The notes under the pieces were generated by a model, which did not search any database, was not told where the DNA came from, and saw only the letters and a program-made list of their open reading frames with translations. Positions 1-64,000 of a DNA stretch of 64,000 nucleotides are shown here, piece by piece (within the stretch, counting starts at the first letter, position 1; every line of letters starts with the position of its first letter). Source of the stretch: Nocardioides sp. BP30 (GTDB lineage: Bacteria > Actinomycetota > Actinomycetes > Propionibacteriales > Nocardioidaceae); the NCBI RefSeq assembly GCF_029873215.1, contig NZ_CP123620.1:806001-870000 (forward strand). Direction: 5' to 3'. The position numbers were made by a program, and so were the translations under genes.

Positions 1-832
1 CCAGCTCGGCGCGACCCGTCTGCTGCAGCGCCGGGATGAGCGCCGGCCCCACCGCCCCGCTGCGCACGATGCGCACGCCCGGCAGCGCGACGGCCAGGAA
101 GCCGAGCCCGATCAGCGCCCACCAGGTCGTCGCAGCGGCGACGGCCACCGCGGCGGCGGCCGCGACAGCGACCAGCGCGACGTAGAGGACGCGGGTGCGG
201 GCATCGCCCAGGCGCACCGCGAGGGTCAGCTTGCGGGCGATCCGGTCGGTGGGGATGTCGCGCAGGTTGTTGGCGACCAGGAGCGCGCACGCCAGCCCGC
301 CCACGCCGATGGCCGCCCAGAGCGCTGCCCACTCCCAGGTCCGGCTCTGCACGTAGACAGTGCCGATCACCGCTACCAGGCCGAAGAAGACGAAGACCAT
401 CACCTCGCCGAGACCCGCGTAGCCGTAGGGCCGCTTGCCGCCGGTGTAGTACCACGCGGCCACCACGCACAGCACGCCGACGAGGAGCAGCCACCAGGCG
501 GTGGCGGCCGCGAGGCCCAGGCCGGCGAGACCGGCGACGCCGAAGCAGGCGAAGGCGGCGAGCTTGACCGCCCGGGGCGAGGCCGCGCCCGAGCCGACCA
601 GCCGCAGCGGTCCGACCCGCTCGTCGTCGGTGCCGCGGATGCCGTCGGAGTAGTCGTTGGCGTAGTTGACCCCGATCTGCAGCGCCAGGCTCACCACCAG
701 CGCGAGCAGGGCGCGCCACCAGGAGAACGCGTCGACGTACGCCGCCACGCCGGTGCCGGCGAGCACCGGGCTGATCGCCGCGGGCAGGGTGCGGGGTCGG
801 GCTCCTTCGAGCCACTGCGAAGGAGTCGCCAC
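1..832 (-). CDS. menA: 1,4-dihydroxy-2-naphthoate polyprenyltransferase MenA (3' end beyond window)
   Basis: Attaches the polyprenyl tail to 1,4-dihydroxy-2-naphthoate in the membrane, giving demethylmenaquinone. The reverse strand is open from a GTG at 832 to the window edge, about 277 codons. It begins MATPSQWLEGARPRTLPA and carries the UbiA-family Asp-rich site NYANDYSDGIRGTD near residue 55 and a second conserved stretch NNLRDIPTDR near residue 195, with several hydrophobic helices between. An in-frame TGA lies just upstream of the GTG, which fixes the start. The start is only 11 bases beyond the stop of the upstream MFS gene, so the two are probably co-transcribed. menE, menC and menD lie divergently beyond the MFS cluster. 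The family is about 290 aa, so little is missing. Confidence 0.93.
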   Translation of the reverse strand, partial: MATPSQWLEGARPRTLPAAISPVLAGTGVAAYVDAFSWWRALLALVVSLALQIGVNYANDYSDGIRGTDDERVGPLRLVGSGAASPRAVKLAAFACFGVAGLAGLGLAAATAWWLLLVGVLCVVAAWYYTGGKRPYGYAGLGEVMVFVFFGLVAVIGTVYVQSRTWEWAALWAAIGVGGLACALLVANNLRDIPTDRIARKLTLAVRLGDARTRVLYVALVAVAAAAAVAVAAATTWWALIGLGFLAVALPGVRIVRSGAVGPALIPALQQTGRAEL

Positions 833-843
833 GAGCGCTCACT

Positions 844-2094
844 CTAGGTGGTGACGGTCGCCGGGGCCTGATCGAGGTAGCGCTCGGCCGCACGCGCCGC
901 CGGCGCGATGAGCACCGCCGCCACGCCGATGATCGCCGCGATCACCAGCCAGCCGCTCGCGCCCCAGGTCATCGCCAGGTAGGTGTAGGCGGCCGGCGCC
1001 CAGACCGTGCCGACGGTGTTGCCGAGGTTCGCGACACCTTGGTACTCCCCGCGCTGGCGTGGGTCGGACAGCTCGGCCTGGATGCCCCACTGGCCCGCGG
1101 ACTGGAACAGCTCGGCGCCGGTCACGGTGACGTGTCCCAGCCACACCAGCCCGATCGTCAGCCAGCCGGTGGTGTCGTGGGTGACCAGCACGATCACGCA
1201 CGAGAGCACGAAGCAGAGCGCACCGCGGCGCTCGGCACGCACCGAGGTCCGTACGTCGGAGACGCCGCGGGCGGCGGCCACCTGCAGCAGCACCGCGAGC
1301 ACGGTGTTGGTGCCGAACAGCCAGGCCAGCAGCACCCGCGGGGCGTCGGTCTCCTCGACCAGCCACAGCGGGATCACCACGTTGAGCAGCACCTGGTGGG
1401 TCGCCAGGACGCCGTCGAGGACGCAGGCGACCAGGAAGCCGCGGTTGCGCAGCGCGCCGCCGCCGACGAGCTCCTCGATGGCCGACTCGCCGCCGTGGTC
1501 GGCACGCTCCCGCACCCGTGGCAGCCGGGTCACCCACGCCGTGTTGGCGAGCAGGACCACAGCCGTGACGATCGGCACCGCCTCGATCAGGCGGTCGCTG
1601 TGCGCTGCCAGGGCCAGGCCGCCGGCGGCCGCGCCCAAGGTGTAGCCGACGTTGCGTGCGGCCCGCATGTAGGCCATCGATCGGATCCGCGTCTCGCGGG
1701 GGAAGACGGCGAAGCGGTAGGCGTTGCGGCCGGCGCGCATCCAGGTCTCGGCGAGCTCGAGCGCGGTGGTGACCACGACGTACGCCGCGAAGTCCCGCGC
1801 GGCCAGCCAGCAGGCGAAGAGCAGCGCCTCCAGCAGCGACCCGACGATCCAGGTCCGCCGGGTGCCGAAGGCGTCGGCGGCTCGCCCCAGCGGCACGGAG
1901 GCGAAGAAGGTGGCGATGCCGGCGATGGTCATGCCGAGCCCGACCTGGGCAGCCGAGAGTCCGACGATCTGGGTGAAGTAGACGGCGCTGCCGGCCAGGA
2001 AGGCGCCCTCGCCGAAGGCGGAGAGGACCGACTGGTAGGACATCGCTCGGATGAGCGGGTCGTCGGACAGGATCCGGCTCAACAGGCGTCGCAC
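844..2094 (-). CDS. MFS transporter, paralogue 1 of 3
   Basis: A 416-aa major facilitator with about 12 hydrophobic segments. It shares blocks with the two following genes: a VYFTQIVGLSAAQVGLG-like first loop, RAGRNAYRFAVFPRETR after TM4, WLFGTNTVLAVLLQV in the second half and WLGHVTVTGAELFQS after that. The substrate is unknown; an efflux or metabolite role is a guess. The gene starts 33 bases after its upstream paralogue, and that gap holds a palindromic operator-like site, so it may be controlled separately from the other two. menA follows after 11 bases. The conserved RxGRNAY motif marks this as a particular actinobacterial MFS subfamily. Confidence 0.85.
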   Translation of the reverse strand: MRRLLSRILSDDPLIRAMSYQSVLSAFGEGAFLAGSAVYFTQIVGLSAAQVGLGMTIAGIATFFASVPLGRAADAFGTRRTWIVGSLLEALLFACWLAARDFAAYVVVTTALELAETWMRAGRNAYRFAVFPRETRIRSMAYMRAARNVGYTLGAAAGGLALAAHSDRLIEAVPIVTAVVLLANTAWVTRLPRVRERADHGGESAIEELVGGGALRNRGFLVACVLDGVLATHQVLLNVVIPLWLVEETDAPRVLLAWLFGTNTVLAVLLQVAAARGVSDVRTSVRAERRGALCFVLSCVIVLVTHDTTGWLTIGLVWLGHVTVTGAELFQSAGQWGIQAELSDPRQRGEYQGVANLGNTVGTVWAPAAYTYLAMTWGASGWLVIAAIIGVAAVLIAPAARAAERYLDQAPATVTT

Positions 2095-2107
2095 GGATAG
2101 AACTCTT

Positions 2108-2134
2108 TATCTCAAGTTTCTTGATGTCAAGATA
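2108..2134 (-). promoter_or_regulatory. Palindromic operator (MarR-like) before MFS 1/menA
   Basis: The + strand holds TCTTGA-TG-TCAAGA (2119-2132), a perfect 6+2+6 palindrome, inside a wider TATCT...AGATA frame (2108-2134). TCTTGAnnTCAAGA sites resemble targets of MarR-type regulators. The site overlaps the last codons and stop of the preceding MFS gene (stop at 2127-2129) and sits 14 bases or more before the ATG at 2094. The palindrome is seen; the regulator is inferred. Confidence 0.6.
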
Positions 2135-3386
2135 AATTCGCCACCATCGTCTCGTCGGGGAAGTACTCCTCCGCGAACCGCTCGGCCCGGCGCACCGCCG
2201 GATGGGCCCCGGCAGCGGCCGCCACCACCATCAGCCCGATCACCATCCAGCCGACGTGTCGCCACTCCATCGCCAGCCACGTGTAGAGCGCGGGGGCGAA
2301 CCGGCCGCCGAGCTGGCTGAGCAGGCCGCCGACCGACCCGTACTCGGCCCGCCGACGCGGATCCTGGAGCCTGGCCTGGAACATCCACCCCGCCGACCCG
2401 GTCGCCAGCTCGGCGCCAGTGACCGTGAGGTGACCGAGCCACACCAGCAGCGCCGTGACCAGACCGGTGGTCGAGTGGGTGACCATGGTGATGAGGCAGG
2501 ACGCCATGAAGAACGCCGCCGACCAGCGCACCCGGCGCAGTGCGTCCTCGAGTGTCCGCACGCCGGCCGAGGTCAGCTGCGGCAGCACGATGCACAGCAC
2601 GGTGTTGGTGCCGAACAGCCACGCCAGCAGCCAGTGCGGGGAGTCGGTCTCCTGGACCAGCCACAGCGGGATGAGGACGCTGAGCAGGGTCTGGTTGGTC
2701 CACAGGGAGCCCATGCAGAACTGCAGCGCGAGGTAGCCCCGGTTCGCCAGCGCCGGCGGTCCCTCGGGGCGCACCTTCGTCTCCTCCCGGCTGCGCAGGT
2801 CGCGCGGTGCTGCCGGCAGTCGGGTGACGAACAGCGCGTCCAGCCCGAACAGCGCCACCGTCGCGATCGGCAGCCAGCGCAGCACGGTGGTGTCGTCGAA
2901 GGCGAGGGCGACACCGCCGAGCAGGGCGCCGATGGTCGAGCCGACGTTCATCGCCGAGTAGATGTAGGCCTGGGTGGGGATGCGCTCGGCGGGGGGCACC
3001 ACGTCGAGCACGTAGGCCTGTCGGCCGGCCTCGGCGGTGTTCTCCACGATCGAGTAGAGCGTGACCATCACGACGTACGCCGCGAAGCCGTCGATGAACG
3101 GCCACGCCGCGAAGGCGGCCGCGCACAGCGCGGCACCGAGCGCCCATGCCCGCTTCGGCCCGATCCGGTCGGCGAGCCGCCCGGTCGGGATGGCGGCGAC
3201 GCCGGAGAGCACGCCGGCGATGCTGAGCCCGACACCGACCTGGATGATCGAGAGCCCCACGACCTGGGTGAAGAAGACGGCGCTGCCGGTGTTGAAGACG
3301 CCGTCACCGGTCTTGAGAAGCACCGACTGGAAGGCGAGCCGGCGGGTCAGCCCAGGGGGCGGCACCAGGCGTCCGAGAGCGCTCAT
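2127..3386 (-). CDS. MFS transporter, paralogue 2 of 3
   Basis: A 419-aa major facilitator, clearly paralogous to both neighbours. Shared blocks are GDGVFNTGSAVFFTQVVGLS at the start, AGRQAYVLDVVP after TM4, SLWTNQTLLSVLIPLWLVQE, WLFGTNTVLCIVLPQLTS and WLGHLTVTGAELATGS. It starts 12 bases after the stop of paralogue 3, so the two form a transcription unit. Its final codons (AAT TTA TCT TGA) lie within the palindromic site that probably controls the next gene. No substrate can be named from sequence. Confidence 0.85.
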   Translation of the reverse strand: MSALGRLVPPPGLTRRLAFQSVLLKTGDGVFNTGSAVFFTQVVGLSIIQVGVGLSIAGVLSGVAAIPTGRLADRIGPKRAWALGAALCAAAFAAWPFIDGFAAYVVMVTLYSIVENTAEAGRQAYVLDVVPPAERIPTQAYIYSAMNVGSTIGALLGGVALAFDDTTVLRWLPIATVALFGLDALFVTRLPAAPRDLRSREETKVRPEGPPALANRGYLALQFCMGSLWTNQTLLSVLIPLWLVQETDSPHWLLAWLFGTNTVLCIVLPQLTSAGVRTLEDALRRVRWSAAFFMASCLITMVTHSTTGLVTALLVWLGHLTVTGAELATGSAGWMFQARLQDPRRRAEYGSVGGLLSQLGGRFAPALYTWLAMEWRHVGWMVIGLMVVAAAAGAHPAVRRAERFAEEYFPDETMVANLS

Positions 3387-3398
3387 GGGCGGATCGGA

Positions 3399-4772
3399 TC
3401 AGTGCGCACCGACGGCCTCCGGGCCCGGGCCCACGCCCGGCTCGGGCCGGCGCTGGTCGGCCGGGAAGTGGCGGTGCGCGAACCGCTCGGCGGCCCGTGC
3501 CGAGGGATGCATCCCGACAGCGGCGAGCACCGCGATGAGCGCAATGACGAGCCACCCGACGTCGCCGTGCTCGATCGCCAGCCAGGTGTAGAGCGCCGGG
3601 GCCCACCACTGCCCGAGCGTGCGGGCGACCTCGCTGGCGCCGCCGTACTCGCCCCGGTGCAGCGGATCCATCAGCTTGGCCTGGAACGCCCAGGTGCTGG
3701 AGCCGATCGCGAGCTCGGCGCCGGTGACGGCGACGTGCCCCAGCCAGACCAGCAGCGCGGCCCAGAAGGCCGTCACCGAATGGGTGGCCATCGTGATGAG
3801 GCAGGAGAGCACGAAGAACCCGCTCGACCAGCGCACCCGGCGCAGCGCGTCGCCGATGCTCGCCACGCCGCGGGAGGTGAACTGCGGCAGGAAGATGCAC
3901 AGCACCGTGTTGGTGCCGAAGAGCCACGCCAGGATCCAGTGCGGCGCATCGGTGCGCTGCACCAACCACAGCGGGATCACCACGTTGAGCAGGGTCTGGT
4001 TGGTCCACAGCACGCCGGTGAAGAACGAGGTCGCGAGCCAGCCGCCGTTGCGCAGTGCGCCGGGGGCCTGCGGCGTCCCGGCACTGATGGACGCGAGCGC
4101 CTCCGCGACCGGCTCCGCGACCGGCTCGGCGACCGGCGCGGCTCCCGGGTGCGAGGCGGCCGCGTCAGGCGGCGCGGGCAGGCGCAGGATCCGGACCGCG
4201 TTGACCAGACCGATCGCTGTGGTCAGCAGCGGCAGCCAACGGATCAGGGTGAGGTTGTCGAAGGCGAGCGCGATGCCGCCGATCACCGCACCGAGGGTGA
4301 AGCCGAGGTTGAGCGCGGAGTACAGGTGCGCCTGGGTCTCGACCCGCTCCCGCTCGGGCAGGACGTTGAGGACGTAGGCGTTGTAGCCGGCCTGCCCGAT
4401 GTTGTTGACCACCTCGAAGACGATGCTCATCGCGACGTACTGCGAGAAGCCGTGCAGCCACGGCCAGACCGCGAACATCAGGGCGCCGAGGAACGCGCCC
4501 AGCGCCCACATCGGCTTGCTCCCGATCCGGTCGACCAGCTTGCCCAGCGGATAGGCGACCAGGAACGCCACCACGCCGGCGATCGTCATGCCCAGACCGA
4601 CCTTCGCCGCCGAGAGCCCGACGACCTGGGTGAAGAAGACGGCACTGCCGGTGTTGAACGTGCCCGCACCCGTCGCGAACAGCAGCGACTGCATCGCGAG
4701 CCGGCGCGACAGCGGCGTCGGAGGGATCAGCCGCCCGAGGAAACCACCGAGACGGGAGGGCATGTGGGCCAT
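3399..4772 (-). CDS. MFS transporter, paralogue 3 of 3
   Basis: A 457-aa major facilitator, the longest of the tandem trio. The extra length includes a central loop of repeated AEPVAEPVAE-type residues around position 215. It has the same AGYNAYVLNVLP, LWTNQTLLNVVIPLWLVQ and WLFGTNTVLCIFLPQ blocks. It is the first gene of the minus-strand cluster and starts only 28 bases from the ATG of menE on the other strand, so both promoters share a very short region. Function unknown; three diverged copies suggest related but different substrates. Confidence 0.85.
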   Translation of the reverse strand: MAHMPSRLGGFLGRLIPPTPLSRRLAMQSLLFATGAGTFNTGSAVFFTQVVGLSAAKVGLGMTIAGVVAFLVAYPLGKLVDRIGSKPMWALGAFLGALMFAVWPWLHGFSQYVAMSIVFEVVNNIGQAGYNAYVLNVLPERERVETQAHLYSALNLGFTLGAVIGGIALAFDNLTLIRWLPLLTTAIGLVNAVRILRLPAPPDAAASHPGAAPVAEPVAEPVAEALASISAGTPQAPGALRNGGWLATSFFTGVLWTNQTLLNVVIPLWLVQRTDAPHWILAWLFGTNTVLCIFLPQFTSRGVASIGDALRRVRWSSGFFVLSCLITMATHSVTAFWAALLVWLGHVAVTGAELAIGSSTWAFQAKLMDPLHRGEYGGASEVARTLGQWWAPALYTWLAIEHGDVGWLVIALIAVLAAVGMHPSARAAERFAHRHFPADQRRPEPGVGPGPEAVGAH

Positions 4773-4787
4773 CGGATCACGTGGGAC

Positions 4788-4793
4788 TAGCGT
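4788..4793 (+). promoter_or_regulatory. -10 element TAGCGT, leaderless menE
   Basis: TAGCGT fits the actinobacterial TAnnnT -10 pattern and ends 7 bases before the menE ATG. That spacing puts the transcript start at or next to the A of ATG, so menE mRNA is probably leaderless. No ribosome binding site is visible in the 28-base divergent gap. Confidence 0.5.
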
Positions 4794-4800
4794 TCGTCAC

Positions 4801-5817
4801 ATGGATATCGCCAGCCCCACGGTCGGCGCGCTGGCGCAGTGGCTGGACGCGCCGGGTGACCCCGGTCCGTGGGTGGTGGAGACCTCCGGGTCCACCGGTA
4901 CGCCGAAGCGGGTGATGCTCTCCCGGGCAGCGGTCCGGGCCTCGGTCGAGCTGTCCGCACGACGTCTGGGCGGGTCGGGACGGTGGCTGCTGGCGCTGCC
5001 GGAGACGTTCGTCGCCGGGCTCAACGTGATCACCCGCTCGCTCGCCGCCGGGTCCCCGCCGGTGCGTCTCGCCGACCACGCGTCCTTCGCCGACGCCGCC
5101 GACGAGCTCGGCCCGGGTGGCTTCGTCTCGCTGGTTCCGACCCAGCTGCACCGGCTGCTGGACAGCGACGCCGAGGCGCTGGCGCGGTTCCACACCATCC
5201 TTGTCGGCGGCGGCCCGGTCGACCCGGCGCTGCGGGCGCGGGCCGCCGCGATCGGTGCCCGCGTGGTGGCCACCTATGGCTCCGCGGAGACCTGCGGCGG
5301 ATGCGTGTACGACGGTGTCCCACTCGACGGCGTCGCCGTGGCCATCGGGGCCGACGGGCGGGTGCGGGTCAGCGGTCCGACCCTGTTCGACGGCTACCAG
5401 GATGCTCCGGAGCTGACCGGCGAGGTCCTGGTCGGGGGCTGGTTCCTGACCTCCGACGCCGGCCGGCTCGACGAGGACGGGCGGCTGCAGCTGCTCGGCA
5501 GGATCGACGACATGGTGATCACCGGTGGCGTCAACGTCCCGGCGGCGCTGGTCGCGCGGCGTCTGCGCGAGCATCCCTCGATCACGGCCGCCGAGGTCCT
5601 CGGCGTACCCGACGAGGAGTGGGGGAACCGTCTGGTCGCCTTCGTCGTCCCGGCGGCCGCCGAGGCCCCGAGCATCGAGATGCTGCGCGACTGGGTCGGC
5701 GAGACCCACCCCCGACCCTGGGCTCCGCGTCAGCTGGTCACCCTGCGCGAGCTGCCGCTGCTGCCGAACGGCAAGACCGACCGGCTCGCGCTGCGGGACC
5801 TGGTGATGCCGGCGTGA
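4801..5817 (+). CDS. menE: o-Succinylbenzoate-CoA ligase MenE
   Basis: Adenylates o-succinylbenzoate and transfers it to CoA in menaquinone synthesis. The 338-aa protein is a compact acyl-adenylate enzyme. The P-loop-like ETSGSTGTPKRVMLS lies near residue 24, the adenine-binding VATYGSAETCGG near 157, the hinge region LLGRIDDMVITGGVNV near 232, and the C-terminal catalytic lysine in LPNGKTDRLALR near 325. The ATG at 4801 is preferred over an upstream in-frame ATG at 4588, which would lie inside the divergent MFS gene; it also fits a -10 box at leaderless spacing. The stop TGA overlaps the menC GTG. Short for the ANL family but normal for actinobacterial MenE. Confidence 0.93.
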   Translation: MDIASPTVGALAQWLDAPGDPGPWVVETSGSTGTPKRVMLSRAAVRASVELSARRLGGSGRWLLALPETFVAGLNVITRSLAAGSPPVRLADHASFADAADELGPGGFVSLVPTQLHRLLDSDAEALARFHTILVGGGPVDPALRARAAAIGARVVATYGSAETCGGCVYDGVPLDGVAVAIGADGRVRVSGPTLFDGYQDAPELTGEVLVGGWFLTSDAGRLDEDGRLQLLGRIDDMVITGGVNVPAALVARRLREHPSITAAEVLGVPDEEWGNRLVAFVVPAAAEAPSIEMLRDWVGETHPRPWAPRQLVTLRELPLLPNGKTDRLALRDLVMPA

Positions 5818-6779
5818 GGCTGCACGTCTGGTCGATCCCGATGAGGACCCGGTTCCGCGGCATCACCGTCCGCGAGGGCGTGCTGATCGAGACCGGGGGC
5901 TCGGGACCGGGCTGGGGCGAGTTCTCCCCGTTCGTCGAGTACGACGACCACGTCGCCGCGCCATGGCTGGCCTGCGCGAGCGAGGCCGCCCGCGGCGATT
6001 GGCCGGTGCCGCTGCGCTCGGCCGTGCCGGTCAACGTGACAGTGCCGGCGGTCGGCCCCGAGCAGGCGCACCGGATCGTGCTCGGCTCGGCGGGCTGCCG
6101 GACCGCCAAGGTGAAGGTGGCCGACCCGGGCGAGACCCTGGCCGAGGCGCAGGCCCGGCTCGAGGCGGTCCGGGACGCCCTCGACGCCGGTGGCCCGGGC
6201 GGCCGCATCCGGATCGACGTGAACGGGTTGTGGTCGGTGGACGAGGCCCTGGCCGGGATCCCGGTGCTGGACCGGGCCGCCGGCGGGCTGGAGTACGTCG
6301 AGCAGCCGTGCATGGCCGTGGAGGACCTGGCGCTGGTCCGCCGGCGCGTCGAGGTACCGATCGCGGCCGACGAGTCCATCCGTCGGGCCGCCGACCCCTA
6401 CCGGGTGCGCGAGCTCGAGGCTGCCGACGTGGCGGTGCTGAAGGTGCAGCCGCTCGGCGGCGTACGGGCGTGTCTGCGGATCGCCGAGGACATCGGCCTG
6501 CCGGTCGTGGTCTCCTCGGCGCTGGAGTCCTCGGTCGGCATCGCTGCGGGCGTGGCGCTCGCCGCGGCGTTGCCCGAGCTGCGCTACGCGTGCGGCCTGG
6601 CCACCGGCGCGCTGCTCACCGACGACCTGGTGGAGCGGCCGCTGTCGGTGGTCGATGGCATGCTGCCCGTCGTGCGGCCGGTGGTGGATCCGGCAGCGCT
6701 GGCGCGCGCGGCGGCCCCGCCCGACCGCGTGGCCTGGTGGCAGGAACGGGTGAGGAGGGTCAGTGGGCTCCTCGACTAA
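5814..6779 (+). CDS. menC: o-Succinylbenzoate synthase MenC
   Basis: Dehydrates SHCHC to o-succinylbenzoate. The 321-aa enolase-superfamily protein has the paired lysines in AKVKVADPG, then metal ligands in order: D in RIDVNGLWS, E in EYVEQPC and D in AADESIR, followed by the second catalytic lysine in VLKVQPLGG. It starts at a GTG inside the menE stop codon (GTGA overlap), which implies translational coupling. Its last 17 bases overlap menD. The three genes form one menE-C-D operon. Confidence 0.93.
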   Translation: MRLHVWSIPMRTRFRGITVREGVLIETGGSGPGWGEFSPFVEYDDHVAAPWLACASEAARGDWPVPLRSAVPVNVTVPAVGPEQAHRIVLGSAGCRTAKVKVADPGETLAEAQARLEAVRDALDAGGPGGRIRIDVNGLWSVDEALAGIPVLDRAAGGLEYVEQPCMAVEDLALVRRRVEVPIAADESIRRAADPYRVRELEAADVAVLKVQPLGGVRACLRIAEDIGLPVVVSSALESSVGIAAGVALAAALPELRYACGLATGALLTDDLVERPLSVVDGMLPVVRPVVDPAALARAAAPPDRVAWWQERVRRVSGLLD

Positions 6780-8439
6780 CCCCTCCACCGAGCTCGCTCG
6801 CGCTGTCGTGACGGCGCTGGTCGAGGGTGGCGTGCGCGAGGTCGTGCTGGCGCCGGGGTCGCGCAACGCCCCGCTGTCCTTCGCCGTGCTCGACGCGGAG
6901 CGGGCCGGCCTGTTGCGGCTGCACACCCGCATCGACGAGCGCTCGGCGGGGTTCCTCGCGCTGGGGCTGACCAAGACGGGGTCGCGCGCGGCGGTCATGT
7001 GCACCAGCGGTACGGCGGTGGCCAACCTGCATCCGGCCGTGCTCGAGGCGGCCCATGCCGGCGTCCCGCTGCTGGTGGTCTCGGCCGACCGGCCGGCGCG
7101 GCTGCGGGGGACGGGCGCCAACCAGACCACCGAGCAGGTAGGGATCTTCGGGGGGCTGGTGGGCACCCACGACATCGCGACGCCCGCCGACCTGGCGGCG
7201 CCCGCGGCGGCCCTGGCCGAGACCGCGGCGGGGCTGGCGGCCGGCCCGGCGCACTGGAACATCCAGCTCGACGACCCGCTGACCCCCACCGACCGGTGGG
7301 CGGTCCCGTCCGGGCTCACCGCCGCCGCCCGTCCGACCGGGGCGCCGCCGCGGCCCGACGAGGAGGCCCTGCTCGCCGCGATCCTCGACGGTCGCCGCAC
7401 GGTCGTGGTGGCGGGCGACGATGCCGGCCCGCTCGCCCGGGTCCTCGCCGAGCGGTCCGGGTCGCCGCTCCTGGCCGAGCCGTCGAGCGGTGCCCGCACC
7501 GGCACGCACGCCCTGCGCACCTATCGGCTGCTGCTCGGCAGCGACCTGGCCGACCGGATCGAGCGGGTCGTCGTGCTCGGGCATCCGACCCTGTCCCGGC
7601 CGGTCGCGCGGCTGCTGGCACGTGGGGACGTCGAGATCCTCGCGGTCCCCACCCGTGGAGTCTGGCCGACGCCCTCGCACCGGGTCGACGGCTGGCTCGA
7701 TGGGGACGCAGCCCCGACTCGAGCCGGACGGAGGCCCGAATCGACTGTCGCGGCCGGCTGGCTGGAGGAATGGCAGGAGGCCGACCGCTCCGTCGCCGGC
7801 CAGCTCGACCGGCTGCTCGCCGCCGAGGAGGGGCTGACGCCGCTCGAGGTCGTCGGAGCCGTCGCCCGGGCGCTGCCGCCGGGCGGCCAGCTGGTGGTGG
7901 GGGCGTCCAACCCGATCCGCGACCTCGACCTGATGGTGCCGCGCCCCGGGGCCGACGGCTGGGCCGTCGGCGCGCGGCGCAAGGTGCTCGCCAGCCGCGG
8001 TCTGGCCGGCATCGACGGCCTGGTCTCCACCGCGATCGGGGCGGCGCTGGGCCGCGACTCGAGCCGCGACCTCGCCCTGACCGGCGACGTCACGTTCCTG
8101 CACGACGCGAACGGGCTGATCCTCGGCCCCGACGAGCCCCGCCCCGACCTGACCATCGTGGTGGTCAACGACGACGGCGGCTCCATCTTCGCCACCCTCG
8201 AGCAGGGCGATCCGACGTACGCCGATGCCTTCGAGCGGCTCTTCGGCACACCGCACGGGGTGGACCTGGCGGCGCTGTGCGCGGCGACCCGCACGCCGCA
8301 CCTGAAGGTCACCTCGCTGCCCGAGCTGGAGCAGGCACTGGCGAGTCCCAACGGCGGCATCGAGGTGATCGAGGCGGTGGTGGGCCGTGCCGACCGGCGC
8401 GGGCTCGAGGAGCGCATCAGGGCACTGCGGCCCGGCTGA
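6763..8439 (+). CDS. menD: SEPHCHC synthase MenD
   Basis: A thiamine-diphosphate enzyme that joins 2-oxoglutarate-derived succinic semialdehyde to isochorismate, the first committed step of classical menaquinone synthesis. It is 558 aa, near the usual length. Seen: the N-terminal LAPGSRNAPLSFAV and RIDERSAGFLALGL blocks with the conserved glutamate, the CTSGTAVANLHPAVLEA motif, and the C-terminal ThDP site ALTGDVTFLHDANGL...VVVNDDGGSIF. The GTG at 6763 has a GAGGAGG-like ribosome site 6 bases upstream and lies within the menC 3' end. Confidence 0.95.
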   Translation: MGSSTNPSTELARAVVTALVEGGVREVVLAPGSRNAPLSFAVLDAERAGLLRLHTRIDERSAGFLALGLTKTGSRAAVMCTSGTAVANLHPAVLEAAHAGVPLLVVSADRPARLRGTGANQTTEQVGIFGGLVGTHDIATPADLAAPAAALAETAAGLAAGPAHWNIQLDDPLTPTDRWAVPSGLTAAARPTGAPPRPDEEALLAAILDGRRTVVVAGDDAGPLARVLAERSGSPLLAEPSSGARTGTHALRTYRLLLGSDLADRIERVVVLGHPTLSRPVARLLARGDVEILAVPTRGVWPTPSHRVDGWLDGDAAPTRAGRRPESTVAAGWLEEWQEADRSVAGQLDRLLAAEEGLTPLEVVGAVARALPPGGQLVVGASNPIRDLDLMVPRPGADGWAVGARRKVLASRGLAGIDGLVSTAIGAALGRDSSRDLALTGDVTFLHDANGLILGPDEPRPDLTIVVVNDDGGSIFATLEQGDPTYADAFERLFGTPHGVDLAALCAATRTPHLKVTSLPELEQALASPNGGIEVIEAVVGRADRRGLEERIRALRPG

Positions 8440-8467
8440 CCAACCGGGTGGGCGACATGATGGGCGC

Positions 8468-10348
8468 GTGCACATCGCGATCTTCCTGACCGCGCTCGCC
8501 GTCGGTGTCCTGGCGGTGACGGCGCTCTCCAGCAGGATCGACCTGCCGGCGCCCCTGGTCCTCATCACGGCCGGCATCGCCATCTCCTACATCCCCTCGA
8601 TGCCCGAGGTACACCTCGAGCCCGACGTGGTGCTGCTCGGGCTGCTGCCACCGCTGCTGTACTCCACCGCGATCCAGACCTCCCTGGTCGACTTCAACGC
8701 CAACCGTCGCTCGATCCTGCTGCTCTCGGTCGGGCTGGTGGTGGCCACCACGATGGGGATAGGCGTCCTCGTGCACGCGTTGCTGCCCGATGCGGGGTGG
8801 CCGGCCTGCTTCGCGATCGGCGCGGTGGTGGCGCCGCCGGACGCCGTCGCGGCGGTCGCGGTGGCGCGCCATATCGGTCTGCCACGACGGATCGTGACGA
8901 TCCTGGAGGGTGAGTCGCTGCTCAACGACGCCACCGCACTGGTCTCGCTGCGCACCGCCATCCTCGCCGTCGCCGGCGGTGTGCAGCTGTGGCACATCGG
9001 CCTGGACTTCGTCCGCGCGGCCGGTGGTGGTGCGGTGATCGGCATCGCGATGTACTTCCTGGTCGGGCTGCTGCGCAAGAACGTCACCGACCCGGTCTTC
9101 GACACCGGGATGTCGCTGGTGGTGCCCTTCGCCGCCTACCTGCTCGCCGAGGAGCTCAAGGCCTCCGGCGTCATCGCCGTGGTGGTGGCGGGCCTGCTGC
9201 TCGGCCACCGTGCGCCGGTGCTGCAGACCGCCCAGTCGCGGATCGCCGAGCGGATGAACTGGCGCACGATCGCCTACGTGCTGGAGAACACGGTGTTCGT
9301 CCTCATCGGTCTGCAGGTGGACTGGCTGCTCGCCGACGTACGCCGCAGCTCGGTCTCGACGGGCCGGATCGTCGCGGTCTGCCTGGGCACCCTGCTGGGC
9401 GTGATCGTGATCCGGATGGTCTGGGTCTTCCTGACCCGCTACCTGCTGATCCGGCCCGGCCCCGACCCGGGCACCGGGATGCCCACGCCCTGGACGCACA
9501 CCGCGATCCTGGGCTGGTCCGGGATGCGCGGCGTGGTGACGCTCGCCGCGGCGTACCTGATCCCGCAGACCGCCCCCCACCGCGAGGTGCTGCTGCTGAT
9601 CGCCTTCACCGTGGTCGCCGGCACGCTGTTCGTCCAGGGTCTGACGCTGCCCTGGCTGGCGCGGCTGCTGCGGGTGCCCGCACCGGACCCGGTCGAGGAC
9701 GCACTCGCGCGCGCGACGCTGCTCCAGCAGGCCAGCAAGGCCGGCATGGAGGCGCTGGAGAAGATGGAGTACGACGACCCGCACGGGGTGGTCGAGCTCG
9801 TCCGGCAGCGGGTGGACATGCGCAACTTCGCGGCCTGGGAGCGGCTCGGCACCGTCGCGGGGGAGGAGTCGCCCAGCGAGCTCTACAACCGGGTGCGCAC
9901 CGGCATGATCGACGCGGAGCGGTCCCGGATCCTTCAGATCCGCAAGTCGGGGACGGTGCCCTCCGACGTGGTCTCCGACGTCCTCACGATGCTCGACGTC
10001 GAGGAGTCGATGCTGGGCATCGCCGAGGCGGAGCGGGTCGAGGCCCGGGAGACCGAGCGGTCGCGCCGGGCGCCGGGCGGCGTCTGCCCGGATCTTGAGC
10101 GCTACGCCGCCGAGCCGGTGCTCGACAGCGAGGAGGCCGAGGGCCTGGCGTGCCGGGCCTGCCTGGAGGAGGGCAGCCGCTGGGTGGCGCTGCGGCGCTG
10201 TCTGGTCTGCGGCAACCTCGGTTGCTGCGACTCCTCTCCGCGCCAGCACGCGACGCGCCACTTCCACGACACGTCGCACCCGGTGATGCAGTCCAGCGAG
10301 CCGGGCGAGGACTGGCGCTGGTGCTACCTGCACCACCAGACGGCCTGA
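8468..10348 (+). CDS. CPA1 Na+/H+ antiporter with C-terminal UBP-type zinc finger
   Basis: A 626-aa fusion. Residues 1-400 form a NhaP/CPA1 exchanger of about 12 TM segments, with the ion-site region VVAPPDAVAAVAVAR (PPD) near residue 118 and LEGESLLNDATALV near 145. Residues 410-530 look cytosolic and helical. The last 80 residues form a UBP-type zinc finger with LACRACLEEG, RRCLVCGNLGCCDSS and WRWCYLHH plus conserved histidines. Stand-alone UBP fingers of this type are common in actinobacteria; in eukaryotes such fingers bind the ubiquitin C-terminus. The GTG at 8468 is chosen because the transmembrane segment begins directly after it. Its role is pH or sodium homeostasis by family; the job of the finger is unknown. 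Confidence 0.85.
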   Translation: MHIAIFLTALAVGVLAVTALSSRIDLPAPLVLITAGIAISYIPSMPEVHLEPDVVLLGLLPPLLYSTAIQTSLVDFNANRRSILLLSVGLVVATTMGIGVLVHALLPDAGWPACFAIGAVVAPPDAVAAVAVARHIGLPRRIVTILEGESLLNDATALVSLRTAILAVAGGVQLWHIGLDFVRAAGGGAVIGIAMYFLVGLLRKNVTDPVFDTGMSLVVPFAAYLLAEELKASGVIAVVVAGLLLGHRAPVLQTAQSRIAERMNWRTIAYVLENTVFVLIGLQVDWLLADVRRSSVSTGRIVAVCLGTLLGVIVIRMVWVFLTRYLLIRPGPDPGTGMPTPWTHTAILGWSGMRGVVTLAAAYLIPQTAPHREVLLLIAFTVVAGTLFVQGLTLPWLARLLRVPAPDPVEDALARATLLQQASKAGMEALEKMEYDDPHGVVELVRQRVDMRNFAAWERLGTVAGEESPSELYNRVRTGMIDAERSRILQIRKSGTVPSDVVSDVLTMLDVEESMLGIAEAERVEARETERSRRAPGGVCPDLERYAAEPVLDSEEAEGLACRACLEEGSRWVALRRCLVCGNLGCCDSSPRQHATRHFHDTSHPVMQSSEPGEDWRWCYLHHQTA

Positions 10349-10553
10349 GCCACCGTCTTCTCGCCCCGGACCGCCCGGGTGAGGGGGCCGTCATGGCCCG
10401 TTGGGGTGGTGGACAGGCAACGTTCTGGCGACTTTTTCCGCCGATGTGCCGAAGTGGCCGGAATCTGTCGGTCGGCAGGCGCATCATCGGTACTACCGGA
10501 CAAGACCGGTTCGGAGCACACCGGCTCCGGACCCACGACCTCACGGGGGAAGC

Positions 10554-10733
10554 ATGTGTCACCACACACCGCGTTGCCCGGACGCCACCGCGCCCGAGTG
10601 TTGCAGCGCCCACGTCGTCTCCGACCACAGCGAGCAGGGCTGGGAGAGCCTGTGCAACGGCGTGATCCTCTTCGACGACGGCGCCTACCTGACGCCCGAC
10701 GGCGGCGTCGGCCGGGTGCCGCACCTGGTCTGA
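10554..10733 (+). CDS. Small DUF5999-family protein
   Basis: A 59-aa protein beginning MCHHTPRCPDATAPECCSAH and ending with the family pattern EQGWESLCNGVILFDDG...LTPDGGV. Length and motifs match the small actinobacterial DUF5999 family, whose function is not known. The cysteines and histidines at the N-terminus (CHH, RCP, CC) suggest metal binding, but this is inference. The ATG at 10554 follows a GGGGGA-type ribosome site. The 205 bases between the antiporter stop and this start hold no other gene I can support. Confidence 0.75.
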   Translation: MCHHTPRCPDATAPECCSAHVVSDHSEQGWESLCNGVILFDDGAYLTPDGGVGRVPHLV

Positions 10734-10767
10734 TCGGGCTCTGCGGGCCCTCGCCTAGGCTGACGGC

Positions 10768-11406
10768 ATGCGGATCACCAAGTTCGGCCATGCCTGTGTC
10801 CGGATCGAGCACGAGGGCACCGTCATCGTCCTCGACCCGGGTGTGTTCACCGATCGCGAGGCGCTCGACGGCGCCGACGCGATCCTGATCACCCACGAGC
10901 ACCCCGACCACTACCTGCCCGACCACCTCGCCTCCGTCGACGCGCCGGTGTGGACCATCGACGCGGTGGCGGCCAAGATCCGCGAGGACGCTCCCGAGGT
11001 GTTCGAGCGCACCACCGTCGTCGCGCCGGGCGAGTCGTTCCAGACCGGGGGCGTGCCGGTCTCGGCGGTGGGCGAGCTGCACGCGGTGATCCACCCCGAG
11101 CTCCCGCGCTTCCACAACAGCGGCTACCTGTTCACCCTGGGTGAGCAGACCGTCTTCCACCCCGGTGATGCGCTGCTCGCGCCGCCGGCCGACGTCGACG
11201 TGCTCCTCGCGCCGGCCTCCGCACCGTGGGCGCGCTCCTCGGAGCTGGTCGACTTCATGCGTGAGGTGAAGGCCCCGGTGAACATCGCGATCCACGACAG
11301 GATCTACAGTGCGGCTGGGCACCAGGTCTTCGACGGCCTGGCCGCCACGTTCCTGACCCCGCAGGGCCAGGAGTTCAAGCGACTCGACGACGGGCAGGAC
11401 CTGTGA
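10768..11406 (+). CDS. MBL-fold metal-dependent hydrolase
   Basis: A 212-aa metallo-beta-lactamase-fold protein of the UlaG-like group. The metal-binding motif THEHPDHY is near residue 48. Further family blocks are KFGHACVRIE at the start, VIHPELPRFHNSGYLF with a metal-site histidine, VFHPGDALLAPP with the bridging Asp, and NIAIHDRIY with the last histidine. The substrate is unknown. It overlaps the next gene (TGATG), so the two are translated together. Confidence 0.85.
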   Translation: MRITKFGHACVRIEHEGTVIVLDPGVFTDREALDGADAILITHEHPDHYLPDHLASVDAPVWTIDAVAAKIREDAPEVFERTTVVAPGESFQTGGVPVSAVGELHAVIHPELPRFHNSGYLFTLGEQTVFHPGDALLAPPADVDVLLAPASAPWARSSELVDFMREVKAPVNIAIHDRIYSAAGHQVFDGLAATFLTPQGQEFKRLDDGQDL

Positions 11407-11690
11407 TGTCCCAGATCAGCGTGGTGCTCTACGAATACGGCGAGGGCACGACCGCGGTGCGCGACGAGCTGCGGCCGGCTCACCGCGACTTCCTCGACTC
11501 GCGCGAGGGCCTGGTGCTCAGCGGTCCCACGGCCGCCGGCGGAGCGGTGATCGTCTACGAGGCGGACCCGGTCGAGCTCGAGGCCTGGCTGGACAGCGAC
11601 CCGTTCTGGACCGCCGGCGCGATCGCCGAGCGGGTCGTGACCGAGTGGACCATCGCGATGGGCTCCTGGAAGGAGCGGCTCGGGCTCTGA
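11406..11690 (+). CDS. YciI-family protein
   Basis: A 94-aa dimeric alpha-beta barrel of the YciI/YCII group. It shows RPAHRDFLDSREGLVLSGP with the conserved histidine and aspartate, then ADPVELEAWLDSDPF, the typical YCII C-terminal motif. The ATG at 11406 shares its first base with the stop of the MBL gene; a GTG at 11403 is an alternative start one codon earlier. Function is unknown for most family members. Confidence 0.8.
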   Translation: MSQISVVLYEYGEGTTAVRDELRPAHRDFLDSREGLVLSGPTAAGGAVIVYEADPVELEAWLDSDPFWTAGAIAERVVTEWTIAMGSWKERLGL

Positions 11691-11696
11691 GCCCGT

Positions 11697-11721
11697 CTCT
11701 CGGCGGCTCAGTCGCCGAGAG
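11697..11721. terminator. Hairpin between convergent yciI-like gene and isochorismate synthase
   Basis: CTCTCGGCG and CGCCGAGAG form a perfect 9-bp stem around a 7-base loop. It lies between the two convergent stops and overlaps the final codons of the minus-strand gene. No T-run follows, as is usual for actinobacterial terminators. A second hairpin (CGGGCTC-T-GAGCCCG) covers the stop of the YciI-like gene at 11681-11695. Confidence 0.6.
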
Positions 11722-12973
11722 CGTCTCGCACCGGCACCAGCTTGGCCTGCGACTCGGCCAGCTCGTCGGCAGGGTCGGAGGAGCCGACCACGCCACAGCC
11801 CGCGAAGAGTCGCACGGTCGGCCCGGCGAGCAGCGCCGAGCGCAGCGCGATGCCCCACTCGCCGTCGCCGGAGGCGTCCATCCAGCCGACCGGCCCGGCG
11901 TAGCGGCCGCGGTCCATCCCCTCGATCTCGGCGATCAGCGCGACCGCTTCGGCTGTCGGGGTGCCGCCGACGGCAGCCGAGGGGTGCAGCGCCTCGGCCA
12001 GCTCCAGCGAGGTCCGGTCGTCGTGCGCCACGCCTGTCACATCGGTGGCCAGGTGCATGACGTTGGGCAGGTGCAGCACGAAGGGCGACTCCGGGACGTT
12101 CATCGAGGAGCAGTGCGGCTCGAGGGCGTCGGCCACGGACCTGACGGCGTACTCGTGCTCCTCGAGGTCCTTGGAGGACCGCGCCAGCGTCGCCGCCAGG
12201 GCCAGGTCGTGCCCGTCGTCGCCGGTACGCCGGATGGTCCCGGCCAGCACCCGCGAGGTCACCAGGCCGCGCTCACGGCGCACCAGCAGCTCCGGCGTCG
12301 CCCCGAACAGCCCGTCGACGTGGAAGGTCCAGCACATCGGGTACGACGCGGCCAGCCGGGTCAACGGCCAACGGACGTCGATGTCCGAGCTCGCCGTCGC
12401 GATGAGGTCGCGCGCCAGCACGACCTTCTCCAGATCGCCGCGGTTGATCCGACCCACCGCGTCGGCGACCACGCTCATCCAGCTCTCGCCGTCCAGGGCG
12501 CCGTCGCTGAAGACGATGTCGCGCGGCGCGACCGGCGCCGGGCCGGTGGGCTGGAGAACCGGCTCGAGCGTCCCGGCGTGTGTCGCGGTGGCCTCGGCGC
12601 CAGCCTCTGCCACGGTGGTGACCCAGGTGAGGGGACCTCGCCGACCGACGACCAGCGCCGGCACCGCCAGCACGGAGTCCCCGCCGGCGTCGGCGAAGGC
12701 GAACGAGCCGAACGAGACCAGTCCGCTGCCGGGCTCGCCGACCTCGTCGGTGATCGAGGCGCGGGCGACCAGCTCGGACCACCACTTCGCGGCATCGGCG
12801 AAGCGGGTCGGTCCCGCGCTGCGCAGCACCGCGGCGCTGCCCCAGCCGACCAGGCCCTCGCCGCGGCGTACCCATGAGACCAGCTCGCCGGAGGAGGGCA
12901 GGAGGTCGAGGAGCGCGCCGACGTCGTCGATCACCGTGGTGCGCGCTACCAGGGTCGGTACGTCGGGACTCAC
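11708..12973 (-). CDS. menF: Isochorismate synthase (MenF/EntC type)
   Basis: Converts chorismate to isochorismate, the entry to the menaquinone branch. The 421-aa chorismate-binding enzyme has the C-terminal core with LFGATPELLVRRERG (conserved glutamate), SRVLAGTIRRTGDD, SKDLEEHEYAV with the catalytic EHEY site, HPSAAVGGTPTAEA, and the final LFAGCGVVGSSDPADELAE. In context with menA, C, D, E and G, a menaquinone role is more likely than siderophore synthesis. It starts at a GTG and points towards the MBL/yciI pair, converging on a shared hairpin. Confidence 0.88.
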   Translation of the reverse strand: MSPDVPTLVARTTVIDDVGALLDLLPSSGELVSWVRRGEGLVGWGSAAVLRSAGPTRFADAAKWWSELVARASITDEVGEPGSGLVSFGSFAFADAGGDSVLAVPALVVGRRGPLTWVTTVAEAGAEATATHAGTLEPVLQPTGPAPVAPRDIVFSDGALDGESWMSVVADAVGRINRGDLEKVVLARDLIATASSDIDVRWPLTRLAASYPMCWTFHVDGLFGATPELLVRRERGLVTSRVLAGTIRRTGDDGHDLALAATLARSSKDLEEHEYAVRSVADALEPHCSSMNVPESPFVLHLPNVMHLATDVTGVAHDDRTSLELAEALHPSAAVGGTPTAEAVALIAEIEGMDRGRYAGPVGWMDASGDGEWGIALRSALLAGPTVRLFAGCGVVGSSDPADELAESQAKLVPVRDALGD

Positions 12974-13069
12974 GTGGGGAGCCTAGCCCGGGCCCGGACC
13001 CTCGCCCCGGTTGCGGTCGGTAGCGCCTCGCCCGGTAGCGTGGCTGCGACGACGAACAAGGAGAGATCC

Positions 13070-13684
13070 GTGAGCAAGTCCCGCAGCAGCGACGTCCCCC
13101 TGACCGGCATCGCCATCGGCGCCGTCGTGCTCGCGCTCGTCGTCGTCTTCGCGGTGCTCCTGCCCAAGGCCCAGGGCGACGAGGCCGACACCTCCCGCAT
13201 CGCCCTGCCCAGCAGCCTGCCCGGCGGCTACAAGGCGGCCGACAACGCCAGCGCCTGGAAGGGCAACGCCAACGTGGCCGGCAACGAGGCCCAGGTCGCC
13301 GCCCAGGTGAAGGCCGAGATCGCCTTCGGCAACGCGGCGCTGAAGAAGACGACCGGTGGTGGCTTCGGCAACCGGATCTACATCAAGGGCGCCTCGGAGA
13401 TCTACTTCGTGCAGGCCTTCCGCGCCGCCGGTGGCGCGTTCTCGCCGGGCGAGCTCTCCGATCCGAGCAAGCTCCAGCAGGGCACCTCGGTCCAGCAGCT
13501 GATCAAGACCGGCGACGCGACGTGCATCGTCGACGGCACCACCGGAACGGGTGGCCAGGTCACGCCGAGCGAGACCCAGTGCCAGGTCAGCAAGGGCGAC
13601 CTGACGATCCAGGTGATGGCTCCCTCCGTGGCGGCCTCCGACGTCGCCAAGGTCGCCGACCTGGTCCTGACCAAGGTCGACTGA
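13070..13684 (+). CDS. Single-pass membrane protein of unknown function
   Basis: A 204-aa protein with one N-terminal transmembrane segment ([20 protein letters not shown], residues 14-33) and an external domain of about 170 aa rich in Ala, Gly, Lys and Gln. It has a single Cys pair (TCIVDG and TQCQVS) that could form a disulfide. There is no lipobox. The GTG at 13070 follows AAGGAGA at good spacing and agrees with the position of the TM segment. It ends 11 bases before menG and is probably co-transcribed with it. I do not recognise the family. Confidence 0.75.
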
Positions 13685-13695
13685 GGTCACCGGCG

Positions 13696-14385
13696 GTGAC
13701 CCGCGCCGACCTCGGCAAGCAGCCCGGCGACGTACGCCGGATGTTCGACGCGGTGGCGCGTCGCTACGACGTGACGAACGACGTCCTCTCCCTCGGGCAG
13801 GACCGGCGCTGGCGCAAGCGGGTCATCGCGGCGGTGGCCCCTCGACCCGGTGAGCTGATCCTCGACCTGGCGGCGGGGACCGGCACCTCGTCCCAGCCCT
13901 TCGCCGACGCCGGCGCCACGGTCGTGCCGTGCGACTTCTCGCTGGGGATGCTCCAGGTGGGCAAGGCGGCCAAGCCGCACCTGCCGTTCACCGCCGGGGA
14001 CGGCACCCGGCTGCCGTTCGCGGACGGCACCTTCGACGCTGTCACGATCTCGTTCGGGCTGCGCAACATCGTGGATCCGGTGGCCGGGCTGCGCGAGCTG
14101 CGCCGGGTCACCCGACCCGGTGGCCGGCTCGTGGTGTGCGAGTTCAGCCACCCGACCTGGAAGCCGTTCCGCACCGTCTACGTCGAGTACCTCATGAAGG
14201 CGCTCCCGCCCGTCGCGCGGGCCGTCTCCTCCTCGCCCGACGCCTACGTCTACCTCGCCGAGTCGATCCGCGCCTGGCCCGACCAGGCCGGGCTGGCCGC
14301 GCTGGTGGAGCAGGCCGGCTGGTCCGAGGTCGGGTGGACCGATCTCTCCGGCGGGATCGTCGCGCTGCACCACGGCCGCGCCTGA
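13696..14385 (+). CDS. menG: Demethylmenaquinone methyltransferase MenG (UbiE family)
   Basis: Methylates demethylmenaquinone with SAM, the last step of menaquinone synthesis. The 229-aa protein shows [20 protein letters not shown], the SAM motif [11 protein letters not shown] near residue 58, [16 protein letters not shown] near 116 and [11 protein letters not shown] near 145, all UbiE/MenG signatures. The GTG at 13696 lies 11 bases after the stop of the membrane protein. The nuo operon follows after 123 bases that carry regulatory palindromes. Confidence 0.93.
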
Positions 14386-14442
14386 CGCTGTCCGCGCGGC
14401 GTCGCGGATTGGGCCTTGCATTTGTCACCCATGGTGGCAATA

Positions 14443-14474
14443 TGTGATCCGAACCACATGTGATCCGTTTCACA
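14443..14474 (+). promoter_or_regulatory. Two abutting Rex/CRP-type palindromes upstream of nuoA
   Basis: Site 1 (14443-14458) is TGTGATCCGAACCACA and site 2 (14459-14474) is TGTGATCCGTTTCACA, placed end to end. Site 2 fits TGTGA-N6-TCACA perfectly and differs by one base from the Streptomyces Rex operator pattern TGTGAACnnnTTCACA. Rex, an NADH/NAD+ sensor, is known to have an operator at the S. coelicolor nuo operon, so a redox operator is the first guess. A Crp/GlxR-type activator site is the alternative. Site 2 ends 34 bases before nuoA. Confidence 0.65.
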
Positions 14475-14508
14475 AGGTCGCAAAGACGGTGGTTCGGGAG
14501 GAGCCTCG

Positions 14509-14865
14509 ATGCATCTCTACGCACCGATCCTGGTGCTATTCGCGCTGGCCGCCGCCTTCGCCATCGGCTCGGTGGCGATGAGCAGCCTGGTTGGGCCGCA
14601 CCGGGCCAATCGCGCCAAGGCGGACGCTTACGAGTGCGGCATCGAGCCCACCCCCCAGGCGCTCGACGGCCGCTTCCCGGTGAAGTACTACGTGATAGCG
14701 ATGCTCTTCATCGTCTTCGACGTGGAGATCATCTTCCTGCTGCCCTGGGCCGTCCGGTTCGACCAGCTGCGGGTCTACGGCCTGGTCGAGATGGCCGTCT
14801 TCATCGGCACCGTGTTCGTCGCCTACGCCTACGTATGGCGGCGCGGCGGACTGGACTGGGACTGA
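14509..14865 (+). CDS. nuoA: NADH-quinone oxidoreductase subunit A
   Basis: Small membrane subunit of complex I, 118 aa, with three TM helices. It carries the conserved [21 protein letters not shown] loop and the [12 protein letters not shown] segment of NuoA (the loop is given in full only as a motif; key residues are C43, G44 and E46). The ATG follows GGGAGGAG. It is the first gene of the 14-gene operon; the 18-base gap to nuoB is the only non-overlapping junction in the run. Confidence 0.96.
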
Positions 14866-14883
14866 GGCGAGGGGAGCCTGAGG

Positions 14884-15438
14884 ATGGGGATCGAGGAGAA
14901 GCTTCCGTCGGGCGTCCTGCTGACCACCGTCGAGGGCGTGGCCGGCTACATGCGCAAGGCCTCGCTGTGGCCGGCGACCTTCGGGCTGGCCTGCTGCGCG
15001 ATCGAGATGATGACCAGCGGCGGCCCCAAGTACGACCTGGCCCGCTTCGGCATGGAGGTCTTCCGGGCCAGCCCGCGGCAGGCGGACCTGATGATCGTGG
15101 CCGGCCGGGTGAGCCAGAAGATGGCGCCGGTGCTGCGCCAGATCTACGACCAGATGCCCGAGCCCAAGTGGGTCCTGGCGATGGGGGTGTGCGCGAGCTC
15201 CGGCGGGATGTTCAACAACTACGCGATCGTGCAGGGCGTGGACCATGTCGTCCCGGTCGACATGTACCTCCCCGGCTGCCCGCCGCGCCCCGAGATGCTG
15301 ATCGACGCGATCCTCAAGCTGCACGACCGCATCCAGCACGGGAAGCTCGGCAGCAACGAGGCCGCGGTCGTCGAGGAGCGCGAGAACGTCGCGCTGCGCG
15401 CGCTGCCGCTCATCGACCAGCGCGGGCTGTTGCGATGA
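14884..15438 (+). CDS. nuoB: NADH-quinone oxidoreductase subunit B
   Basis: Peripheral-arm subunit that carries the N2 iron-sulfur cluster next to the quinone site. The 184-aa protein has [10 protein letters not shown] (tandem cysteines near residue 39), [14 protein letters not shown] and [13 protein letters not shown], giving the four cluster ligands. The stop overlaps the nuoC ATG (ATGA). Confidence 0.96.
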
Positions 15439-16238
15439 GCGAGCGACGCGACGACGGGTCGCACGGCAACGAGCGGCACACCCCGGACGAGGCGGGTCAG
15501 GGCTCGCACGGCCCGGAGCGGCACGACACCGGACGCGACGAGGTCGTCGGCACCGGCCTGATGCCCGAGCCGACGACCGAGTCCACCACCGGCTTCCCCG
15601 GCGCGGGCGCGGTGGGCGCTCGAACGGGCATGTTCGGGGTGCAGGGCAGCGGCGACACCAGCGGGTACGGCGGGCTGCTGCGCAGCATCGCGCTCCCGCC
15701 GCTCGCGAAGCGGCCCTACGGCGGCTGGTACGACGACCTGGCCGACGCGGTCGCCGACCACCTCGGCGAGGAGCCGCGGGTGGTGCTGCACGCCGGCGAG
15801 CTGACCCTCGTCGTACGGCGGGAGGAGCTGCCCACCCTCATGCGCCACCTGCGCGACGACGAGCGGCTGCGCTTCGAGCTGTGCAGCGGCGTCAGCGGGG
15901 TGCACTACCCCGAGCAGATCGGCGCCGAGCTGCACGCCGTCTACCACCTGCTCTCGATGACCCACAACCGCCGGATCAGGGTGGAGGCCAGCGCTCCCGA
16001 CGCCGACCCGCACCTGCCGAGCCTGGTGGCGGTCTACCCGACCCTGGACTGGCATGAGCGGGAGACCTTCGACATGTTCGGGCTGGTCTTCGACGGCCAT
16101 CCGGCGCTGACCCGGATCCTGATGCCCGACGACTGGCCGGGCCACCCGCAGCGCAAGGACTATCCCCTGGGCGGGATCGCGGTGGACTACCACGGCGCGA
16201 CCGTGCCACCGCCGGACGAGCGGAGGAGCTACGCATGA
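15435..16238 (+). CDS. nuoC: NADH-quinone oxidoreductase subunit C
   Basis: The 30-kDa connector subunit, 267 aa. Residues 80-250 form the NuoC domain with [20 protein letters not shown]-type signature and the [16 protein letters not shown] end. The first 75 residues are a charged, low-complexity extension rich in Asp, Gly, Thr and His that is likely disordered; long NuoC N-termini occur in other actinobacteria. The ATG overlaps the nuoB stop, which supports this start despite the odd N-terminus. Overlaps nuoD by four bases. Confidence 0.94.
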
Positions 16239-17539
16239 GCGACACCGAGACCGTCTTCACCGCCACCGGTCAGGACTGGGACGAGCTCAGCGACCTGCTC
16301 AAGGAGACGCCCGAGGAGCGGGTCGTGGTCAACATGGGGCCGCAGCACCCGTCCACCCACGGCGTCCTGCGGCTGATCCTCGAGCTCGAGGGCGAGACCG
16401 TCACCGAGGCCCGGTGCGGCATCGGCTACCTGCACACCGGCATCGAGAAGAACCTCGAGTACCGCAGCTGGGTGCAGGGCACCACGTTCGTCACCCGGAT
16501 GGACTATCTCAGCCCGCTGTTCAACGAGACGGCGTACGTGCTCGGCGTCGAACGCCTGCTGGGCATCGAGGACGACGTGCCGGAGAAGGCGCGCGTCATG
16601 CGGGTGCTCCTGATGGAGCTCAACCGGATCTCCTCCCACCTGGTCGCGATCGCCACCGGCGGCATGGAGATCGGGGCGCTGACGGTGATGACGATCGGCT
16701 TCCGCGAGCGCGAGCTCGTCCTCGACCTCTTCGAGCTCATCACCGGCCTGCGGATGAACCACGCGTTCATCCGCCCCGGCGGCGTCGCGCAGGACCTGCC
16801 GCCCGGTGCGCTCGACGAGATCCGCGCGTTCATCGCGCTGATGCGCAAGCGGCTCAAGGAGTACGCCGCGCTGTGCAACGCCAACCCGATCTTCCGTGGG
16901 CGGCTGGAGGGGGTGGGTCATCTGGACCTGGAGGGGTGTCTGGCCCTCGGCATCACCGGCCCCATCCTGCGCTCCACCGGCTACCCGTGGGACCTGCGCA
17001 AGACCCAGCCCTACTGCGGCTACGAGGACTACGACTTCGACGTCATCACCTGGGACACCGCCGACTCCTACGGCCGCTTCCGGATCCGGCTGGAGGAGAT
17101 GGAGGAGTCGCTGCGCATCGTCGAGCAGGCCGCCGATCGGCTCGGCCATCTGGAGGGTGCGCCCGTGATGGTGGCCGACAAGAAGATCGCCTGGCCCTCG
17201 CAGCTGGCGATCGGCACCGACGGGATGGGCAACAGCCTCGACCACATCCGCCACATCATGGGCGAGTCGATGGAGGCCCTCATCCATCACTTCAAGCTGG
17301 TCACCGAGGGCTTCCGGGTTCCGGCCGGCCAGGCCTACGCGGCGATCGAGTCGCCCCGCGGCGAGCTCGGCGCCCACGTGGTCAGCGACGGGGGCACGCG
17401 CCCCTACCGGGTGCACTTCCGCGACCCCTCGTTCACGAACCTGCAGGCGACGTCGGTGATGAGCGAGGGTGGCATGGTCGCCGACGTGATCGTCGCGATC
17501 GCCTCGATCGACCCGGTGATGGGAGGCGTCGACCGATGA
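16235..17539 (+). CDS. nuoD: NADH-quinone oxidoreductase subunit D
   Basis: The 49-kDa quinone-site subunit, 434 aa. It begins its core with [16 protein letters not shown] (the quinone-binding His in the PQHPSTHG loop), then [14 protein letters not shown], and ends in the family C-terminus PVMGGVDR. Together with NuoB it forms the quinone reduction pocket. ATGA overlap with nuoC and with nuoE. Confidence 0.96.
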
Positions 17540-18240
17540 TCGACGAGAAGACCTACGCGGAGCTGCGCGAGATCGGCGAGCGCTACCCGCAGGCCCGCTC
17601 GGGGCTGCTGCCGATGCTGCATCTCGTCCAGTCGGTCGAGGGCTCGGTGACGCCGGCCGGCATCGAGGCCTGCGCCGAGGTGCTCGGCCTGACCGCCGCC
17701 GAGGTGAGCGCCGTCGCGACGTTCTACACGATGTACAAGCGCCACCGCGTCGGTGACTTCCACGTGGGGGTCTGCACGAACACCCTGTGCGCGGTGATGG
17801 GTGGCGACGCGATCCTGGCGCGGCTGGAGGAGCACCTCGGCGTCAGCGCCGACGAGGTCGCTCCGCAGCGGCAGGGCGACCAGTACACCGTGAGCCTCGA
17901 GCACGTCGAGTGCAACGCTGCCTGCGACTTCGCGCCGGTGGTGATGGTGAACTGGGAGTTCCTCGACAACCAGACGCCCGACGGCGTGGTCCGCACCGTC
18001 GAGGCACTGCGTGCCGGCCACCCGGTCGCCTCCACCCGTGGCCCCCGGATCTGCACCTGGCGCCAGGCCGAGCGGGTCTTGGCCGGCTTCGACGACGGGC
18101 TCGCCGACGAGGGCCCGGCAGCGGGTCCGGCCTCCCTGGCGGGGCTGCAGGCGTTCGCCACCCGGGCGGAGATCGCCGGGCTCGCCCAGCTCGCCGAGGC
18201 ACCCCGTGAGGGCATGACGAGCCAGGAGCACGACCGATGA
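17536..18240 (+). CDS. nuoE: NADH-quinone oxidoreductase subunit E
   Basis: The 24-kDa subunit with the N1a [2Fe-2S] cluster, 234 aa. Cluster ligands are in [13 protein letters not shown] (CxxxxC) and [13 protein letters not shown] (CxxxC). A C-terminal tail of about 70 aa goes beyond the thioredoxin-like domain and looks disordered. Coupled to its neighbours by four-base overlaps. Confidence 0.95.
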
Positions 18241-19589
18241 GCGCCCAGCTGCTGCCCGTCCTGACCGCCAACTGGGGCGAGGAGCGCGCATGGACGCTGG
18301 CCTCCTACGCCTCCTGGGGCGGCTACGAGGCGCTCGACCGGGCGCTTGCGATGACCCCCGAGGAGGTCGTCGAGACGGTCAAGGCCAGTGGCCTGCGCGG
18401 CCGCGGCGGCGCCGGCTTCCCCACCGGGATGAAGTGGGGCTTCCTCCCCGCCGAGAGCGACAAGCCGCGCTACCTCGTCGTCAACGCCGACGAGTCCGAG
18501 CCCGGGACCTGCAAGGACATCCCGCTGATGATGGCCTCGCCCCACACCCTGGTCGAGGGCGTGATCATCTCCAGCTACGCGATCAGGGCCAACCGGGCCT
18601 TCATCTACGTGCGCGGTGAGGTGTTGCACGTGATCCGCCGGCTCCGGGCGGCCGTGCAGGAGGCGTACGCCGCCGGCCACCTCGGCACCGACATCCACGG
18701 GAGCGGCTACGACCTCGAGCTGGTCGTGCACGCGGGCGCGGGCGCCTACATCTGCGGCGAGGAGACCGCCCTGTTGGACTCCCTGGAGGGCCGCCGCGGG
18801 CAGCCGCGGCTGCGCCCGCCCTTCCCCGCCGTGGCCGGTCTGTACGCCAGCCCGACGGTGATCAACAACGCCGAGTCGATCGCCTCGGTGCCGGCGGTCC
18901 TGAAGAACGGCGCCGAGTGGTTCGCGGCGATGGGCACCGAGAAGTCCAACGGTGTGGGCATCTTCTCGCTCTCGGGCCACGTCGTCCGGCCGGGCCAGTA
19001 CGAGGCGCCGCTCGGCATCACCCTGCGCGAGCTGCTCGACATCGCCGGTGGGGTCCGGGCGGGCCACGAGCTCAAGTTCTGGACGCCGGGCGGCTCCTCC
19101 ACGCCGCTGTTCACCCAGGAGCACCTCGACGTGCCCCTGGACTTCGAGTCGGTGGCCGCGGCCGGATCGATGCTGGGGACCCGCGCCCTGCAGATCTTCG
19201 ACGACACCGTCTGCGTGGTGCGCGCGGTGCTGCGCTGGACGGAGTTCTACCGGCACGAGTCGTGCGGCAAGTGCACGCCGTGCCGCGAGGGCACCTACTG
19301 GCTGGCGCAGGTGCTGGCACGGCTCGAGCGCGGTCAGGGCTCCGAGGCCGACCTGGACCTGCTGCTCGACCAGTGCGACAACATCCTGGGCCGGTCCTTC
19401 TGCGCCCTGGGCGACGGCGCCACCTCGCCGATCACCTCCAGCATCAAGCACTTCCGCCAGGAGTACGTCGACCACCTCACCCACGGCGGCTGCCCGTTCG
19501 ACCCGGCCGCCGCGACCCTCTTCGAGACGTCACCTTCCGCGGGTCGAGTGGTCACATCCGGGACATCGAGTGGTCAGGAGTCGCGATGA
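18237..19589 (+). CDS. nuoF: NADH-quinone oxidoreductase subunit F
   Basis: The 51-kDa NADH- and FMN-binding subunit, 450 aa. Seen: the NADH/FMN motif GLRGRGGAGFPTGMKW, NADESEPGTCKD, GAGAYICGEETALLDS, and the N3 cluster ligands in ESCGKCTPCREGTYW with a further Cys in RSFCALGDGA. This is where electrons from NADH enter. ATGA overlaps on both sides. Confidence 0.96.
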   Translation: MSAQLLPVLTANWGEERAWTLASYASWGGYEALDRALAMTPEEVVETVKASGLRGRGGAGFPTGMKWGFLPAESDKPRYLVVNADESEPGTCKDIPLMMASPHTLVEGVIISSYAIRANRAFIYVRGEVLHVIRRLRAAVQEAYAAGHLGTDIHGSGYDLELVVHAGAGAYICGEETALLDSLEGRRGQPRLRPPFPAVAGLYASPTVINNAESIASVPAVLKNGAEWFAAMGTEKSNGVGIFSLSGHVVRPGQYEAPLGITLRELLDIAGGVRAGHELKFWTPGGSSTPLFTQEHLDVPLDFESVAAAGSMLGTRALQIFDDTVCVVRAVLRWTEFYRHESCGKCTPCREGTYWLAQVLARLERGQGSEADLDLLLDQCDNILGRSFCALGDGATSPITSSIKHFRQEYVDHLTHGGCPFDPAAATLFETSPSAGRVVTSGTSSGQESR

Positions 19590-21874
19590 CCGAGACGAAG
19601 AGCGTGGAGCACGCGGAGAAGACCGTCACCCTGACCATCGACGGCATCGCTGTGACGGTGCCGGAGGGGACGCTGGTGATCCGGGCCGCGGAGCAGGTCG
19701 GGGTCCAGATCCCGCGGTTCTGCGACCACCCGCTGCTCGCGCCGGTGGGCGCCTGCCGGCAGTGCCTGGTCGACATCCCCGACGCCGGCAACGGTCGTGG
19801 CTTCCCCAAGCCGCAGGCCTCCTGCACCATCCCGGTCGCCGAGGGCATGGTGGTCGAGACCAACAACGCCACCGCCAGCAAGGCGCAGCAGGGGATCATG
19901 GAGTTCCTGCTGGTCAACCACCCGCTGGACTGCCCGGTCTGCGACAAGGGCGGCGAGTGCCCGCTGCAGAACCAGGCGATGTCGTCCGGTAGGTCGGAGT
20001 CTCGCTTCGCCTCCACCGGAGGCGTCAAGCGAACCTTTCCCAAGCCGATCAACCTCTCGCCCAACATCCTGCTCGACCGCGAGCGCTGCATCGTGTGCCA
20101 GCGTTGCACCCGCTTCGCCGCCGAGATCCCGGGCGACCCCGGCATCGCCCTGATCGAGCGCGGCGCGCGTCAGCAGATCGGGATCGCCGAGGGCAGGGAC
20201 TTCTCCTCCTACTTCTCCGGCAACGTCATTCAGATCTGTCCGGTCGGCGCGCTCACCTCGGCCGAGTACCGCTTCCGCTCCCGCCCCTTCGACCTCGTCT
20301 CGAGCACCGGCGTGGCCGAGCACGACGCGTGCGGGGCGGCCCTGCGCATCGACCACCGTCGCGGCACCGTGATGCGTCGCCTGGCCGGCAACGATCCGGA
20401 GGTCAACCAGGAGTGGATCAGCGACAAAGACCGCTTCGCCTTCCGGTACGCCGACGCCGCGGACCGGCTGCGCTACCCGATGGTCCGTGACAGCGACGAC
20501 CCCGAGCGGTCGGTACGGCGGGCCGTGGAGCTGCGGCCGGCGTCGTGGCTGGAGGCGTTCGAGCTGGCGGCCCGTGGCCTCGCCGCGGCCGGGGGCGGCG
20601 ACGCGGTGGGGGTGCTGGTGGGCGGCCGCGTCACGCTGGAGGACGCGGCGGCGTACTCCTCCTTCGCGCGCAGCACGCTGGGTGGGGCGGACATCGACTT
20701 CCGCGCCCGGCCGCTGTCGGCGGAGGAGACCCGCTTCCTGGCCGAGCACGTGCGCGGCCGGGCCGAGGTGACCTACGCCGATCTCGACGCCGCGCCCGAG
20801 GTGGTGCTGCTGGGGCTGGAGCCCGAGGACGAGGCCGGCACGATCTTCCTGCGGCTGCGCGCGTCGCGGCACGGCAAGCGGATCCGCACCGTGGCTCCGC
20901 TGCTCTCCGCCGGGTCGATCAAGCTCGGGGCCGAGCTCGTCGGCTGCACTCCGGGCGCGGAAGCCGCCGCCATCGCCGCGCTGGACGATGTCGCAGCCGG
21001 CGCTGTCGTCCTGGTCGGGGAGCGGCTCGCGATCTCGCCGGGGGCCCTGGACGCGGCCGCGGCCCTGGCCGAGCGGAGCGGCGCCCGGATGGCGTGGGTC
21101 CCGCGACGGGCCGGTGACCGCGGCGCGGTCGAGGCGGGCGCCTTCCCGCTCGACGCCGCCAGCCGCGACGCCGACCAGATCATCGCGGGGGTGCTGTCCG
21201 GCGACGTCCGAGCCCTGGTCGTGGGCGGCGTCGACCCCGACGACACCAGCGACCCGGCGGCCTTCCGGGCGGCGCTGGAGCAGGCCGAGCTCGTCGTCAG
21301 CCTCGAGTTGCGACCCTCCGAGGTCACCCGCCGCGCCGACGTCGTGCTCCCCGTCGCCGCCGTCACCGAGAAGGCCGGCACGTTCCTCACCTGGGAGGGC
21401 CGGCGCCGCCCCTTCCCGAAGGTGCTCGACAAGCCGGCCACCTACTCAGACGCCCAGATCCTCGAGCAGATCGCCACCCGCTACCCCGCGACCACCGGTG
21501 TCCTCGCCCGTCCGACGGAGCCGCTGCTCGAGATGAGGCCCGGCGACGAGGCGGGCCGCTACCGGACGGCAGCGCCGGGTCCGACCTTCCACCTGAGCAC
21601 GTGGCGGCTCATGATCGACAACGCCAGCCTGCAGACGGGGGACAAGTCCTACGCGGCCACCGCCCGGCCCGCCGTCGCCCTGCTGAGCCGCGCGAACGTC
21701 GCACGGCTCGGTGCCACGGTGACGATCACCGGCGACCGCGGCTCGGTCACGGTGCCGGTGGCGGAGGCCGATCTCGCCGACGACGTCGTCTGGCTGCCGA
21801 CCAACAGCATCGGTCGGGGCGTGTGGGCGGACCTGGCCTCGCCGGGCTCGAGCGTGGAGGTGACCTCGGCATGA
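19586..21874 (+). CDS. nuoG: NADH-quinone oxidoreductase subunit G
   Basis: The large iron-sulfur subunit, 762 aa. An N-terminal ferredoxin domain ([15 protein letters not shown]) is followed by [23 protein letters not shown] and a final cluster region ending [14 protein letters not shown] molybdopterin-oxidoreductase-like domain covers residues 230-650 without visible Mo ligands, as usual for NuoG. The ATG overlaps the nuoF stop, and the C-terminus overlaps the nuoH ATG. Confidence 0.95.
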
Positions 21875-23190
21875 ACCAGACCGGTCTGGCCGACTTCGGC
21901 GCCGACGCGTGGTGGGTCGTGCTGATCAAGGTCGTGCTCATCTTCGGGGTGTGCGTGGTGCTCACCTTGTTCAACATCTGGTGGGAGCGTCGCGTCGTCG
22001 CCCGGATGCAGCACCGGATCGGCCCGAACGTGCACGGCCCCTTCGGTCTGCTGCAGAGCCTGGCCGACGGCGTGAAGCTGGCGCTCAAGGAGGATCTCAC
22101 CCCCACCAACGCCGACCGGATCGTGTTCATCACCGCGCCCATCCTGGCGGTGGTGCCGTCATTCGTGACCTTCAGCGTGATCCCGTTCGGGCCGGTCGTC
22201 GACTTCTTCGGCCGGCGCACGCCGCTGCAGTTGACCGACCTGCCGGTCGCGGTGCTGTTCGTGATGGCGATCGCGAGCATCGGCATCTACGGCATCGTGC
22301 TCGGCGGCTGGGCGAGCGGGTCGACGTACTCGCTCCTGGGCGGCCTGCGCTCGAGTGCGCAGATGATCTCCTACGAGGTGGCCATGGGCCTGGCGCTGGT
22401 GGCCGTCTTCCTCTACGCCGGCAGCCTGTCCACCAGTGCGATCGTCGCGGCGCAGGGTGACATGTGGTTCGGGCTGGTGCTGATGCCGAGCTTCCTCATC
22501 TATGCGATCTCGATGGTCGGGGAGACCAACCGGGCGCCGTTCGACCTGCCCGAGGCCGAGGGTGAGCTGGTCGGCGGCTTCCACACCGAGTACTCCTCGC
22601 TGAAGTTCGCGCTGTTCTTCCTGGCCGAGTACGTCAACATGGCGACCGTCTCGGCGCTGGCCACCACGCTCTTCCTGGGCGGCTGGCACGTGCCGTTCTG
22701 GATCGACCACGTCTGGGCCGGCGCGAACGAGGGCTACTGGCCGGTGCTGTGGTTCTTCGGCAAGCTCCTCGGCTTCATCTGGGTCTTCATCTGGCTGCGC
22801 GGCTCGCTGCCGCGGCTTCGCTACGACCAGTTCATGGCGCTGGGCTGGAAGCGGCTGATCCCGCTGGCCCTGGTCTGGATCCTGGTGGTCGCGGTGGTCC
22901 GGGTGGTCGCCCTGGAGAACGACTTCGACCCGCGCTGGGTGGCCCTTCCGGCGGTGCTGTTCACCGTCGCGATGCTGGCGGTCCTGCTGCGCGGCCCGAA
23001 GGCGCCGCAGCTGCCGGTGGCCGAGCACCAGGGTGCCTTCCCGGTGCCGCCCATGCCGGCCGGTGGCGCGGTGCGCGGCCGTGCCGAGGGCCTGGTCTTT
23101 CCCGCGTACGCCGAGCCTGTCGAGGCGGCCCGCGCCCCTCGACAGGCCCGGGAAGCAGCGGCAGGTGCATCGATCGAGGAGGCCTCATGA
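21871..23190 (+). CDS. nuoH: NADH-quinone oxidoreductase subunit H
   Basis: Membrane-arm subunit at the quinone chamber, 439 aa with eight TM helices. It shows [17 protein letters not shown] near residue 35, [20 protein letters not shown] near 215 and [15 protein letters not shown] near 238, all diagnostic. A C-terminal tail of about 60 aa (Pro/Ala-rich) goes beyond the last helix. Coupled to nuoG and nuoI by ATGA overlaps. Confidence 0.96.
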
Positions 23191-23726
23191 GCATCAAGGA
23201 GAGTCTGTGGGACCCGGTCGCGGGCTTCGCCGTCACCTTCACCACCCAGTTCAAGAAGCCGGTCACCGAGCAGTACCCGTTCGAGAAGTCGCCGACGGCA
23301 CCGCGCTTCCACGGGCGGCACCAGCTCAACCGGCACCCCGACGGGCTGGAGAAGTGCGTCGGGTGCGAGCTGTGCGCCTGGGCATGCCCGGCCGACGCGA
23401 TCTACGTCGAGGGCGCGGAGAACTCCGACCTGCCCGACGCGGACGGCAACAGCCAGCGCTTCTCCCCCGGTGAGCGCTACGGCCGCGTCTACCAGATCAA
23501 CTACCTGCGCTGCATCCTGTGCGGCCTGTGCATCGAGGCCTGTCCGACCCGGGCGCTGACGATGACGAACGAGTACGAGCTTGCCGACACCTCCCGGGAG
23601 AGCCTGATCTACCAGAAGCAGGACCTGCTCGCCCCGCTCGAGCCGGGCATGGAGCAGCCGCCGCACCCGATGCGGCTCGGCGAGGACGAGCAGAGCTACT
23701 ACGCGCCCGAGAGCATCGTGCGATGA
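23187..23726 (+). CDS. nuoI: NADH-quinone oxidoreductase subunit I
   Basis: Peripheral subunit with two [4Fe-4S] clusters (N6a and N6b), 179 aa. The two ferredoxin motifs are [12 protein letters not shown] and [12 protein letters not shown]. The ATG overlaps the nuoH stop and the stop overlaps the nuoJ ATG. Confidence 0.96.
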
Positions 23727-24433
23727 CGGCGACGTACGTGATCACCGCGCCGCTGATGATCCTGGCCGCGCTCGGGATCCTGGTGGTCCGCAAGGCGGTG
23801 CACGCCGCGCTGCTGCTGGCGGTGGTGATGATCGACCTGGCCTTCGTCTACGCCAGCCTGGACGCGCCGTTCCTGTTCGCCGTGCAGATCATCGTCTACA
23901 CCGGCGCGGTGCTGATGCTGTTCCTGTTCGTGCTGATGCTCGTCGGCGTCGACGTGTCCGACTCGGTGGTCGAGACGATCCGGGGACATCGCCTGGCCTC
24001 CCTGGCCGCGGGGCTGATCCTCGGCGTGCTCCTGGTGGTGATGATCGGGCAGCTCTCGCTCGGCACCATGAAGGGCCTCGCCCGGGCGAACGCCGGGGGC
24101 AACCTCCAGGCGCTGGCCGACGCGCTCTTCGGACGGTACGTCGTCGCGTTCGAGGCGACCAGTGCCCTGCTGATCACGGCCGCTGTCGGGGCGATGGTCC
24201 TGGCCCACCGCGAGCGCACCGAGCCGAAGCCGTCCCAGGCGGAGCTGGCCCGCGGGCGCGTCCGCGACTACGGCGAGACCGGCCTGCACCTGGGGCCGCT
24301 GCCGCCGCCGGGGACCCTGGCCCGGCACAACGCGGTCGGCACACCGGCCCTGCTGCCCGACGGAAGCCCGTCCTCGAAGAGCGTGCCGAGCACCCTGCAC
24401 GGCACCCGCGAGCTGGAGGAGAGGTCGTCATGA
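23723..24433 (+). CDS. nuoJ: NADH-quinone oxidoreductase subunit J
   Basis: Membrane subunit, 236 aa, with five TM helices. The conserved third-helix block [20 protein letters not shown] is near residue 50. A C-terminal extension of about 70 aa ([18 protein letters not shown]) is typical of actinobacterial NuoJ. Four-base overlaps on both sides. Confidence 0.95.
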
Positions 24434-24732
24434 GCACGGTGACGCCGTACCTGATCCTGAGCGCGATCCTGTTCACCATCGGCTGCACCGGCGTCCTCAT
24501 CCGGCGCAACGCGATCGTGGTGTTCATGTGCGTGGAGCTGATGCTCAACGCTGGCAACCTCGCGCTGGTCGCCTTCAGCCGGCTGCACGGCAACCTCGAC
24601 GGCCAGGTCACCGCCTTCTTCGTGATGGTGGTCGCGGCGGCGGAGGTCGTCATCGGACTGGCGATCATCATGACGATCTTCCGGACCCGCCGGTCGGCGT
24701 CCGTCGACGACGCGAGCCTGCTCAAGTGGTGA
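24430..24732 (+). CDS. nuoK: NADH-quinone oxidoreductase subunit K
   Basis: Small three-helix proton-channel subunit, 100 aa. It has the conserved helix-2 glutamate in [17 protein letters not shown] and the second in [11 protein letters not shown]. Stop TGA overlaps the nuoL GTG start. Confidence 0.96.
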
Positions 24733-26621
24733 GCACGCTGGTGGTCCTCGTCATCGCGCTGCCGCTGGCGGGCGCGGCGGTGCTGCTGCTCGGTGGGCGG
24801 CTGACCGACAGGTGGGGGCCGCTGCTGGCGACCGCGCTGCCGATCGTGTCCTTCGCGCTGGCACTGGTCCTGTTCGTCCACGAACTGCGCGCTCCCTCGG
24901 GAGGTGGGGGAGGGGGCGACGACGCCCGCAGCCATCTCGTCCACCTGTACACCTGGATCCACGCCGGCCGGCTCGACGTCGGTGCCGACCTGCTCTACGA
25001 CCAGCTCTCCAGCGTGTTCCTGCTGTTGATCACCGGTGTGGGGTCGCTGATCCACCTCTACTCGCTGGGCTACATGGCCCACGATGTGCGTCGGCGCCGG
25101 TTCTTCGGCTACCTCAACCTGTTCGTCGCGGCGATGCTCACCCTGGTGCTGGCAGCGAACTACCTCGTGCTGTTCCTGGGCTGGGAGGGTGTCGGCCTGG
25201 CGTCGTACCTGCTGATCGGCTTCTGGCAGCACAAGCCCAGTGCCGCCGCGGCGGCCAAGAAGGCGTTCGTGATGAACCGGGTCGGCGACATGGGCCTCTC
25301 GCTGGCGATCGCGCTGTGCTTCACCACCTTCGGCTCGACCGCGTTCGACACGGTCAACGCCGGCGCCGCCCACGCCGGCGAGACCCGGATGACCTGGCTG
25401 GGCCTGCTGCTCCTGCTCGGTGCCTGCGGGAAGTCGGCGCAGGTCCCGCTGCAGGCCTGGCTGCTCGACGCGATGGAGGGCCCGACGCCCGTCTCGGCGC
25501 TGATCCACGCGGCCACGATGGTCACCGCCGGTGTCTACCTGATGGTCCGCTCGCACGCCATCCTCGACGCCGCCCCGGGCGCCCGGACGGCGGTGGTGGT
25601 GGTGGCGGTCGTGACGCTGCTGTGGGGCGCGATCATCGGAACCGCGAAGGACGACATCAAGAAGGTGCTGGCCGGCTCCACGATGAGCCAGATCGGCTAC
25701 ATGATGCTGGCGGCCGGCCTCGGCCCGGCCGGCTACGCGTTCGCGATCTTCCACCTGCTCACCCACGGCTTCTTCAAGGCCAACATGTTCCTGGGGGCCG
25801 GCTCGGTGATGCACGCGATGGACGATGACGTGGACATGCGGCACTACGGCGCGCTGCGCAAGGCCATGCCGGTGACGTTCGTGACCTTCGCGATGGGCTA
25901 CCTCGCGATCATCGGGTTCCCGGGCTTCTCCGGGTTCTGGTCGAAGGACAAGATCATCGACGCCGCCTGGCACCAACACTGGTGGATCGGGGCCCTCGCC
26001 CTCCTCGGTGCCGGCATCACCGCCTTCTACATGACCCGGCTGATGCTGCTCACCTTCTTCGGCGAGCGTCGCTGGCTCGAGCGCGTACACCCCCACGAGT
26101 CGCCGGCGGTCATGACCGGTCCCCTGGTCGTGCTCGCGGCGCTCTCCGTCCTCGGCGGGCTGATGTTGATCGGCAGCTGGATCCAGGACTACCTGGCTCC
26201 GGTCGTCGGCGCACCGCCGGAGGACTCGGCCGGAGCGCCCGCGTGGCTGATCTCGGTGCTCGCCGTCGTGGTGGTGGCGGCCGGCGTCGCCCTGGCCTGG
26301 GTCCTGATAGGTCGGCGCCCTGTCCCGGCGACCGCGCCCGCGGACGTCGCCTGGCCCGTCACCCTCGCCCGGCACGATCTGTACGGCGATGCCATCAACG
26401 ACACCCTCGTGATCGAGCCCGGCCGTCGACTCACCGGTGCGCTGCTGCAGATCGACCGGTACGGCGTCGACGGCGCGTTGACCGGCGGCCCGGTCGCCGT
26501 CGGTGCCTTCGCCGGGGTCTTCCGCAGGCTGCAGAACGGCTACGTGCGGTCCTACGCGCTCTCGGTCCTCGGCGGCGGTCTCGTCGTCGTTCTCGCCCTG
26601 ATGGTGGTGAACTGGCAGTGA
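24729..26621 (+). CDS. nuoL: NADH-quinone oxidoreductase subunit L
   Basis: Antiporter-like proton pump subunit at the distal end of the membrane arm, 630 aa. Signature blocks are [18 protein letters not shown] (conserved Glu), the [23 protein letters not shown] segment (key residues K and P; the stretch runs over residues 238-260), [10 protein letters not shown] and [15 protein letters not shown]. The long lateral helix and last TM are in the final 100 aa. Starts at a GTG in the nuoK stop (GTGA). Confidence 0.96.
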
Positions 26622-28147
26622 TCACGACGCTGTGCATCCTCCCGCTGGTCGGCGCGGTGTGCTGCTACCTGGCAGGGCTGCGCTCGCCCGGCGCGGCCCG
26701 AGCGGTGGCGCTCGGGTTCGCCGTCGCCACCCTGGTCGTCGCGATCGTGGCGGCGGTGCGCTTCGACAAGGCCGGCCGGGGCTTCCAGGAGACCGTCGAC
26801 GTCGACTGGATCCAGCGCATCGGCGTGCACTGGTCGCTCGGGCTGGACGGGATGGCACTGCTGCTGGTGCTGCTGACAGCGGTGCTGGTGCCGATCGTGA
26901 TGCTGAGCGCGTGGCGCGGCCACGGGCACGGCTGGTTCGCCTGGGCGCTCGCGCTGGAGTCCTTCGGGCTGATCGTCTTCTGCGCGACCGACGTGTTCTT
27001 GTTCTACGTGTTCTTCGAGGCCACGCTGATCCCGGCGTACTTCATGATCGGCGGCTGGGGTGCCCTGCCGGCCAAGGCCGGCAAGCGCGCCGGGGCCGCG
27101 CTGAAGTTCCTGATGTACCAGCTCGGCGGGGGCCTGGTGCTGCTCGGCGGTGTGATCGGCCTCTACGCGGTGCAGGACGGATCGCCGTCGTACCTCTTCA
27201 CCGATCTGCAGCACGTCGACATCTCCACGGTGGCCGGACGCTGGATCTTCGTCGCCTTCTTCATCGGCTTCGCGGTCAAGGCACCGCTGTTCCCCTTCCA
27301 CACCTGGCTCGCCGACACCACCGAGAGCGCCACGCCCCAGACGAGCGTGCTGCTGGTCTGTGTGCTCGACAAGATCGGCACCTTCGGGATGCTGCGCTAC
27401 TGCCTGGGACTGCTGCCCGAGGCCAGCCAGTGGGCCACCCCGGTCGTGGTCACGCTGTGCCTGATCTCGATCGTGTACGGCGCCTTCCTCGCCATCGGCC
27501 AGGACGACATCCTGCGGCTGATCGGCCTGACCTCGCTGAGCCACTTCGGCTTCATCGCGCTGGGGATCTTCGTGCTCACCAGCGCCGGCAGGTCCGAGCA
27601 GGGTGCGTCGGGTGCGATCCTCTACATGGTCAACCACGGGGTGGCTACCGCGGCGATGTTCCTGGTCGCGGGCTCCCTGATCCAGCGCCGCGGGACCGCC
27701 TCGATCCGTGGCATCCGCGGCGTCGAGCAGAGCGCCCCGGTCCTGGCGGGTCTGCTGCTGGTCGCCGGCCTGGCCACGGCGGGCCTACCGGGGCTGTCCC
27801 AGTTCGTCTCGGAGATCCTGGTCCTCATCGGCGCCTTCGACTACCACTGGTGGGTCGGCGGCGTGGCCGTCACCGGCATCGTGCTGGCGGCGATCTACGT
27901 GCTGTGGCTCTACCAGCGGACCATGACCGGGCCGCCCGGGCCCGCGCTCACCGAGCCGGTCGGGGCGCGCCGGCGAGCGGAGATCATGGACCTGACCCGC
28001 GTCGAGGTGGCCATCGTGGCGCCGCTCATGGTCGCGCTGGTGCTCTTCGGCTTCTACCCGGCTCCGCTGCTGGACCTGGCCAACCCGGTCGTCCAGCATC
28101 TCGGTGACACCGGCTGGTTCTCCTACCAGGCGCTGGGAGGACAGTGA
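26618..28147 (+). CDS. nuoM: NADH-quinone oxidoreductase subunit M
   Basis: Second antiporter-like pump subunit, 509 aa, about 14 TM helices. Signature blocks are [20 protein letters not shown] with the conserved Glu near residue 130, [18 protein letters not shown] with the key Lys near 225, and [13 protein letters not shown]. The GTG start lies in the nuoL stop codon. Confidence 0.96.
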
Positions 28148-29736
28148 TGTTCCAGCAACCTCATCTCGAGTACGGCGTCCTGTGGCCGATCCTGCTGGTC
28201 TTCGGACTCGCCTGCGTCGGGATCGTGGTGGAGGCGTTCGCGCCTCGGTCGCGCCGGTTCCCGTTGCAGGTGGCGATGACCGGCGCCGGCCTGGTGGTCG
28301 CCCTGGTGCGCGTGATCTGGATCGCGACGGACCTCAACACCGGTGGCGCCACCCCGCACACCGTCGCGGAGGGAGCGATCGTCGTGGACGGCCCCGGCGT
28401 CCTGCTGTGGGCGGTGATCCTGGTGGTCGCCCTGGCCGGGGTCTGCCTGTTCGCCGAGCGCCAGCTCGACGGGGGCGTCTCCGCGTTCGCCGGTCAGGCC
28501 GCGGCGCTGCCGGGCACCGCGGCGGAGCGGACCGCCTCGCAGCAGGGCCTGGACCACACCGAGGTCTACCCGCTGCTGCTCTTCGCTGTCGGCGGGATGA
28601 TGCTCTTCCCGGTCGCCGGCGACCTGCTGATGCTGTTCGTCGCGCTCGAGGTGCTGAGCCTGCCGCTCTACCTGCTGGTGGGACTGGCGCGCCGGCGCCG
28701 GCTGCTCTCCCAGGAGGCGGCGTTGAAGTACTTCCTGCTCGGCGCCTTCTCCTCCGGGTTCTTCCTCTACGGCCTCGCCCTGGTCTACGGGTACGCCGGC
28801 ACACTCGACCTGGCCGGCATCGGCCGCGTCGTGCGGCACGGCGGCCCGAACCACCCGCTGCTGATCGTCGGGATGGGGCTGATGGCGGTGGGGCTGCTCT
28901 TCAAGGTCGGCGCTGTGCCGTTCCACGCCTGGACGCCGGACGTCTACCAGGGTGCGCCGACGGCCGTGACGGCCTGGATGAGTGCGGCGACCAAGGTGGC
29001 GGCCTTCGGGGCGCTGCTGCGGCTGTTCGTGGTCGCGTTCGGCCACGACCGGCTCTCCTGGCAGCCCGTGCTCGGCGTGATCGCCATCGCGACGATGCTC
29101 TTCGGGGCCGGGATCGCCGTCGTGCAGAGCGACGTGAAGCGGATGCTCGCCTACAGCGCGGTCGCCCACACCGGCTTCCTGCTCACCGGCGTGGTCGGCT
29201 TCTCGGCCGGCGACAACGACGGCGCCGACGCCACCCACGCCGTGCTCTTCTACCTGGTCGCCTACTCGGTCGCCACCGTCGGCGCCTTCGCGCTGGTCAC
29301 CGTGGTCCGCGACAGCAACGGCGAGGCCACGTCCTTCGCCAAGTGGACAGGGCTGGGCAGACGCTCGCCGAGCGTGGCGGTGCTGTTCGCACTCTTCCTG
29401 TTCTCGATGGCCGGCATCCCGTTGACCGGCGGCTTCATCGGGAAGTGGGAGGTCTTCACGGTGGCGCTGCGGGCAGGCTACTGGCCGGTGGTGGTGGCGG
29501 CGATCGCTGCCAGCATCGTCTCGGTCTTCTTCTACGTGCGCTTCGTGCTGCTGCTGTTCTTCATCGAGCCGAAGGCGGCCGACGCGGCCCCGGAGCAGTC
29601 GCTCGGTGTCGTCGCCGTACCGGCCTGGGGGAGCATCGCGGTGATAGCGGTCTGCGCGGCCGGCACGATTTTCCTCGGCGTCCTGCCGGACCCCGTTCTG
29701 CATCTGATCGACAATGCGGGATCATTCCTCGGGTGA
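28147..29736 (+). CDS. nuoN: NADH-quinone oxidoreductase subunit N
   Basis: Third antiporter-like pump subunit, 529 aa. It shows LLMLFVALEVLSLPLYLLVG with the key Glu, FKVGAVPFHAWTPDVYQGAP with the key Lys, and SDVKRMLAYSAVAHTGFLL. The ATG at 28147 lies 6 bases after GGGAGG; a GTG at 28144 would also work and would give the same GTGA overlap as its neighbours. Its own stop overlaps the next gene, so the run continues beyond complex I. Confidence 0.95.
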   Translation: MFQQPHLEYGVLWPILLVFGLACVGIVVEAFAPRSRRFPLQVAMTGAGLVVALVRVIWIATDLNTGGATPHTVAEGAIVVDGPGVLLWAVILVVALAGVCLFAERQLDGGVSAFAGQAAALPGTAAERTASQQGLDHTEVYPLLLFAVGGMMLFPVAGDLLMLFVALEVLSLPLYLLVGLARRRRLLSQEAALKYFLLGAFSSGFFLYGLALVYGYAGTLDLAGIGRVVRHGGPNHPLLIVGMGLMAVGLLFKVGAVPFHAWTPDVYQGAPTAVTAWMSAATKVAAFGALLRLFVVAFGHDRLSWQPVLGVIAIATMLFGAGIAVVQSDVKRMLAYSAVAHTGFLLTGVVGFSAGDNDGADATHAVLFYLVAYSVATVGAFALVTVVRDSNGEATSFAKWTGLGRRSPSVAVLFALFLFSMAGIPLTGGFIGKWEVFTVALRAGYWPVVVAAIAASIVSVFFYVRFVLLLFFIEPKAADAAPEQSLGVVAVPAWGSIAVIAVCAAGTIFLGVLPDPVLHLIDNAGSFLG

Positions 29737-30731
29737 GCACTGCTGACCTGGCCCTGCCCATCTCCGACGAGGCCCTCGCCCAGCGCCTGAGCGCGCGGCT
29801 GGCGCTGGTGGAGAAGGCTCTGGCCGACCACGTCCGCAGCCGGTCGCCGTTCGTCAGCGAGGCCGCCGCCCACCTGCTCGAGGCCGGCGGGAAGCGGTTC
29901 CGCCCGCTGTTGGTGCTGCTGGCGGCCGAGACCGGCGATCAGCCCGATGCCGACGACGTGATCACCGCCGCCTGCGTCGTGGAGCTCACCCACCTGGCCT
30001 CGCTCTACCACGACGACGTCATGGACGAGGCGCTCGTGCGCCGTGCCGCCGACTCGGCCAACGCCCGCTTCGACAACAACATCGCCATCCTCACCGGCGA
30101 CCTGCTCTTCGCCCGCTCCTCCGAGCTCACCGCCGACCTGGGCGCCGACGCCGTCGGCATCCAGTCGCGGGCCTTCGCCCGACTGGTGGAGGGCCAGATC
30201 CTCGAGGGCGTCGCACCGGGGCCGGGCGAGGATCCGGTCGCGCACCACCTCGACGTGGTCGCCGGCAAGACGGGTGCGCTGATCGCCACCTCCGCGCTGT
30301 ACGGCGCCCGGTTCGGTGGGGCGTCGCGCGAGATCGAGGAGGCGCTGACGGCGTACGGCGAGATCGTCGGCGTCGCCTTCCAGATCTCCGACGACATCCT
30401 CGACATCGCCTCCGAGTCCGACGAGTCCGGCAAGACGCCCGGAACCGACCTGCGCGAGGGTGTGCCCACCCTGCCGGTGTTGATCGCCCGGCGCTCCTCG
30501 GCACCGGAGGACCGCCGGCTGCTGGAGTTGCTCGACACCGACCTCGACGACGACGAGGCGCTGGCCGAGTGCTTGGCACTGCTACGGACTCATCCGGCGA
30601 TGGACGAGGCCCGCGCGTACGTGGTGGGCGAGGCGCAGAAGGCCAAGGCGCTGCTGGAGGTGCTGCCACAGGGACCGGTGCGCGACGCCCTGGAGCGGTT
30701 CGCCGACGTGGTGGCGGTGCGCTCGGCCTGA
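29733..30731 (+). CDS. Trans-polyprenyl diphosphate synthase
   Basis: Chain elongation of isoprenyl diphosphates, here most likely making the menaquinone tail for MenA. The 332-aa protein has GGKRFRPLLVLLAAE, the first Asp-rich region as LYHDDVMDEALVRR, LTGDLLFARSSEL, and the second Asp-rich motif QISDDILDIASESDESGKTPG with lysine. The first motif is DDxxD, as in bacterial long-chain enzymes. The GTG start overlaps the nuoN stop, so it is translationally coupled to complex I. Product length (MK-8 to MK-10) cannot be read safely from sequence. Confidence 0.92.
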   Translation: MSTADLALPISDEALAQRLSARLALVEKALADHVRSRSPFVSEAAAHLLEAGGKRFRPLLVLLAAETGDQPDADDVITAACVVELTHLASLYHDDVMDEALVRRAADSANARFDNNIAILTGDLLFARSSELTADLGADAVGIQSRAFARLVEGQILEGVAPGPGEDPVAHHLDVVAGKTGALIATSALYGARFGGASREIEEALTAYGEIVGVAFQISDDILDIASESDESGKTPGTDLREGVPTLPVLIARRSSAPEDRRLLELLDTDLDDDEALAECLALLRTHPAMDEARAYVVGEAQKAKALLEVLPQGPVRDALERFADVVAVRSA

Positions 30732-30828
30732 CGGCGTCGTCGAGTGTCCAGCCGCCCGACGCTCCCGCCGAGACGCAATTCAGCAGAATCCACAGCGTCA
30801 GCACAGAATCTCTGATCTACTTCACGAG

Positions 30829-30843
30829 CCCCGCCCTGCGGGG
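30829..30843 (+). terminator. Small GC hairpin after the nuo-polyprenyl synthase run
   Basis: CCCCGC-CCT-GCGGGG, a perfect 6-bp stem, lies 98 bases after the polyprenyl synthase stop and 33 bases before the next start. It may end the long operon or sit in the leader of the secreted-protein gene. There is no T-run. Confidence 0.35.
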
Positions 30844-30875
30844 ATCGCCCCTGTCTCGAACCCCTGGAGCTCTCC

Positions 30876-31610
30876 GTGCGTCGTACCACCATCGCCACGA
30901 CCGTGATCGCAGCGGCAGCTTCCGTCGTGCTGATCGTCCCGAGCGCCCAGGCGGCGTCGTTGGGCCGCAAGCTGAGCGGCACTGCCAGCTGCGACCAGGG
31001 CCAGGCCACGCTCGCCACCTCGGTCAACCACGCCGGTACCGAGCGGGGCAAGGTCACGCTCACCGGGCTGGGCAACAAGGACTGGAAGGGCGGCTTGCAG
31101 CTGAACCCGGAGGCCGCCTACGAGGCGGCCATGGCCGACGGTGACCTCAGCGACAGCGAGCTCGAGGCGTTGTTCGACGGTCCCCACAAGAGCTTCGTGG
31201 CGAAGCACGGCCGCATCAGCGAGAAGCGCAAGCTGCGTGACTCGCGCTCGCTGGACGCGACAGCCAACTTCAGGTCCGGCGTGGAGGTCTGCAGCATCTC
31301 GGTGTCGGGCGATGCCGGGCAGTTCGTCGCCAGCGGCAACGACGGCGGCATCGGCGTGCGGGTCAACGGCAAGCCCGCGGTGCAGGCCTACGTCACCGGC
31401 GAGGCGCACCACCGCTTCCGCTTCAGCTTCACCGTGCGGACCAAGGCCGGCACGAGGCACTGGTCCGCGACCCGGATCGCCGGCAGCGTGGGCGCGGCCG
31501 AGGCGACGATGCCCAGCGTGCGGGAGCTGAGCTCGTTCACGGAGGCGTCGGTCACCGTCACCGACCTCACCGTGCACATCGGCTCGGAGACGTTCAAGCT
31601 GCAGCGCTGA
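30876..31610 (+). CDS. Secreted protein of unknown function
   Basis: A 244-aa protein with a clear Sec signal peptide: MRRTT, a hydrophobic core TVIAAAASVVLIVPS, and cleavage likely after AQA near residue 26. The mature part is basic and polar, with two cysteines (SCDQG and VCSIS) and a short acidic region DGDLSDSELEALFDG. The GTG start has GGAG upstream. I do not recognise the family. It converges with korB on a shared hairpin. Confidence 0.75.
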   Translation: MRRTTIATTVIAAAASVVLIVPSAQAASLGRKLSGTASCDQGQATLATSVNHAGTERGKVTLTGLGNKDWKGGLQLNPEAAYEAAMADGDLSDSELEALFDGPHKSFVAKHGRISEKRKLRDSRSLDATANFRSGVEVCSISVSGDAGQFVASGNDGGIGVRVNGKPAVQAYVTGEAHHRFRFSFTVRTKAGTRHWSATRIAGSVGAAEATMPSVRELSSFTEASVTVTDLTVHIGSETFKLQR

Positions 31611-31637
31611 GCCGAGCGCGCGCCGCCCGGGCTCAGC
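31606..31637. terminator. Bidirectional hairpin containing both stop codons
   Basis: GCTGAGCC (31606-31613) pairs with GGCTCAGC (31630-31637). The stem contains the stop codon of the secreted-protein gene on one side and that of korB on the other, an economical shared terminator for convergent genes. Confidence 0.55.
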
Positions 31638-32714
31638 CGACGGTCCAGGTGTCCCCGGCGTTGAGCAGGGCGGCGAGCCGCTCCTCGGGTGCTCCGTCGG
31701 TGGCGGCCCGGGCATCGGCTACCTGGGCGCGGGCCTGATCGTCGTACGTCGGGCGCTGGACCTGGCGGAAGATGCCGATCGGAGACCGGTGCAGGACGCC
31801 GGCGTCGGTCAGCCGCGAGAGGGCGAAGGCGGTGGTGGGGTCGGGGTGGTGCGCGTCGTGGACGAGCACGCTCCCCAGACCCACCTCGGCGACCGCGGCG
31901 ACCTTCACGCCGCCGGTGGCCGAGTCGCGGATGAGGCCCTGGGACCCGTCGGCGCCGAAGACGATCGGCTCACCGTGGACCAGCGGGATGATCGCGCCTG
32001 CCTTGGTATCGGGGCTCTTGAGGTCGTCGAAGGCGCCGTCGTTGAAGATCGGGCAGTTCTGGTAGATCTCGACCAGCGCGGCGCCGCGGTGGGCGGCCGC
32101 CGCCGAGAGCACCGCGGTCAGGTGCGAGCGGTCGGAATCGATCGTGCGCGCCACGAACGTCGCCTCGGCACCCAGGGCCAGCGAGACCGGGTTGAAGGGG
32201 TGGTCGATCGACCCGACCGGAGTCGACTTGGTGACCTTGCCGGTCTCGGAGGTGGGGGAGTACTGGCCCTTGGTCAGACCGTAGATCCGGTTGTTGAACA
32301 GCAGGATCGTCAGGTTCACGTTGCGGCGCAGCGCGTGGATCAGGTGGTTGCCGCCGATCGAGAGCGCGTCGCCGTCGCCGGTGACGACCCACACCGAGAG
32401 GTCCTCGCGGGCGGTCGCGATGCCGGTCGCGATCGACGGCGCACGGCCGTGGATCGAGTGCATGCCGTAGGTGTCGAGGTAGTAGGGGAACCGCGACGAG
32501 CACCCGATGCCGGAGACGAAGACGATGTTCTCGCGGCGCAGGCCGAGACCGGGGAGGAAGCCCTGCACCGCCTTCAGGACGGCGTAGTCACCGCAACCGG
32601 GGCACCAGCGCACCTCCTGGTCGGAGGTGAACTCCTTGCCCGTCTGGGGCATGTCGGTGGTCGGGACCGACTCGATGCCGGAGCGGAAGGACGGGTTCTC
32701 GAGATCGACTGACA

Positions 32715-32715
<1 letters not shown>
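31633..32715 (-). CDS. korB: 2-Oxoglutarate:ferredoxin oxidoreductase, beta subunit
   Basis: With KorA, decarboxylates 2-oxoglutarate to succinyl-CoA and reduces ferredoxin. The 360-aa protein has the iron-sulfur and ThDP motifs of the family: EVRWCPGCGDYAVL, VSGIGCSSRFPYYL, VTGDGDALSIGGNH and NRIYGLTKGQYSPTS. The ATG shares a base with the korA stop (TGATG); a GTG one codon upstream is an alternative. KorAB is the oxygen-tolerant replacement for 2-oxoglutarate dehydrogenase described in mycobacteria. Confidence 0.93.
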
Positions 32716-34727
<2,012 letters not shown>

Positions 34728-34800
34728 GTACGGTCACGCGACTTTCCACAGTAGCCGTCGCTTGGTGCCGGTACCCGCAGCCTGGGTCGGAGCATGAAAC

Positions 34801-34814
34801 GAGAACACGTTCTC
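34801..34814. promoter_or_regulatory. Palindrome GAGAACACGTTCTC in the korA/sbp divergent region
   Basis: GAGAAC-AC-GTTCTC is a perfect 6+2+6 palindrome 74 bases upstream of korA and 120 bases upstream of the sulfate-binding protein start. The AGAACnnGTTCT core resembles operators of TetR-family lipid regulators such as KstR (TnnAACnnGTTnnA). The palindrome is seen; the regulator and which gene it serves are inferred. Confidence 0.5.
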
Positions 34815-34933
34815 ACTGTTCCGACCCGCTGTCCACGAATCGGACAGCCGGTATTAAGTCGCGTAGGGTAGGTGACATTACCGAGAAACAGTGGTCGGTC
34901 GGCCACTGCCTGAACGTGAGGAAACGAGGACAC

Positions 34934-35947
34934 ATGACGTCGATCAAGGTCACGGCTGCGCTCGTCGCTGCCGGGGTGCTGGCCTTGACCGGGTGCGGCA
35001 GCAACTCCGGTTCATCCAGTGCGGGAACACTCAACATCGTCGGCTTCTCCGTGATGGAGCAGGCCAACCAGAAGGTGTTCGCCGCCTTCGAGAAGACCGC
35101 GGCCGGCAAGGGGTGGAACCTCCAGGGTGCCTACGGCGCCTCCGGCACCGAGCGTGATGCGGTGATCGGCGGCCAGAAGGCCGACGAGGTCCACCTCTCC
35201 CTCGAGCCCGACGTCGCCAAGCTGGTCGACGCCGGCAAGGTCGCCTCCTCCTGGGCGGACAACGCGACCAAGGGCATCTGCACCGACTCCGTCGTCGTCT
35301 TCGGCGTCCAGAAGGGCAACCCCAAGGGCATCAAGACCTGGGACGACCTGCTCAAGCCGGGCGTACAGATCGTCACGCCGGACCCGGGCTCCTCCGGCTC
35401 GGCGAAGTGGAACCTGCTGGCTGCCTACGGCGCCTACCTCCAGGAGACCGGCAGTCCCGCGGGCGCCGAGGCCGACATGAAGAAGTTCATGGCCAACGTG
35501 GTCAGCTGGCCCAGCTCGGGCCGCGACGCCACCAGCGCGTTCGAGAACGGCACCGGCGACGTCCTGCTCTCCTACGAGAACGAGATGATCCTGGCGCGCC
35601 AGTCGGGTCAGAGCATCGACTACACCGACCCCGACACCAGCCTCCTGATCGAGAACCCGTGCGCGGTGACCAAGGACGCGCCGAAGGCCGCCAGCGACTT
35701 CCTCGCCTTCCAGAAGTCCGCTGCCGGGCAGAAGCTGTACGTCGAGACCGGGTTCCGCCCGCTCGCCGGTGTCGACACCGGCACGGTGACGGTCAAGGGT
35801 GCCAACGACCCGAGCAACCCGTTCCCGACCATCGCGCACCTGCAGACCATCGACAAGGACTTCGGCGGCTGGGACTCGGCCAACACGAAGTACTTCGACG
35901 AGACCAACGGCATCCTCACCAAGCTCAAGGCTGACTACAGCAAGTGA
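34934..35947 (+). CDS. sbp: Sulfate ABC transporter, substrate-binding lipoprotein
   Basis: Binds sulfate (or thiosulfate) outside the membrane for the CysTWA importer. The 337-aa protein has a lipoprotein signal ending VLALTGCGS, so the mature protein is lipid-anchored at Cys. Family blocks are LNIVGFSVMEQANQKVF, GASGTERDAVIGGQKADEV and FENGTGDVLLSYENEMILA. The ATG at 34934 is preferred over an in-frame GTG at 34916 because CGAGGA lies just upstream of it and the signal peptide begins there. Its stop overlaps the next gene. Confidence 0.93.
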   Translation: MTSIKVTAALVAAGVLALTGCGSNSGSSSAGTLNIVGFSVMEQANQKVFAAFEKTAAGKGWNLQGAYGASGTERDAVIGGQKADEVHLSLEPDVAKLVDAGKVASSWADNATKGICTDSVVVFGVQKGNPKGIKTWDDLLKPGVQIVTPDPGSSGSAKWNLLAAYGAYLQETGSPAGAEADMKKFMANVVSWPSSGRDATSAFENGTGDVLLSYENEMILARQSGQSIDYTDPDTSLLIENPCAVTKDAPKAASDFLAFQKSAAGQKLYVETGFRPLAGVDTGTVTVKGANDPSNPFPTIAHLQTIDKDFGGWDSANTKYFDETNGILTKLKADYSK

Positions 35948-36786
35948 GCGCGAGGCCGTTGGGTCGCGGCGCCGGGCTGGGACTCGGCGTCGCGATGATC
36001 TGGTTCAGCCTCCTGATCCTCATCCCGCTGGCCGCCATCATCGTGAAGGCGGCCGGCGGGGGTCCGTCCACGTTCGGCCACGTGCTGACCGAGAGCGAGA
36101 CCCGCGACGCACTGCTCCTCACCGTGAAGATGAGCGTGATCGTCACCATCGTCAACGTCGTGGTCGGCACGCTGATCGCGTGGGAGCTGGTCCGTGACCG
36201 GCCCGCTCGGGCGCGAGGTGCGGCGGCGGTGGGCGAGTGGTTCTGGGGCAAGGTCCGGGTCGTGATCGACCTGGTCATCGACATCCCGTTCGCGCTGCCG
36301 ACGATCGTCGCCGGCCTGGTGCTGCTCTCGCTGTACGGGCCGCACAGCCCGCTCGGCCTGCACTGGGCGCCGACGACGCAGAAGGCCATCCTGGTCGCGA
36401 TCGCGTTCGTCACGCTGCCGTTCGTCGTACGGACGGTGCAGCCGGTGCTGGAGGAGCTGGACACGGATGTGGAGGACGCGGCGGCCTCACTCGGGGCCGG
36501 CCGGCTGACGATCCTGCGCCGCATCGTGCTGCCCAGCGTGCTGCCGGCGATCTTCGCGGGCGCCTCGCTCTCGTTCGCGCGCGGACTCTCCGAGTACGGT
36601 TCGCTGGTGCTGCTCTCCTCGAACAGCCCGCACCGCACCGAGACGGTCTCGGTGCGGCTGTTCGCCTTCATCGAGCAGAGCAACACCCGGTCCGCAGCCG
36701 CGCTGGCCACCATCCTGCTGGTGGTGGCGCTGCTGGCCATCGTCGTCCTCGACGTGGTGCAGAGGCGGGTGGCGCGGCGTGGGTAG
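35944..36786 (+). CDS. cysT: Sulfate ABC transporter permease CysT
   Basis: A 280-aa permease with six TM helices, first of the CysT/CysW pair. The coupling loop that contacts the ATPase is EELDTDVEDAAASLGAGRL near residue 160, followed by LSFARGLSEYGSLVLLSSN, typical of CysT. It starts at a GTG in the binding protein stop (GTGA) and overlaps cysW by 8 bases. Confidence 0.93.
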   Translation: MSARPLGRGAGLGLGVAMIWFSLLILIPLAAIIVKAAGGGPSTFGHVLTESETRDALLLTVKMSVIVTIVNVVVGTLIAWELVRDRPARARGAAAVGEWFWGKVRVVIDLVIDIPFALPTIVAGLVLLSLYGPHSPLGLHWAPTTQKAILVAIAFVTLPFVVRTVQPVLEELDTDVEDAAASLGAGRLTILRRIVLPSVLPAIFAGASLSFARGLSEYGSLVLLSSNSPHRTETVSVRLFAFIEQSNTRSAAALATILLVVALLAIVVLDVVQRRVARRG

Positions 36787-37585
36787 GTGGCTGCGGCGAC
36801 TCATCGTGGTCGCCTATCTCTCGCTGCTGGTGCTGTGGCCGACGTGGTACGTCGTGAAGAACACCTTCTCCGGCGGGTTCGGCGCCTTCTGGGACGTCCT
36901 GCAGATGCCGGAGGTGACCTCCGCCCTGGAGGTGACGGCGCGGATCTCGGTGATCGCGGTGGCGATCAACGTGGTCTTCGGTGTCTGGATCTCGCTCGTG
37001 CTCGTGCGCTACACGTTCCCGGGGCGACGCATCCTGTCGGCACTCATCGACCTCCCGCTCTCGGTCTCCCCGGTCGTGGTCGGGCTCGCCCTGATGCTGG
37101 TCTACAGCCCGGCGTACGGCTGGTTCGGCAAGCCCCTGGACGGTGCCGGGATCGAGATCGTCTTCGCGACCCCGGGCATGGTGCTGGCGACCTGCTTCGT
37201 CACCCTGCCGCTGGTGATCCGCGAGGTCGTGCCCGTGCTCGAGGAGCTCGGCGACGACCAGGAGCAGGCCGCCCGGTCGCTGGGCGCCGGTACCTGGCAG
37301 ACCTTCTGGCGGATCACTGTTCCCGGCATCCGGTGGGCGCTCATCTACGGCCTCGTGCTCAGCCTGGCCCGCGCGCTGGGCGAGTTCGGCGCCGTCAAGG
37401 TGGTCAGCTCGCGCATCGCGGGCCAGTCGATGACCGCCACCACCCTCGTCGAGGCGCGCAGCCAGTTCGCGCCCGGCGAGGCCTACGCACTGTCGTTCCT
37501 GTTGGCCTTCGCCGGCGTCGTGTGCCTGGTGATCGTGGCACTCCTGCGCGCGCAGGCCAACCGTTCCCTGGGAGAGAAGTCATGA
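36779..37585 (+). CDS. cysW: Sulfate ABC transporter permease CysW
   Basis: A 268-aa permease partner of CysT. It has the coupling loop [19 protein letters not shown] and the C-terminal [18 protein letters not shown] diagnostic of CysW. Six TM helices are visible. The GTG start overlaps cysT and the stop overlaps cysA (ATGA). Confidence 0.93.
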
Positions 37586-38538
37586 GCATCGAGGTCCGTG
37601 GGGTCTCCAAGAGATACGGCGACTTCGTCGCCCTGGACGACGTGTCGGTGTCGCTGCCCACCGGCCAGCTGACGGCCCTGCTCGGCCCGTCCGGCGGCGG
37701 CAAGTCCACGCTGCTGCGGATCATCGCCGGGCTGGACTCCGCCGACACCGGGACGGTGGCGATCGAGGGCACCGAGGCCACCCACCTGCCGCCGCAGAAG
37801 CGCAACGTGGGCTTCGTGTTCCAGCACTATGCGGTCTTCAAGCACATGACGGTGGCGAAGAACGTCGCCTTCGGCCTGGAGATCCGCAAGCGCCCCAAGG
37901 CCGAGGTGGCGGCCCGGGTCAAGGAGCTGCTCGAGCTGGTCCATCTCTCCCAGTTCGCCGATCGGCTGCCCTCGCAGCTCTCCGGTGGCCAGCGGCAGCG
38001 GATGGCGCTGGCGCGCGCGCTGGCGGTCTCGCCGTCGGTGCTGCTGCTCGACGAGCCGTTCGGGGCGCTCGACGCGAAGGTCCGCAAGGAGCTGCGTGAC
38101 TGGCTGCGCCGGCTGCACGACGAGGTGCACGTGACGACCGTCTTCGTCACCCACGACCAGGAGGAGGCCCTCGAGGTCGCCGACGAGATCGTGGTGATCA
38201 ACAACGGCCGGGTGGAGCAGGTCGGCTCGCCGGATCAGCTCTACGACGCTCCGGCGAACGACTTCGTGATGTCGTTCCTGGGCGACGTGACCACGCTGGG
38301 CGGCTCGCTGATCCGGCCGCACGACATCGAGGTGACCCTCGCGCCGGTGGGGCCGGACTCGGTGGAGGGCACCGTGGCGCGGGTGCTGCGGATCGGCTTC
38401 GAGGTGCGGCTGACGGTGCTGACGGATCCTGGCGAGGTCGTCACCGTGGAGATGACGCGCACGCACGCGAAGCGCCTCGGCGTGGAGGAGGGTTCGACGG
38501 TGTTCCTCTCCGCCGTGGTCGGTGCGACGACGGTGTGA
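37582..38538 (+). CDS. cysA: Sulfate ABC transporter ATPase CysA
   Basis: A 318-aa ATPase that powers the importer. It shows Walker [12 protein letters not shown] near residue 33, the Q-loop [13 protein letters not shown], the signature [15 protein letters not shown], Walker [13 protein letters not shown] and the switch histidine [11 protein letters not shown]. The C-terminal 85 aa form a regulatory TOBE-like domain with [10 protein letters not shown]. Last gene of sbp-cysTWA. The Rrf2 regulator follows on the other strand after two palindromes. Confidence 0.95.
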
Positions 38539-38550
38539 GGCTTACCTGGC

Positions 38551-38584
38551 GTGCGGTTGTGACCCCTGGGGGTCACAACCGCAC
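38551..38584. repeat. Perfect 34-bp palindrome, copy 1
   Basis: GTGCGGTTGTGACCCC (38551-38566), TG, then its exact reverse complement GGGGTCACAACCGCAC. It begins 12 bases after the cysA stop. It can act as a terminator for both convergent genes, but a near copy lies 28 bases further on, so it is also an intergenic repeat. Confidence 0.8.
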
Positions 38585-38612
38585 GTTGGGGGTCGACGTT
38601 TTGCCTGACAAG

Positions 38613-38642
38613 GTGCGGTTCTGACCCCTGGGGGTCACAACC
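38613..38642. repeat. Near copy of the 34-bp palindrome, copy 2
   Basis: GTGCGGTTCTGACCCC-TG-GGGGTCACAACC, in the same orientation as copy 1. One arm has a C for G change and the outer end of the other arm is lost. Only a 28-base spacer with a TTTT run lies between the copies. It ends just before the Rrf2 gene's stop codon. Confidence 0.75.
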
Positions 38643-38652
38643 ATCGCGCAGC

Positions 38653-39111
38653 TCAGTGCGGCTGCCAGGCGTCGTCGTCCGCGGTGCGGGAGGTGACCTC
38701 GTCGGGGAGCTGCTGGGTGGCGAGCTGGTCGATGGAGACCTTCTCGAAGACGTCGCGCAGTGCGTCGCGGGCCGCGATCCAGACGTGCTGGAGGACGTCG
38801 GCGCGCTCGTTGTAGGTGACCGCCTCGGGCCGCAGGCCGTAGACGCTGACCAGGGGGCCGTCGACCGCGCGGATCACGTCGGCGACCGAGACGTCGCCGG
38901 CTGACTTCGCGAGGCGCCAGCCGCCGGACTGGCCGCGCTGGGAGATGACGATGCCGCTCTTGCGCAGGTCGGCGAGGATCGCCTGCAGGAACCCGTGGGG
39001 GATCTCCTGCAGTCGGCCCAGCTCCTCGGCGCTGACGGCCTTGCCGTCCTCGCGGGCGGACATCTCGATGAGCGCGCGCAGGGCGTAATCGGACTTCGCT
39101 GAGACTCGCAC
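38653..39111 (-). CDS. Rrf2-family regulator without cysteines
   Basis: A 152-aa winged-helix regulator of the Rrf2 family. The start MRVSAKSDYALRALIEMSAR and the wing region SQRGQSGGWRLAKS near residue 57 are characteristic. I find no cysteine in the whole protein, so it cannot hold an Fe-S cluster like IscR or NsrR. Cysteine-free Rrf2 proteins include CymR, a repressor of sulfur metabolism. Lying beside the sulfate transporter operon, a sulfur-regulating role is a reasonable inference. It starts at a GTG. Confidence 0.85.
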   Translation of the reverse strand: MRVSAKSDYALRALIEMSAREDGKAVSAEELGRLQEIPHGFLQAILADLRKSGIVISQRGQSGGWRLAKSAGDVSVADVIRAVDGPLVSVYGLRPEAVTYNERADVLQHVWIAARDALRDVFEKVSIDQLATQQLPDEVTSRTADDDAWQPH

Positions 39112-39161
39112 GCGCCTAGTGTCCCAGATGATCCGATCCGTTCACTCGACATACGCCCGTC

Positions 39162-39167
39162 TAGGGT
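39162..39167 (+). promoter_or_regulatory. -10 element TAGGGT, leaderless oxidoreductase gene
   Basis: TAGGGT fits the TAnnnT pattern and ends 8 bases before the GTG at 39176, spacing that predicts a leaderless mRNA. No Shine-Dalgarno sequence is visible before the start. Confidence 0.5.
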
Positions 39168-39175
39168 GGCGTGCC

Positions 39176-40297
39176 GTGGTGGAGGAGTACGACGTCGTCG
39201 TGGTGGGCGCCGGTCCCGCGGGCTCGTCAGCGGCTCGCGCGGCGGCCGCCGCCGGCCTGCGGGTGCTGCTGCTGGACCGGGCGGCCTTCCCGCGCTACAA
39301 GACCTGCGGCGGCGGGCTGATCGGTCCCTCGCTCCGCTCGATCGAAGGCGTGGCCGGACTGCCGGTCCGGGCCGACGTGCGCCGGTGCGGGTTCAGCTAC
39401 CGGGGCGGTCGAACGGTTCTCCGGACGGCCTCGGCGCCCGTCATCCGGACGGTGCTGCGCCCGGAGTTCGACGAGTGGCTGGTCGCGGCGGCCGTGGCCG
39501 CCGGAGCGACGTTCCGGGACGGCTGCGCGGTCGGTTCGGTCGTGGAGGCCGGGTCGATCGCGACGGTGTCGACGACGTACGGCGAGGTCCGCGCCCGGAC
39601 CGTGATCGCAGCCGACGGTGCGTCCGGTCGACTCTCCCGCCAGCTCGGCGTCCAGGTCGGCCGGGTCGACCTGGGGCTGGAGGTCGAGCTCGCCGCGCCT
39701 GCAGCGGTCGCGGCCGAGTGGGCCGACCGGATCCACCTGGACTGGGGGCCGCTGCCGGGCTCCTACGGCTGGGTCTTCCCCAAGGGTGAGACCCTCACCG
39801 TCGGCGTGATCGCCGCGCGCGGGGCCGGCGAGGCGACCCGCGCCTACCTCCGCGACCTGCTGCGATGGCAGGGCCTGGACGGGCTGGACGTGGTGCAGGA
39901 CTCCGGTCACCTGACCCGGTGCCGGACGCCGGGGTCGCCGGTGGCCGGCGGCCGGCTGCTCGCGGTCGGGGACGCTGCCGGACTGCTCGAGCCGTGGACC
40001 CGTGAGGGCATCTCGTTCGCGCTGCGGTCCGGCAGTGCGGCCGGAGCCGCGTGTGCCGCGGCCGATCCGGCGGCCGCCTATCGCGCGGCGCTGGAGGCCG
40101 AGCTGCTGCCGGAGATGGCGGCGGGGGAGAGGTGTTTGGTCGCCTACGAGCGGCGGCCGCGGGCCTTCCACGAGCTCATCACGCGAACGCCGCTGGGCTG
40201 GCGGGGCTTCGTCCGCCTGGCCTCGGGCGAGACCACGCTCGATCGGGCGATGGCACACCCGAGCGTGCGGCTCGGGCTGGGGCTGCTCGGGCGCTGA
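39176..40297 (+). CDS. Geranylgeranyl-reductase-family FAD oxidoreductase (MenJ-like)
   Basis: A 373-aa flavoprotein. The N-terminal Rossmann motif is VVVVGAGPAGSSAARAAAAA, followed by DRAAFPRYKTCGGGLI, the CGG motif of the GGR family, and the second FAD site GGRLLAVGDAAGLLEPWTREG. In mycobacteria the relative MenJ hydrogenates a beta-isoprene unit of menaquinone. Given the men, nuo and polyprenyl synthase genes nearby, that role is likely here, and many Nocardioides carry MK-8(H4). Archaeal-type lipid or chlorophyll roles are unlikely. Two GTGs (39176, 39179) compete as start. Confidence 0.82.
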   Translation: MVEEYDVVVVGAGPAGSSAARAAAAAGLRVLLLDRAAFPRYKTCGGGLIGPSLRSIEGVAGLPVRADVRRCGFSYRGGRTVLRTASAPVIRTVLRPEFDEWLVAAAVAAGATFRDGCAVGSVVEAGSIATVSTTYGEVRARTVIAADGASGRLSRQLGVQVGRVDLGLEVELAAPAAVAAEWADRIHLDWGPLPGSYGWVFPKGETLTVGVIAARGAGEATRAYLRDLLRWQGLDGLDVVQDSGHLTRCRTPGSPVAGGRLLAVGDAAGLLEPWTREGISFALRSGSAAGAACAAADPAAAYRAALEAELLPEMAAGERCLVAYERRPRAFHELITRTPLGWRGFVRLASGETTLDRAMAHPSVRLGLGLLGR

Positions 40298-40337
40298 GGT
40301 GGTGCGGCGCGGCGAGGGAGAACCGAAGGCAGCGCGG

Positions 40338-40398
40338 GGAAACTGAAGGCGATCGGCATCCGATCCGCCCGCCAGCGCGCCGATCGCCTTCAGTTTCC
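40338..40398. terminator. Long perfect hairpin between convergent genes
   Basis: A perfect 20-bp stem: GGAAACTGAAGGCGATCGGC (40338-40357) and its exact complement at 40379-40398, with a 21-base loop. It lies between the stops of the MenJ-like gene and yajQ and could terminate both. Such a long exact stem also suggests a mobile or dispersed palindromic repeat. Confidence 0.6.
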
Positions 40399-40454
40399 TT
40401 CCGCTGCGCTATCCCGGCGCCTACCCCGGCGCCATCCCACGGCGAGCCGAGGAC

Positions 40455-40946
40455 TCAGCGGTAGTTCTGGAACTGCACCGCGAAGTCGAAGTCCTCGCCG
40501 CGGACCAGCTGCTGCACCGCCTGCAGGTCGTCGCGCGACTTGGAGGAGACCCGCAGCTCGTCGCCCTGGATCTGCGCCTTAACCGACTTGGGGCCCTCGT
40601 CGCGGATCAGCTTGGCGATCTTCTTGGCGTTCTCGGTGGTGATGCCCTCCTTGAGGGTGATGTCGATCTTCGACTGCTGGCCGGACTGGCGCGGCTCGGA
40701 GGCGTCGAGCACCTTCAGCGACACGTCGCGCTTGACCAGCTTGCCCTTGAACACGTCGAGGACGGCGTTCGCGCGGTCATCGGCGGAGGCGGTGATCTCG
40801 ATCGCGCTCTCACCCTTCCACTCGATACCGGCGTTGGTGCCCTTGAAGTCGAACCGCGTGGCCACCTCGCGGGCGGTCTGGCCGAGCGCGTTGTCCACCT
40901 CCTGACGGTCGAACTTGCTCACGATGTCGAACGACGAGTCCGCCAT
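40455..40946 (-). CDS. YajQ-family nucleotide-binding protein
   Basis: A 163-aa protein of the YajQ (UPF0234) family. It starts [20 protein letters not shown] and contains [16 protein letters not shown] and the C-terminal [20 protein letters not shown]. Family members bind tRNA, rRNA or cyclic di-GMP; which applies here is unknown. It is divergent from tRNA-Tyr. Confidence 0.92.
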
Positions 40947-41028
40947 GGCTGCTCCGTTTTCTCTTGAGGGCGCTGACTGGGCTATTCTTCCGAACCGTTG
41001 CAGTTCCCGCCTAGTCGGGGCGCGACAT

Positions 41029-41109
41029 GGCAGGTTGCCCGAGCGGCCAATGGGAGCGGACTGTAAATCCGTCGCGAAAGCTTCGAAGGTTCGAATCCTT
41101 CACCTGCCA
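41029..41109 (+). tRNA. tRNA-Tyr (anticodon GTA)
   Basis: An 81-base tRNA gene. The acceptor stem GGCAGGT pairs with ACCTGCC, the discriminator is A at 41109, the anticodon GTA is at 41063-41065 in the loop CTGTAAA, the T arm is GAAGG-TTCGAAT-CCTTC, and a longer variable arm fits tRNA-Tyr. CCA is not encoded. The 3' part (41086-41110) is duplicated downstream, which marks this tRNA as an integration site. The gene itself stays intact. Confidence 0.96.
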
Positions 41110-41110
41110 C
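41086..41110 (+). repeat. attL-like core: tRNA-Tyr 3' end
   Basis: The 25 bases from the T arm to one base past the discriminator recur exactly at 57486-57510, and the last 16 recur at 58919-58934. This is the classical footprint of site-specific integration into a tRNA 3' end. Confidence 0.88.
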
Positions 41111-41120
41111 GCTTCACACG

Positions 41121-41163
41121 GAAGGGCCCTCGACCTGCGGAAACGCTTGGTCGGGGGCCCTTC
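41121..41163 (+). terminator. tRNA-Tyr terminator hairpin
   Basis: GAAGGGCCC (41121-41129) pairs with GGGCCCTTC (41155-41163) and the inner CGACC pairs with GGTCG around a loop containing CGGAAACG. It lies 11 bases after the tRNA. The loop core recalls the hairpins found after the other two tRNA-end copies. Confidence 0.65.
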
Positions 41164-41218
41164 TGCGTTGTCCGGGTGGATCCGGCTGTGGATGGCTCTC
41201 CACGGGCATCTGTGCCCT

Positions 41219-41353
41219 CTACGTGCCCGCGTTTCGGTTTCGGGGTTCGCGCGGAGACGGCCTGAGGGCTTGGTCGATGCGCTCCACAGCTGCGCCCTCG
41301 CGGACCTCGCCGTTCCAGATCTGCACGTCGTACGAGAGATCCGCGGACGTCAT
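41219..41353 (-). pseudogene. Integrase N-terminal stub
   Basis: A 44-codon reading frame starting MTSADLSYDVQIWNGEVREG. The SYDVxIW start is typical of actinobacterial tyrosine integrases of tRNA-borne elements, which go on for about 380 more residues. Here the similarity stops after about 20 residues and the frame ends at a TAG. Its ATG overlaps the upstream excisionase-like stop (ATGA), the usual xis-int arrangement. It points at the tRNA. Most of the gene has been deleted. Confidence 0.6.
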
Positions 41354-41528
41354 CCGACATCCTCGTGCGCCTCAAGCCGGCGGTCCAGATCGGCGCGCTG
41401 GATCCGGATGCCGCCGTTCGGCAGCTTGATGCAGCACGGCGCCGTCTTCGCGCCGCGGTAGTCGTAGAACGTCGATCGTGCGACGCCCAGCTCGTCGCAC
41501 GCGTCGCACTCTCAGTCGGGAGCTGCAC
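41350..41528 (-). pseudogene. Excisionase-like HTH protein, frameshifted
   Basis: The distal part reads CDELGVARSTFYDYRGAKT and then IKLPNGGIRIQRADLDRRLE before a TGA at 41350, a MerR/AlpA-like excisionase (HTH_17 type). Going upstream, that frame meets a stop, while the neighbouring frame supplies a GTG start and LPTESATRA, the expected beginning. A single-base shift near 41490 therefore separates the two halves. Together with the integrase stub this is the wreck of an integration module. Confidence 0.6.
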
Positions 41529-41609
41529 GGTGGCCGCGTCCGAGGAGGTCGATGCCGGGGGAGTGAACGGTGCCGGTGGCCTACCGACACCGCCCAGTCA
41601 TTGATTCTC

Positions 41610-41641
41610 CCTATAGATGGAAGGTGTCTTTCATTTATAGG
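41610..41641. promoter_or_regulatory. 32-bp AT-rich inverted repeat before the HTH-nucleotidyltransferase gene
   Basis: CCTATAGATGGAA (41610-41622) faces TTTCATTTATAGG (41629-41641); 11 of 13 positions pair. The AT-rich site ends 19 bases before the ATG and overlaps likely -10 sequence (TATAG). It is a good candidate for autoregulation by the winged-helix protein encoded next. Confidence 0.65.
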
Positions 41642-41660
41642 TAGCGATGGGCCGGCTCTC

Positions 41661-42230
41661 ATGCCGATCTTCAGGTCGCAGCACCAAGCGGAGCTGCTGA
41701 CCTGGCTGCTTCTGCATCCTGATCGGGAGTATGGCGTCGCCGAGCTCGCCCGGCGACTCGGGGTGCCGCTGTCGACGCTTCACCGCGAGATCGTCCGGCT
41801 CGATGAAGCGGGGCTCCTGACGAGCCGCATGCAGGGGCGCAATCGCCTCGTGCGCGCCGGCATCGATCACCCTGCGGCCCCGGCGCTCGCGCGGCTGCTG
41901 CAGCTGTCGTTCGGACCACGCGCGGTGATCGAGGAAGAGTTCGACATTCCTGGTGCGGAACAGGTCGTCATCTTCGGCTCCTGGGCGGCCAGGTACGCCG
42001 GCGAATCGGGCCCACCCCCGCACAACATCGACGTCATGGTCGTGGGCACGGTTGATCGCGCTGATGTCTACGACGCGGCCGATCGTGCGCACGAGCGCCT
42101 GGGCATCGAGGTCAACCCGGTCGTTCGAAGCTCGGAATCCTGGCGCGAGGCCAGCGATGCCCTGGTCGCTCAGATCAAGGCAAGCGCGCACACGACCGTA
42201 AGCTCAGCTGAGGCGGCGGTGGGTGCCTGA
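41661..42230 (+). CDS. Winged-helix/nucleotidyltransferase (MNT-like) protein, probable antitoxin
   Basis: A 189-aa protein. Residues 10-70 form a winged helix (EYGVAELARRLGVPLSTLHR, then LDEAGLLTSRMQGRNRLVR). Residues 105-180 form a minimal nucleotidyltransferase with VVIFGSWAARYAGES followed by NIDVMVVG. The usual GS...DxD site is present, but the first Asp appears as Asn (NID), so activity may be altered. MNT proteins pair with HEPN toxins. The next gene begins as such a partner, overlapping by one base (TGATG), but is truncated. Confidence 0.75.
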   Translation: MPIFRSQHQAELLTWLLLHPDREYGVAELARRLGVPLSTLHREIVRLDEAGLLTSRMQGRNRLVRAGIDHPAAPALARLLQLSFGPRAVIEEEFDIPGAEQVVIFGSWAARYAGESGPPPHNIDVMVVGTVDRADVYDAADRAHERLGIEVNPVVRSSESWREASDALVAQIKASAHTTVSSAEAAVGA

Positions 42231-42358
42231 TGGCGCGGTGGAAGCGCGGCGAAGCCGAAGTCGGGGAGCTGATCGCAACCGGCCAGCTCCAGAAGCTGAC
42301 CGGCGAGGCGGTGCCGGAGGCCCTCCGGCACCGGCGGCGACAGCGGCACCGCCGGTGA
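42230..42358 (+). pseudogene. Truncated HEPN-type partner
   Basis: A 42-codon frame MARWKRGEAEVGELIATGQL followed by QKLTGEAVPEALRHRRRQRHRR and a stop. The start matches the N-terminus of the actinobacterial HEPN-like proteins that follow HTH-MNT genes, which are about 120-150 aa. The rest, including the expected RxxxxH RNase site, is missing and the end is a run of Arg codons, so the toxin is lost. Confidence 0.5.
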
Positions 42359-42373
42359 CAACCGATTCCGGCT

Positions 42374-42379
42374 TACGAT
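42374..42379 (+). promoter_or_regulatory. -10 element TACGAT, leaderless DUF433 gene
   Basis: TACGAT ends 6 bases before the GTG at 42386. The second DUF433 gene has TACGCT ending 6 bases before its GTG. The matching layouts support leaderless starts for both. Confidence 0.5.
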
Positions 42380-42385
42380 GTGCAT

Positions 42386-42616
42386 GTGACCCGCCTCGAC
42401 CGCATCACCTCGAACCCGGACATCTGCCACGGCCAGCCCGTGGTTCGCGGTCTGCGCTACCCGGTGTCGATGCTGCTCGAACTTCTCTCGTCCGGGATGA
42501 CCTTCGAGGAGATCCTCGACGACTACGAGGACCTGGAGCGAGACGACCTCCTGGCTGCCCTTGAGTTCGGCGCCATGACGACTCGCGGTCACATCCAGCC
42601 TCTCGGCGCAGCGTGA
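42386..42616 (+). CDS. DUF433 antitoxin
   Basis: A 76-aa DUF433 protein: LDRITSNPDICHGQPVVRGL, then YPVSMLLELLSSGMTFEEIL and DDYEDLERDDLLAALEFG, the HTH-type family signature. The GTG at 42386 is chosen over one at 42380 because its N-terminus aligns with the second DUF433 gene in this window and it fits leaderless spacing. The stop overlaps the DUF5615 gene (GTGA), the usual antitoxin-toxin order. Confidence 0.85.
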   Translation: MTRLDRITSNPDICHGQPVVRGLRYPVSMLLELLSSGMTFEEILDDYEDLERDDLLAALEFGAMTTRGHIQPLGAA

Positions 42617-42975
42617 GGTTCCTGGTCGACGCCCAGCTCCCGCGTCGACTCGTTCGGGAGCTGAACGCGATGGGGCACGACGCGATCCATACCCTCGATC
42701 TGCCGAAGCGGAACGCGACGCCCGACGGCGACATTGCGGATCTGGCGGACCGTGAGGGCCGCCTCGTGGTGACCAAGGACGTCGACTTCCTGAACAGCCA
42801 CCTGGTTGGCGGCACTCCGCGACGGCTCCTGCGGGTCCTGACCGGTAACATAAGCAACTCGGAGTTGCTGACGCTGTTCCGAGCGAACATCGCCGCCATC
42901 GAGGAACGCTTCGTCGATTCCGATCTGATCGAGCTCTCGGCCGACACCCTCGTCAGTCACCCACGGCGTCCGTGA
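42613..42975 (+). CDS. DUF5615 PIN-like toxin
   Basis: A 120-aa PIN-like protein. It begins MRFLVDAQLPRRLVRELNAM with the first acidic site, then GDIADLADREGRLVVTKDVDF with the central acidic cluster (TKDxDF). These match DUF5615, a predicted RNase partner of DUF433. It appears complete, and the pair is the one intact toxin-antitoxin-like module in the island. Confidence 0.85.
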   Translation: MRFLVDAQLPRRLVRELNAMGHDAIHTLDLPKRNATPDGDIADLADREGRLVVTKDVDFLNSHLVGGTPRRLLRVLTGNISNSELLTLFRANIAAIEERFVDSDLIELSADTLVSHPRRP

Positions 42976-43040
42976 ACATCTTCGTTCCGCGGCACGACCT
43001 CGGCACGGCCTGAGCCGCTCAAACTCCGTACGCTCAGAAC

Positions 43041-43253
43041 GTGTCGCTGCTCGACCGCATCTTGACCGACCCGGAGGTCGTCCACGGCCGCCCCGCGGTT
43101 CGCGGCACCCGGATGCGCGTCAGCGACGTCCTCTCGCTCCTCGCTTCGGGCGCCGACGAGGCCGAGATCCTTGCGGACTACCCCTACATCACGGCCGAGG
43201 ACATCAAGGCGTGCGTTGCGTACGCCGCCGCGCCGCCGACCACCCTGTTGTGA
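43041..43253 (+). CDS. Second DUF433 antitoxin, orphan
   Basis: A 70-aa DUF433 protein: MSLLDRILTDPEVVHGRPAV, RMRVSDVLSLLASGADEAEI and ADYPYITAEDIKACVAYAAA. The C-terminus is shorter than usual. A TACGCT -10 box lies 6 bases before the GTG. Only a fragment of its toxin gene follows, so it may now act alone or against the toxin of the first module. Confidence 0.8.
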   Translation: MSLLDRILTDPEVVHGRPAVRGTRMRVSDVLSLLASGADEAEILADYPYITAEDIKACVAYAAAPPTTLL

Positions 43254-43267
43254 TCGCATCCTGAGCG

Positions 43268-43306
43268 AGGCGGTTCCTGGTCGACGCCCAACTGCCACGC
43301 GCTGAC
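43268..43306 (+). pseudogene. DUF5615 toxin remnant
   Basis: GTTCCTGGTCGACGCCCA and flanking bases encode RFLVDAQLPRA, nearly identical to the start of the intact DUF5615 gene at 42613. The sequence diverges after 12 codons with no continuation. It marks a deleted toxin from a duplicated module. Confidence 0.6.
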
Positions 43307-43444
43307 TCAACCGGTGCTACCTCCCCTCCGCTCATGCCAGTCCGCCGTCGGCCTTCTCTTGCTTCATCCGATCCTTCGGCCCTCTCGCGCCAACTCCTCC
43401 AAAAACGTCACACGCATGGCAGATCGGGGGATACGTCGTTCCGA

Positions 43445-43922
43445 GTGGCTCGCGTGCTGCACCTGAGAGGGCTGAGCAACGCACGCGTCACATGCAAGAC
43501 CTGGGGCAGGCCGCTGCCGCCGAAGACGGGCAAGGGCAGGAACCGCGTGTACTGCGGCGATGCCTGCCGCAATGTCGCGTACCTCGAACGTCGGGGCGAG
43601 TCGCGGCCGCCCGCGCCGGCCGTCACGCCAGCGACGCTGGAGCTAGGAGTACGCCTATGAGGTCGAGCACGTCGAGCGGCTCCGCCCGCGCGACTGCGCC
43701 GAGATCGATCGCTGGATTGAGATGGGCCAGAGGTTCGACGAGATCATCGATTCGCCCGTGATCCTCGCGCGCTTCATGGACGAGCTGCTGTGCCGCATCG
43801 CGCGGAGCGCGCTGATGGAGGACTACCGGAACCAGCGGGCGATCAACCAGCTCGTCGTCATCTACTTCATGGTCGGCCGGATGACCGACGGCGACTTCAC
43901 GCTGCCCGCCATCGCTCAATAG
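43445..43922 (+). pseudogene. Zinc-ribbon-like protein, frameshifted
   Basis: The first part, from a GTG at 43445, reads CKTWGRPLPPKTGKGRNRVY then CGDACRNVAYLERR, close to a CxxCGRPLP...YCSDACR zinc ribbon, but one ligand is Trp (CKTW instead of CxxC). That frame stops at 43660. The next frame is open from 43647 to 43922 with EVEHVERLRPRDCAEIDRWI and FMDELLCRIARSALMEDYRN, without an early start codon. The two look like one gene split by a one-base shift near 43645. Function unknown. Confidence 0.5.
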
Positions 43923-44020
43923 CGCCGACTCGGTCGCACAGCTAAGGGCTGCCGCGGATGTGCGGTGGTCCGTGCGCACAGCTGTGCGAGAAGCGGGAGG
44001 AGCGACGCTCGCACAGACCG

Positions 44021-44761
44021 TTAAGCCAGCGGTCCGAAGGTCCCCTCGCTGACCGGCTCATCGAAGGTGATGTCGAGATACTCGATGATCTCGGCGGGCT
44101 CTCCGCCGACGAGCTTGGTGATCCGCATCAGAGTCGACGTCTCCTGATCGACGCAAAGCCGAAAGTCTCTGCCTCCACTGATCATGTCGAAGAACTCCGC
44201 TCCGGGGAGTCGCCCTTCGTGAGCATCACCGTCCTTGGGGGTCGCGACGACCACGTCACACGGACGCCCCGCGACGGTCTCGATTGCGCCGGTGGCGCTC
44301 AAGTCGAACCCGTCGGGAACTGCATGTGGCCTAAGCAGAAGTACGAAGTCGGCGCCGCCGTGAGTCGAATCGGGGTTGCCGTCGTTGGTCTGGACGACGC
44401 GGCCCTTGCGAGTCCAGAACCATGGTTCGTCGACGACCACCAGATCGGGCAGCCACTCTTCGCCGGTTCGCGATATCGCCTCGGCGCGGCGTTGCCGACC
44501 GTTGTCAGCAGCGCATACGCGGAGGACGTGCTCGACTTGCGACTCAAGGTTGGCTTCGCCGTCGGTGCGCACGGCGGTGACGACGAGGGTCGAGGCTGCC
44601 GGGCTGTGGCGGCTTCCGGCCGGCTCATCAAGGTGGTGCCAGTCTCTGAACGCCCGCGTGGTGAGCTCGCCGTGCCGCCAGGTCCGGAACGTGCCGCGCA
44701 CGGTGGTCCACCGGTTGTGCGCGGTCTGGAGTCGTTCCGCGAGCTCTTCTTGCTCTGCCAC
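44021..44761 (-). CDS. Protein with LolA/RseB-like C-terminal domain
   Basis: About 246 aa from a GTG at 44761; the start is uncertain and the frame is open further upstream. The N-terminal part (EQEELAERLQTAHNRWTTVR) is helical, followed by beta-rich sequence: VAGRPCDVVVATP, DFRLCVDQETSTLMRITKLV and YLDITFDEPVSEGTFGPLA. The pattern of 'residue learned from a bound lipid or sugar' domains (LolA/RseB-like) is recognisable in the last 100 aa. There is no signal peptide or TM, unlike most relatives. The role is unknown; isolated in the island. Confidence 0.5.
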   Translation of the reverse strand: MAEQEELAERLQTAHNRWTTVRGTFRTWRHGELTTRAFRDWHHLDEPAGSRHSPAASTLVVTAVRTDGEANLESQVEHVLRVCAADNGRQRRAEAISRTGEEWLPDLVVVDEPWFWTRKGRVVQTNDGNPDSTHGGADFVLLLRPHAVPDGFDLSATGAIETVAGRPCDVVVATPKDGDAHEGRLPGAEFFDMISGGRDFRLCVDQETSTLMRITKLVGGEPAEIIEYLDITFDEPVSEGTFGPLA

Positions 44762-44971
44762 GATGCGAGCGTAAGCCGAAACGACACGACCCGGTCGCAA
44801 GATACTTGCGCGACGTTGTCCGGCCCGGGACCGACAGCCATCAGCAGATCCGGCATAGCCGCCTCGCGGCGGTGTGACGCGCCTGGGCCCAATAGTGCGC
44901 CAGCGGGCGGCACATACGCCATCCGTGCGACCACCGCCCTTCAAGCGGGACCTCTGGTACACACTTTGCTC

Positions 44972-45331
44972 GTGGAGGGCGCGGAGACGATTCACGACGA
45001 GGACATCAGGGCCGTCGTACGCGCACTTCTGGATCAAGGTGACTTCCTGGGCAAGCAGGAGCTACTCGCCCAGATTGAAGGTCTCACGTACGTCGATGGT
45101 CCGGTCGACTGGCTGCATCTGATCGTCAACAGACGGTGCCCCGCTTCCGCAGCTGAGAGCCCAGTGCCCATCATGCCGACGGTGCTCGACGAGGCGGGGG
45201 AGCCGTATGGCGGTCTGCTGCTGTGGTTGGACGCCGAGGGCTACATCGACTACCTGGAGTACTTCTGGATCTTCGGCGACATCCCGCCCACCCGCCTGCA
45301 GTCCCCCGATCAGATCGTTAAGGGACCCTGA
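44972..45331 (+). CDS. Small acidic protein of unknown function
   Basis: A 119-aa acidic protein from a GTG at 44972: GAETIHDEDIRAVVRALLDQ, then LLAQIEGLTYVDGPVDWLHL, IMPTVLDEAGEPYGGLLLWL and YIDYLEYFWIFGDIPPTRLQ. Normal high-GC codon use and a well-formed C-terminus (SPDQIVKGP) suggest a real gene, perhaps an immunity-like or SMI1-like small protein, but I cannot assign a family. Confidence 0.5.
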   Translation: MEGAETIHDEDIRAVVRALLDQGDFLGKQELLAQIEGLTYVDGPVDWLHLIVNRRCPASAAESPVPIMPTVLDEAGEPYGGLLLWLDAEGYIDYLEYFWIFGDIPPTRLQSPDQIVKGP

Positions 45332-45796
45332 CGGTCTCCGCGACGAATGCGCAAGCTCCGGTGTGCGGTCGCTAGTCGGTCGGCCTCGCAGGTGCGGCGG
45401 CAATGCGATGGATGGGCGCACCTTCACCCGTGCGCTGAAGTTGCAGCGAGTGCATGTCCCGCAGCGCGCTCCGGGACGGCGACAGCGTGCCTACCCGGAA
45501 CAGGCGACGTTCTCCGTGTCGCTGAGCGCCGCGGGCGTATGCCTGGGAACGTGTCGCATCGTGGGTTTCCGTCGACGGCGCCACATTTTCGAGGCAACCC
45601 GCATATAGAACGTGTGCAGCGCGTGGCGTTCTGGGCGGAGTGCAGCAGGGAGCCAGCCCTAGGACGTTCGCCGCAACCGAGCGCAGACATGGAGCTCGCT
45701 CACTCGGGAGGAAGTTGTCACTGACCTCCCCGCCGTGCGGAGCGACGAAGCAGAGCACGCCGCGCCCTATACGCGCCCGAGTTTTGACTTTCCGGC
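45332..45796. other. No gene supported
   Basis: About 465 bases between the acidic protein and IS21. Several short frames exist on both strands, but none has a recognisable motif, start context or consistent codon use. It is probably decayed island DNA. Confidence 0.5.
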
Positions 45797-45861
45797 TGTC
45801 GGCAACGCTCGAAAATGAGGCCGATGCGACGCTCGAAAACGAGGCCACCGTTCGTTGCTGT

Positions 45862-46666
45862 TCAGTCTGCCGTGTCTTGGGTTCTGATGCTGGGCAGGGT
45901 GTCGATTCCGCGGTTGCGTAGCCGGTAGCTGGCGCCCTTCAGGGTGAGGACGTCGGCGTGGTGGACGACGCGGTCGATCATCGCTGCGGCGACGGCCTGG
46001 TCCCCGAAGACGCCGCCCCAGCCGCTGAAGGGCAGGTTGGATGTGAGGATCAGCGAGGCGTGCTCGTAGCGGCTGGACACGAGCTGGAAGAACAGGTTCG
46101 CGGCGTCCTGTTCGAAGGGGTAGGTAACCGACCTCGTCGACGATGATCAGCCCGTAGCGCCGCAAGCGTGCGAGCTCTTGGGGTAGCCGGCCGGCGCGGT
46201 GGGCGTCGGCGAGCCGGGTGACCCACTCGGTCGCGGTCGCGAACAGCACTCGGTGCTCGTGGTTGGCGGCAGCGATCCCTAGGCCGGTGGCCAGGTGGGT
46301 CTTGCCGGTGCCTGGCGGGCCGAGCAGCACGACATTGCGGGCTTCTGTGAGGAATCCACCGCATGCCAGCGATGCGATCTGCTGTCGCACGGCTGGTTGG
46401 GCGTTCCAGTCGAACTCCTCGATCGTCTTCCTGGCGGCGAACCCGGCGGCGCGGATCCGCGGCTGGGCACGGGATGCGTTCCTCGCGGCGACTTCACGGT
46501 CGAGTACCGCGGCGAGGTACTCCTCGTGGGTCCAGCCGGCGTCGCGGGCGTGGTCGGCCAACCGGACAGCAGATTCGGTGATCCGGGGCGCCTTCAGCGC
46601 GGATGCGAGGTAGGTCAGCTGCTTGAGCGCCTCGGTGCTGCCGGTCGTCGGCTTCGCCGTTGTCAT
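45862..46666 (-). pseudogene. istB: IS21 helper ATPase IstB, frameshifted
   Basis: Starts MTTAKPTTGSTEALKQLTYL (ATG at 46666, overlapping the istA stop). It has Walker A VLLGPPGTGKTHLATGLG and Walker B YGLIIVDEVGYLP. At about 46122 an extra C shifts the frame; the true continuation SSRYEHASLILTSNLPFSGW to the stop is in another frame and ends at 45862. One base restores a full IstB of about 265 aa. Confidence 0.85.
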
Positions 46667-47882
46667 CAGGCCACCTCCTCGGCTGTGGAGTCGACCAGGC
46701 CGAAGGCGCGGTCGTAGTCGGAAAGGTCGCGCACCAATCCCTCGTATGGATCTGGTGCTGAACGCGGCTGCTGATACTGCTCGCGCAGCACCTTCGCTGC
46801 GGTGACATGCGCTGGGTCGGTGATCGTCTGGCCTTGTGCCCATACCCGGTCATGGGCCGCGACGATTCGTCCCTCGTGGTGCACTTCGACCCGCGCCAGG
46901 TCCGCGGACACGTCGACGAACCGGCCGATCACCGCCGGGTCGACCGAGTAGTCACTGCTGTCGATGCGGACGTAGTAGTCCCCAGCCGGACCCGGTTGAT
47001 CCAACCCACCGCCGGCGGCACTGGTGGTAGGGGCAGCATCGCGGCACGGTCAACATCGAGCCGGTCCATCGGCTTGGCCCTGATGGTGCGCACGATCCGG
47101 GCGTTCGCGATGGTCAGCCACTCGCTGAGTTGGGTGTTTAAGTCGGCCGGGCTGGCGAAGTCGCGACCGGGCATGAAGGAGGTCTCGAAGTAGCCGTTCC
47201 TGCGTTCGACCAGGCCCTTCGATTCGGGGTCGTGGGGCTTCAGGCGCTGCAGGCTGGTGGCCAGGATGCCGGTGAACGCGCCGACGCCGTAGGCGTGCCG
47301 CTTGCCGCGGCCGATGCCTGACTCGTTGTCCCAGATCAGCCGCCGTGGCACCGCACCGAGCTGTTGAAGCAGCTCCCACATCCCCAGCAAGAGATCGGCG
47401 GTGTGCCGGGTCGGGATCATCCTCGCGAGGATGAAACGCGAGTGCGCGGCCGCGATCACCAGCACCGGCAGCAGCACCTTCGAGCCGTCCTCGAGCGGGA
47501 TCTTCCTGGGCGGGAATTACAGGTCGCACTGCGCCGCATCACCCGGCAGCCAGGTCACCGGTCCGAGGGGTCGAGGGGACGAAGCTCAGGTCGCAGCCGC
47601 CCGAGGTTCTCGCCGAACCAGGTGATCGATCCGGTCCAGCCGACTCTTCGGCGATGACCGTAGCCGGTATGTCCGGCGTCGCGGCGAGCAGTTGCCGTGC
47701 GAGTGGCTCGAACGGCGTGAACGAGGTCGGCCCCGTCGGCCGCTCGTACTTCGGCGGTCGGTCTAAGGCCAACGCCCGTTTGACCGTGGACCTGCCGTCC
47801 CCAGATCCCCTGCGACCTGCCGCTGCGGAACACCGTCCGCGACCAGCCGCCGGATCAGAGCCCAATCCTCCACTGAGATCAC
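46666..47882 (-). pseudogene. istA: IS21 transposase IstA, multiply damaged
   Basis: From a GTG at 47882 the product reads EDWALIRRLVADGVPQRQVA (HTH), then GRSTVKRALALDRPPKYERP, the rve integrase core with RLIWDNESGIGRGKRHAYG and SKGLVERRNGYFETSFMPGR, and the end VHHEGRIVAAHDRVWAQGQT. These pieces lie in different frames. I count at least four lesions: near 47797, near 47645, a stop where Trp is expected near 47520, and near 46985. Confidence 0.85.
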
Positions 47883-48071
47883 CCATCCAATCTGTCTGGG
47901 TGGCCTCGGTTCCGACCGTCGCTATGGCCTCGTTTTTCAAGAGTCGTCGACAACTGGTTGCGAATTCAGCGCGTTGCGACCAGCCGAGCCCTAGAGGACA
48001 GGGCGGAACCGGGCAACGCTCTGCTTCCGCCAACGTCGTCCCGTCAGGTAAATATCAGCGAAACTAGTTCG

Positions 48072-48145
48072 TTGACTAATGCATCGATTGCCAGTACCTT
48101 CCTCCCGGGTGCACCGAAAGAACTCCGTGGCAACCCGCGGAGTTC
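48072..48145 (+). promoter_or_regulatory. Promoter and leader hairpin of the RHS gene
   Basis: TTGACT (48072-48077), a 17-base spacer and TACCTT (48095-48100) form a near-consensus vegetative promoter. The leader carries a perfect 8-bp stem, GAACTCCG (48120-48127) and CGGAGTTC (48138-48145), which ends 21 bases before the GTG start and close to the GGAG ribosome site at 48157-48160. The hairpin could act as an operator or affect initiation. Confidence 0.6.
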
Positions 48146-48166
48146 ATTACCCTATTGGAGCGCCCT

Positions 48167-51100
48167 GTGGTCAACCTGCCGCACCACCGCCGCCGCCTCG
48201 TTAGCATGCTTGCGATTAGCAGCTTGATACTCGGCGGGACCGCGTCTCTAGATGCAACTCGAGCGCGCGCCGAAGCCGCGACCGTGCATGAGCGCGCGTC
48301 ACTCGTCAAGTCGCCAAAGTTGAAGACACCGACCGCCCTACGAGCACATCAGGCTCCCACATCTGCCCCGGCAGCGACTGTTGAGCACCTAAGCCATGAG
48401 ATCACGGCCGATCGAACGGCCACGACTAGCACATGGCAAGATAGTGACGGATCGCTAACTATTAAAAGCTACGCCCACCCGAAATTCTACAGGCCGACTA
48501 GGTCAGCGACTTGGCAGAAGATTGATCCCACACTCACTCGCACCAAGATCGCGCCAGGCCAATGGTCTTCTGGTGCAAATAATTGGCACGTGCACTTCGG
48601 TCCGATTGACGGAACAGACTCATTTGAAAGCATTGACGTGCTCGACCGAAGTGTCGGGATACGCCCGATCGCAACACAAACAGCGAAGGAAGAGATCAAG
48701 CCGGAGGTGAGCGACGCCGCGGCGGTATACCGGGACGCGTGGCCGGAAACCGATCTCCATGAGGTGGTGACTTCGGATTCTGTAGAAGAAAGCATCATCC
48801 TAAAAAACCGGCAAGCGGCGGCGCATTATTCATTCAAAGTCGAAGGTGCTACGGTCCACGAAAACACTAATGGTAGTCTGGACCTTCGGCGCGGCGGCCA
48901 GACTCTGGGAACGATCCACGCTCCAACGATTGCTACATCAGCTCCGTCGTCCAAGCACAACCTGAAAGTTAGCACGCAGCGACCATCGGGGTCTCCCGGT
49001 ATCACAGCCAGCGGAGTGCATTACCGTGTTGCGGGCGATACGATCTCTGTGGAAATCTCGCGCTCATGGCTCACTGGCGTCAGCGAATCGGCGTTCCCCA
49101 TCGTGATTGATCCATCGTTTGTTCCGGCGACGCCGTCGAGAGCATCGCAGGCAAAGTCATTTTCAACATCCGGTGGGACCTCCAACGGCAGCGTGGTTGT
49201 TGGCCAAGCGGGAACCGGCCCAAGTTGGGACGGCGCGGCCTACATCGCAACTCCGGCAACACCAACCCGTGCGTTGGGGCAACAGGGCTGGCAGATGACA
49301 GACGCCGAGCTTTCGGCGACATGCGCCAGCCACATCTGCCCGATGGAATATGGAGAGATCACGGGCCTCAACAGCTTGCCGACTAACTGGTCGGGCGTGC
49401 TCAACGGAGAGTTGCTCGCGCAGAATCTTACCGGGGCACCAGCGAACGTAATTTCTGGTCCTGTCACCCGTTGGTTCGTCGCGCATCCCTCGGGGTCGTG
49501 GTTTGGATTTTACGCGCAGGGAATAGACACCAGCGAGCAAACGGGCAACCAAAGCTACGCCTCCGTCACATTACCGGAAGCAAACATCTACGCTTCGTTC
49601 GTGTATTACCAGGAACCGGCCGCACCACAACTCATTTCGCCCACTCAGGGCAGTGTCGTGGCAACATCGACGCCCACGTTTACTGCGAGTACGACGGACA
49701 CCGAGATGTGCAAGTACGACTCTCCGTTGCCGACAAGCGATGGAGTGATGTGCGACCAGCCACAGAACGTGACATACGACTTCAAGGTTACTCAAACCGA
49801 ATTTGGGTACGCGGATGGACAGATCGTCGCGGATTCCGGTTGGATCCAGCAACCGTTCACGCTCGGCGCAGATTCTGGTCCTGAGGGTCACGAGGTGAGA
49901 ACCTCTGACCCGACATGGGCAGTACCGCCAGGTTCCCTCGTGGATGGTGCAACGTACTGGGTCAGTGTGCAGGCAGCCGACTCGAATCAAAACCCAGAGG
50001 CAACTGGACCGGAAGTCATTGCTCCACCTGCCAACCCGCGAACCCCAACTGAGATCACGGTGAAGCTCCGCGCTGGTGGCGGAGGTCCCAGTTCCATGGA
50101 CAGTGTCGGCGCTGCCCCTGGGCAGACGTCGACCCCCAGCCAGGGCTCACCGTCTCCCGGTGCCGCAACAGCAACGGAATCCGTGAATCTCACGACCGGA
50201 AACTTGGTACTTTCGGCGCAAACTCCGCACATGACCACCCTTGCGGGCCCGGCTGGCGTCACGCTTACCTACAATTCGATCGGGTCCTCTATCGATACGG
50301 GGTCTCAGTACGGCCTGACCGCCTCCTATTATCTCGACACTGGAAATCACAGCTATCCCTCGACAAGCGTTGGCACGGCGGTGACGCCATCGATTGATAC
50401 GGTATCCGATTCGTTCACGCGGACACAGCCTCCGATCGGTGGCCTTCCGGCACTAACGCCATACCTGGCAAAATGGCTCGGAACTGTGACTGTACCGACC
50501 GGAACTTGGCAGCTAGGCGGCCTTGCCAGCGGAGGGATGCGCATCTATCTCGACGGTTCTTCCACGCCGATATTCGATGACTGGGACGGGACGAGGAAGT
50601 CCTTATCGTTCGGATCCGGAGTGGCCGGTGGCGCGCATCAGATCGAGGTTGACGCTTGGGATCCTGCGCAGGCGACTCAGATCCAGTTATGGGCGAATAA
50701 TTTAACGGACCCCACTTCTCCGGTGCCGAGCGTCGTTCCGTCGTCGTGGCTTAATCCACACGCTAACGGCTTGCCCGTTGGTTGGACACTTGGAACAGGC
50801 GCGACTGCCCAATGGACGTCAATCTCAGACATGGGAGAAATTGTCGTGCTTCGGAGTCCGTTGGGGGCGACTGAGGCATTCGTTCCGAATGGCGACGGGA
50901 CCTATACTCCGGCAAGCGGAGGAAATGATTCGTTATCGTTGGCAGATGGGGCGTTTCAACTAAATACCACAGACGGATACATGTATCGGTTCTCGACGGG
51001 CGGAGAACTTCTCGCAATGTCGACAGTGGCAGACGACCTGCATCCGACTGCTTTACAATACGCTTACGGACCAGAATCTGCGACGACCGGCTCCCCGCTC

Positions 51101-54100
51101 GTACTACAGGAAATCCGAGACCCAGTTTCGAATAGAACCATCGACCTGTCGTATGGAGCTTCGAGCGCCTGCGCGGTTCCCAATGCTTTTGCCCTATTGT
51201 GCGCGGTAAAATACTGGGACGGAACGCACACTAGCTTTACTTACAACGCAAACGCAGAACTGGCAGAGGTTGACAACCCGGGGAACAGCGACACTGTATA
51301 TGGCTACGACTCAGATAACCGCCTCGACGATATCCGAGACTCGCTGGCAAACGACGAGATATCCGCTGGTGAAATCTCGGGCGAAGACTGTTCAAACGAA
51401 AATAGACAGTGCGCGTTCGACACTTGGATAAGCTACGACAGTATGGGAAGGGTCAGCTCGATCCTGGAGCCCCAGACTGGTACCAAACCAGACCGGGCAT
51501 CGCGAAGCTACGTCTATTCATCGTCAAGTACTTCAGCGGGGGCGGGCTCGACTTCCGTTTCAATCGGCGGGTATGATCCATCGTCCGGATATGACGAAAA
51601 GGTCGACCATGACGCCGAAGGCCGAATTTCGGCACAACTGTCAGCAGACGGCACCACCAATTACGTAACCTGGGATTCTCAAGATCGGCCCATTATGTCC
51701 GTTCGAGATGGCGAGCAAACCAGCCAGGTGTATGACGAGGAGTCGAACGTCACCGATAAGTATGGTCCGGCGCCGGTCGCTTGCTTCGACGCGGCCTCGA
51801 TGCCGTCAGGAGTAACGGCGAATGGTCCTGCAATCGGTTATCGGCCGCTCGCTGACTCGTCAAGTGCTGAAGGTTGCGGTGTTGTGGTGCCTCATGCCAC
51901 TAACACCTACGACGAGGGGCTCAGTGGGCTCGCGGCAGAGTACTGGCCGAACGGCGCGGAGTCCGGCTCCCCCGTGCTTCACACCACCGGTGTGGATGCA
52001 CCAGCCTCAGCGTGTCAGGAGTCCTCGGCAGACTCGAACTCGACGAGCCTGTGCGCGAAGTGGCCGTCCGGGTCCACGCCGGCGAACATTGGCACTGATA
52101 CTGACCACCAGTGGTCAATGCGTCTGACGGGAACGATCAGTTTGCCCAGCAGCGGCCAGTGGATGATGTGTGTCTTCAACTCCTCGAATCTTAATCTTAC
52201 TGTCGACATCGACGGATCGTTGGAGACCACCACTGACGCATACGTGACACCCGACTCGGCGAACGAGGGCTACTACCACGGTCCTCCGCCAGCGAGTATC
52301 GCAGAAAACAACACCCAATTTTCCGGATGGTTGTCACCCTCCTGCGGGTATGGATTTGAAGAAGACCCGATCTACCGATCTCTGTCGGCAGGAGTCCATT
52401 CGATATCGGTCGACCTCCAAGAATCGTCAGCGTCAACGACAGGGTTTGACGTAATGCTTTTGGCCCCCGGCAGCAGCACATTGGCGGAGGTGCCGCTTTC
52501 ATCCCTGAGTCCTGGATACGGGCTGAGCACGTCGGCGGTCGACCCAGACGGACTGCGGACGAGGACGACATATTCGGCTGAGAACTTGGGCCCGGAATAC
52601 GGTTTGCCGACTGCGGAGACAGCTGGAGCGGGCACTGGGGCAGCGACTACCACGACTACGACTTACGAGCCGCCATCGGCAGGATATCTCCGTCGCACCA
52701 GTTCGACCCTTCCCAGCGGGGCGACTACCACCTACGACTATTACTCCGGCATCGGTGGACCAGTTGCGGCCGTGTGTGGAGTGTCGTCCGACACGCCACA
52801 AGGCGGCCAAGTTGAGGCTGAGACGGAGCCCGGCGCCAACGGCGGAGCCGGACGCGAGCAGCAGTTCGTTTATGATGCGGCCGGCCGGCAAGTCGGCCGT
52901 CGTGTCGGACCAGCAGCATCTATCACTTCGGCACTATGGCAGTGCACCGCGTACGATTCTCGGGGCCGGGTTACCTCGGTGACGATTCCTGCGAACGCAA
53001 CTTCAGCAGCTCGCACCGTTTCGTACGGCTACAACGTTGGCGGAAACCCTGCCACTAGTAGTGTTTCCGACGGGTCTGGAACGATTAGCTCGACGGTCGA
53101 CCTCCTGGGGCGGCCGGTTAGTTACACGGATGCGAGTGGAACCACCACTGCCACGATGTATACCCGATCGGGCCTAGTCGCGGGCACAGCGGGCCCGCAG
53201 GGCACCATCGTGCCGCTCATCAACTCCGAAACAAGCAAAGTGGACGCAACATATGTGAATGGTACGCGGGTTGCTTCGATGACGTATTCCGGCCCCGGCG
53301 GGCAACTCAGCGGAGTGCTGTACGGCAACGGTGATTCGGCGGCGATAAGTTATGACGCCTTCCAGCGCGAGGATGAAGTTCTGTTCAACGACGATTCGAG
53401 CGGGGGGTTCATTAGCGGCGAAAAGATCTCGAGATCTGCTGCGGGTCGGATTGTCACCGACTTGCAAGATGTTGACGGCACGCAGCTGACCAATCCGAAC
53501 CCAGCAGGAGTCGACGCGCCGGATTATGTTTACGACGGCTCGGGACGTTTGGTTTCGGCTTACGAATCGGACGGGCTTGCGGTTTTCGGTTATGGAACAA
53601 ACAGCCCGTCAGAGGGATGCGTCAACTCTTCGCAGGGTGCAGACACAAACCGGACGAGCGTCACAATTCACCATATCTCGGGTTCGTCGTCGACTACCGA
53701 TTACTGCTACAACATGGCCAATCAGTTGGTCTCATCCATGACTGGCTCTCGTGTGTCGTCGAACTACGCTTATGACGGGAGAGGCAATCAGACGGAAGAC
53801 GATGGCATGTCGCTCACGTGGGATTCTTCCGGTCGTCTTGCAACCACGACGACGGCTTCCGGCATGACGACGACATATAGTTACGATGCGGTCGATCGCG
53901 TAACTCGGGTTCAAAGCGGTAGCGATGTAGTTCAGTATGTCTATGCTGGATATTCCGACGTTGCATCGGAGGCAATCGCTGGAACGACGAGGATGCTGCA
54001 GGTCCCTCTTGCTGGTGGCGTCGTGTTGAGTTTGGCGAATGTTTCGAGTAACGATGTTTGGTCGTTCTCGGATCTAAAGGGGAACCTTGTTGCGTCGGCC

Positions 54101-54829
54101 GACGACTCGGGTGCAGTCATTGGATCGCCAGCCACGTACGACCCGTGGGGTCGTCTAATCAGTGGCCAGGCGCCGAGCAACACCGGCGGTACGGATCAGC
54201 TTGGCGCGAACGGCGCGTTCGGCAAAACCACGGATTCGTCCTCAGGGCTAATTATGCTGGGCGCACGTGCTCTCAATCCCTCCGAGGGCCGTTTCATGAC
54301 TGTAGATCCTGTTGAGGGTGGATGTGCGAACCCTTATACTTATAGCTTTGGTGACCCGATAAATCATCCGGACCTGACCGGCCGAGACGGTTGCGATTCC
54401 TCCGGTCTTCTCGCGGGTATGATCTCCATAACCTTGGGCATCACTTCAATGGCCATCGCCGTTAGTGTAGGTGCGGAAGCAGTCCCGCTACTGGTGGCTC
54501 TAGGGGCCACTGGTCTGTTGGCGGGTGCTTATGCGACCTATACCGACCGCAGTTGTATGCAAGGTAATGACGACGCGTGCCCAGGCTTTATTCTTGGTGC
54601 GGCCGGAACCGTTCTTTCGCTCCCGAGTCTTGCACCGGGATTGCCGGACATCGTTGGCCTGCCCGCCTCTGCTGCCGGCATCTCACTGGGCACAGCAGGA
54701 ACTATCGCCGACCTAGTCTCCGGGTACGGGAGTGCCGTGTGCAGCGTGGAAGGCGTAATTCATGACATTGGCACCGGCATCGGTGATCTCATCGGAGGCG
54801 TTGCCGGATTCCTCGGAAATCTGTTTTAG
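48167..54829 (+). CDS. Giant secreted RHS/YD-repeat protein, candidate polymorphic toxin
   Basis: A 2220-aa protein. A signal peptide (LVSMLAISSLILGGTASLDA, then ARAEA) starts it. Residues 40-500 are a beta-rich N-terminal region. Two PA14-like domains follow, at about 690-850 (TASYYLDTG...LAKWLGTVTVPTG) and 1250-1440 (GLAAEYWPNG...WSMRLTGTISLP). YD repeats occupy about 960-2040, for example VYGYDSDNRLDDI, FVYDAAGRQVGRR and YVYDGSGRLVSAY. The RHS core ends with GARALNPSEGRFMTVDPVEG and YTYSFGDPINHPDLTG. The last 145 aa form a distinct Gly/Ala-rich hydrophobic tail. GC content is clearly lower than in neighbours, a sign of transfer. The GTG at 48167 is preferred over a TTG at 48155 because GGAG sits 6 bases before it. 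Toxin function is inferred from family and layout. Confidence 0.88.
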   Translation: MVNLPHHRRRLVSMLAISSLILGGTASLDATRARAEAATVHERASLVKSPKLKTPTALRAHQAPTSAPAATVEHLSHEITADRTATTSTWQDSDGSLTIKSYAHPKFYRPTRSATWQKIDPTLTRTKIAPGQWSSGANNWHVHFGPIDGTDSFESIDVLDRSVGIRPIATQTAKEEIKPEVSDAAAVYRDAWPETDLHEVVTSDSVEESIILKNRQAAAHYSFKVEGATVHENTNGSLDLRRGGQTLGTIHAPTIATSAPSSKHNLKVSTQRPSGSPGITASGVHYRVAGDTISVEISRSWLTGVSESAFPIVIDPSFVPATPSRASQAKSFSTSGGTSNGSVVVGQAGTGPSWDGAAYIATPATPTRALGQQGWQMTDAELSATCASHICPMEYGEITGLNSLPTNWSGVLNGELLAQNLTGAPANVISGPVTRWFVAHPSGSWFGFYAQGIDTSEQTGNQSYASVTLPEANIYASFVYYQEPAAPQLISPTQGSVVATSTPTFTASTTDTEMCKYDSPLPTSDGVMCDQPQNVTYDFKVTQTEFGYADGQIVADSGWIQQPFTLGADSGPEGHEVRTSDPTWAVPPGSLVDGATYWVSVQAADSNQNPEATGPEVIAPPANPRTPTEITVKLRAGGGGPSSMDSVGAAPGQTSTPSQGSPSPGAATATESVNLTTGNLVLSAQTPHMTTLAGPAGVTLTYNSIGSSIDTGSQYGLTASYYLDTGNHSYPSTSVGTAVTPSIDTVSDSFTRTQPPIGGLPALTPYLAKWLGTVTVPTGTWQLGGLASGGMRIYLDGSSTPIFDDWDGTRKSLSFGSGVAGGAHQIEVDAWDPAQATQIQLWANNLTDPTSPVPSVVPSSWLNPHANGLPVGWTLGTGATAQWTSISDMGEIVVLRSPLGATEAFVPNGDGTYTPASGGNDSLSLADGAFQLNTTDGYMYRFSTGGELLAMSTVADDLHPTALQYAYGPESATTGSPLVLQEIRDPVSNRTIDLSYGASSACAVPNAFALLCAVKYWDGTHTSFTYNANAELAEVDNPGNSDTVYGYDSDNRLDDIRDSLANDEISAGEISGEDCSNENRQCAFDTWISYDSMGRVSSILEPQTGTKPDRASRSYVYSSSSTSAGAGSTSVSIGGYDPSSGYDEKVDHDAEGRISAQLSADGTTNYVTWDSQDRPIMSVRDGEQTSQVYDEESNVTDKYGPAPVACFDAASMPSGVTANGPAIGYRPLADSSSAEGCGVVVPHATNTYDEGLSGLAAEYWPNGAESGSPVLHTTGVDAPASACQESSADSNSTSLCAKWPSGSTPANIGTDTDHQWSMRLTGTISLPSSGQWMMCVFNSSNLNLTVDIDGSLETTTDAYVTPDSANEGYYHGPPPASIAENNTQFSGWLSPSCGYGFEEDPIYRSLSAGVHSISVDLQESSASTTGFDVMLLAPGSSTLAEVPLSSLSPGYGLSTSAVDPDGLRTRTTYSAENLGPEYGLPTAETAGAGTGAATTTTTTYEPPSAGYLRRTSSTLPSGATTTYDYYSGIGGPVAAVCGVSSDTPQGGQVEAETEPGANGGAGREQQFVYDAAGRQVGRRVGPAASITSALWQCTAYDSRGRVTSVTIPANATSAARTVSYGYNVGGNPATSSVSDGSGTISSTVDLLGRPVSYTDASGTTTATMYTRSGLVAGTAGPQGTIVPLINSETSKVDATYVNGTRVASMTYSGPGGQLSGVLYGNGDSAAISYDAFQREDEVLFNDDSSGGFISGEKISRSAAGRIVTDLQDVDGTQLTNPNPAGVDAPDYVYDGSGRLVSAYESDGLAVFGYGTNSPSEGCVNSSQGADTNRTSVTIHHISGSSSTTDYCYNMANQLVSSMTGSRVSSNYAYDGRGNQTEDDGMSLTWDSSGRLATTTTASGMTTTYSYDAVDRVTRVQSGSDVVQYVYAGYSDVASEAIAGTTRMLQVPLAGGVVLSLANVSSNDVWSFSDLKGNLVASADDSGAVIGSPATYDPWGRLISGQAPSNTGGTDQLGANGAFGKTTDSSSGLIMLGARALNPSEGRFMTVDPVEGGCANPYTYSFGDPINHPDLTGRDGCDSSGLLAGMISITLGITSMAIAVSVGAEAVPLLVALGATGLLAGAYATYTDRSCMQGNDDACPGFILGAAGTVLSLPSLAPGLPDIVGLPASAAGISLGTAGTIADLVSGYGSAVCSVEGVIHDIGTGIGDLIGGVAGFLGNLF

Positions 54830-54834
54830 AGGCG

Positions 54835-55203
54835 ATGGTGGTTGGGTTGAGTTTGGAAAGCATGGCGCCAGCGCCGTTCCACGCGCTGAGTCTGCCGGAG
54901 AGAAGGCTCGCCGTTCGTTACTTTGCTGTTTACGTAGATCGGCTGCATCGGGGACTTCCGGCTAGGCGGGGTCAGTCCGAATTAGCGTGTGCCCAGGCTG
55001 CCTGCGCTCAGGCGCTAAGATGGCGAACAGTTCCTATCGGCCTTCTTGGCGCTATTGGCCTGGTTCTGTTGACGGCGCATCTCGGTTCTTGGGGCATTTG
55101 GTCAGGCGTCGTGCTCATTTTGGTCTTTATTGCCGGAACGATACATGCTGTCATGGTTGCGCAGAAACAAGTCCAATACTTTCGGAATGCGTCTGATCGA
55201 TAG
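54835..55203 (+). CDS. Two-TM membrane protein, candidate immunity protein
   Basis: A 122-aa protein starting 5 bases after the RHS stop, in the same low-GC style. Residues 1-60 are basic and cytosolic (ERRLAVRYFAVYVDRLHRGL). Two TM helices follow, VPIGLLGAIGLVLLTAHLG and WSGVVLILVFIAGTIHAVMV, then a short basic tail. Position right after a toxin-like gene and membrane location fit an immunity protein against a membrane-acting effector. There is no family I recognise, so the role is an inference from context. Confidence 0.6.
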   Translation: MVVGLSLESMAPAPFHALSLPERRLAVRYFAVYVDRLHRGLPARRGQSELACAQAACAQALRWRTVPIGLLGAIGLVLLTAHLGSWGIWSGVVLILVFIAGTIHAVMVAQKQVQYFRNASDR

Positions 55204-55224
55204 GAATTGTCGTGTGCCCATGCA

Positions 55225-56158
55225 GTGCTTGAAGCGTGGCAGATCCCGTATGGTTGCCGAGAGCAGCGGACGCCGCGCTCATCGCCATTGGCCGACGTGC
55301 GTAGCGTGGCGGAGCCCTGTAGCGGGTTCCACTGGCGGTCGTAGACGTCGACTATGGCATCCGAGCTGTGACGGGTCACCAGGCGTACGGCGCGGGTTGA
55401 GGCTCCTGCGCGCCGGCCCTGGGTGACCAGGCCGGCGCGCAGCGAGTGGTAGCCGTACAGGTCGGCTCGATAGCCGGCGGCGTCGAGGCGGGTCAGGATC
55501 ATCTCCCCCAGCGCATTGCCGGTGATGCCGCGCAGCCGCGGCGCCTCACCGGTCCCGCCGGCGGACACCAGGTTCCCCGAGGTCCAGGTCGGCGTTGCGA
55601 TCGTGGCGGTGCGCCGGTTGCGGTAGGTCGCTCGCAGCACGGGCTGCTCGGCAGCCAGCGCTGGGGAGTCCGGAAGACCTGCCCGGCAGATGTGGGTCGT
55701 GCACTCCGGCTGATGGGTCTGGTGGTTGAACAGGATCCGCATCGTCTCCCGACGCTGCTCTGAAGCGTCTAGATCGGGATCGGAGGCAATCGCGACCAGG
55801 CCTGCCCAGTGGACGTAGGCACACGCGACGCAAGTGCGCGTTGCGGACCCGTAGGGCACGGCTATTAGGGAGGGCTTGGCGTTGTCCTGGTTGGCCTTCG
55901 ACTTGCCGACGGTGATCCACAACCCGTCGTGCGGGTGGAGCTCGACCTGGCCGAAGCGCAGCGCGGCCACCTCCGAGCGGCGCAGTGCCGCGGCCCACCG
56001 CAGCCACGGTGCGAGGGTGTCGCGCTGTCGCGCGCGGCCGAGACGCCGGCCGCGTAGATGTCGTGCTCCATCGTATCGATGAGGGTGAGCAGGTCCTGCG
56101 GCAGCAGTGGCCGCTTGCGGACCACGGGCCCCTGGCGCTTGCTGGCCAGCCCGAAGAG
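55225..56158 (-). pseudogene. Tyrosine integrase, 5'-truncated by IS3 and frameshifted
   Basis: The catalytic domain is recognisable: first Arg region WLRWAAALRRSEVAALRFGQ, then GYHSLRAGLVTQGRRAGAS (HxxR), LVTRHSSDAIVDVYDR with the second His and the nucleophile Tyr at about 55340. The upstream part PVVRKRPLLPQDLLTLID lies in a neighbouring frame, so a one-base shift near 56020 splits the gene. Beyond 56158 the IS3 element begins and the N-terminal half is gone. The 3' end runs without a proper stop towards the RHS-linked membrane gene. It differs from the integrase stub at the left end of the island. Confidence 0.8.
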
Positions 56159-56229
56159 GGGTCTGCTGAACGAGTAGGGGACTTCCAGATCGGCTAGGAC
56201 GAGGGTCCTGGCTGGAAGGATGGTCCATC

Positions 56230-56538
56230 GTGGCTGGCAGGTATCCCAGAGAGTTCAAGGATGACGTGATCCGGGTCGCCCGTGATTGCGGTCCGGGTGA
56301 GACTCTCGAGCAGATCGCGCACGACTTCGGTGTGCATCCGGTGACACTCTCGAAGTGGATCCGTGAAGCCGATGTCGAGGACGGCATCAAGCCCGGCCTC
56401 ACGAAGGACCAGGCCGCCGAGCTGCGGGAAGCAAGGCGCCGGATTCGGCGTCTGGAGCAGGAGAACGAAGTACTTCGCCGGGCGACGGCGTATCTGTCGC
56501 AGGCTAATCTCCCGGGAAAAGGCTCTACCCGCTCGTGA
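56230..56538 (+). CDS. IS3 transposase OrfA
   Basis: 102 aa, intact. It has the helix-turn-helix LEQIAHDFGVHPVTLSKWIR and a leucine zipper LREARRRIRRLEQENEVLRR that mediates multimerisation. It overlaps orfB by four bases; a GGGAAAAGG run at 56514-56522 is where programmed -1 frameshifting normally makes the OrfAB fusion. Confidence 0.88.
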   Translation: MAGRYPREFKDDVIRVARDCGPGETLEQIAHDFGVHPVTLSKWIREADVEDGIKPGLTKDQAAELREARRRIRRLEQENEVLRRATAYLSQANLPGKGSTRS

Positions 56539-57455
56539 GAGACCTCGCGGCGAGCGGTGTGCCCGCGCAGGTCGCCCTGGAGACGCTCGGACTGGGTCGC
56601 TCGCCCTACTACCGCTGGCTCAAGAACCCCGTCACCGATTCGGAGTTGAGCCAGGCCTACCTCGCGAACGCGTTGTTCGACGCCCACCGAGACGACCCGG
56701 AGTTCGGCTACCGGTTCCTCTTCGACGAGGTTAGCGACGCCGGCCACGAAGTGTCAGAGCGCACCGTATGGCGGATCTGCTCGGACAACGGCTGGTGGAG
56801 CGTGTTCGGAAAGAAGAAGCGCGGCAAGAAGGCCGGCGGAAACAGGGTCGGCGCGCCCGCGCATGAGGACCTGGCATGAGGACCTGGCATGAGGACCTGG
56901 CATGAGGACCTGGTGCGCCGCGACTTCAGCGCCGAGCGGCCCAACCAGCTGTGGTTGCCCGACTTGACCGAGCACCGCACGGCCGAAGGCAAGCTGTACC
57001 TCTGCCGCGATCAAGGACGTCTGGTCCAACCGCATCGTCGGGTACTCCATCAGCGATCGGATGGAGTCCAAGATCGCTGTCGACGCGCTCAACAACGCGG
57101 TCGCCAGGCGTCGGATCGATGGCATCGGGGTTGATGGATGTCGTCTGCATTCTCATCGCGGGTCGCAATTTCGCAGCCGGAAGCTGCAGCAGGCGTTGTG
57201 GCGTCATCAGATGCTCGGATCGATGGGCCAGGTCGGCTCTGCTGGCGACAACGCGGCGATGGAGTCGTTCTTCAGCCTGCTGCAGAACAACGTCCTCAAC
57301 CGCCGTCGCTGGGACACCCGAGAGGAACTCCGCATCGCGATCGTGTCCTGGATCGAGCGGACCTACCACCGCCGTCGACGCCAAGACCGGCTCGGTCGGT
57401 TGACCCGATCGAGTTCGAAATCATGATGAGCAAGGCCGCCGATCAGGCAGCGTAA
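56535..57455 (+). pseudogene. IS3 transposase OrfB, broken
   Basis: The N-terminal part to SVFGKKKRGKKAGGNRVGAP is fine, then a four-copy 13-bp repeat puts a TGA in frame at 56877. Reading resumes as DFSAERPNQLWLPDLTEHRT with the first catalytic Asp, shifts by an extra C near 57006, and continues as KIAVDALNNAVARRRIDGIG. The second catalytic Asp is lost: LHSHRGSQF instead of HSDRGSQF. The Glu remains in NAAMESFFSLLQ. A missing C near 57407 shifts the end, which in frame would finish IEFEIMMSKAADQAA. Confidence 0.85.
56862..56913 (+). repeat. Four tandem copies of a 13-bp unit inside orfB
   Basis: CATGAGGACCTGG is repeated four times without spacer. The ancestral gene would have one copy. The three extra copies add 39 bases, which keeps the frame downstream, yet the 13-base phase creates an in-frame TGA. 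Replication slippage is the likely cause. Confidence 0.9.
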
Positions 57456-57485
57456 TCAGAAGTCCCCTGATCGTTCAGCAGACCC

Positions 57486-57510
57486 AAGGTTCGAATCCTT
57501 CACCTGCCAC
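57486..57510 (+). repeat. attR-like copy of the tRNA-Tyr 3' end (25 bp)
   Basis: Exact copy of 41086-41110. It starts at the right end of the IS3 element and is followed by the IS481 copy. It marks the right boundary of the main island. Confidence 0.88.
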
Positions 57511-57517
57511 CGTGTGA

Positions 57518-58916
57518 TGTCTCAGGACATCGCGGACAGCGGACCTACGGAAACATAGGTCCGCTGTTTGGTTTTTGGGTGGTGTTGCGGGCTGGGCCGG
57601 GTGGTCGTCCGGTGGGCTGGTAGTCGCGGTTGGGGTCGATGGTCAGTTCGCGGAGGAGTTCACCGGTGGCGGCGTTGATGATGCGGACGTTGAGGTCTTC
57701 GACCAGGAGCAGGACGTAGGTTCCGGCGTAGGTTCGCCCGATGCCGATGTGGCGTAGTCGCCCATTGATGCGCAGGGCGACGTTGCCGGCTTTGCTGATC
57801 TTGTCGGTGCGGACCCGGTCGTGGGTATCGGCGCTGCGGTCGCTGCCGGGGGCGGCTTTGGGGCGCGCGTGGTAGGTCGTGGCTGGGGTTGCTCGGCGTG
57901 GCAGCGAGCGGTGTGGCAGCGAGCGGTGTGGCCGGGTGGTGTTGTACTCGATGGCGAAGCGGTCCAGCAGGGTCTGGAGTTGGTTGATGGTGGCCGCTGG
58001 GTGGTTGGGCGCGCAGCCAGTTCTTCATGGTCTGTTGGAAGCGTTCGACCTTGCCGCAGGTGGTGGGGTGGTTCGGCCGTGAGTCTTCTGGGTGATGTCG
58101 AGTCGGCGCAGCTCATGTTCGAGCATGCTGCGGCCACCGCGTCCGCCGGCGAAGCGGACGGTGTAGACCATGCCGTTGTCGGTCAGGGTGGATGCGGGAT
58201 AGCCGTGTTGGCCTGCGGCGATGCGGAAGGTGTCGGCCACGATCTTGGCGGTGATCCGGAGGTGTGCGCTGATGTGCAGGGCGTAGCGGGAGTGGTCGTC
58301 GAGTCAGGTGATGATCTCGACGTCGGCGCCCGGGGTGCCGTCTTGTTGGGTAAGGCGGTAGTGGGTGAAGTCCGATTGCCAGGTCTCGTTGGGCTGTTCG
58401 GCGACGAAGCGGATGTAGGAGGACTCGGGGCGCTTACTCGGGTCGGGTGCTATCGCGTTGTTGCGGGCCAGGATCCGGTGGATCGTGGCGCGGGACAGAT
58501 TCAGCCTGTGGTGGTGTTGCAGGTGCCAGGCGATGGTCTCCGCGCCGGCGTCGTGTCCAGCCTCGGTGAGCTGTTTGCGCAGCGCGCGCACGAGGTCGAC
58601 CACCACTGTGGGTGTCGCGTTGGGACTGGTCTTGGGGCGTCGCGAGCGGGGTTCGAACGCCGCTTCGCCGTCGGTCTTGTAGCGGCCCAGGAGCTCATAG
58701 AGCCACGATCGGGACACGCCGTAGTCGCGGGCGACTTCGGTCACGGAGCGCTTCTCCACAATGACGGCGGTGATGACCAGGCGGGCCTTTGACATCCCGC
58801 ACACCTACCGCGAGGTGTCATGACACCTGCCCGTCGCATGGGGCGAGGTGCCCGGTATTTCCTGAGACACCCTGTCCGGGGTGTCGTGCGACATGTGTCC
58901 GGTATCTCCTGAACCA
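57518..58916 (-). mobile_element. IS481-family element, degenerate
   Basis: About 1.4 kb between TGTCTCAGGACATCGCGGAC and the inverted end TGGTTCAGGAGATACCGGAC (15 of 21 positions alike). One transposase gene on the minus strand, inactivated by a stop and frame changes. It fills nearly all the space between the second and third tRNA-end copies. Confidence 0.78.
57522..58804 (-). pseudogene. IS481 transposase, broken
   Basis: The N-terminal HTH EVARDYGVSRSWLYELLGRY and the core ESSYIRFVAEQPNETWQSDF are intact, with the first catalytic Asp. After DVEIIT a TGA replaces the expected Trp (58302-58304) before LDDHSRYALHISAHL. Near 58075 the frame changes, and the C-terminal part GRLRHIGIGRTYAGTYVLLL is found in yet another frame, ending around 57522-57555. 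Confidence 0.85.
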
Positions 58917-58918
58917 GG

Positions 58919-58934
58919 ATCCTTCACCTGCCAC
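58919..58934 (+). repeat. Third, partial copy of the tRNA-Tyr 3' end (16 bp)
   Basis: ATCCTTCACCTGCCAC matches the last 16 bases of the 25-bp repeat. It starts three bases after the IS481 right end. About 65 bases from here resemble the stretch that follows the second copy, including a covarying hairpin. Confidence 0.75.
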
Positions 58935-58962
58935 CGGATGATGTCTTCAGGACATCGGCGAG

Positions 58963-58990
58963 AACGGACCTACGGAAACGTAGGTCCGTT
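58963..58990. terminator. Hairpin AACGGACCTAC/GTAGGTCCGTT
   Basis: A perfect 11-bp stem with loop GGAAAC. It follows the third tRNA-end copy and lies just past the stop of the TetR gene on the other strand, so it can terminate both. The hairpin after the second copy has CAGCGGACCTA/TAGGTCCGCTG, with paired changes that keep the stem. Confidence 0.65.
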
Positions 58991-59038
58991 CGTCATTTCC
59001 GAAGGGTCCGGGTGGGCCGTCCCGACAGGGCTCGCTGA

Positions 59039-59647
59039 TCAGCGGCCGTTCCGCACGGTCGAGCGCGTCACCCCGGCCACGATCAGGTCGGCGAGCAGCC
59101 GGTAGGCGGCGGCGTCGTCGAGGGAGGTGGCGGACTTGATCTCGCCGCGCTGGATGGCCGCCATCACGGTCCCGGCGACAGCGCCGACGAAGGCAGCGTC
59201 CAGGCTCGCGCTGGCATCCGCCTCCCGGTTCGCCGTCGCCACCAGTTCTTGGACGCGGGCAGCGGCGATCGCGGTGTTGCGCAGGTAGATCTCCCGTGCG
59301 GGCTCGAACGCCTCGAGGTCGGTGAAGAAGGCCGGCGAGGCCGGTGCGAGCTGGGCCGAGATGGCTTCGAGGTAGGTGCCGATCCGGGCGATCGGGTCGT
59401 TCTCCTCGGCGATGCGTGTCTCGACCGCCTCGGTCGCGCGGCGGAAGAAGTCGCGCACGACGGCCACGATGAGCTGCTCCTTGCTGGGCGCGACCTGGTA
59501 GAGCGTCGACTTCGAGCACTGCAACCGCGCCGACCAGTCCTCGATGCTGGCGATGCGGAACCCCTCCGCGAGGAAGAGGGCCACGAGACCGTCGAGCAGC
59601 TCGTCCCGCCGAGCCGAGCGGCGGGTGGTCGTTCCTAGCGTCACCAT
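59039..59647 (-). CDS. TetR-family regulator
   Basis: A 202-aa TetR repressor. The N-terminal HTH is LFLAEGFRIASIEDWSARLQ followed by CSKSTLYQVAPSKEQLIVAV, typical except that the usual YxHF is YQVA. The C-terminal ligand domain contains no family-specific motif I can name. The ATG at 59647 is preferred over upstream frames that enter the divergent gene. It faces the acyl-CoA dehydrogenase across 65 bases and probably regulates it. Confidence 0.88.
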   Translation of the reverse strand: MVTLGTTTRRSARRDELLDGLVALFLAEGFRIASIEDWSARLQCSKSTLYQVAPSKEQLIVAVVRDFFRRATEAVETRIAEENDPIARIGTYLEAISAQLAPASPAFFTDLEAFEPAREIYLRNTAIAAARVQELVATANREADASASLDAAFVGAVAGTVMAAIQRGEIKSATSLDDAAAYRLLADLIVAGVTRSTVRNGR

Positions 59648-59712
59648 ACCGAAAACCGTACCAGCGTCGCGACGGGAGTACAGTGATGAGTACCGCAACC
59701 CGAGGGGACGCC

Positions 59713-60852
59713 ATGCCCGCAGAGCGACTGATGCCGACACCGGAGTCGACCGACCTGATCGAGCTCACCCGCGCCATCGCCGCGCGCGAGCTGGCTCCGT
59801 ACGTCGACGAGGCCGAACGCGCCCACCGCTTCCCTCGCGAGGCCTTCCGGGCCCTGGGCCGTGCCGGCCTGCTCGGGTTGCCCTACCCCGAGGAGTACGG
59901 CGGCGGTGAGCAGCCGTACGAGGTCTACCTCCAGGTGGTCGAGGAGATCGCCTCGGCCTGGGCGGCGGTCGGCGTCGGCACGAGTGTGCACGCGCTGTCC
60001 TGCTTCGGCCTCGCGCAGGCCGGGACCGAGGAGCAGCGCAACACCTGGCTCCCCGACATGCTCGGCGGTGAGCTGCTCGGTGCGTACTGCCTCTCCGAGG
60101 CCCATGCAGGCTCGGACCCGGCGGCGATGCGGACCCGCGCCGTGCGGCACGGCGACGAGTACGTGATCGACGGCGCCAAGGCCTGGACCACCCACGGCGG
60201 CGAGGCCGACTTCTACAAGGTGATGGCGCGCACCTCCGACGACGGCGGCCGGGGGATCTCCTGCTTCCTGGTGCCGGCGGACACGCCGGGGCTGCGCGCG
60301 GACGCGCCGGAGGACAAGATGGGGCTGATGAGCTCCACCACCGCCACCATGCTCTTCGACGGTGTCCGGGTGCCGGCCGAGCGGCGCCTGGGTGCCGAGG
60401 GCCAGGGCCTTCCCATCGCGCTGGCCGGGCTCGACTCCGGTCGGCTGGGGATCGCCGCCGTCGCCACGGGAGTGGCCCAGGCCGCGCTCGACGTGGCGGT
60501 GAGCTATGCACGCGAGCGCGAGGCCTTCGGCCGTCCGATCATCCAGCACGAGGGCCTGGCCTTCCTGCTGGCCGACATGGCCGCGGCGGTCGAGTCCGCC
60601 CGGGCGACCTACCTGCACGCCGCCCGGCTCAAGGATGCCGGCCGGGCGTTCTCCCGGCAGGCGTCGATCGCGAAGATGGTCGCCACGGACAACGCGATGA
60701 AGGTCACCACCGACGCCGTCCAGGTGCTCGGGGGCGCCGGATACACGCGCGACTTCCCGGTCGAGCGCTACATGCGCGAGACCAAGGTGATGCAGATCTT
60801 CGAGGGCACCAACCAGATCCAGCGTCTGGTGATCAGCCGCACCCTGGGCTGA
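59713..60852 (+). CDS. Acyl-CoA dehydrogenase
   Basis: Oxidises acyl-CoA at the alpha-beta bond using FAD. The 379-aa protein has the family signatures YCLSEAHAGSDPAAMRT near residue 133 and the C-terminal MQIFEGTNQIQRLVISRTLG with the catalytic Glu in FEGTNQ. The ATG at 59713 has CGAGGGGA upstream; an in-frame GTG at 59683 is possible. Divergent TetR control suggests induction by a fatty-acid-derived ligand. The exact substrate chain cannot be told. Confidence 0.92.
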   Translation: MPAERLMPTPESTDLIELTRAIAARELAPYVDEAERAHRFPREAFRALGRAGLLGLPYPEEYGGGEQPYEVYLQVVEEIASAWAAVGVGTSVHALSCFGLAQAGTEEQRNTWLPDMLGGELLGAYCLSEAHAGSDPAAMRTRAVRHGDEYVIDGAKAWTTHGGEADFYKVMARTSDDGGRGISCFLVPADTPGLRADAPEDKMGLMSSTTATMLFDGVRVPAERRLGAEGQGLPIALAGLDSGRLGIAAVATGVAQAALDVAVSYAREREAFGRPIIQHEGLAFLLADMAAAVESARATYLHAARLKDAGRAFSRQASIAKMVATDNAMKVTTDAVQVLGGAGYTRDFPVERYMRETKVMQIFEGTNQIQRLVISRTLG

Positions 60853-60876
60853 CGGCCGGCCTCGAGGGGTCGCGCC

Positions 60877-61488
60877 TCAGAGATCGAAGCTCGGCACCGC
60901 CGGCGCCTCGGCCTGCAGCGCAGCGCTGATGGCGTGCATGGCGGCGCGGGCCGCCTTCTGAGCCTGGGCCGGATCGTCGTGTACGTCGGGGGCGTGGTCG
61001 CCCACGGTCTCCAGGATGGCGATCGCCAACCGCGCGGTGACGACACTGAAGATGTCGCCGTGCGGGCGGCCGAGTCGCTCGGCGACGGCCTCCTCGAGCT
61101 CGGTGCGCTCCTGGCGGACCTCGTCGTGCAACCGCATCTTCGCCGCCGGGGCTACCGCGAGGATCTCGAAGATGGCCCGGCGCTCTGCCATCTCGGCGCG
61201 GGGCGCTGTCATCAGTGCCTCGATGGCGTGCCCCAGTGCCTGTTCGAGCGGCTCCTCCGCGGGTCGTCGGCGGAACTCGGCCACCAGGTGGCCACGCAGG
61301 CTCAGCGGCGTGACGAGCAGCATCTCCTTGGTCGGGAAGTAGCGGTAGAGGGTCGAGGTCCCCACCTCGGCCGCTGCAGCGATCTCCTCCATGGTCGTCG
61401 CGTCGTACCCCTGCGTCTCGAAGAGGCGCAGCGCGGCTCTGAGGATCGTGTCGTGCGTCCGCGCCGCCTTCATCTCGCGCAAGCCCAT
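60877..61488 (-). CDS. TetR-family regulator of the MMPL transporter
   Basis: A 203-aa TetR protein. The HTH reads ALRLFETQGYDATTMEEIAA then AEVGTSTLYRYFPTKEMLLV, close to consensus (LYRYFPTKE). The ATG at 61488 is followed by GLREMKAARTHDTI. Upstream, 8 bases from the start, is a palindrome, and the divergent gene is an MMPL exporter, a common TetR-MMPL pair in actinobacteria. It ends 24 bases from the stop of the acyl-CoA dehydrogenase gene (convergent). Confidence 0.9.
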   Translation of the reverse strand: MGLREMKAARTHDTILRAALRLFETQGYDATTMEEIAAAAEVGTSTLYRYFPTKEMLLVTPLSLRGHLVAEFRRRPAEEPLEQALGHAIEALMTAPRAEMAERRAIFEILAVAPAAKMRLHDEVRQERTELEEAVAERLGRPHGDIFSVVTARLAIAILETVGDHAPDVHDDPAQAQKAARAAMHAISAALQAEAPAVPSFDL

Positions 61489-61495
61489 GGTGGTG

Positions 61496-61515
61496 AAGAT
61501 AACAGACACTATCTT
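61496..61515. promoter_or_regulatory. TetR operator candidate
   Basis: AAGATA (61496-61501) and TATCTT (61510-61515) form a perfect inverted repeat with an 8-base spacer, 8 bases upstream of the TetR ATG and 89 bases upstream of the MMPL ATG. Position and symmetry fit autoregulation plus control of the exporter. Confidence 0.6.
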
Positions 61516-61604
61516 TTGGTAGTAACTCCCACATTGGTTACGCTCAGGGTGCCGTCGGTCCCCGGTCGACGTGCCGTACGCATCCGACGAAGGGGCTTGA
61601 TCGC

Positions 61605-63863
61605 ATGGCATGGCAGCTGTTCCGGCTCGGCCGGTGGTGCTTCCGCCACCGCCGCATCGTGGTGGCCTTCTGGCTCGTCCTGCTGATCGGCGTCGGCGTC
61701 GGCTCCAAGACGTTGGCCGGCAGCACGGACGACCAGTTCACCCTCAACGGCATCGAGTCCACCCAGGCGTTCGACCTGATCAAGGCCCGTACGCCGGGCG
61801 CCGCGCCCGACGGTGCCAGCGCCCAGGTGGTGTTCCAGGCGCCGAAGGGCCAGCAGCTCACCTCTGCGTCCAACAAGGCGGCTGTGGAGCGGGCGCTCGC
61901 CCTGGTGAAGACCAAGGACGTCGTCTCGGTCGCGGACCCGTTCACCGCCGGGACGGTGTCGAAGGACGGCACCGTCGCCTACGCCTCGGTGAGCTACGCC
62001 AAGCAGGCCGTCGACCTGACCGACGCCGACAAGTCAGCCGCCGAGGCGGCCAAGGCGAGCGGCACCAAGGCCGGGCTCACCGTCGCGATCGGTGGCGACG
62101 CCTTCCAGAGCACCAGCGCCGGCGGGGCGGCCGAGGGGATCGGCATCCTGGTCGCCCTGTTCGTGCTGGTCATCACCTTCGGCTCGCTGATCGCGGCCGG
62201 GATGCCGCTGCTGACGGCGATCGTCGGGCTGGGCATCGGGCTGCTCGGGATCACCACCCTGACGGGCTTCCTCACGCTGAGCTCGACGACCTCCGCGCTC
62301 GGCAGCATGCTCGGCCTCGCCGTCGGCATCGACTACGCCCTCTTCATCATGTCCCGCTACCAGCACGAGGTCCGCAACGGACGCGACCCGGAGGAGGCGA
62401 TCGGCCGCGCCGTCGGTACGGCGGGCTCCGCCGTCGTCTTCGCCGGCCTGACGGTGATCATCGCGCTTGCCGGACTCTCGATCTGCGGCATCGGCTTCCT
62501 CACCCAGATGGGTCTCGGCGGTGCCGGCATGGTCGCCCTCGCCGTCCTGATCGCCCTCACCCTGCTGCCCGCGCTGCTCGGCTTCGCCGGCAAGCGGGTG
62601 CTCGGCGGGAAGCTGCGCTTCCTCAAGGCCCGCGACGCCGAGGGCAGTGACGACGTGCGCACCAACGGTCGCCGGTGGGTCGAGCTGGTCGCCCGGCTGC
62701 GTGTGCCGTTCCTGGTCGGCGGGATCCTCCTGGCCGCGGTGCTGTCGTTCCCGGTCACGAAGATGCAGCTCGCCCTCCCGGACAACGCCACCGCCGCCGC
62801 CGGTAGCGACCAGCGGGTCGGCTACGACCTGATCGCCGACTCCTTCGGTGCGGGCGCCAACGGACCGCTGGTGGTCGTCGTGGACACCGCCGGTGCCGGA
62901 TCGGGCCAGCAGGCGCTCGACGCGGTGAACACGGCCGTCGCCACGATCGAGGGTGTCAAGACCGACGTCGTCGCGGTGATCCCTCCGGCCGGGGCCGGCA
63001 GCGACGCCACCCCGGCCGCCCGGCAGCAGCTCGTCAAGCAGCTCGATGCGGCGCGCTACGCGACGGTGACGGTGATCCCGCGGAGCGGCCCCTCCGACCA
63101 GGCCACCAAAGATCTGGTGGGCACCATCCGCGCCGACCTCTCGGACCTGACGAGCCGGACGGGTGCGCGCGCCCTGGTCAGTGGTCAGACCGCCGTGGGC
63201 GTGGACATCTCGCAGAAGCTGACCGATGTCTTCCCGCGCTACCTGCTGGTGGTGGTCGGGCTGGCGTTCGTCCTGCTGGTGCTGGTCTTCCGCTCGATCC
63301 TGGTGCCGCTGAAGGCCGCTGTCGGCTTCCTGCTCTCGGTCGGCATCTCGCTGGGCACCACCGTGGCCGTGTTCCAGTGGGGCTGGCTCAACAACCTGAT
63401 CGGACTCGACGTGACCACCCCCGTCGTGTTCATCCTGCCGCTGCTGCTCACCGGCGTGCTCTTCGGCCTGGCGATGGACTACGAGGTCTTCCTGGTGACC
63501 CGGATGCGGGAGGCGTACGTCCACGGCGAGGAGGCTCGTGCGGCCGTCCGGACCGGCTTCAGCCACAGCGCACGCGTGGTCACCGCGGCGGCAGCGATCA
63601 TGACTGGCGTCTTCTGCGGGTTCGCGCTGGGTGACGACGTGCTGATCAAGACCATCGGGTTCGCCCTCGCGGTCGGTGTCATCGCCGACGCCTTCCTGGT
63701 CCGCATGACCCTGGTCCCGGCCCTGATGTCGATCGTGGGCAAGCACATCTGGTGGCTGCCGCGCTGGCTGGACCGGCTGCTGCCCGATCTGGACATCGAG
63801 GGCGAGAGCCTCGAGCGCCGGTTGCATGCCCAGCAGGGCGAGGCGCAGACCGCCTCGGTGTGA
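61605..63863 (+). CDS. MMPL-family RND transporter
   Basis: A 752-aa membrane exporter with two repeats of about 5-6 TM helices and large external loops. The proton-relay Asp-Tyr pairs are in AVGIDYALFIMSRYQHEVRN near residue 242 and GLAMDYEVFLVTRMREAYVH near 620. Between them is an external domain, residues 390-550. MMPL proteins export lipids, glycolipids or siderophores across the inner membrane; the substrate here is unknown. The ATG follows GAAGGGG. Controlled presumably by the divergent TetR. Confidence 0.92.
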   Translation: MAWQLFRLGRWCFRHRRIVVAFWLVLLIGVGVGSKTLAGSTDDQFTLNGIESTQAFDLIKARTPGAAPDGASAQVVFQAPKGQQLTSASNKAAVERALALVKTKDVVSVADPFTAGTVSKDGTVAYASVSYAKQAVDLTDADKSAAEAAKASGTKAGLTVAIGGDAFQSTSAGGAAEGIGILVALFVLVITFGSLIAAGMPLLTAIVGLGIGLLGITTLTGFLTLSSTTSALGSMLGLAVGIDYALFIMSRYQHEVRNGRDPEEAIGRAVGTAGSAVVFAGLTVIIALAGLSICGIGFLTQMGLGGAGMVALAVLIALTLLPALLGFAGKRVLGGKLRFLKARDAEGSDDVRTNGRRWVELVARLRVPFLVGGILLAAVLSFPVTKMQLALPDNATAAAGSDQRVGYDLIADSFGAGANGPLVVVVDTAGAGSGQQALDAVNTAVATIEGVKTDVVAVIPPAGAGSDATPAARQQLVKQLDAARYATVTVIPRSGPSDQATKDLVGTIRADLSDLTSRTGARALVSGQTAVGVDISQKLTDVFPRYLLVVVGLAFVLLVLVFRSILVPLKAAVGFLLSVGISLGTTVAVFQWGWLNNLIGLDVTTPVVFILPLLLTGVLFGLAMDYEVFLVTRMREAYVHGEEARAAVRTGFSHSARVVTAAAAIMTGVFCGFALGDDVLIKTIGFALAVGVIADAFLVRMTLVPALMSIVGKHIWWLPRWLDRLLPDLDIEGESLERRLHAQQGEAQTASV

Positions 63864-63899
63864 ACGGGTCGTTCGTGTGGACGTGGTAGAGATCCCAGG

Positions 63900-64000
63900 G
63901 TGACCAGTCGCCTCGCCAACCTCCGAGACCTCGGCAACCTGCCGCTCGCCCGTGGAGGTCGCACCCGTCCGGGGGTGCTGCTGCGCAGCGATGCCCCCTA
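63900..64000 (+). CDS. Tyrosine-protein phosphatase family protein (start only)
   Basis: From a GTG at 63900 the frame reads SRLANLRDLGNLPLARGGRT then PGVLLRSDAP before the window ends. The NLRDLGxL...GG.xRxGVLxRSD pattern is the N-terminus of the bacterial tyrosine/serine phosphatase family (PtpB-like). The catalytic CxxGKDR site would lie beyond the window. Confidence 0.75.
   Translation, partial: MTSRLANLRDLGNLPLARGGRTRPGVLLRSDAP

What the first reader, a model, noticed from the sequence alone, without database searches (positions are those of the whole stretch)
48167..55203. Secreted RHS giant plus adjacent two-TM protein: candidate undescribed toxin-immunity pair
The 2220-aa RHS protein has a signal peptide, PA14-like domains, YD repeats, and an RHS core end (GRFMTVDPVEG) followed by a 145-aa tail not resembling known nuclease or deaminase tails. 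The tail is hydrophobic and Gly/Ala rich. The next gene, 5 bases away, encodes a small two-TM protein. A membrane-acting tail with a membrane immunity protein would fit.
Basis: inference. Interest (0 to 1): 0.72.

Follow-up and report, generated by a model that had tools for sequence, protein, structure and literature searches.

The report
Secreted RHS toxin with membrane-acting tail
A giant, apparently secreted bacterial protein ends in a greasy, membrane-seeking tail and sits directly beside a small membrane protein; together they look like a weapon that punctures rival cells and the shield that protects its maker, and related bacteria carry differently sequenced pairs of the same build.

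Summary
An intact 2220-aa RHS protein (48167-54829) has a signal-peptide-like start, YD repeats, an RHS core with both catalytic aspartates, then a 145-aa hydrophobic tail. Five bases later a 122-aa ORF encodes a two-TM hairpin. Both lie in one low-GC block that ends where the small ORF ends. From residue 2074 the tail has no Lys, one Arg and one His, so a nuclease-type enzyme is unlikely. A second sample points the same way but is not significant (7 of 16 against 8 of 36, p = 0.11); combined 32 of 55 against 36 of 129 (p = 1e-4). ORFs further downstream show no such effect. Best reading: a Sec-exported RHS polymorphic toxin with a pore- or ionophore-type tail and a hairpin immunity protein, working like Tse5/Tsi5 and the CDI ionophores. 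Toxicity and immunity are untested. New variant of a known kind.

The parts
48167..54829 (+). RHS/YD-repeat protein, 2220 aa, intact frame
48167..48277 (+). probable Sec signal peptide, residues 1-37
   Evidence: by eye, with a hydropathy peak of 1.55 at residue 11
50306..50653 (+). PA14-like segment, below the Pfam cut-off
   Evidence: E 0.0019, 18.4 bits, cut-off 24
54137..54382 (+). RHS-associated core, residues 1991-2072
   Evidence: TIGR03696, 41.6 bits, cut-off 32.5
54305..54307 (+). D2047, aligned with the first catalytic Asp of the Tse5 self-cutting core
   Evidence: alignment; roles from PMC10684867 passages
54371..54373 (+). D2069, aligned with the second catalytic Asp
   Evidence: alignment; roles from PMC10684867 passages
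54392..54829 (+). hydrophobic, Gly/Ala-rich tail, residues 2076-2220 and stop: proposed membrane toxin
   Evidence: no Pfam family; composition and hydropathy
54770..54808 (+). GxxxGxxxGxxxG run in the tail, residues 2202-2214
   Evidence: not significant against shuffles (P about 0.10)
54835..55203 (+). 122-aa two-TM protein: proposed immunity protein
55030..55086 (+). first TM peak, residues 66-84
55105..55161 (+). second TM peak, residues 91-109
48001..55200 (.). low-GC block holding both genes

Best explanation
The pair is a polymorphic toxin and its immunity protein. The RHS protein is exported by Sec (inferred from the N-terminus). Its YD repeats form a shell that holds the tail (inferred from Tse5). 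The aspartyl-protease core, with both catalytic Asp present (shown by alignment), cuts the chain just after the core and frees about 147 residues (inferred). That tail, hydrophobic along its length, acidic and nearly free of Lys and Arg (shown), inserts into the membrane of a neighbouring cell and makes a pore or ionophore that collapses its membrane potential (inferred). The adjacent 122-aa protein is a two-helix hairpin with positively charged flanks and an uncharged loop (shown from sequence), so both ends probably face the cytoplasm; it sits in the producer's membrane and blocks the inserted tail (inferred).
For: Intact RHS gene with complete core; core Asp residues align with D1141 and D1164 of Tse5 (E 0.00059; roles from PMC10684867). 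Tail from residue 2074: 0 Lys, 1 Arg, 1 His, 9 Asp, 2 Glu, 27 Gly, 21 Ala in 147 aa; most hydrophobic of 111 tails of 90-200 aa. Hairpin gene 5 bases downstream; hairpin model, mean pLDDT 68; positively charged flanks. GC drops to about 0.58 over both genes and rises at the end of the small ORF. Class survey: 25 of 39 hydrophobic tails against 28 of 93 others have an adjacent ORF with two or more TM segments, p = 3e-4, with flat controls; eight of the ten most hydrophobic tails other than the window's. Precedents: Tse5 with Tsi5, which has two predicted TM regions (PMC9637101); CDI ionophores with two-helix hairpin immunity proteins that vary strongly (PMC11630599).
Against: The second survey sample is not significant (7 of 16 against 8 of 36, p = 0.11). 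14 of 39 hydrophobic tails in the first sample lack such a neighbour, and of the 25 that have one only 13 neighbours have exactly two TM segments. Codon usage does not favour the small ORF: its frame scores -1.1, one other frame +7.9. No terminator was found after it. The glycine run is not significant. The tail model is poor, pLDDT 44. No test of toxicity, export or immunity exists.
Confidence: 0.66

Rival explanations
1. The tail is a membrane-entry or 'pre-toxin' module whose enzymatic toxin was lost or never acquired; the RHS gene is disarmed and the small ORF is a leftover.
For: Several actinobacterial RHS tails start with a hydrophobic stretch and go on into a polar domain, with a neighbour lacking TM segments (for example L176, L177, L180, L187). 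14 of 39 hydrophobic tails lack an adjacent multi-TM gene.
Against: Hydrophobicity runs to the last residue and Lys/Arg are nearly absent, unlike those tails; the hairpin gene follows after 5 bases and inside the same low-GC block; the most hydrophobic tails have the TM neighbour most often (8 of 10).
Confidence: 0.15
2. The 122-aa ORF is not a working gene, or is an unrelated membrane protein next to the RHS gene by chance; the tail may still be a toxin with its immunity gene elsewhere.
For: Codon usage does not support the ORF; no convincing relative in the own genome, 58 close genomes or 148 genomes of the order of G439.
Against: Two-TM ORFs are rare in control places: 8 of 81 at +700 to +840 and 0 of 131 antisense. 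GC by codon position is lowest at position 2 (0.656, 0.484, 0.549), as in coding DNA. A single-sequence model gives a helical hairpin at mean pLDDT 68.
Confidence: 0.12
3. The hydrophobic tail is an anchor that holds the RHS shell in the producer's own membrane, as a surface protein, with the small protein as partner or chaperone.
For: A hydrophobic C-terminus could serve as an anchor (inference only).
Against: The tail follows a core with both self-cutting aspartates, and tails after this core differ from locus to locus as toxin tails do.
Confidence: 0.05

Closest known systems
Tse5 / Tsi5 of Pseudomonas aeruginosa (T6SS Rhs pore-forming toxin)
   Same: RHS protein with self-cutting aspartyl core, hydrophobic non-enzymatic tail, immunity protein with two predicted TM regions (PMC9637101 and PMC10684867, passages); the C-terminal part of the window protein matches Tse5 in the PDB search
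   Different: T6SS cargo of a Gram-negative; the window protein has a signal-peptide-like start and no PAAR-type N-terminus was seen; the match covers the RHS part, not the tail
CDI ionophore toxins (CdiA-CT) and hairpin CdiI proteins
   Same: Membrane-depolarising tail; small (72-100 aa), very hydrophobic two-helix hairpin immunity proteins with both ends in the cytoplasm; strong sequence variation (PMC11630599, passages)
   Different: CdiA carrier and receptor-specific entry domains of Gram-negatives; the five-helix bundle could not be tested in the window tail (model pLDDT 44)
Glycine-zipper T7SS toxins EsxX and TelE
   Same: Gram-positive, membrane-depolarising, glycine-rich C-terminus, membrane proteins among the immunity factors (PMC12744356, passages)
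   Different: LXG carrier, not RHS; the glycine run in the window tail is not significant
WapA-type RHS toxins of Gram-positives
   Same: Large Sec-exported RHS proteins with variable toxin tails (PMC12704120, passages)
   Different: In the passages seen no pore-forming tail is described; no cell-wall anchoring part was identified in the window protein
W-TIP domain
   Same: Small, highly hydrophobic, non-enzymatic tail of polymorphic toxins, predicted to form a pore (PMC3482391, passages)
   Different: Its RxxR signature cannot be met by a tail with one Arg; described there as restricted to proteobacteria

Membership tests
RHS/YD-repeat polymorphic toxins | YD repeats and RHS-associated core above curated cut-offs | tested here: met
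RHS/YD-repeat polymorphic toxins | Catalytic Asp pair of the self-cutting core | tested here: met
   D2047 and D2069 align with the Tse5 pair
RHS/YD-repeat polymorphic toxins | Variable tail after the core, followed by an immunity gene | tested here: inconclusive
   Tail and adjacent small gene present; immunity not shown
Tse5-type Rhs pore-forming toxins | Sequence relation of the tail to the Tse5 tail | tested here: inconclusive
   The PDB match covers the RHS part only; the solved Tse5 chain matched ends at the core, so the tail was not compared
Tse5-type Rhs pore-forming toxins | Membrane insertion and channel activity | not testable with these tools
   needs bench work
Hairpin immunity proteins (Tsi5 / CDI ionophore CdiI kind) | Two TM helices as a hairpin, positively charged flanks | tested here: met
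Hairpin immunity proteins (Tsi5 / CDI ionophore CdiI kind) | Protects against the cognate tail | not testable with these tools
   needs bench work
Glycine-zipper depolarising toxins (EsxX/TelE) | Glycine zipper beyond what composition gives | tested here: not met
   run of four G at spacing 4, shuffle P about 0.10; GxxxG pairs P about 0.12
WapA-type Sec-exported RHS | Sec signal peptide | tested here: inconclusive
   by eye and hydropathy only

The most novel reading that the evidence does not exclude
Actinomycetota hold a large, hardly described arsenal of Sec-exported RHS toxins whose tails are membrane pores or ionophores, each paired with its own small multi-TM immunity protein, some of them a TM hairpin joined to a PH-like domain (L042, L076, L175). 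The window pair is the most hydrophobic example of its size seen here. Pairs diverge so fast that sequence search misses them; only the layout (core, hydrophobic tail, adjacent multi-TM gene) shows the class.
Probability: 0.45. Interest if true: 0.62.

Novelty: new variant of a known kind. Interest (0 to 1): 0.46.

Why it matters
The characterised Rhs pore-former in the papers I saw, Tse5, is a T6SS cargo of a Gram-negative. A Sec-exported actinobacterial counterpart with a hairpin immunity protein would show that the same trick works without an injection machine, and would give a simple rule (hydrophobic tail plus adjacent multi-TM gene) for finding more. It would also bear on how a membrane-inserting toxin leaves its producer safely, which the RHS shell is thought to solve.

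Tried and rejected
Sequence relatives of the tail: 58 close genomes gave only its own copy. Of 396 phylum genomes four passed E 0.001, the own one and three weak ones: G157 is an RHS core plus an unlike tail, reached across two stops; G253 aligns in a 289-aa ORF where the core motif was not found and looks compositional; G099 was not examined further. Plasmids, the first genome-contig scan (few patterns) and viral contigs gave none. Relatives of the 122-aa protein: own genome only itself; 58 close genomes, 16 with a match at E up to 0.1 including the own one, best other E 0.0095; 0 of 148 genomes of the order of G439 (which itself warns that an empty answer shows nothing); none in viral contigs or plasmids.

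A likeness of this tail to those of L037, L084, L065 and others looked promising with plain shuffles and faded when local composition was kept, best z 3.1. The glycine zipper as a diagnostic was dropped. Choosing the next gene by codon usage was dropped because it missed neighbours; instead all ORFs of 50 aa or more starting -40 to +100 were scored, with controls. No fold search was made with the tail model (pLDDT 44). Foldseek with the hairpin model gave 83 matches at E up to 10 and none at 0.001. No terminator-like site on the + strand in 47600-56600, no inverted repeat of 8 or more in 54700-55400.

Limits of the survey: cores were found by a motif, not curated, and some rows may be false (for example L021, a 50-aa 'tail'). 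First sample: 158 tails, 139 after removing look-alikes, 133 with at least 300 nt downstream, window included. The hydropathy cut-off of 0 was one of several tried (11 tests, p 0.0003 to 0.15); the second sample used that cut-off as fixed. Second sample: 100 regions fetched out of a capped list, 50 held a motif-positive tail, 52 new unlike tails. Related loci are not independent events, and no phylogenetic correction was made.

Full report
What is there. The window holds an intact RHS gene at 48167-54829 (+), 2220 aa, and a 122-aa ORF at 54835-55203, five bases after the stop. YD repeats and the RHS-associated core (residues 1991-2072) ring above curated cut-offs. A PA14-like segment at 50306-50653 is below its cut-off and a second segment tested gives nothing. 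The first residues look like a Sec signal peptide by eye. The last 320 aa match Tse5 (8cp6, E 0.00059) in the PDB search; core residues D2047 and D2069 line up with the pair that the Tse5 paper numbers D1141 and D1164 and that cuts the Tse5 tail free (PMC10684867, passages; the numbering assumes that the solved chain starts at residue 48).

The tail. Residues 2076-2220 match no Pfam family at E up to 1. From residue 2074 the 147 aa contain no Lys, one Arg, one His, 9 Asp, 2 Glu, 27 Gly and 21 Ala, and the five blocks have mean hydropathy 0.63 to 1.23; it is the most hydrophobic of 111 RHS tails of 90-200 aa, itself included. That composition argues against a nuclease or deaminase (inference). 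A GxxxGxxxGxxxG run lies near the end but is not significant against shuffles (P about 0.10). A single-sequence AlphaFold2 model is all-helical with pLDDT 44, too low to use.

The small protein. It has two TM peaks, no charge in or between them, and positively charged flanks (9 K/R and 4 D/E before, 3 and 1 after), so probably a hairpin with both ends in the cytoplasm. Its single-sequence model is a helical hairpin, mean pLDDT 68, 71 to 84 over residues 71-120, without a PDB match at E 0.001. Codon usage does not support it: its own frame scores -1.1 and one other frame +7.9 under the RHS codon model. GC by codon position is lowest at position 2.

Setting. The 2-kb bins of the window have GC 0.62 to 0.77 outside 48-54 kb and 0.58 to 0.59 inside; in 200-base bins GC rises from 0.53 to 0.64 and 0.74 just after the end of the small ORF, so both genes probably came as one piece. 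IS21-like genes lie upstream, a weak integrase match and IS3-like pieces downstream, and a tRNA-Tyr at 41029-41110. The nearest RHS bodies are in the order of G439, 36-39% identity in the six best matches. One member, G476, is probably the Acidimicrobiia bacterium nzgw84: the L060 segment, first row of the query alignment, matched that record at 100%. No convincing relative of the tail or of the small protein was found in the genomes, plasmids and viral contigs searched.

The survey. Because the exact pair is an orphan, I tested the class. From the loci held a core motif gave 158 tails, 139 unlike each other, 133 with at least 300 nt downstream, the window included. Leaving the window out, 25 of 39 tails with mean hydropathy of at least 0 are followed by an ORF (50 aa or more, start -40 to +100) with two or more TM segments, against 28 of 93 other tails (Fisher p = 3e-4). 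The ten other versions of the test gave p from 0.0018 to 0.15. Controls: ORFs at +700 to +840, 1 of 20 against 7 of 61, while the adjacent ORFs of the same loci give 12 of 20 against 18 of 61; antisense ORFs within 500 nt, 0 of 131. Of the ten other tails with hydropathy 0.35 or more, eight have such a neighbour. Of the 25 neighbours, 13 have exactly two TM segments and 12 are 130 aa or shorter, so 'multi-TM' is the class feature and 'hairpin' only part of it. A second sample of 100 fetched regions gave 52 new tails: 7 of 16 against 8 of 36, p = 0.11, control 1 of 13 against 2 of 32; together 32 of 55 against 36 of 129, p = 1e-4. Part of the background is expected: two other RHS tails are phospholipase A2 domains by Pfam, and one of them (L063) lies next to a multi-TM protein.

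Mechanism. The best reading is a polymorphic toxin with a membrane-inserting tail and a hairpin immunity protein. Shown: the anatomy, the core aspartates, the composition, the shared low-GC block, and the class association (significant in the first sample and combined, not in the second alone). Inferred: export by Sec, self-cutting, insertion, pore or ionophore action, and protection. It works like Tse5/Tsi5, whose immunity protein also has two predicted TM regions (PMC9637101, passages), and like the CDI ionophores, whose immunity proteins are very variable two-helix hairpins (PMC11630599, passages). By tested features it is a member of the RHS toxin family; membership in a named pore-forming tail family is not shown.

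Rivals. A disarmed RHS with only an entry module (0.15) is weakened by hydrophobicity up to the last residue and the tight spacing to the neighbour. A non-functional small ORF (0.12) is weakened by the rarity of multi-TM ORFs in control places, but codon usage leaves it open. An anchor (0.05) is weakened by the self-cutting core.

Novelty. Searches of the open-access library listed among others Tse5, LXG toxins, CDI ionophores and WapA; in the listings, abstracts and passages I saw (passages: PMC9637101, PMC10684867, PMC12744356, PMC11630599, PMC3482391, PMC12704120, PMC10327511) there was no actinobacterial RHS with a pore-forming tail. Most subscription papers and all preprints are outside that library, so this is a limited statement. 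I file it as a new variant of a known kind.

Noticed in passing
L007 2125-9317 (-) (own genome, C1 about 3.879-3.886 Mb): A second RHS protein of the same genome, 2252 aa, whose tail holds a CxxHDxC motif that I recall from phospholipase A2 (Pfam did not ring for it); a 158-aa multi-TM ORF overlaps its stop codon.
   Followed up: partly
L006 4038-9806 (-) (own genome, C1 about 2.58 Mb): A third RHS protein, 1922 aa, with a Lys/Asn-rich tail that ends in a short hydrophobic stretch.
   Followed up: no
   Followed up: partly
L042, L076, L175 (perhaps L164), next to hydrophobic RHS tails: Neighbour proteins with a TM hairpin and a bacterial PH-like domain: bPH_6 above cut-off in L175 (25.7 bits, cut-off 22), below it in L076 and L042; L164 only bPH_5 at E 0.08. 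A possible recurrent immunity architecture.
   Followed up: partly
G188:C1 about 766-785 kb: A run of RHS core places one after another, 14 core matches in this genome of 1.8 Mb, which looks like an array of tail cassettes.
   Followed up: no
window 45767-47529 (-), 55008-56747 (-), 56230-57426 (+): IS21-like genes (IstB and an integrase-core piece), a weak phage-integrase match, and IS3-like pieces in several frames on both sides of the low-GC block: signs of a mobile stretch.
   Followed up: partly
window 41029-41110 (+): tRNA-Tyr upstream of the mobile stretch, a possible insertion site; no second copy of its end was looked for.
   Followed up: no
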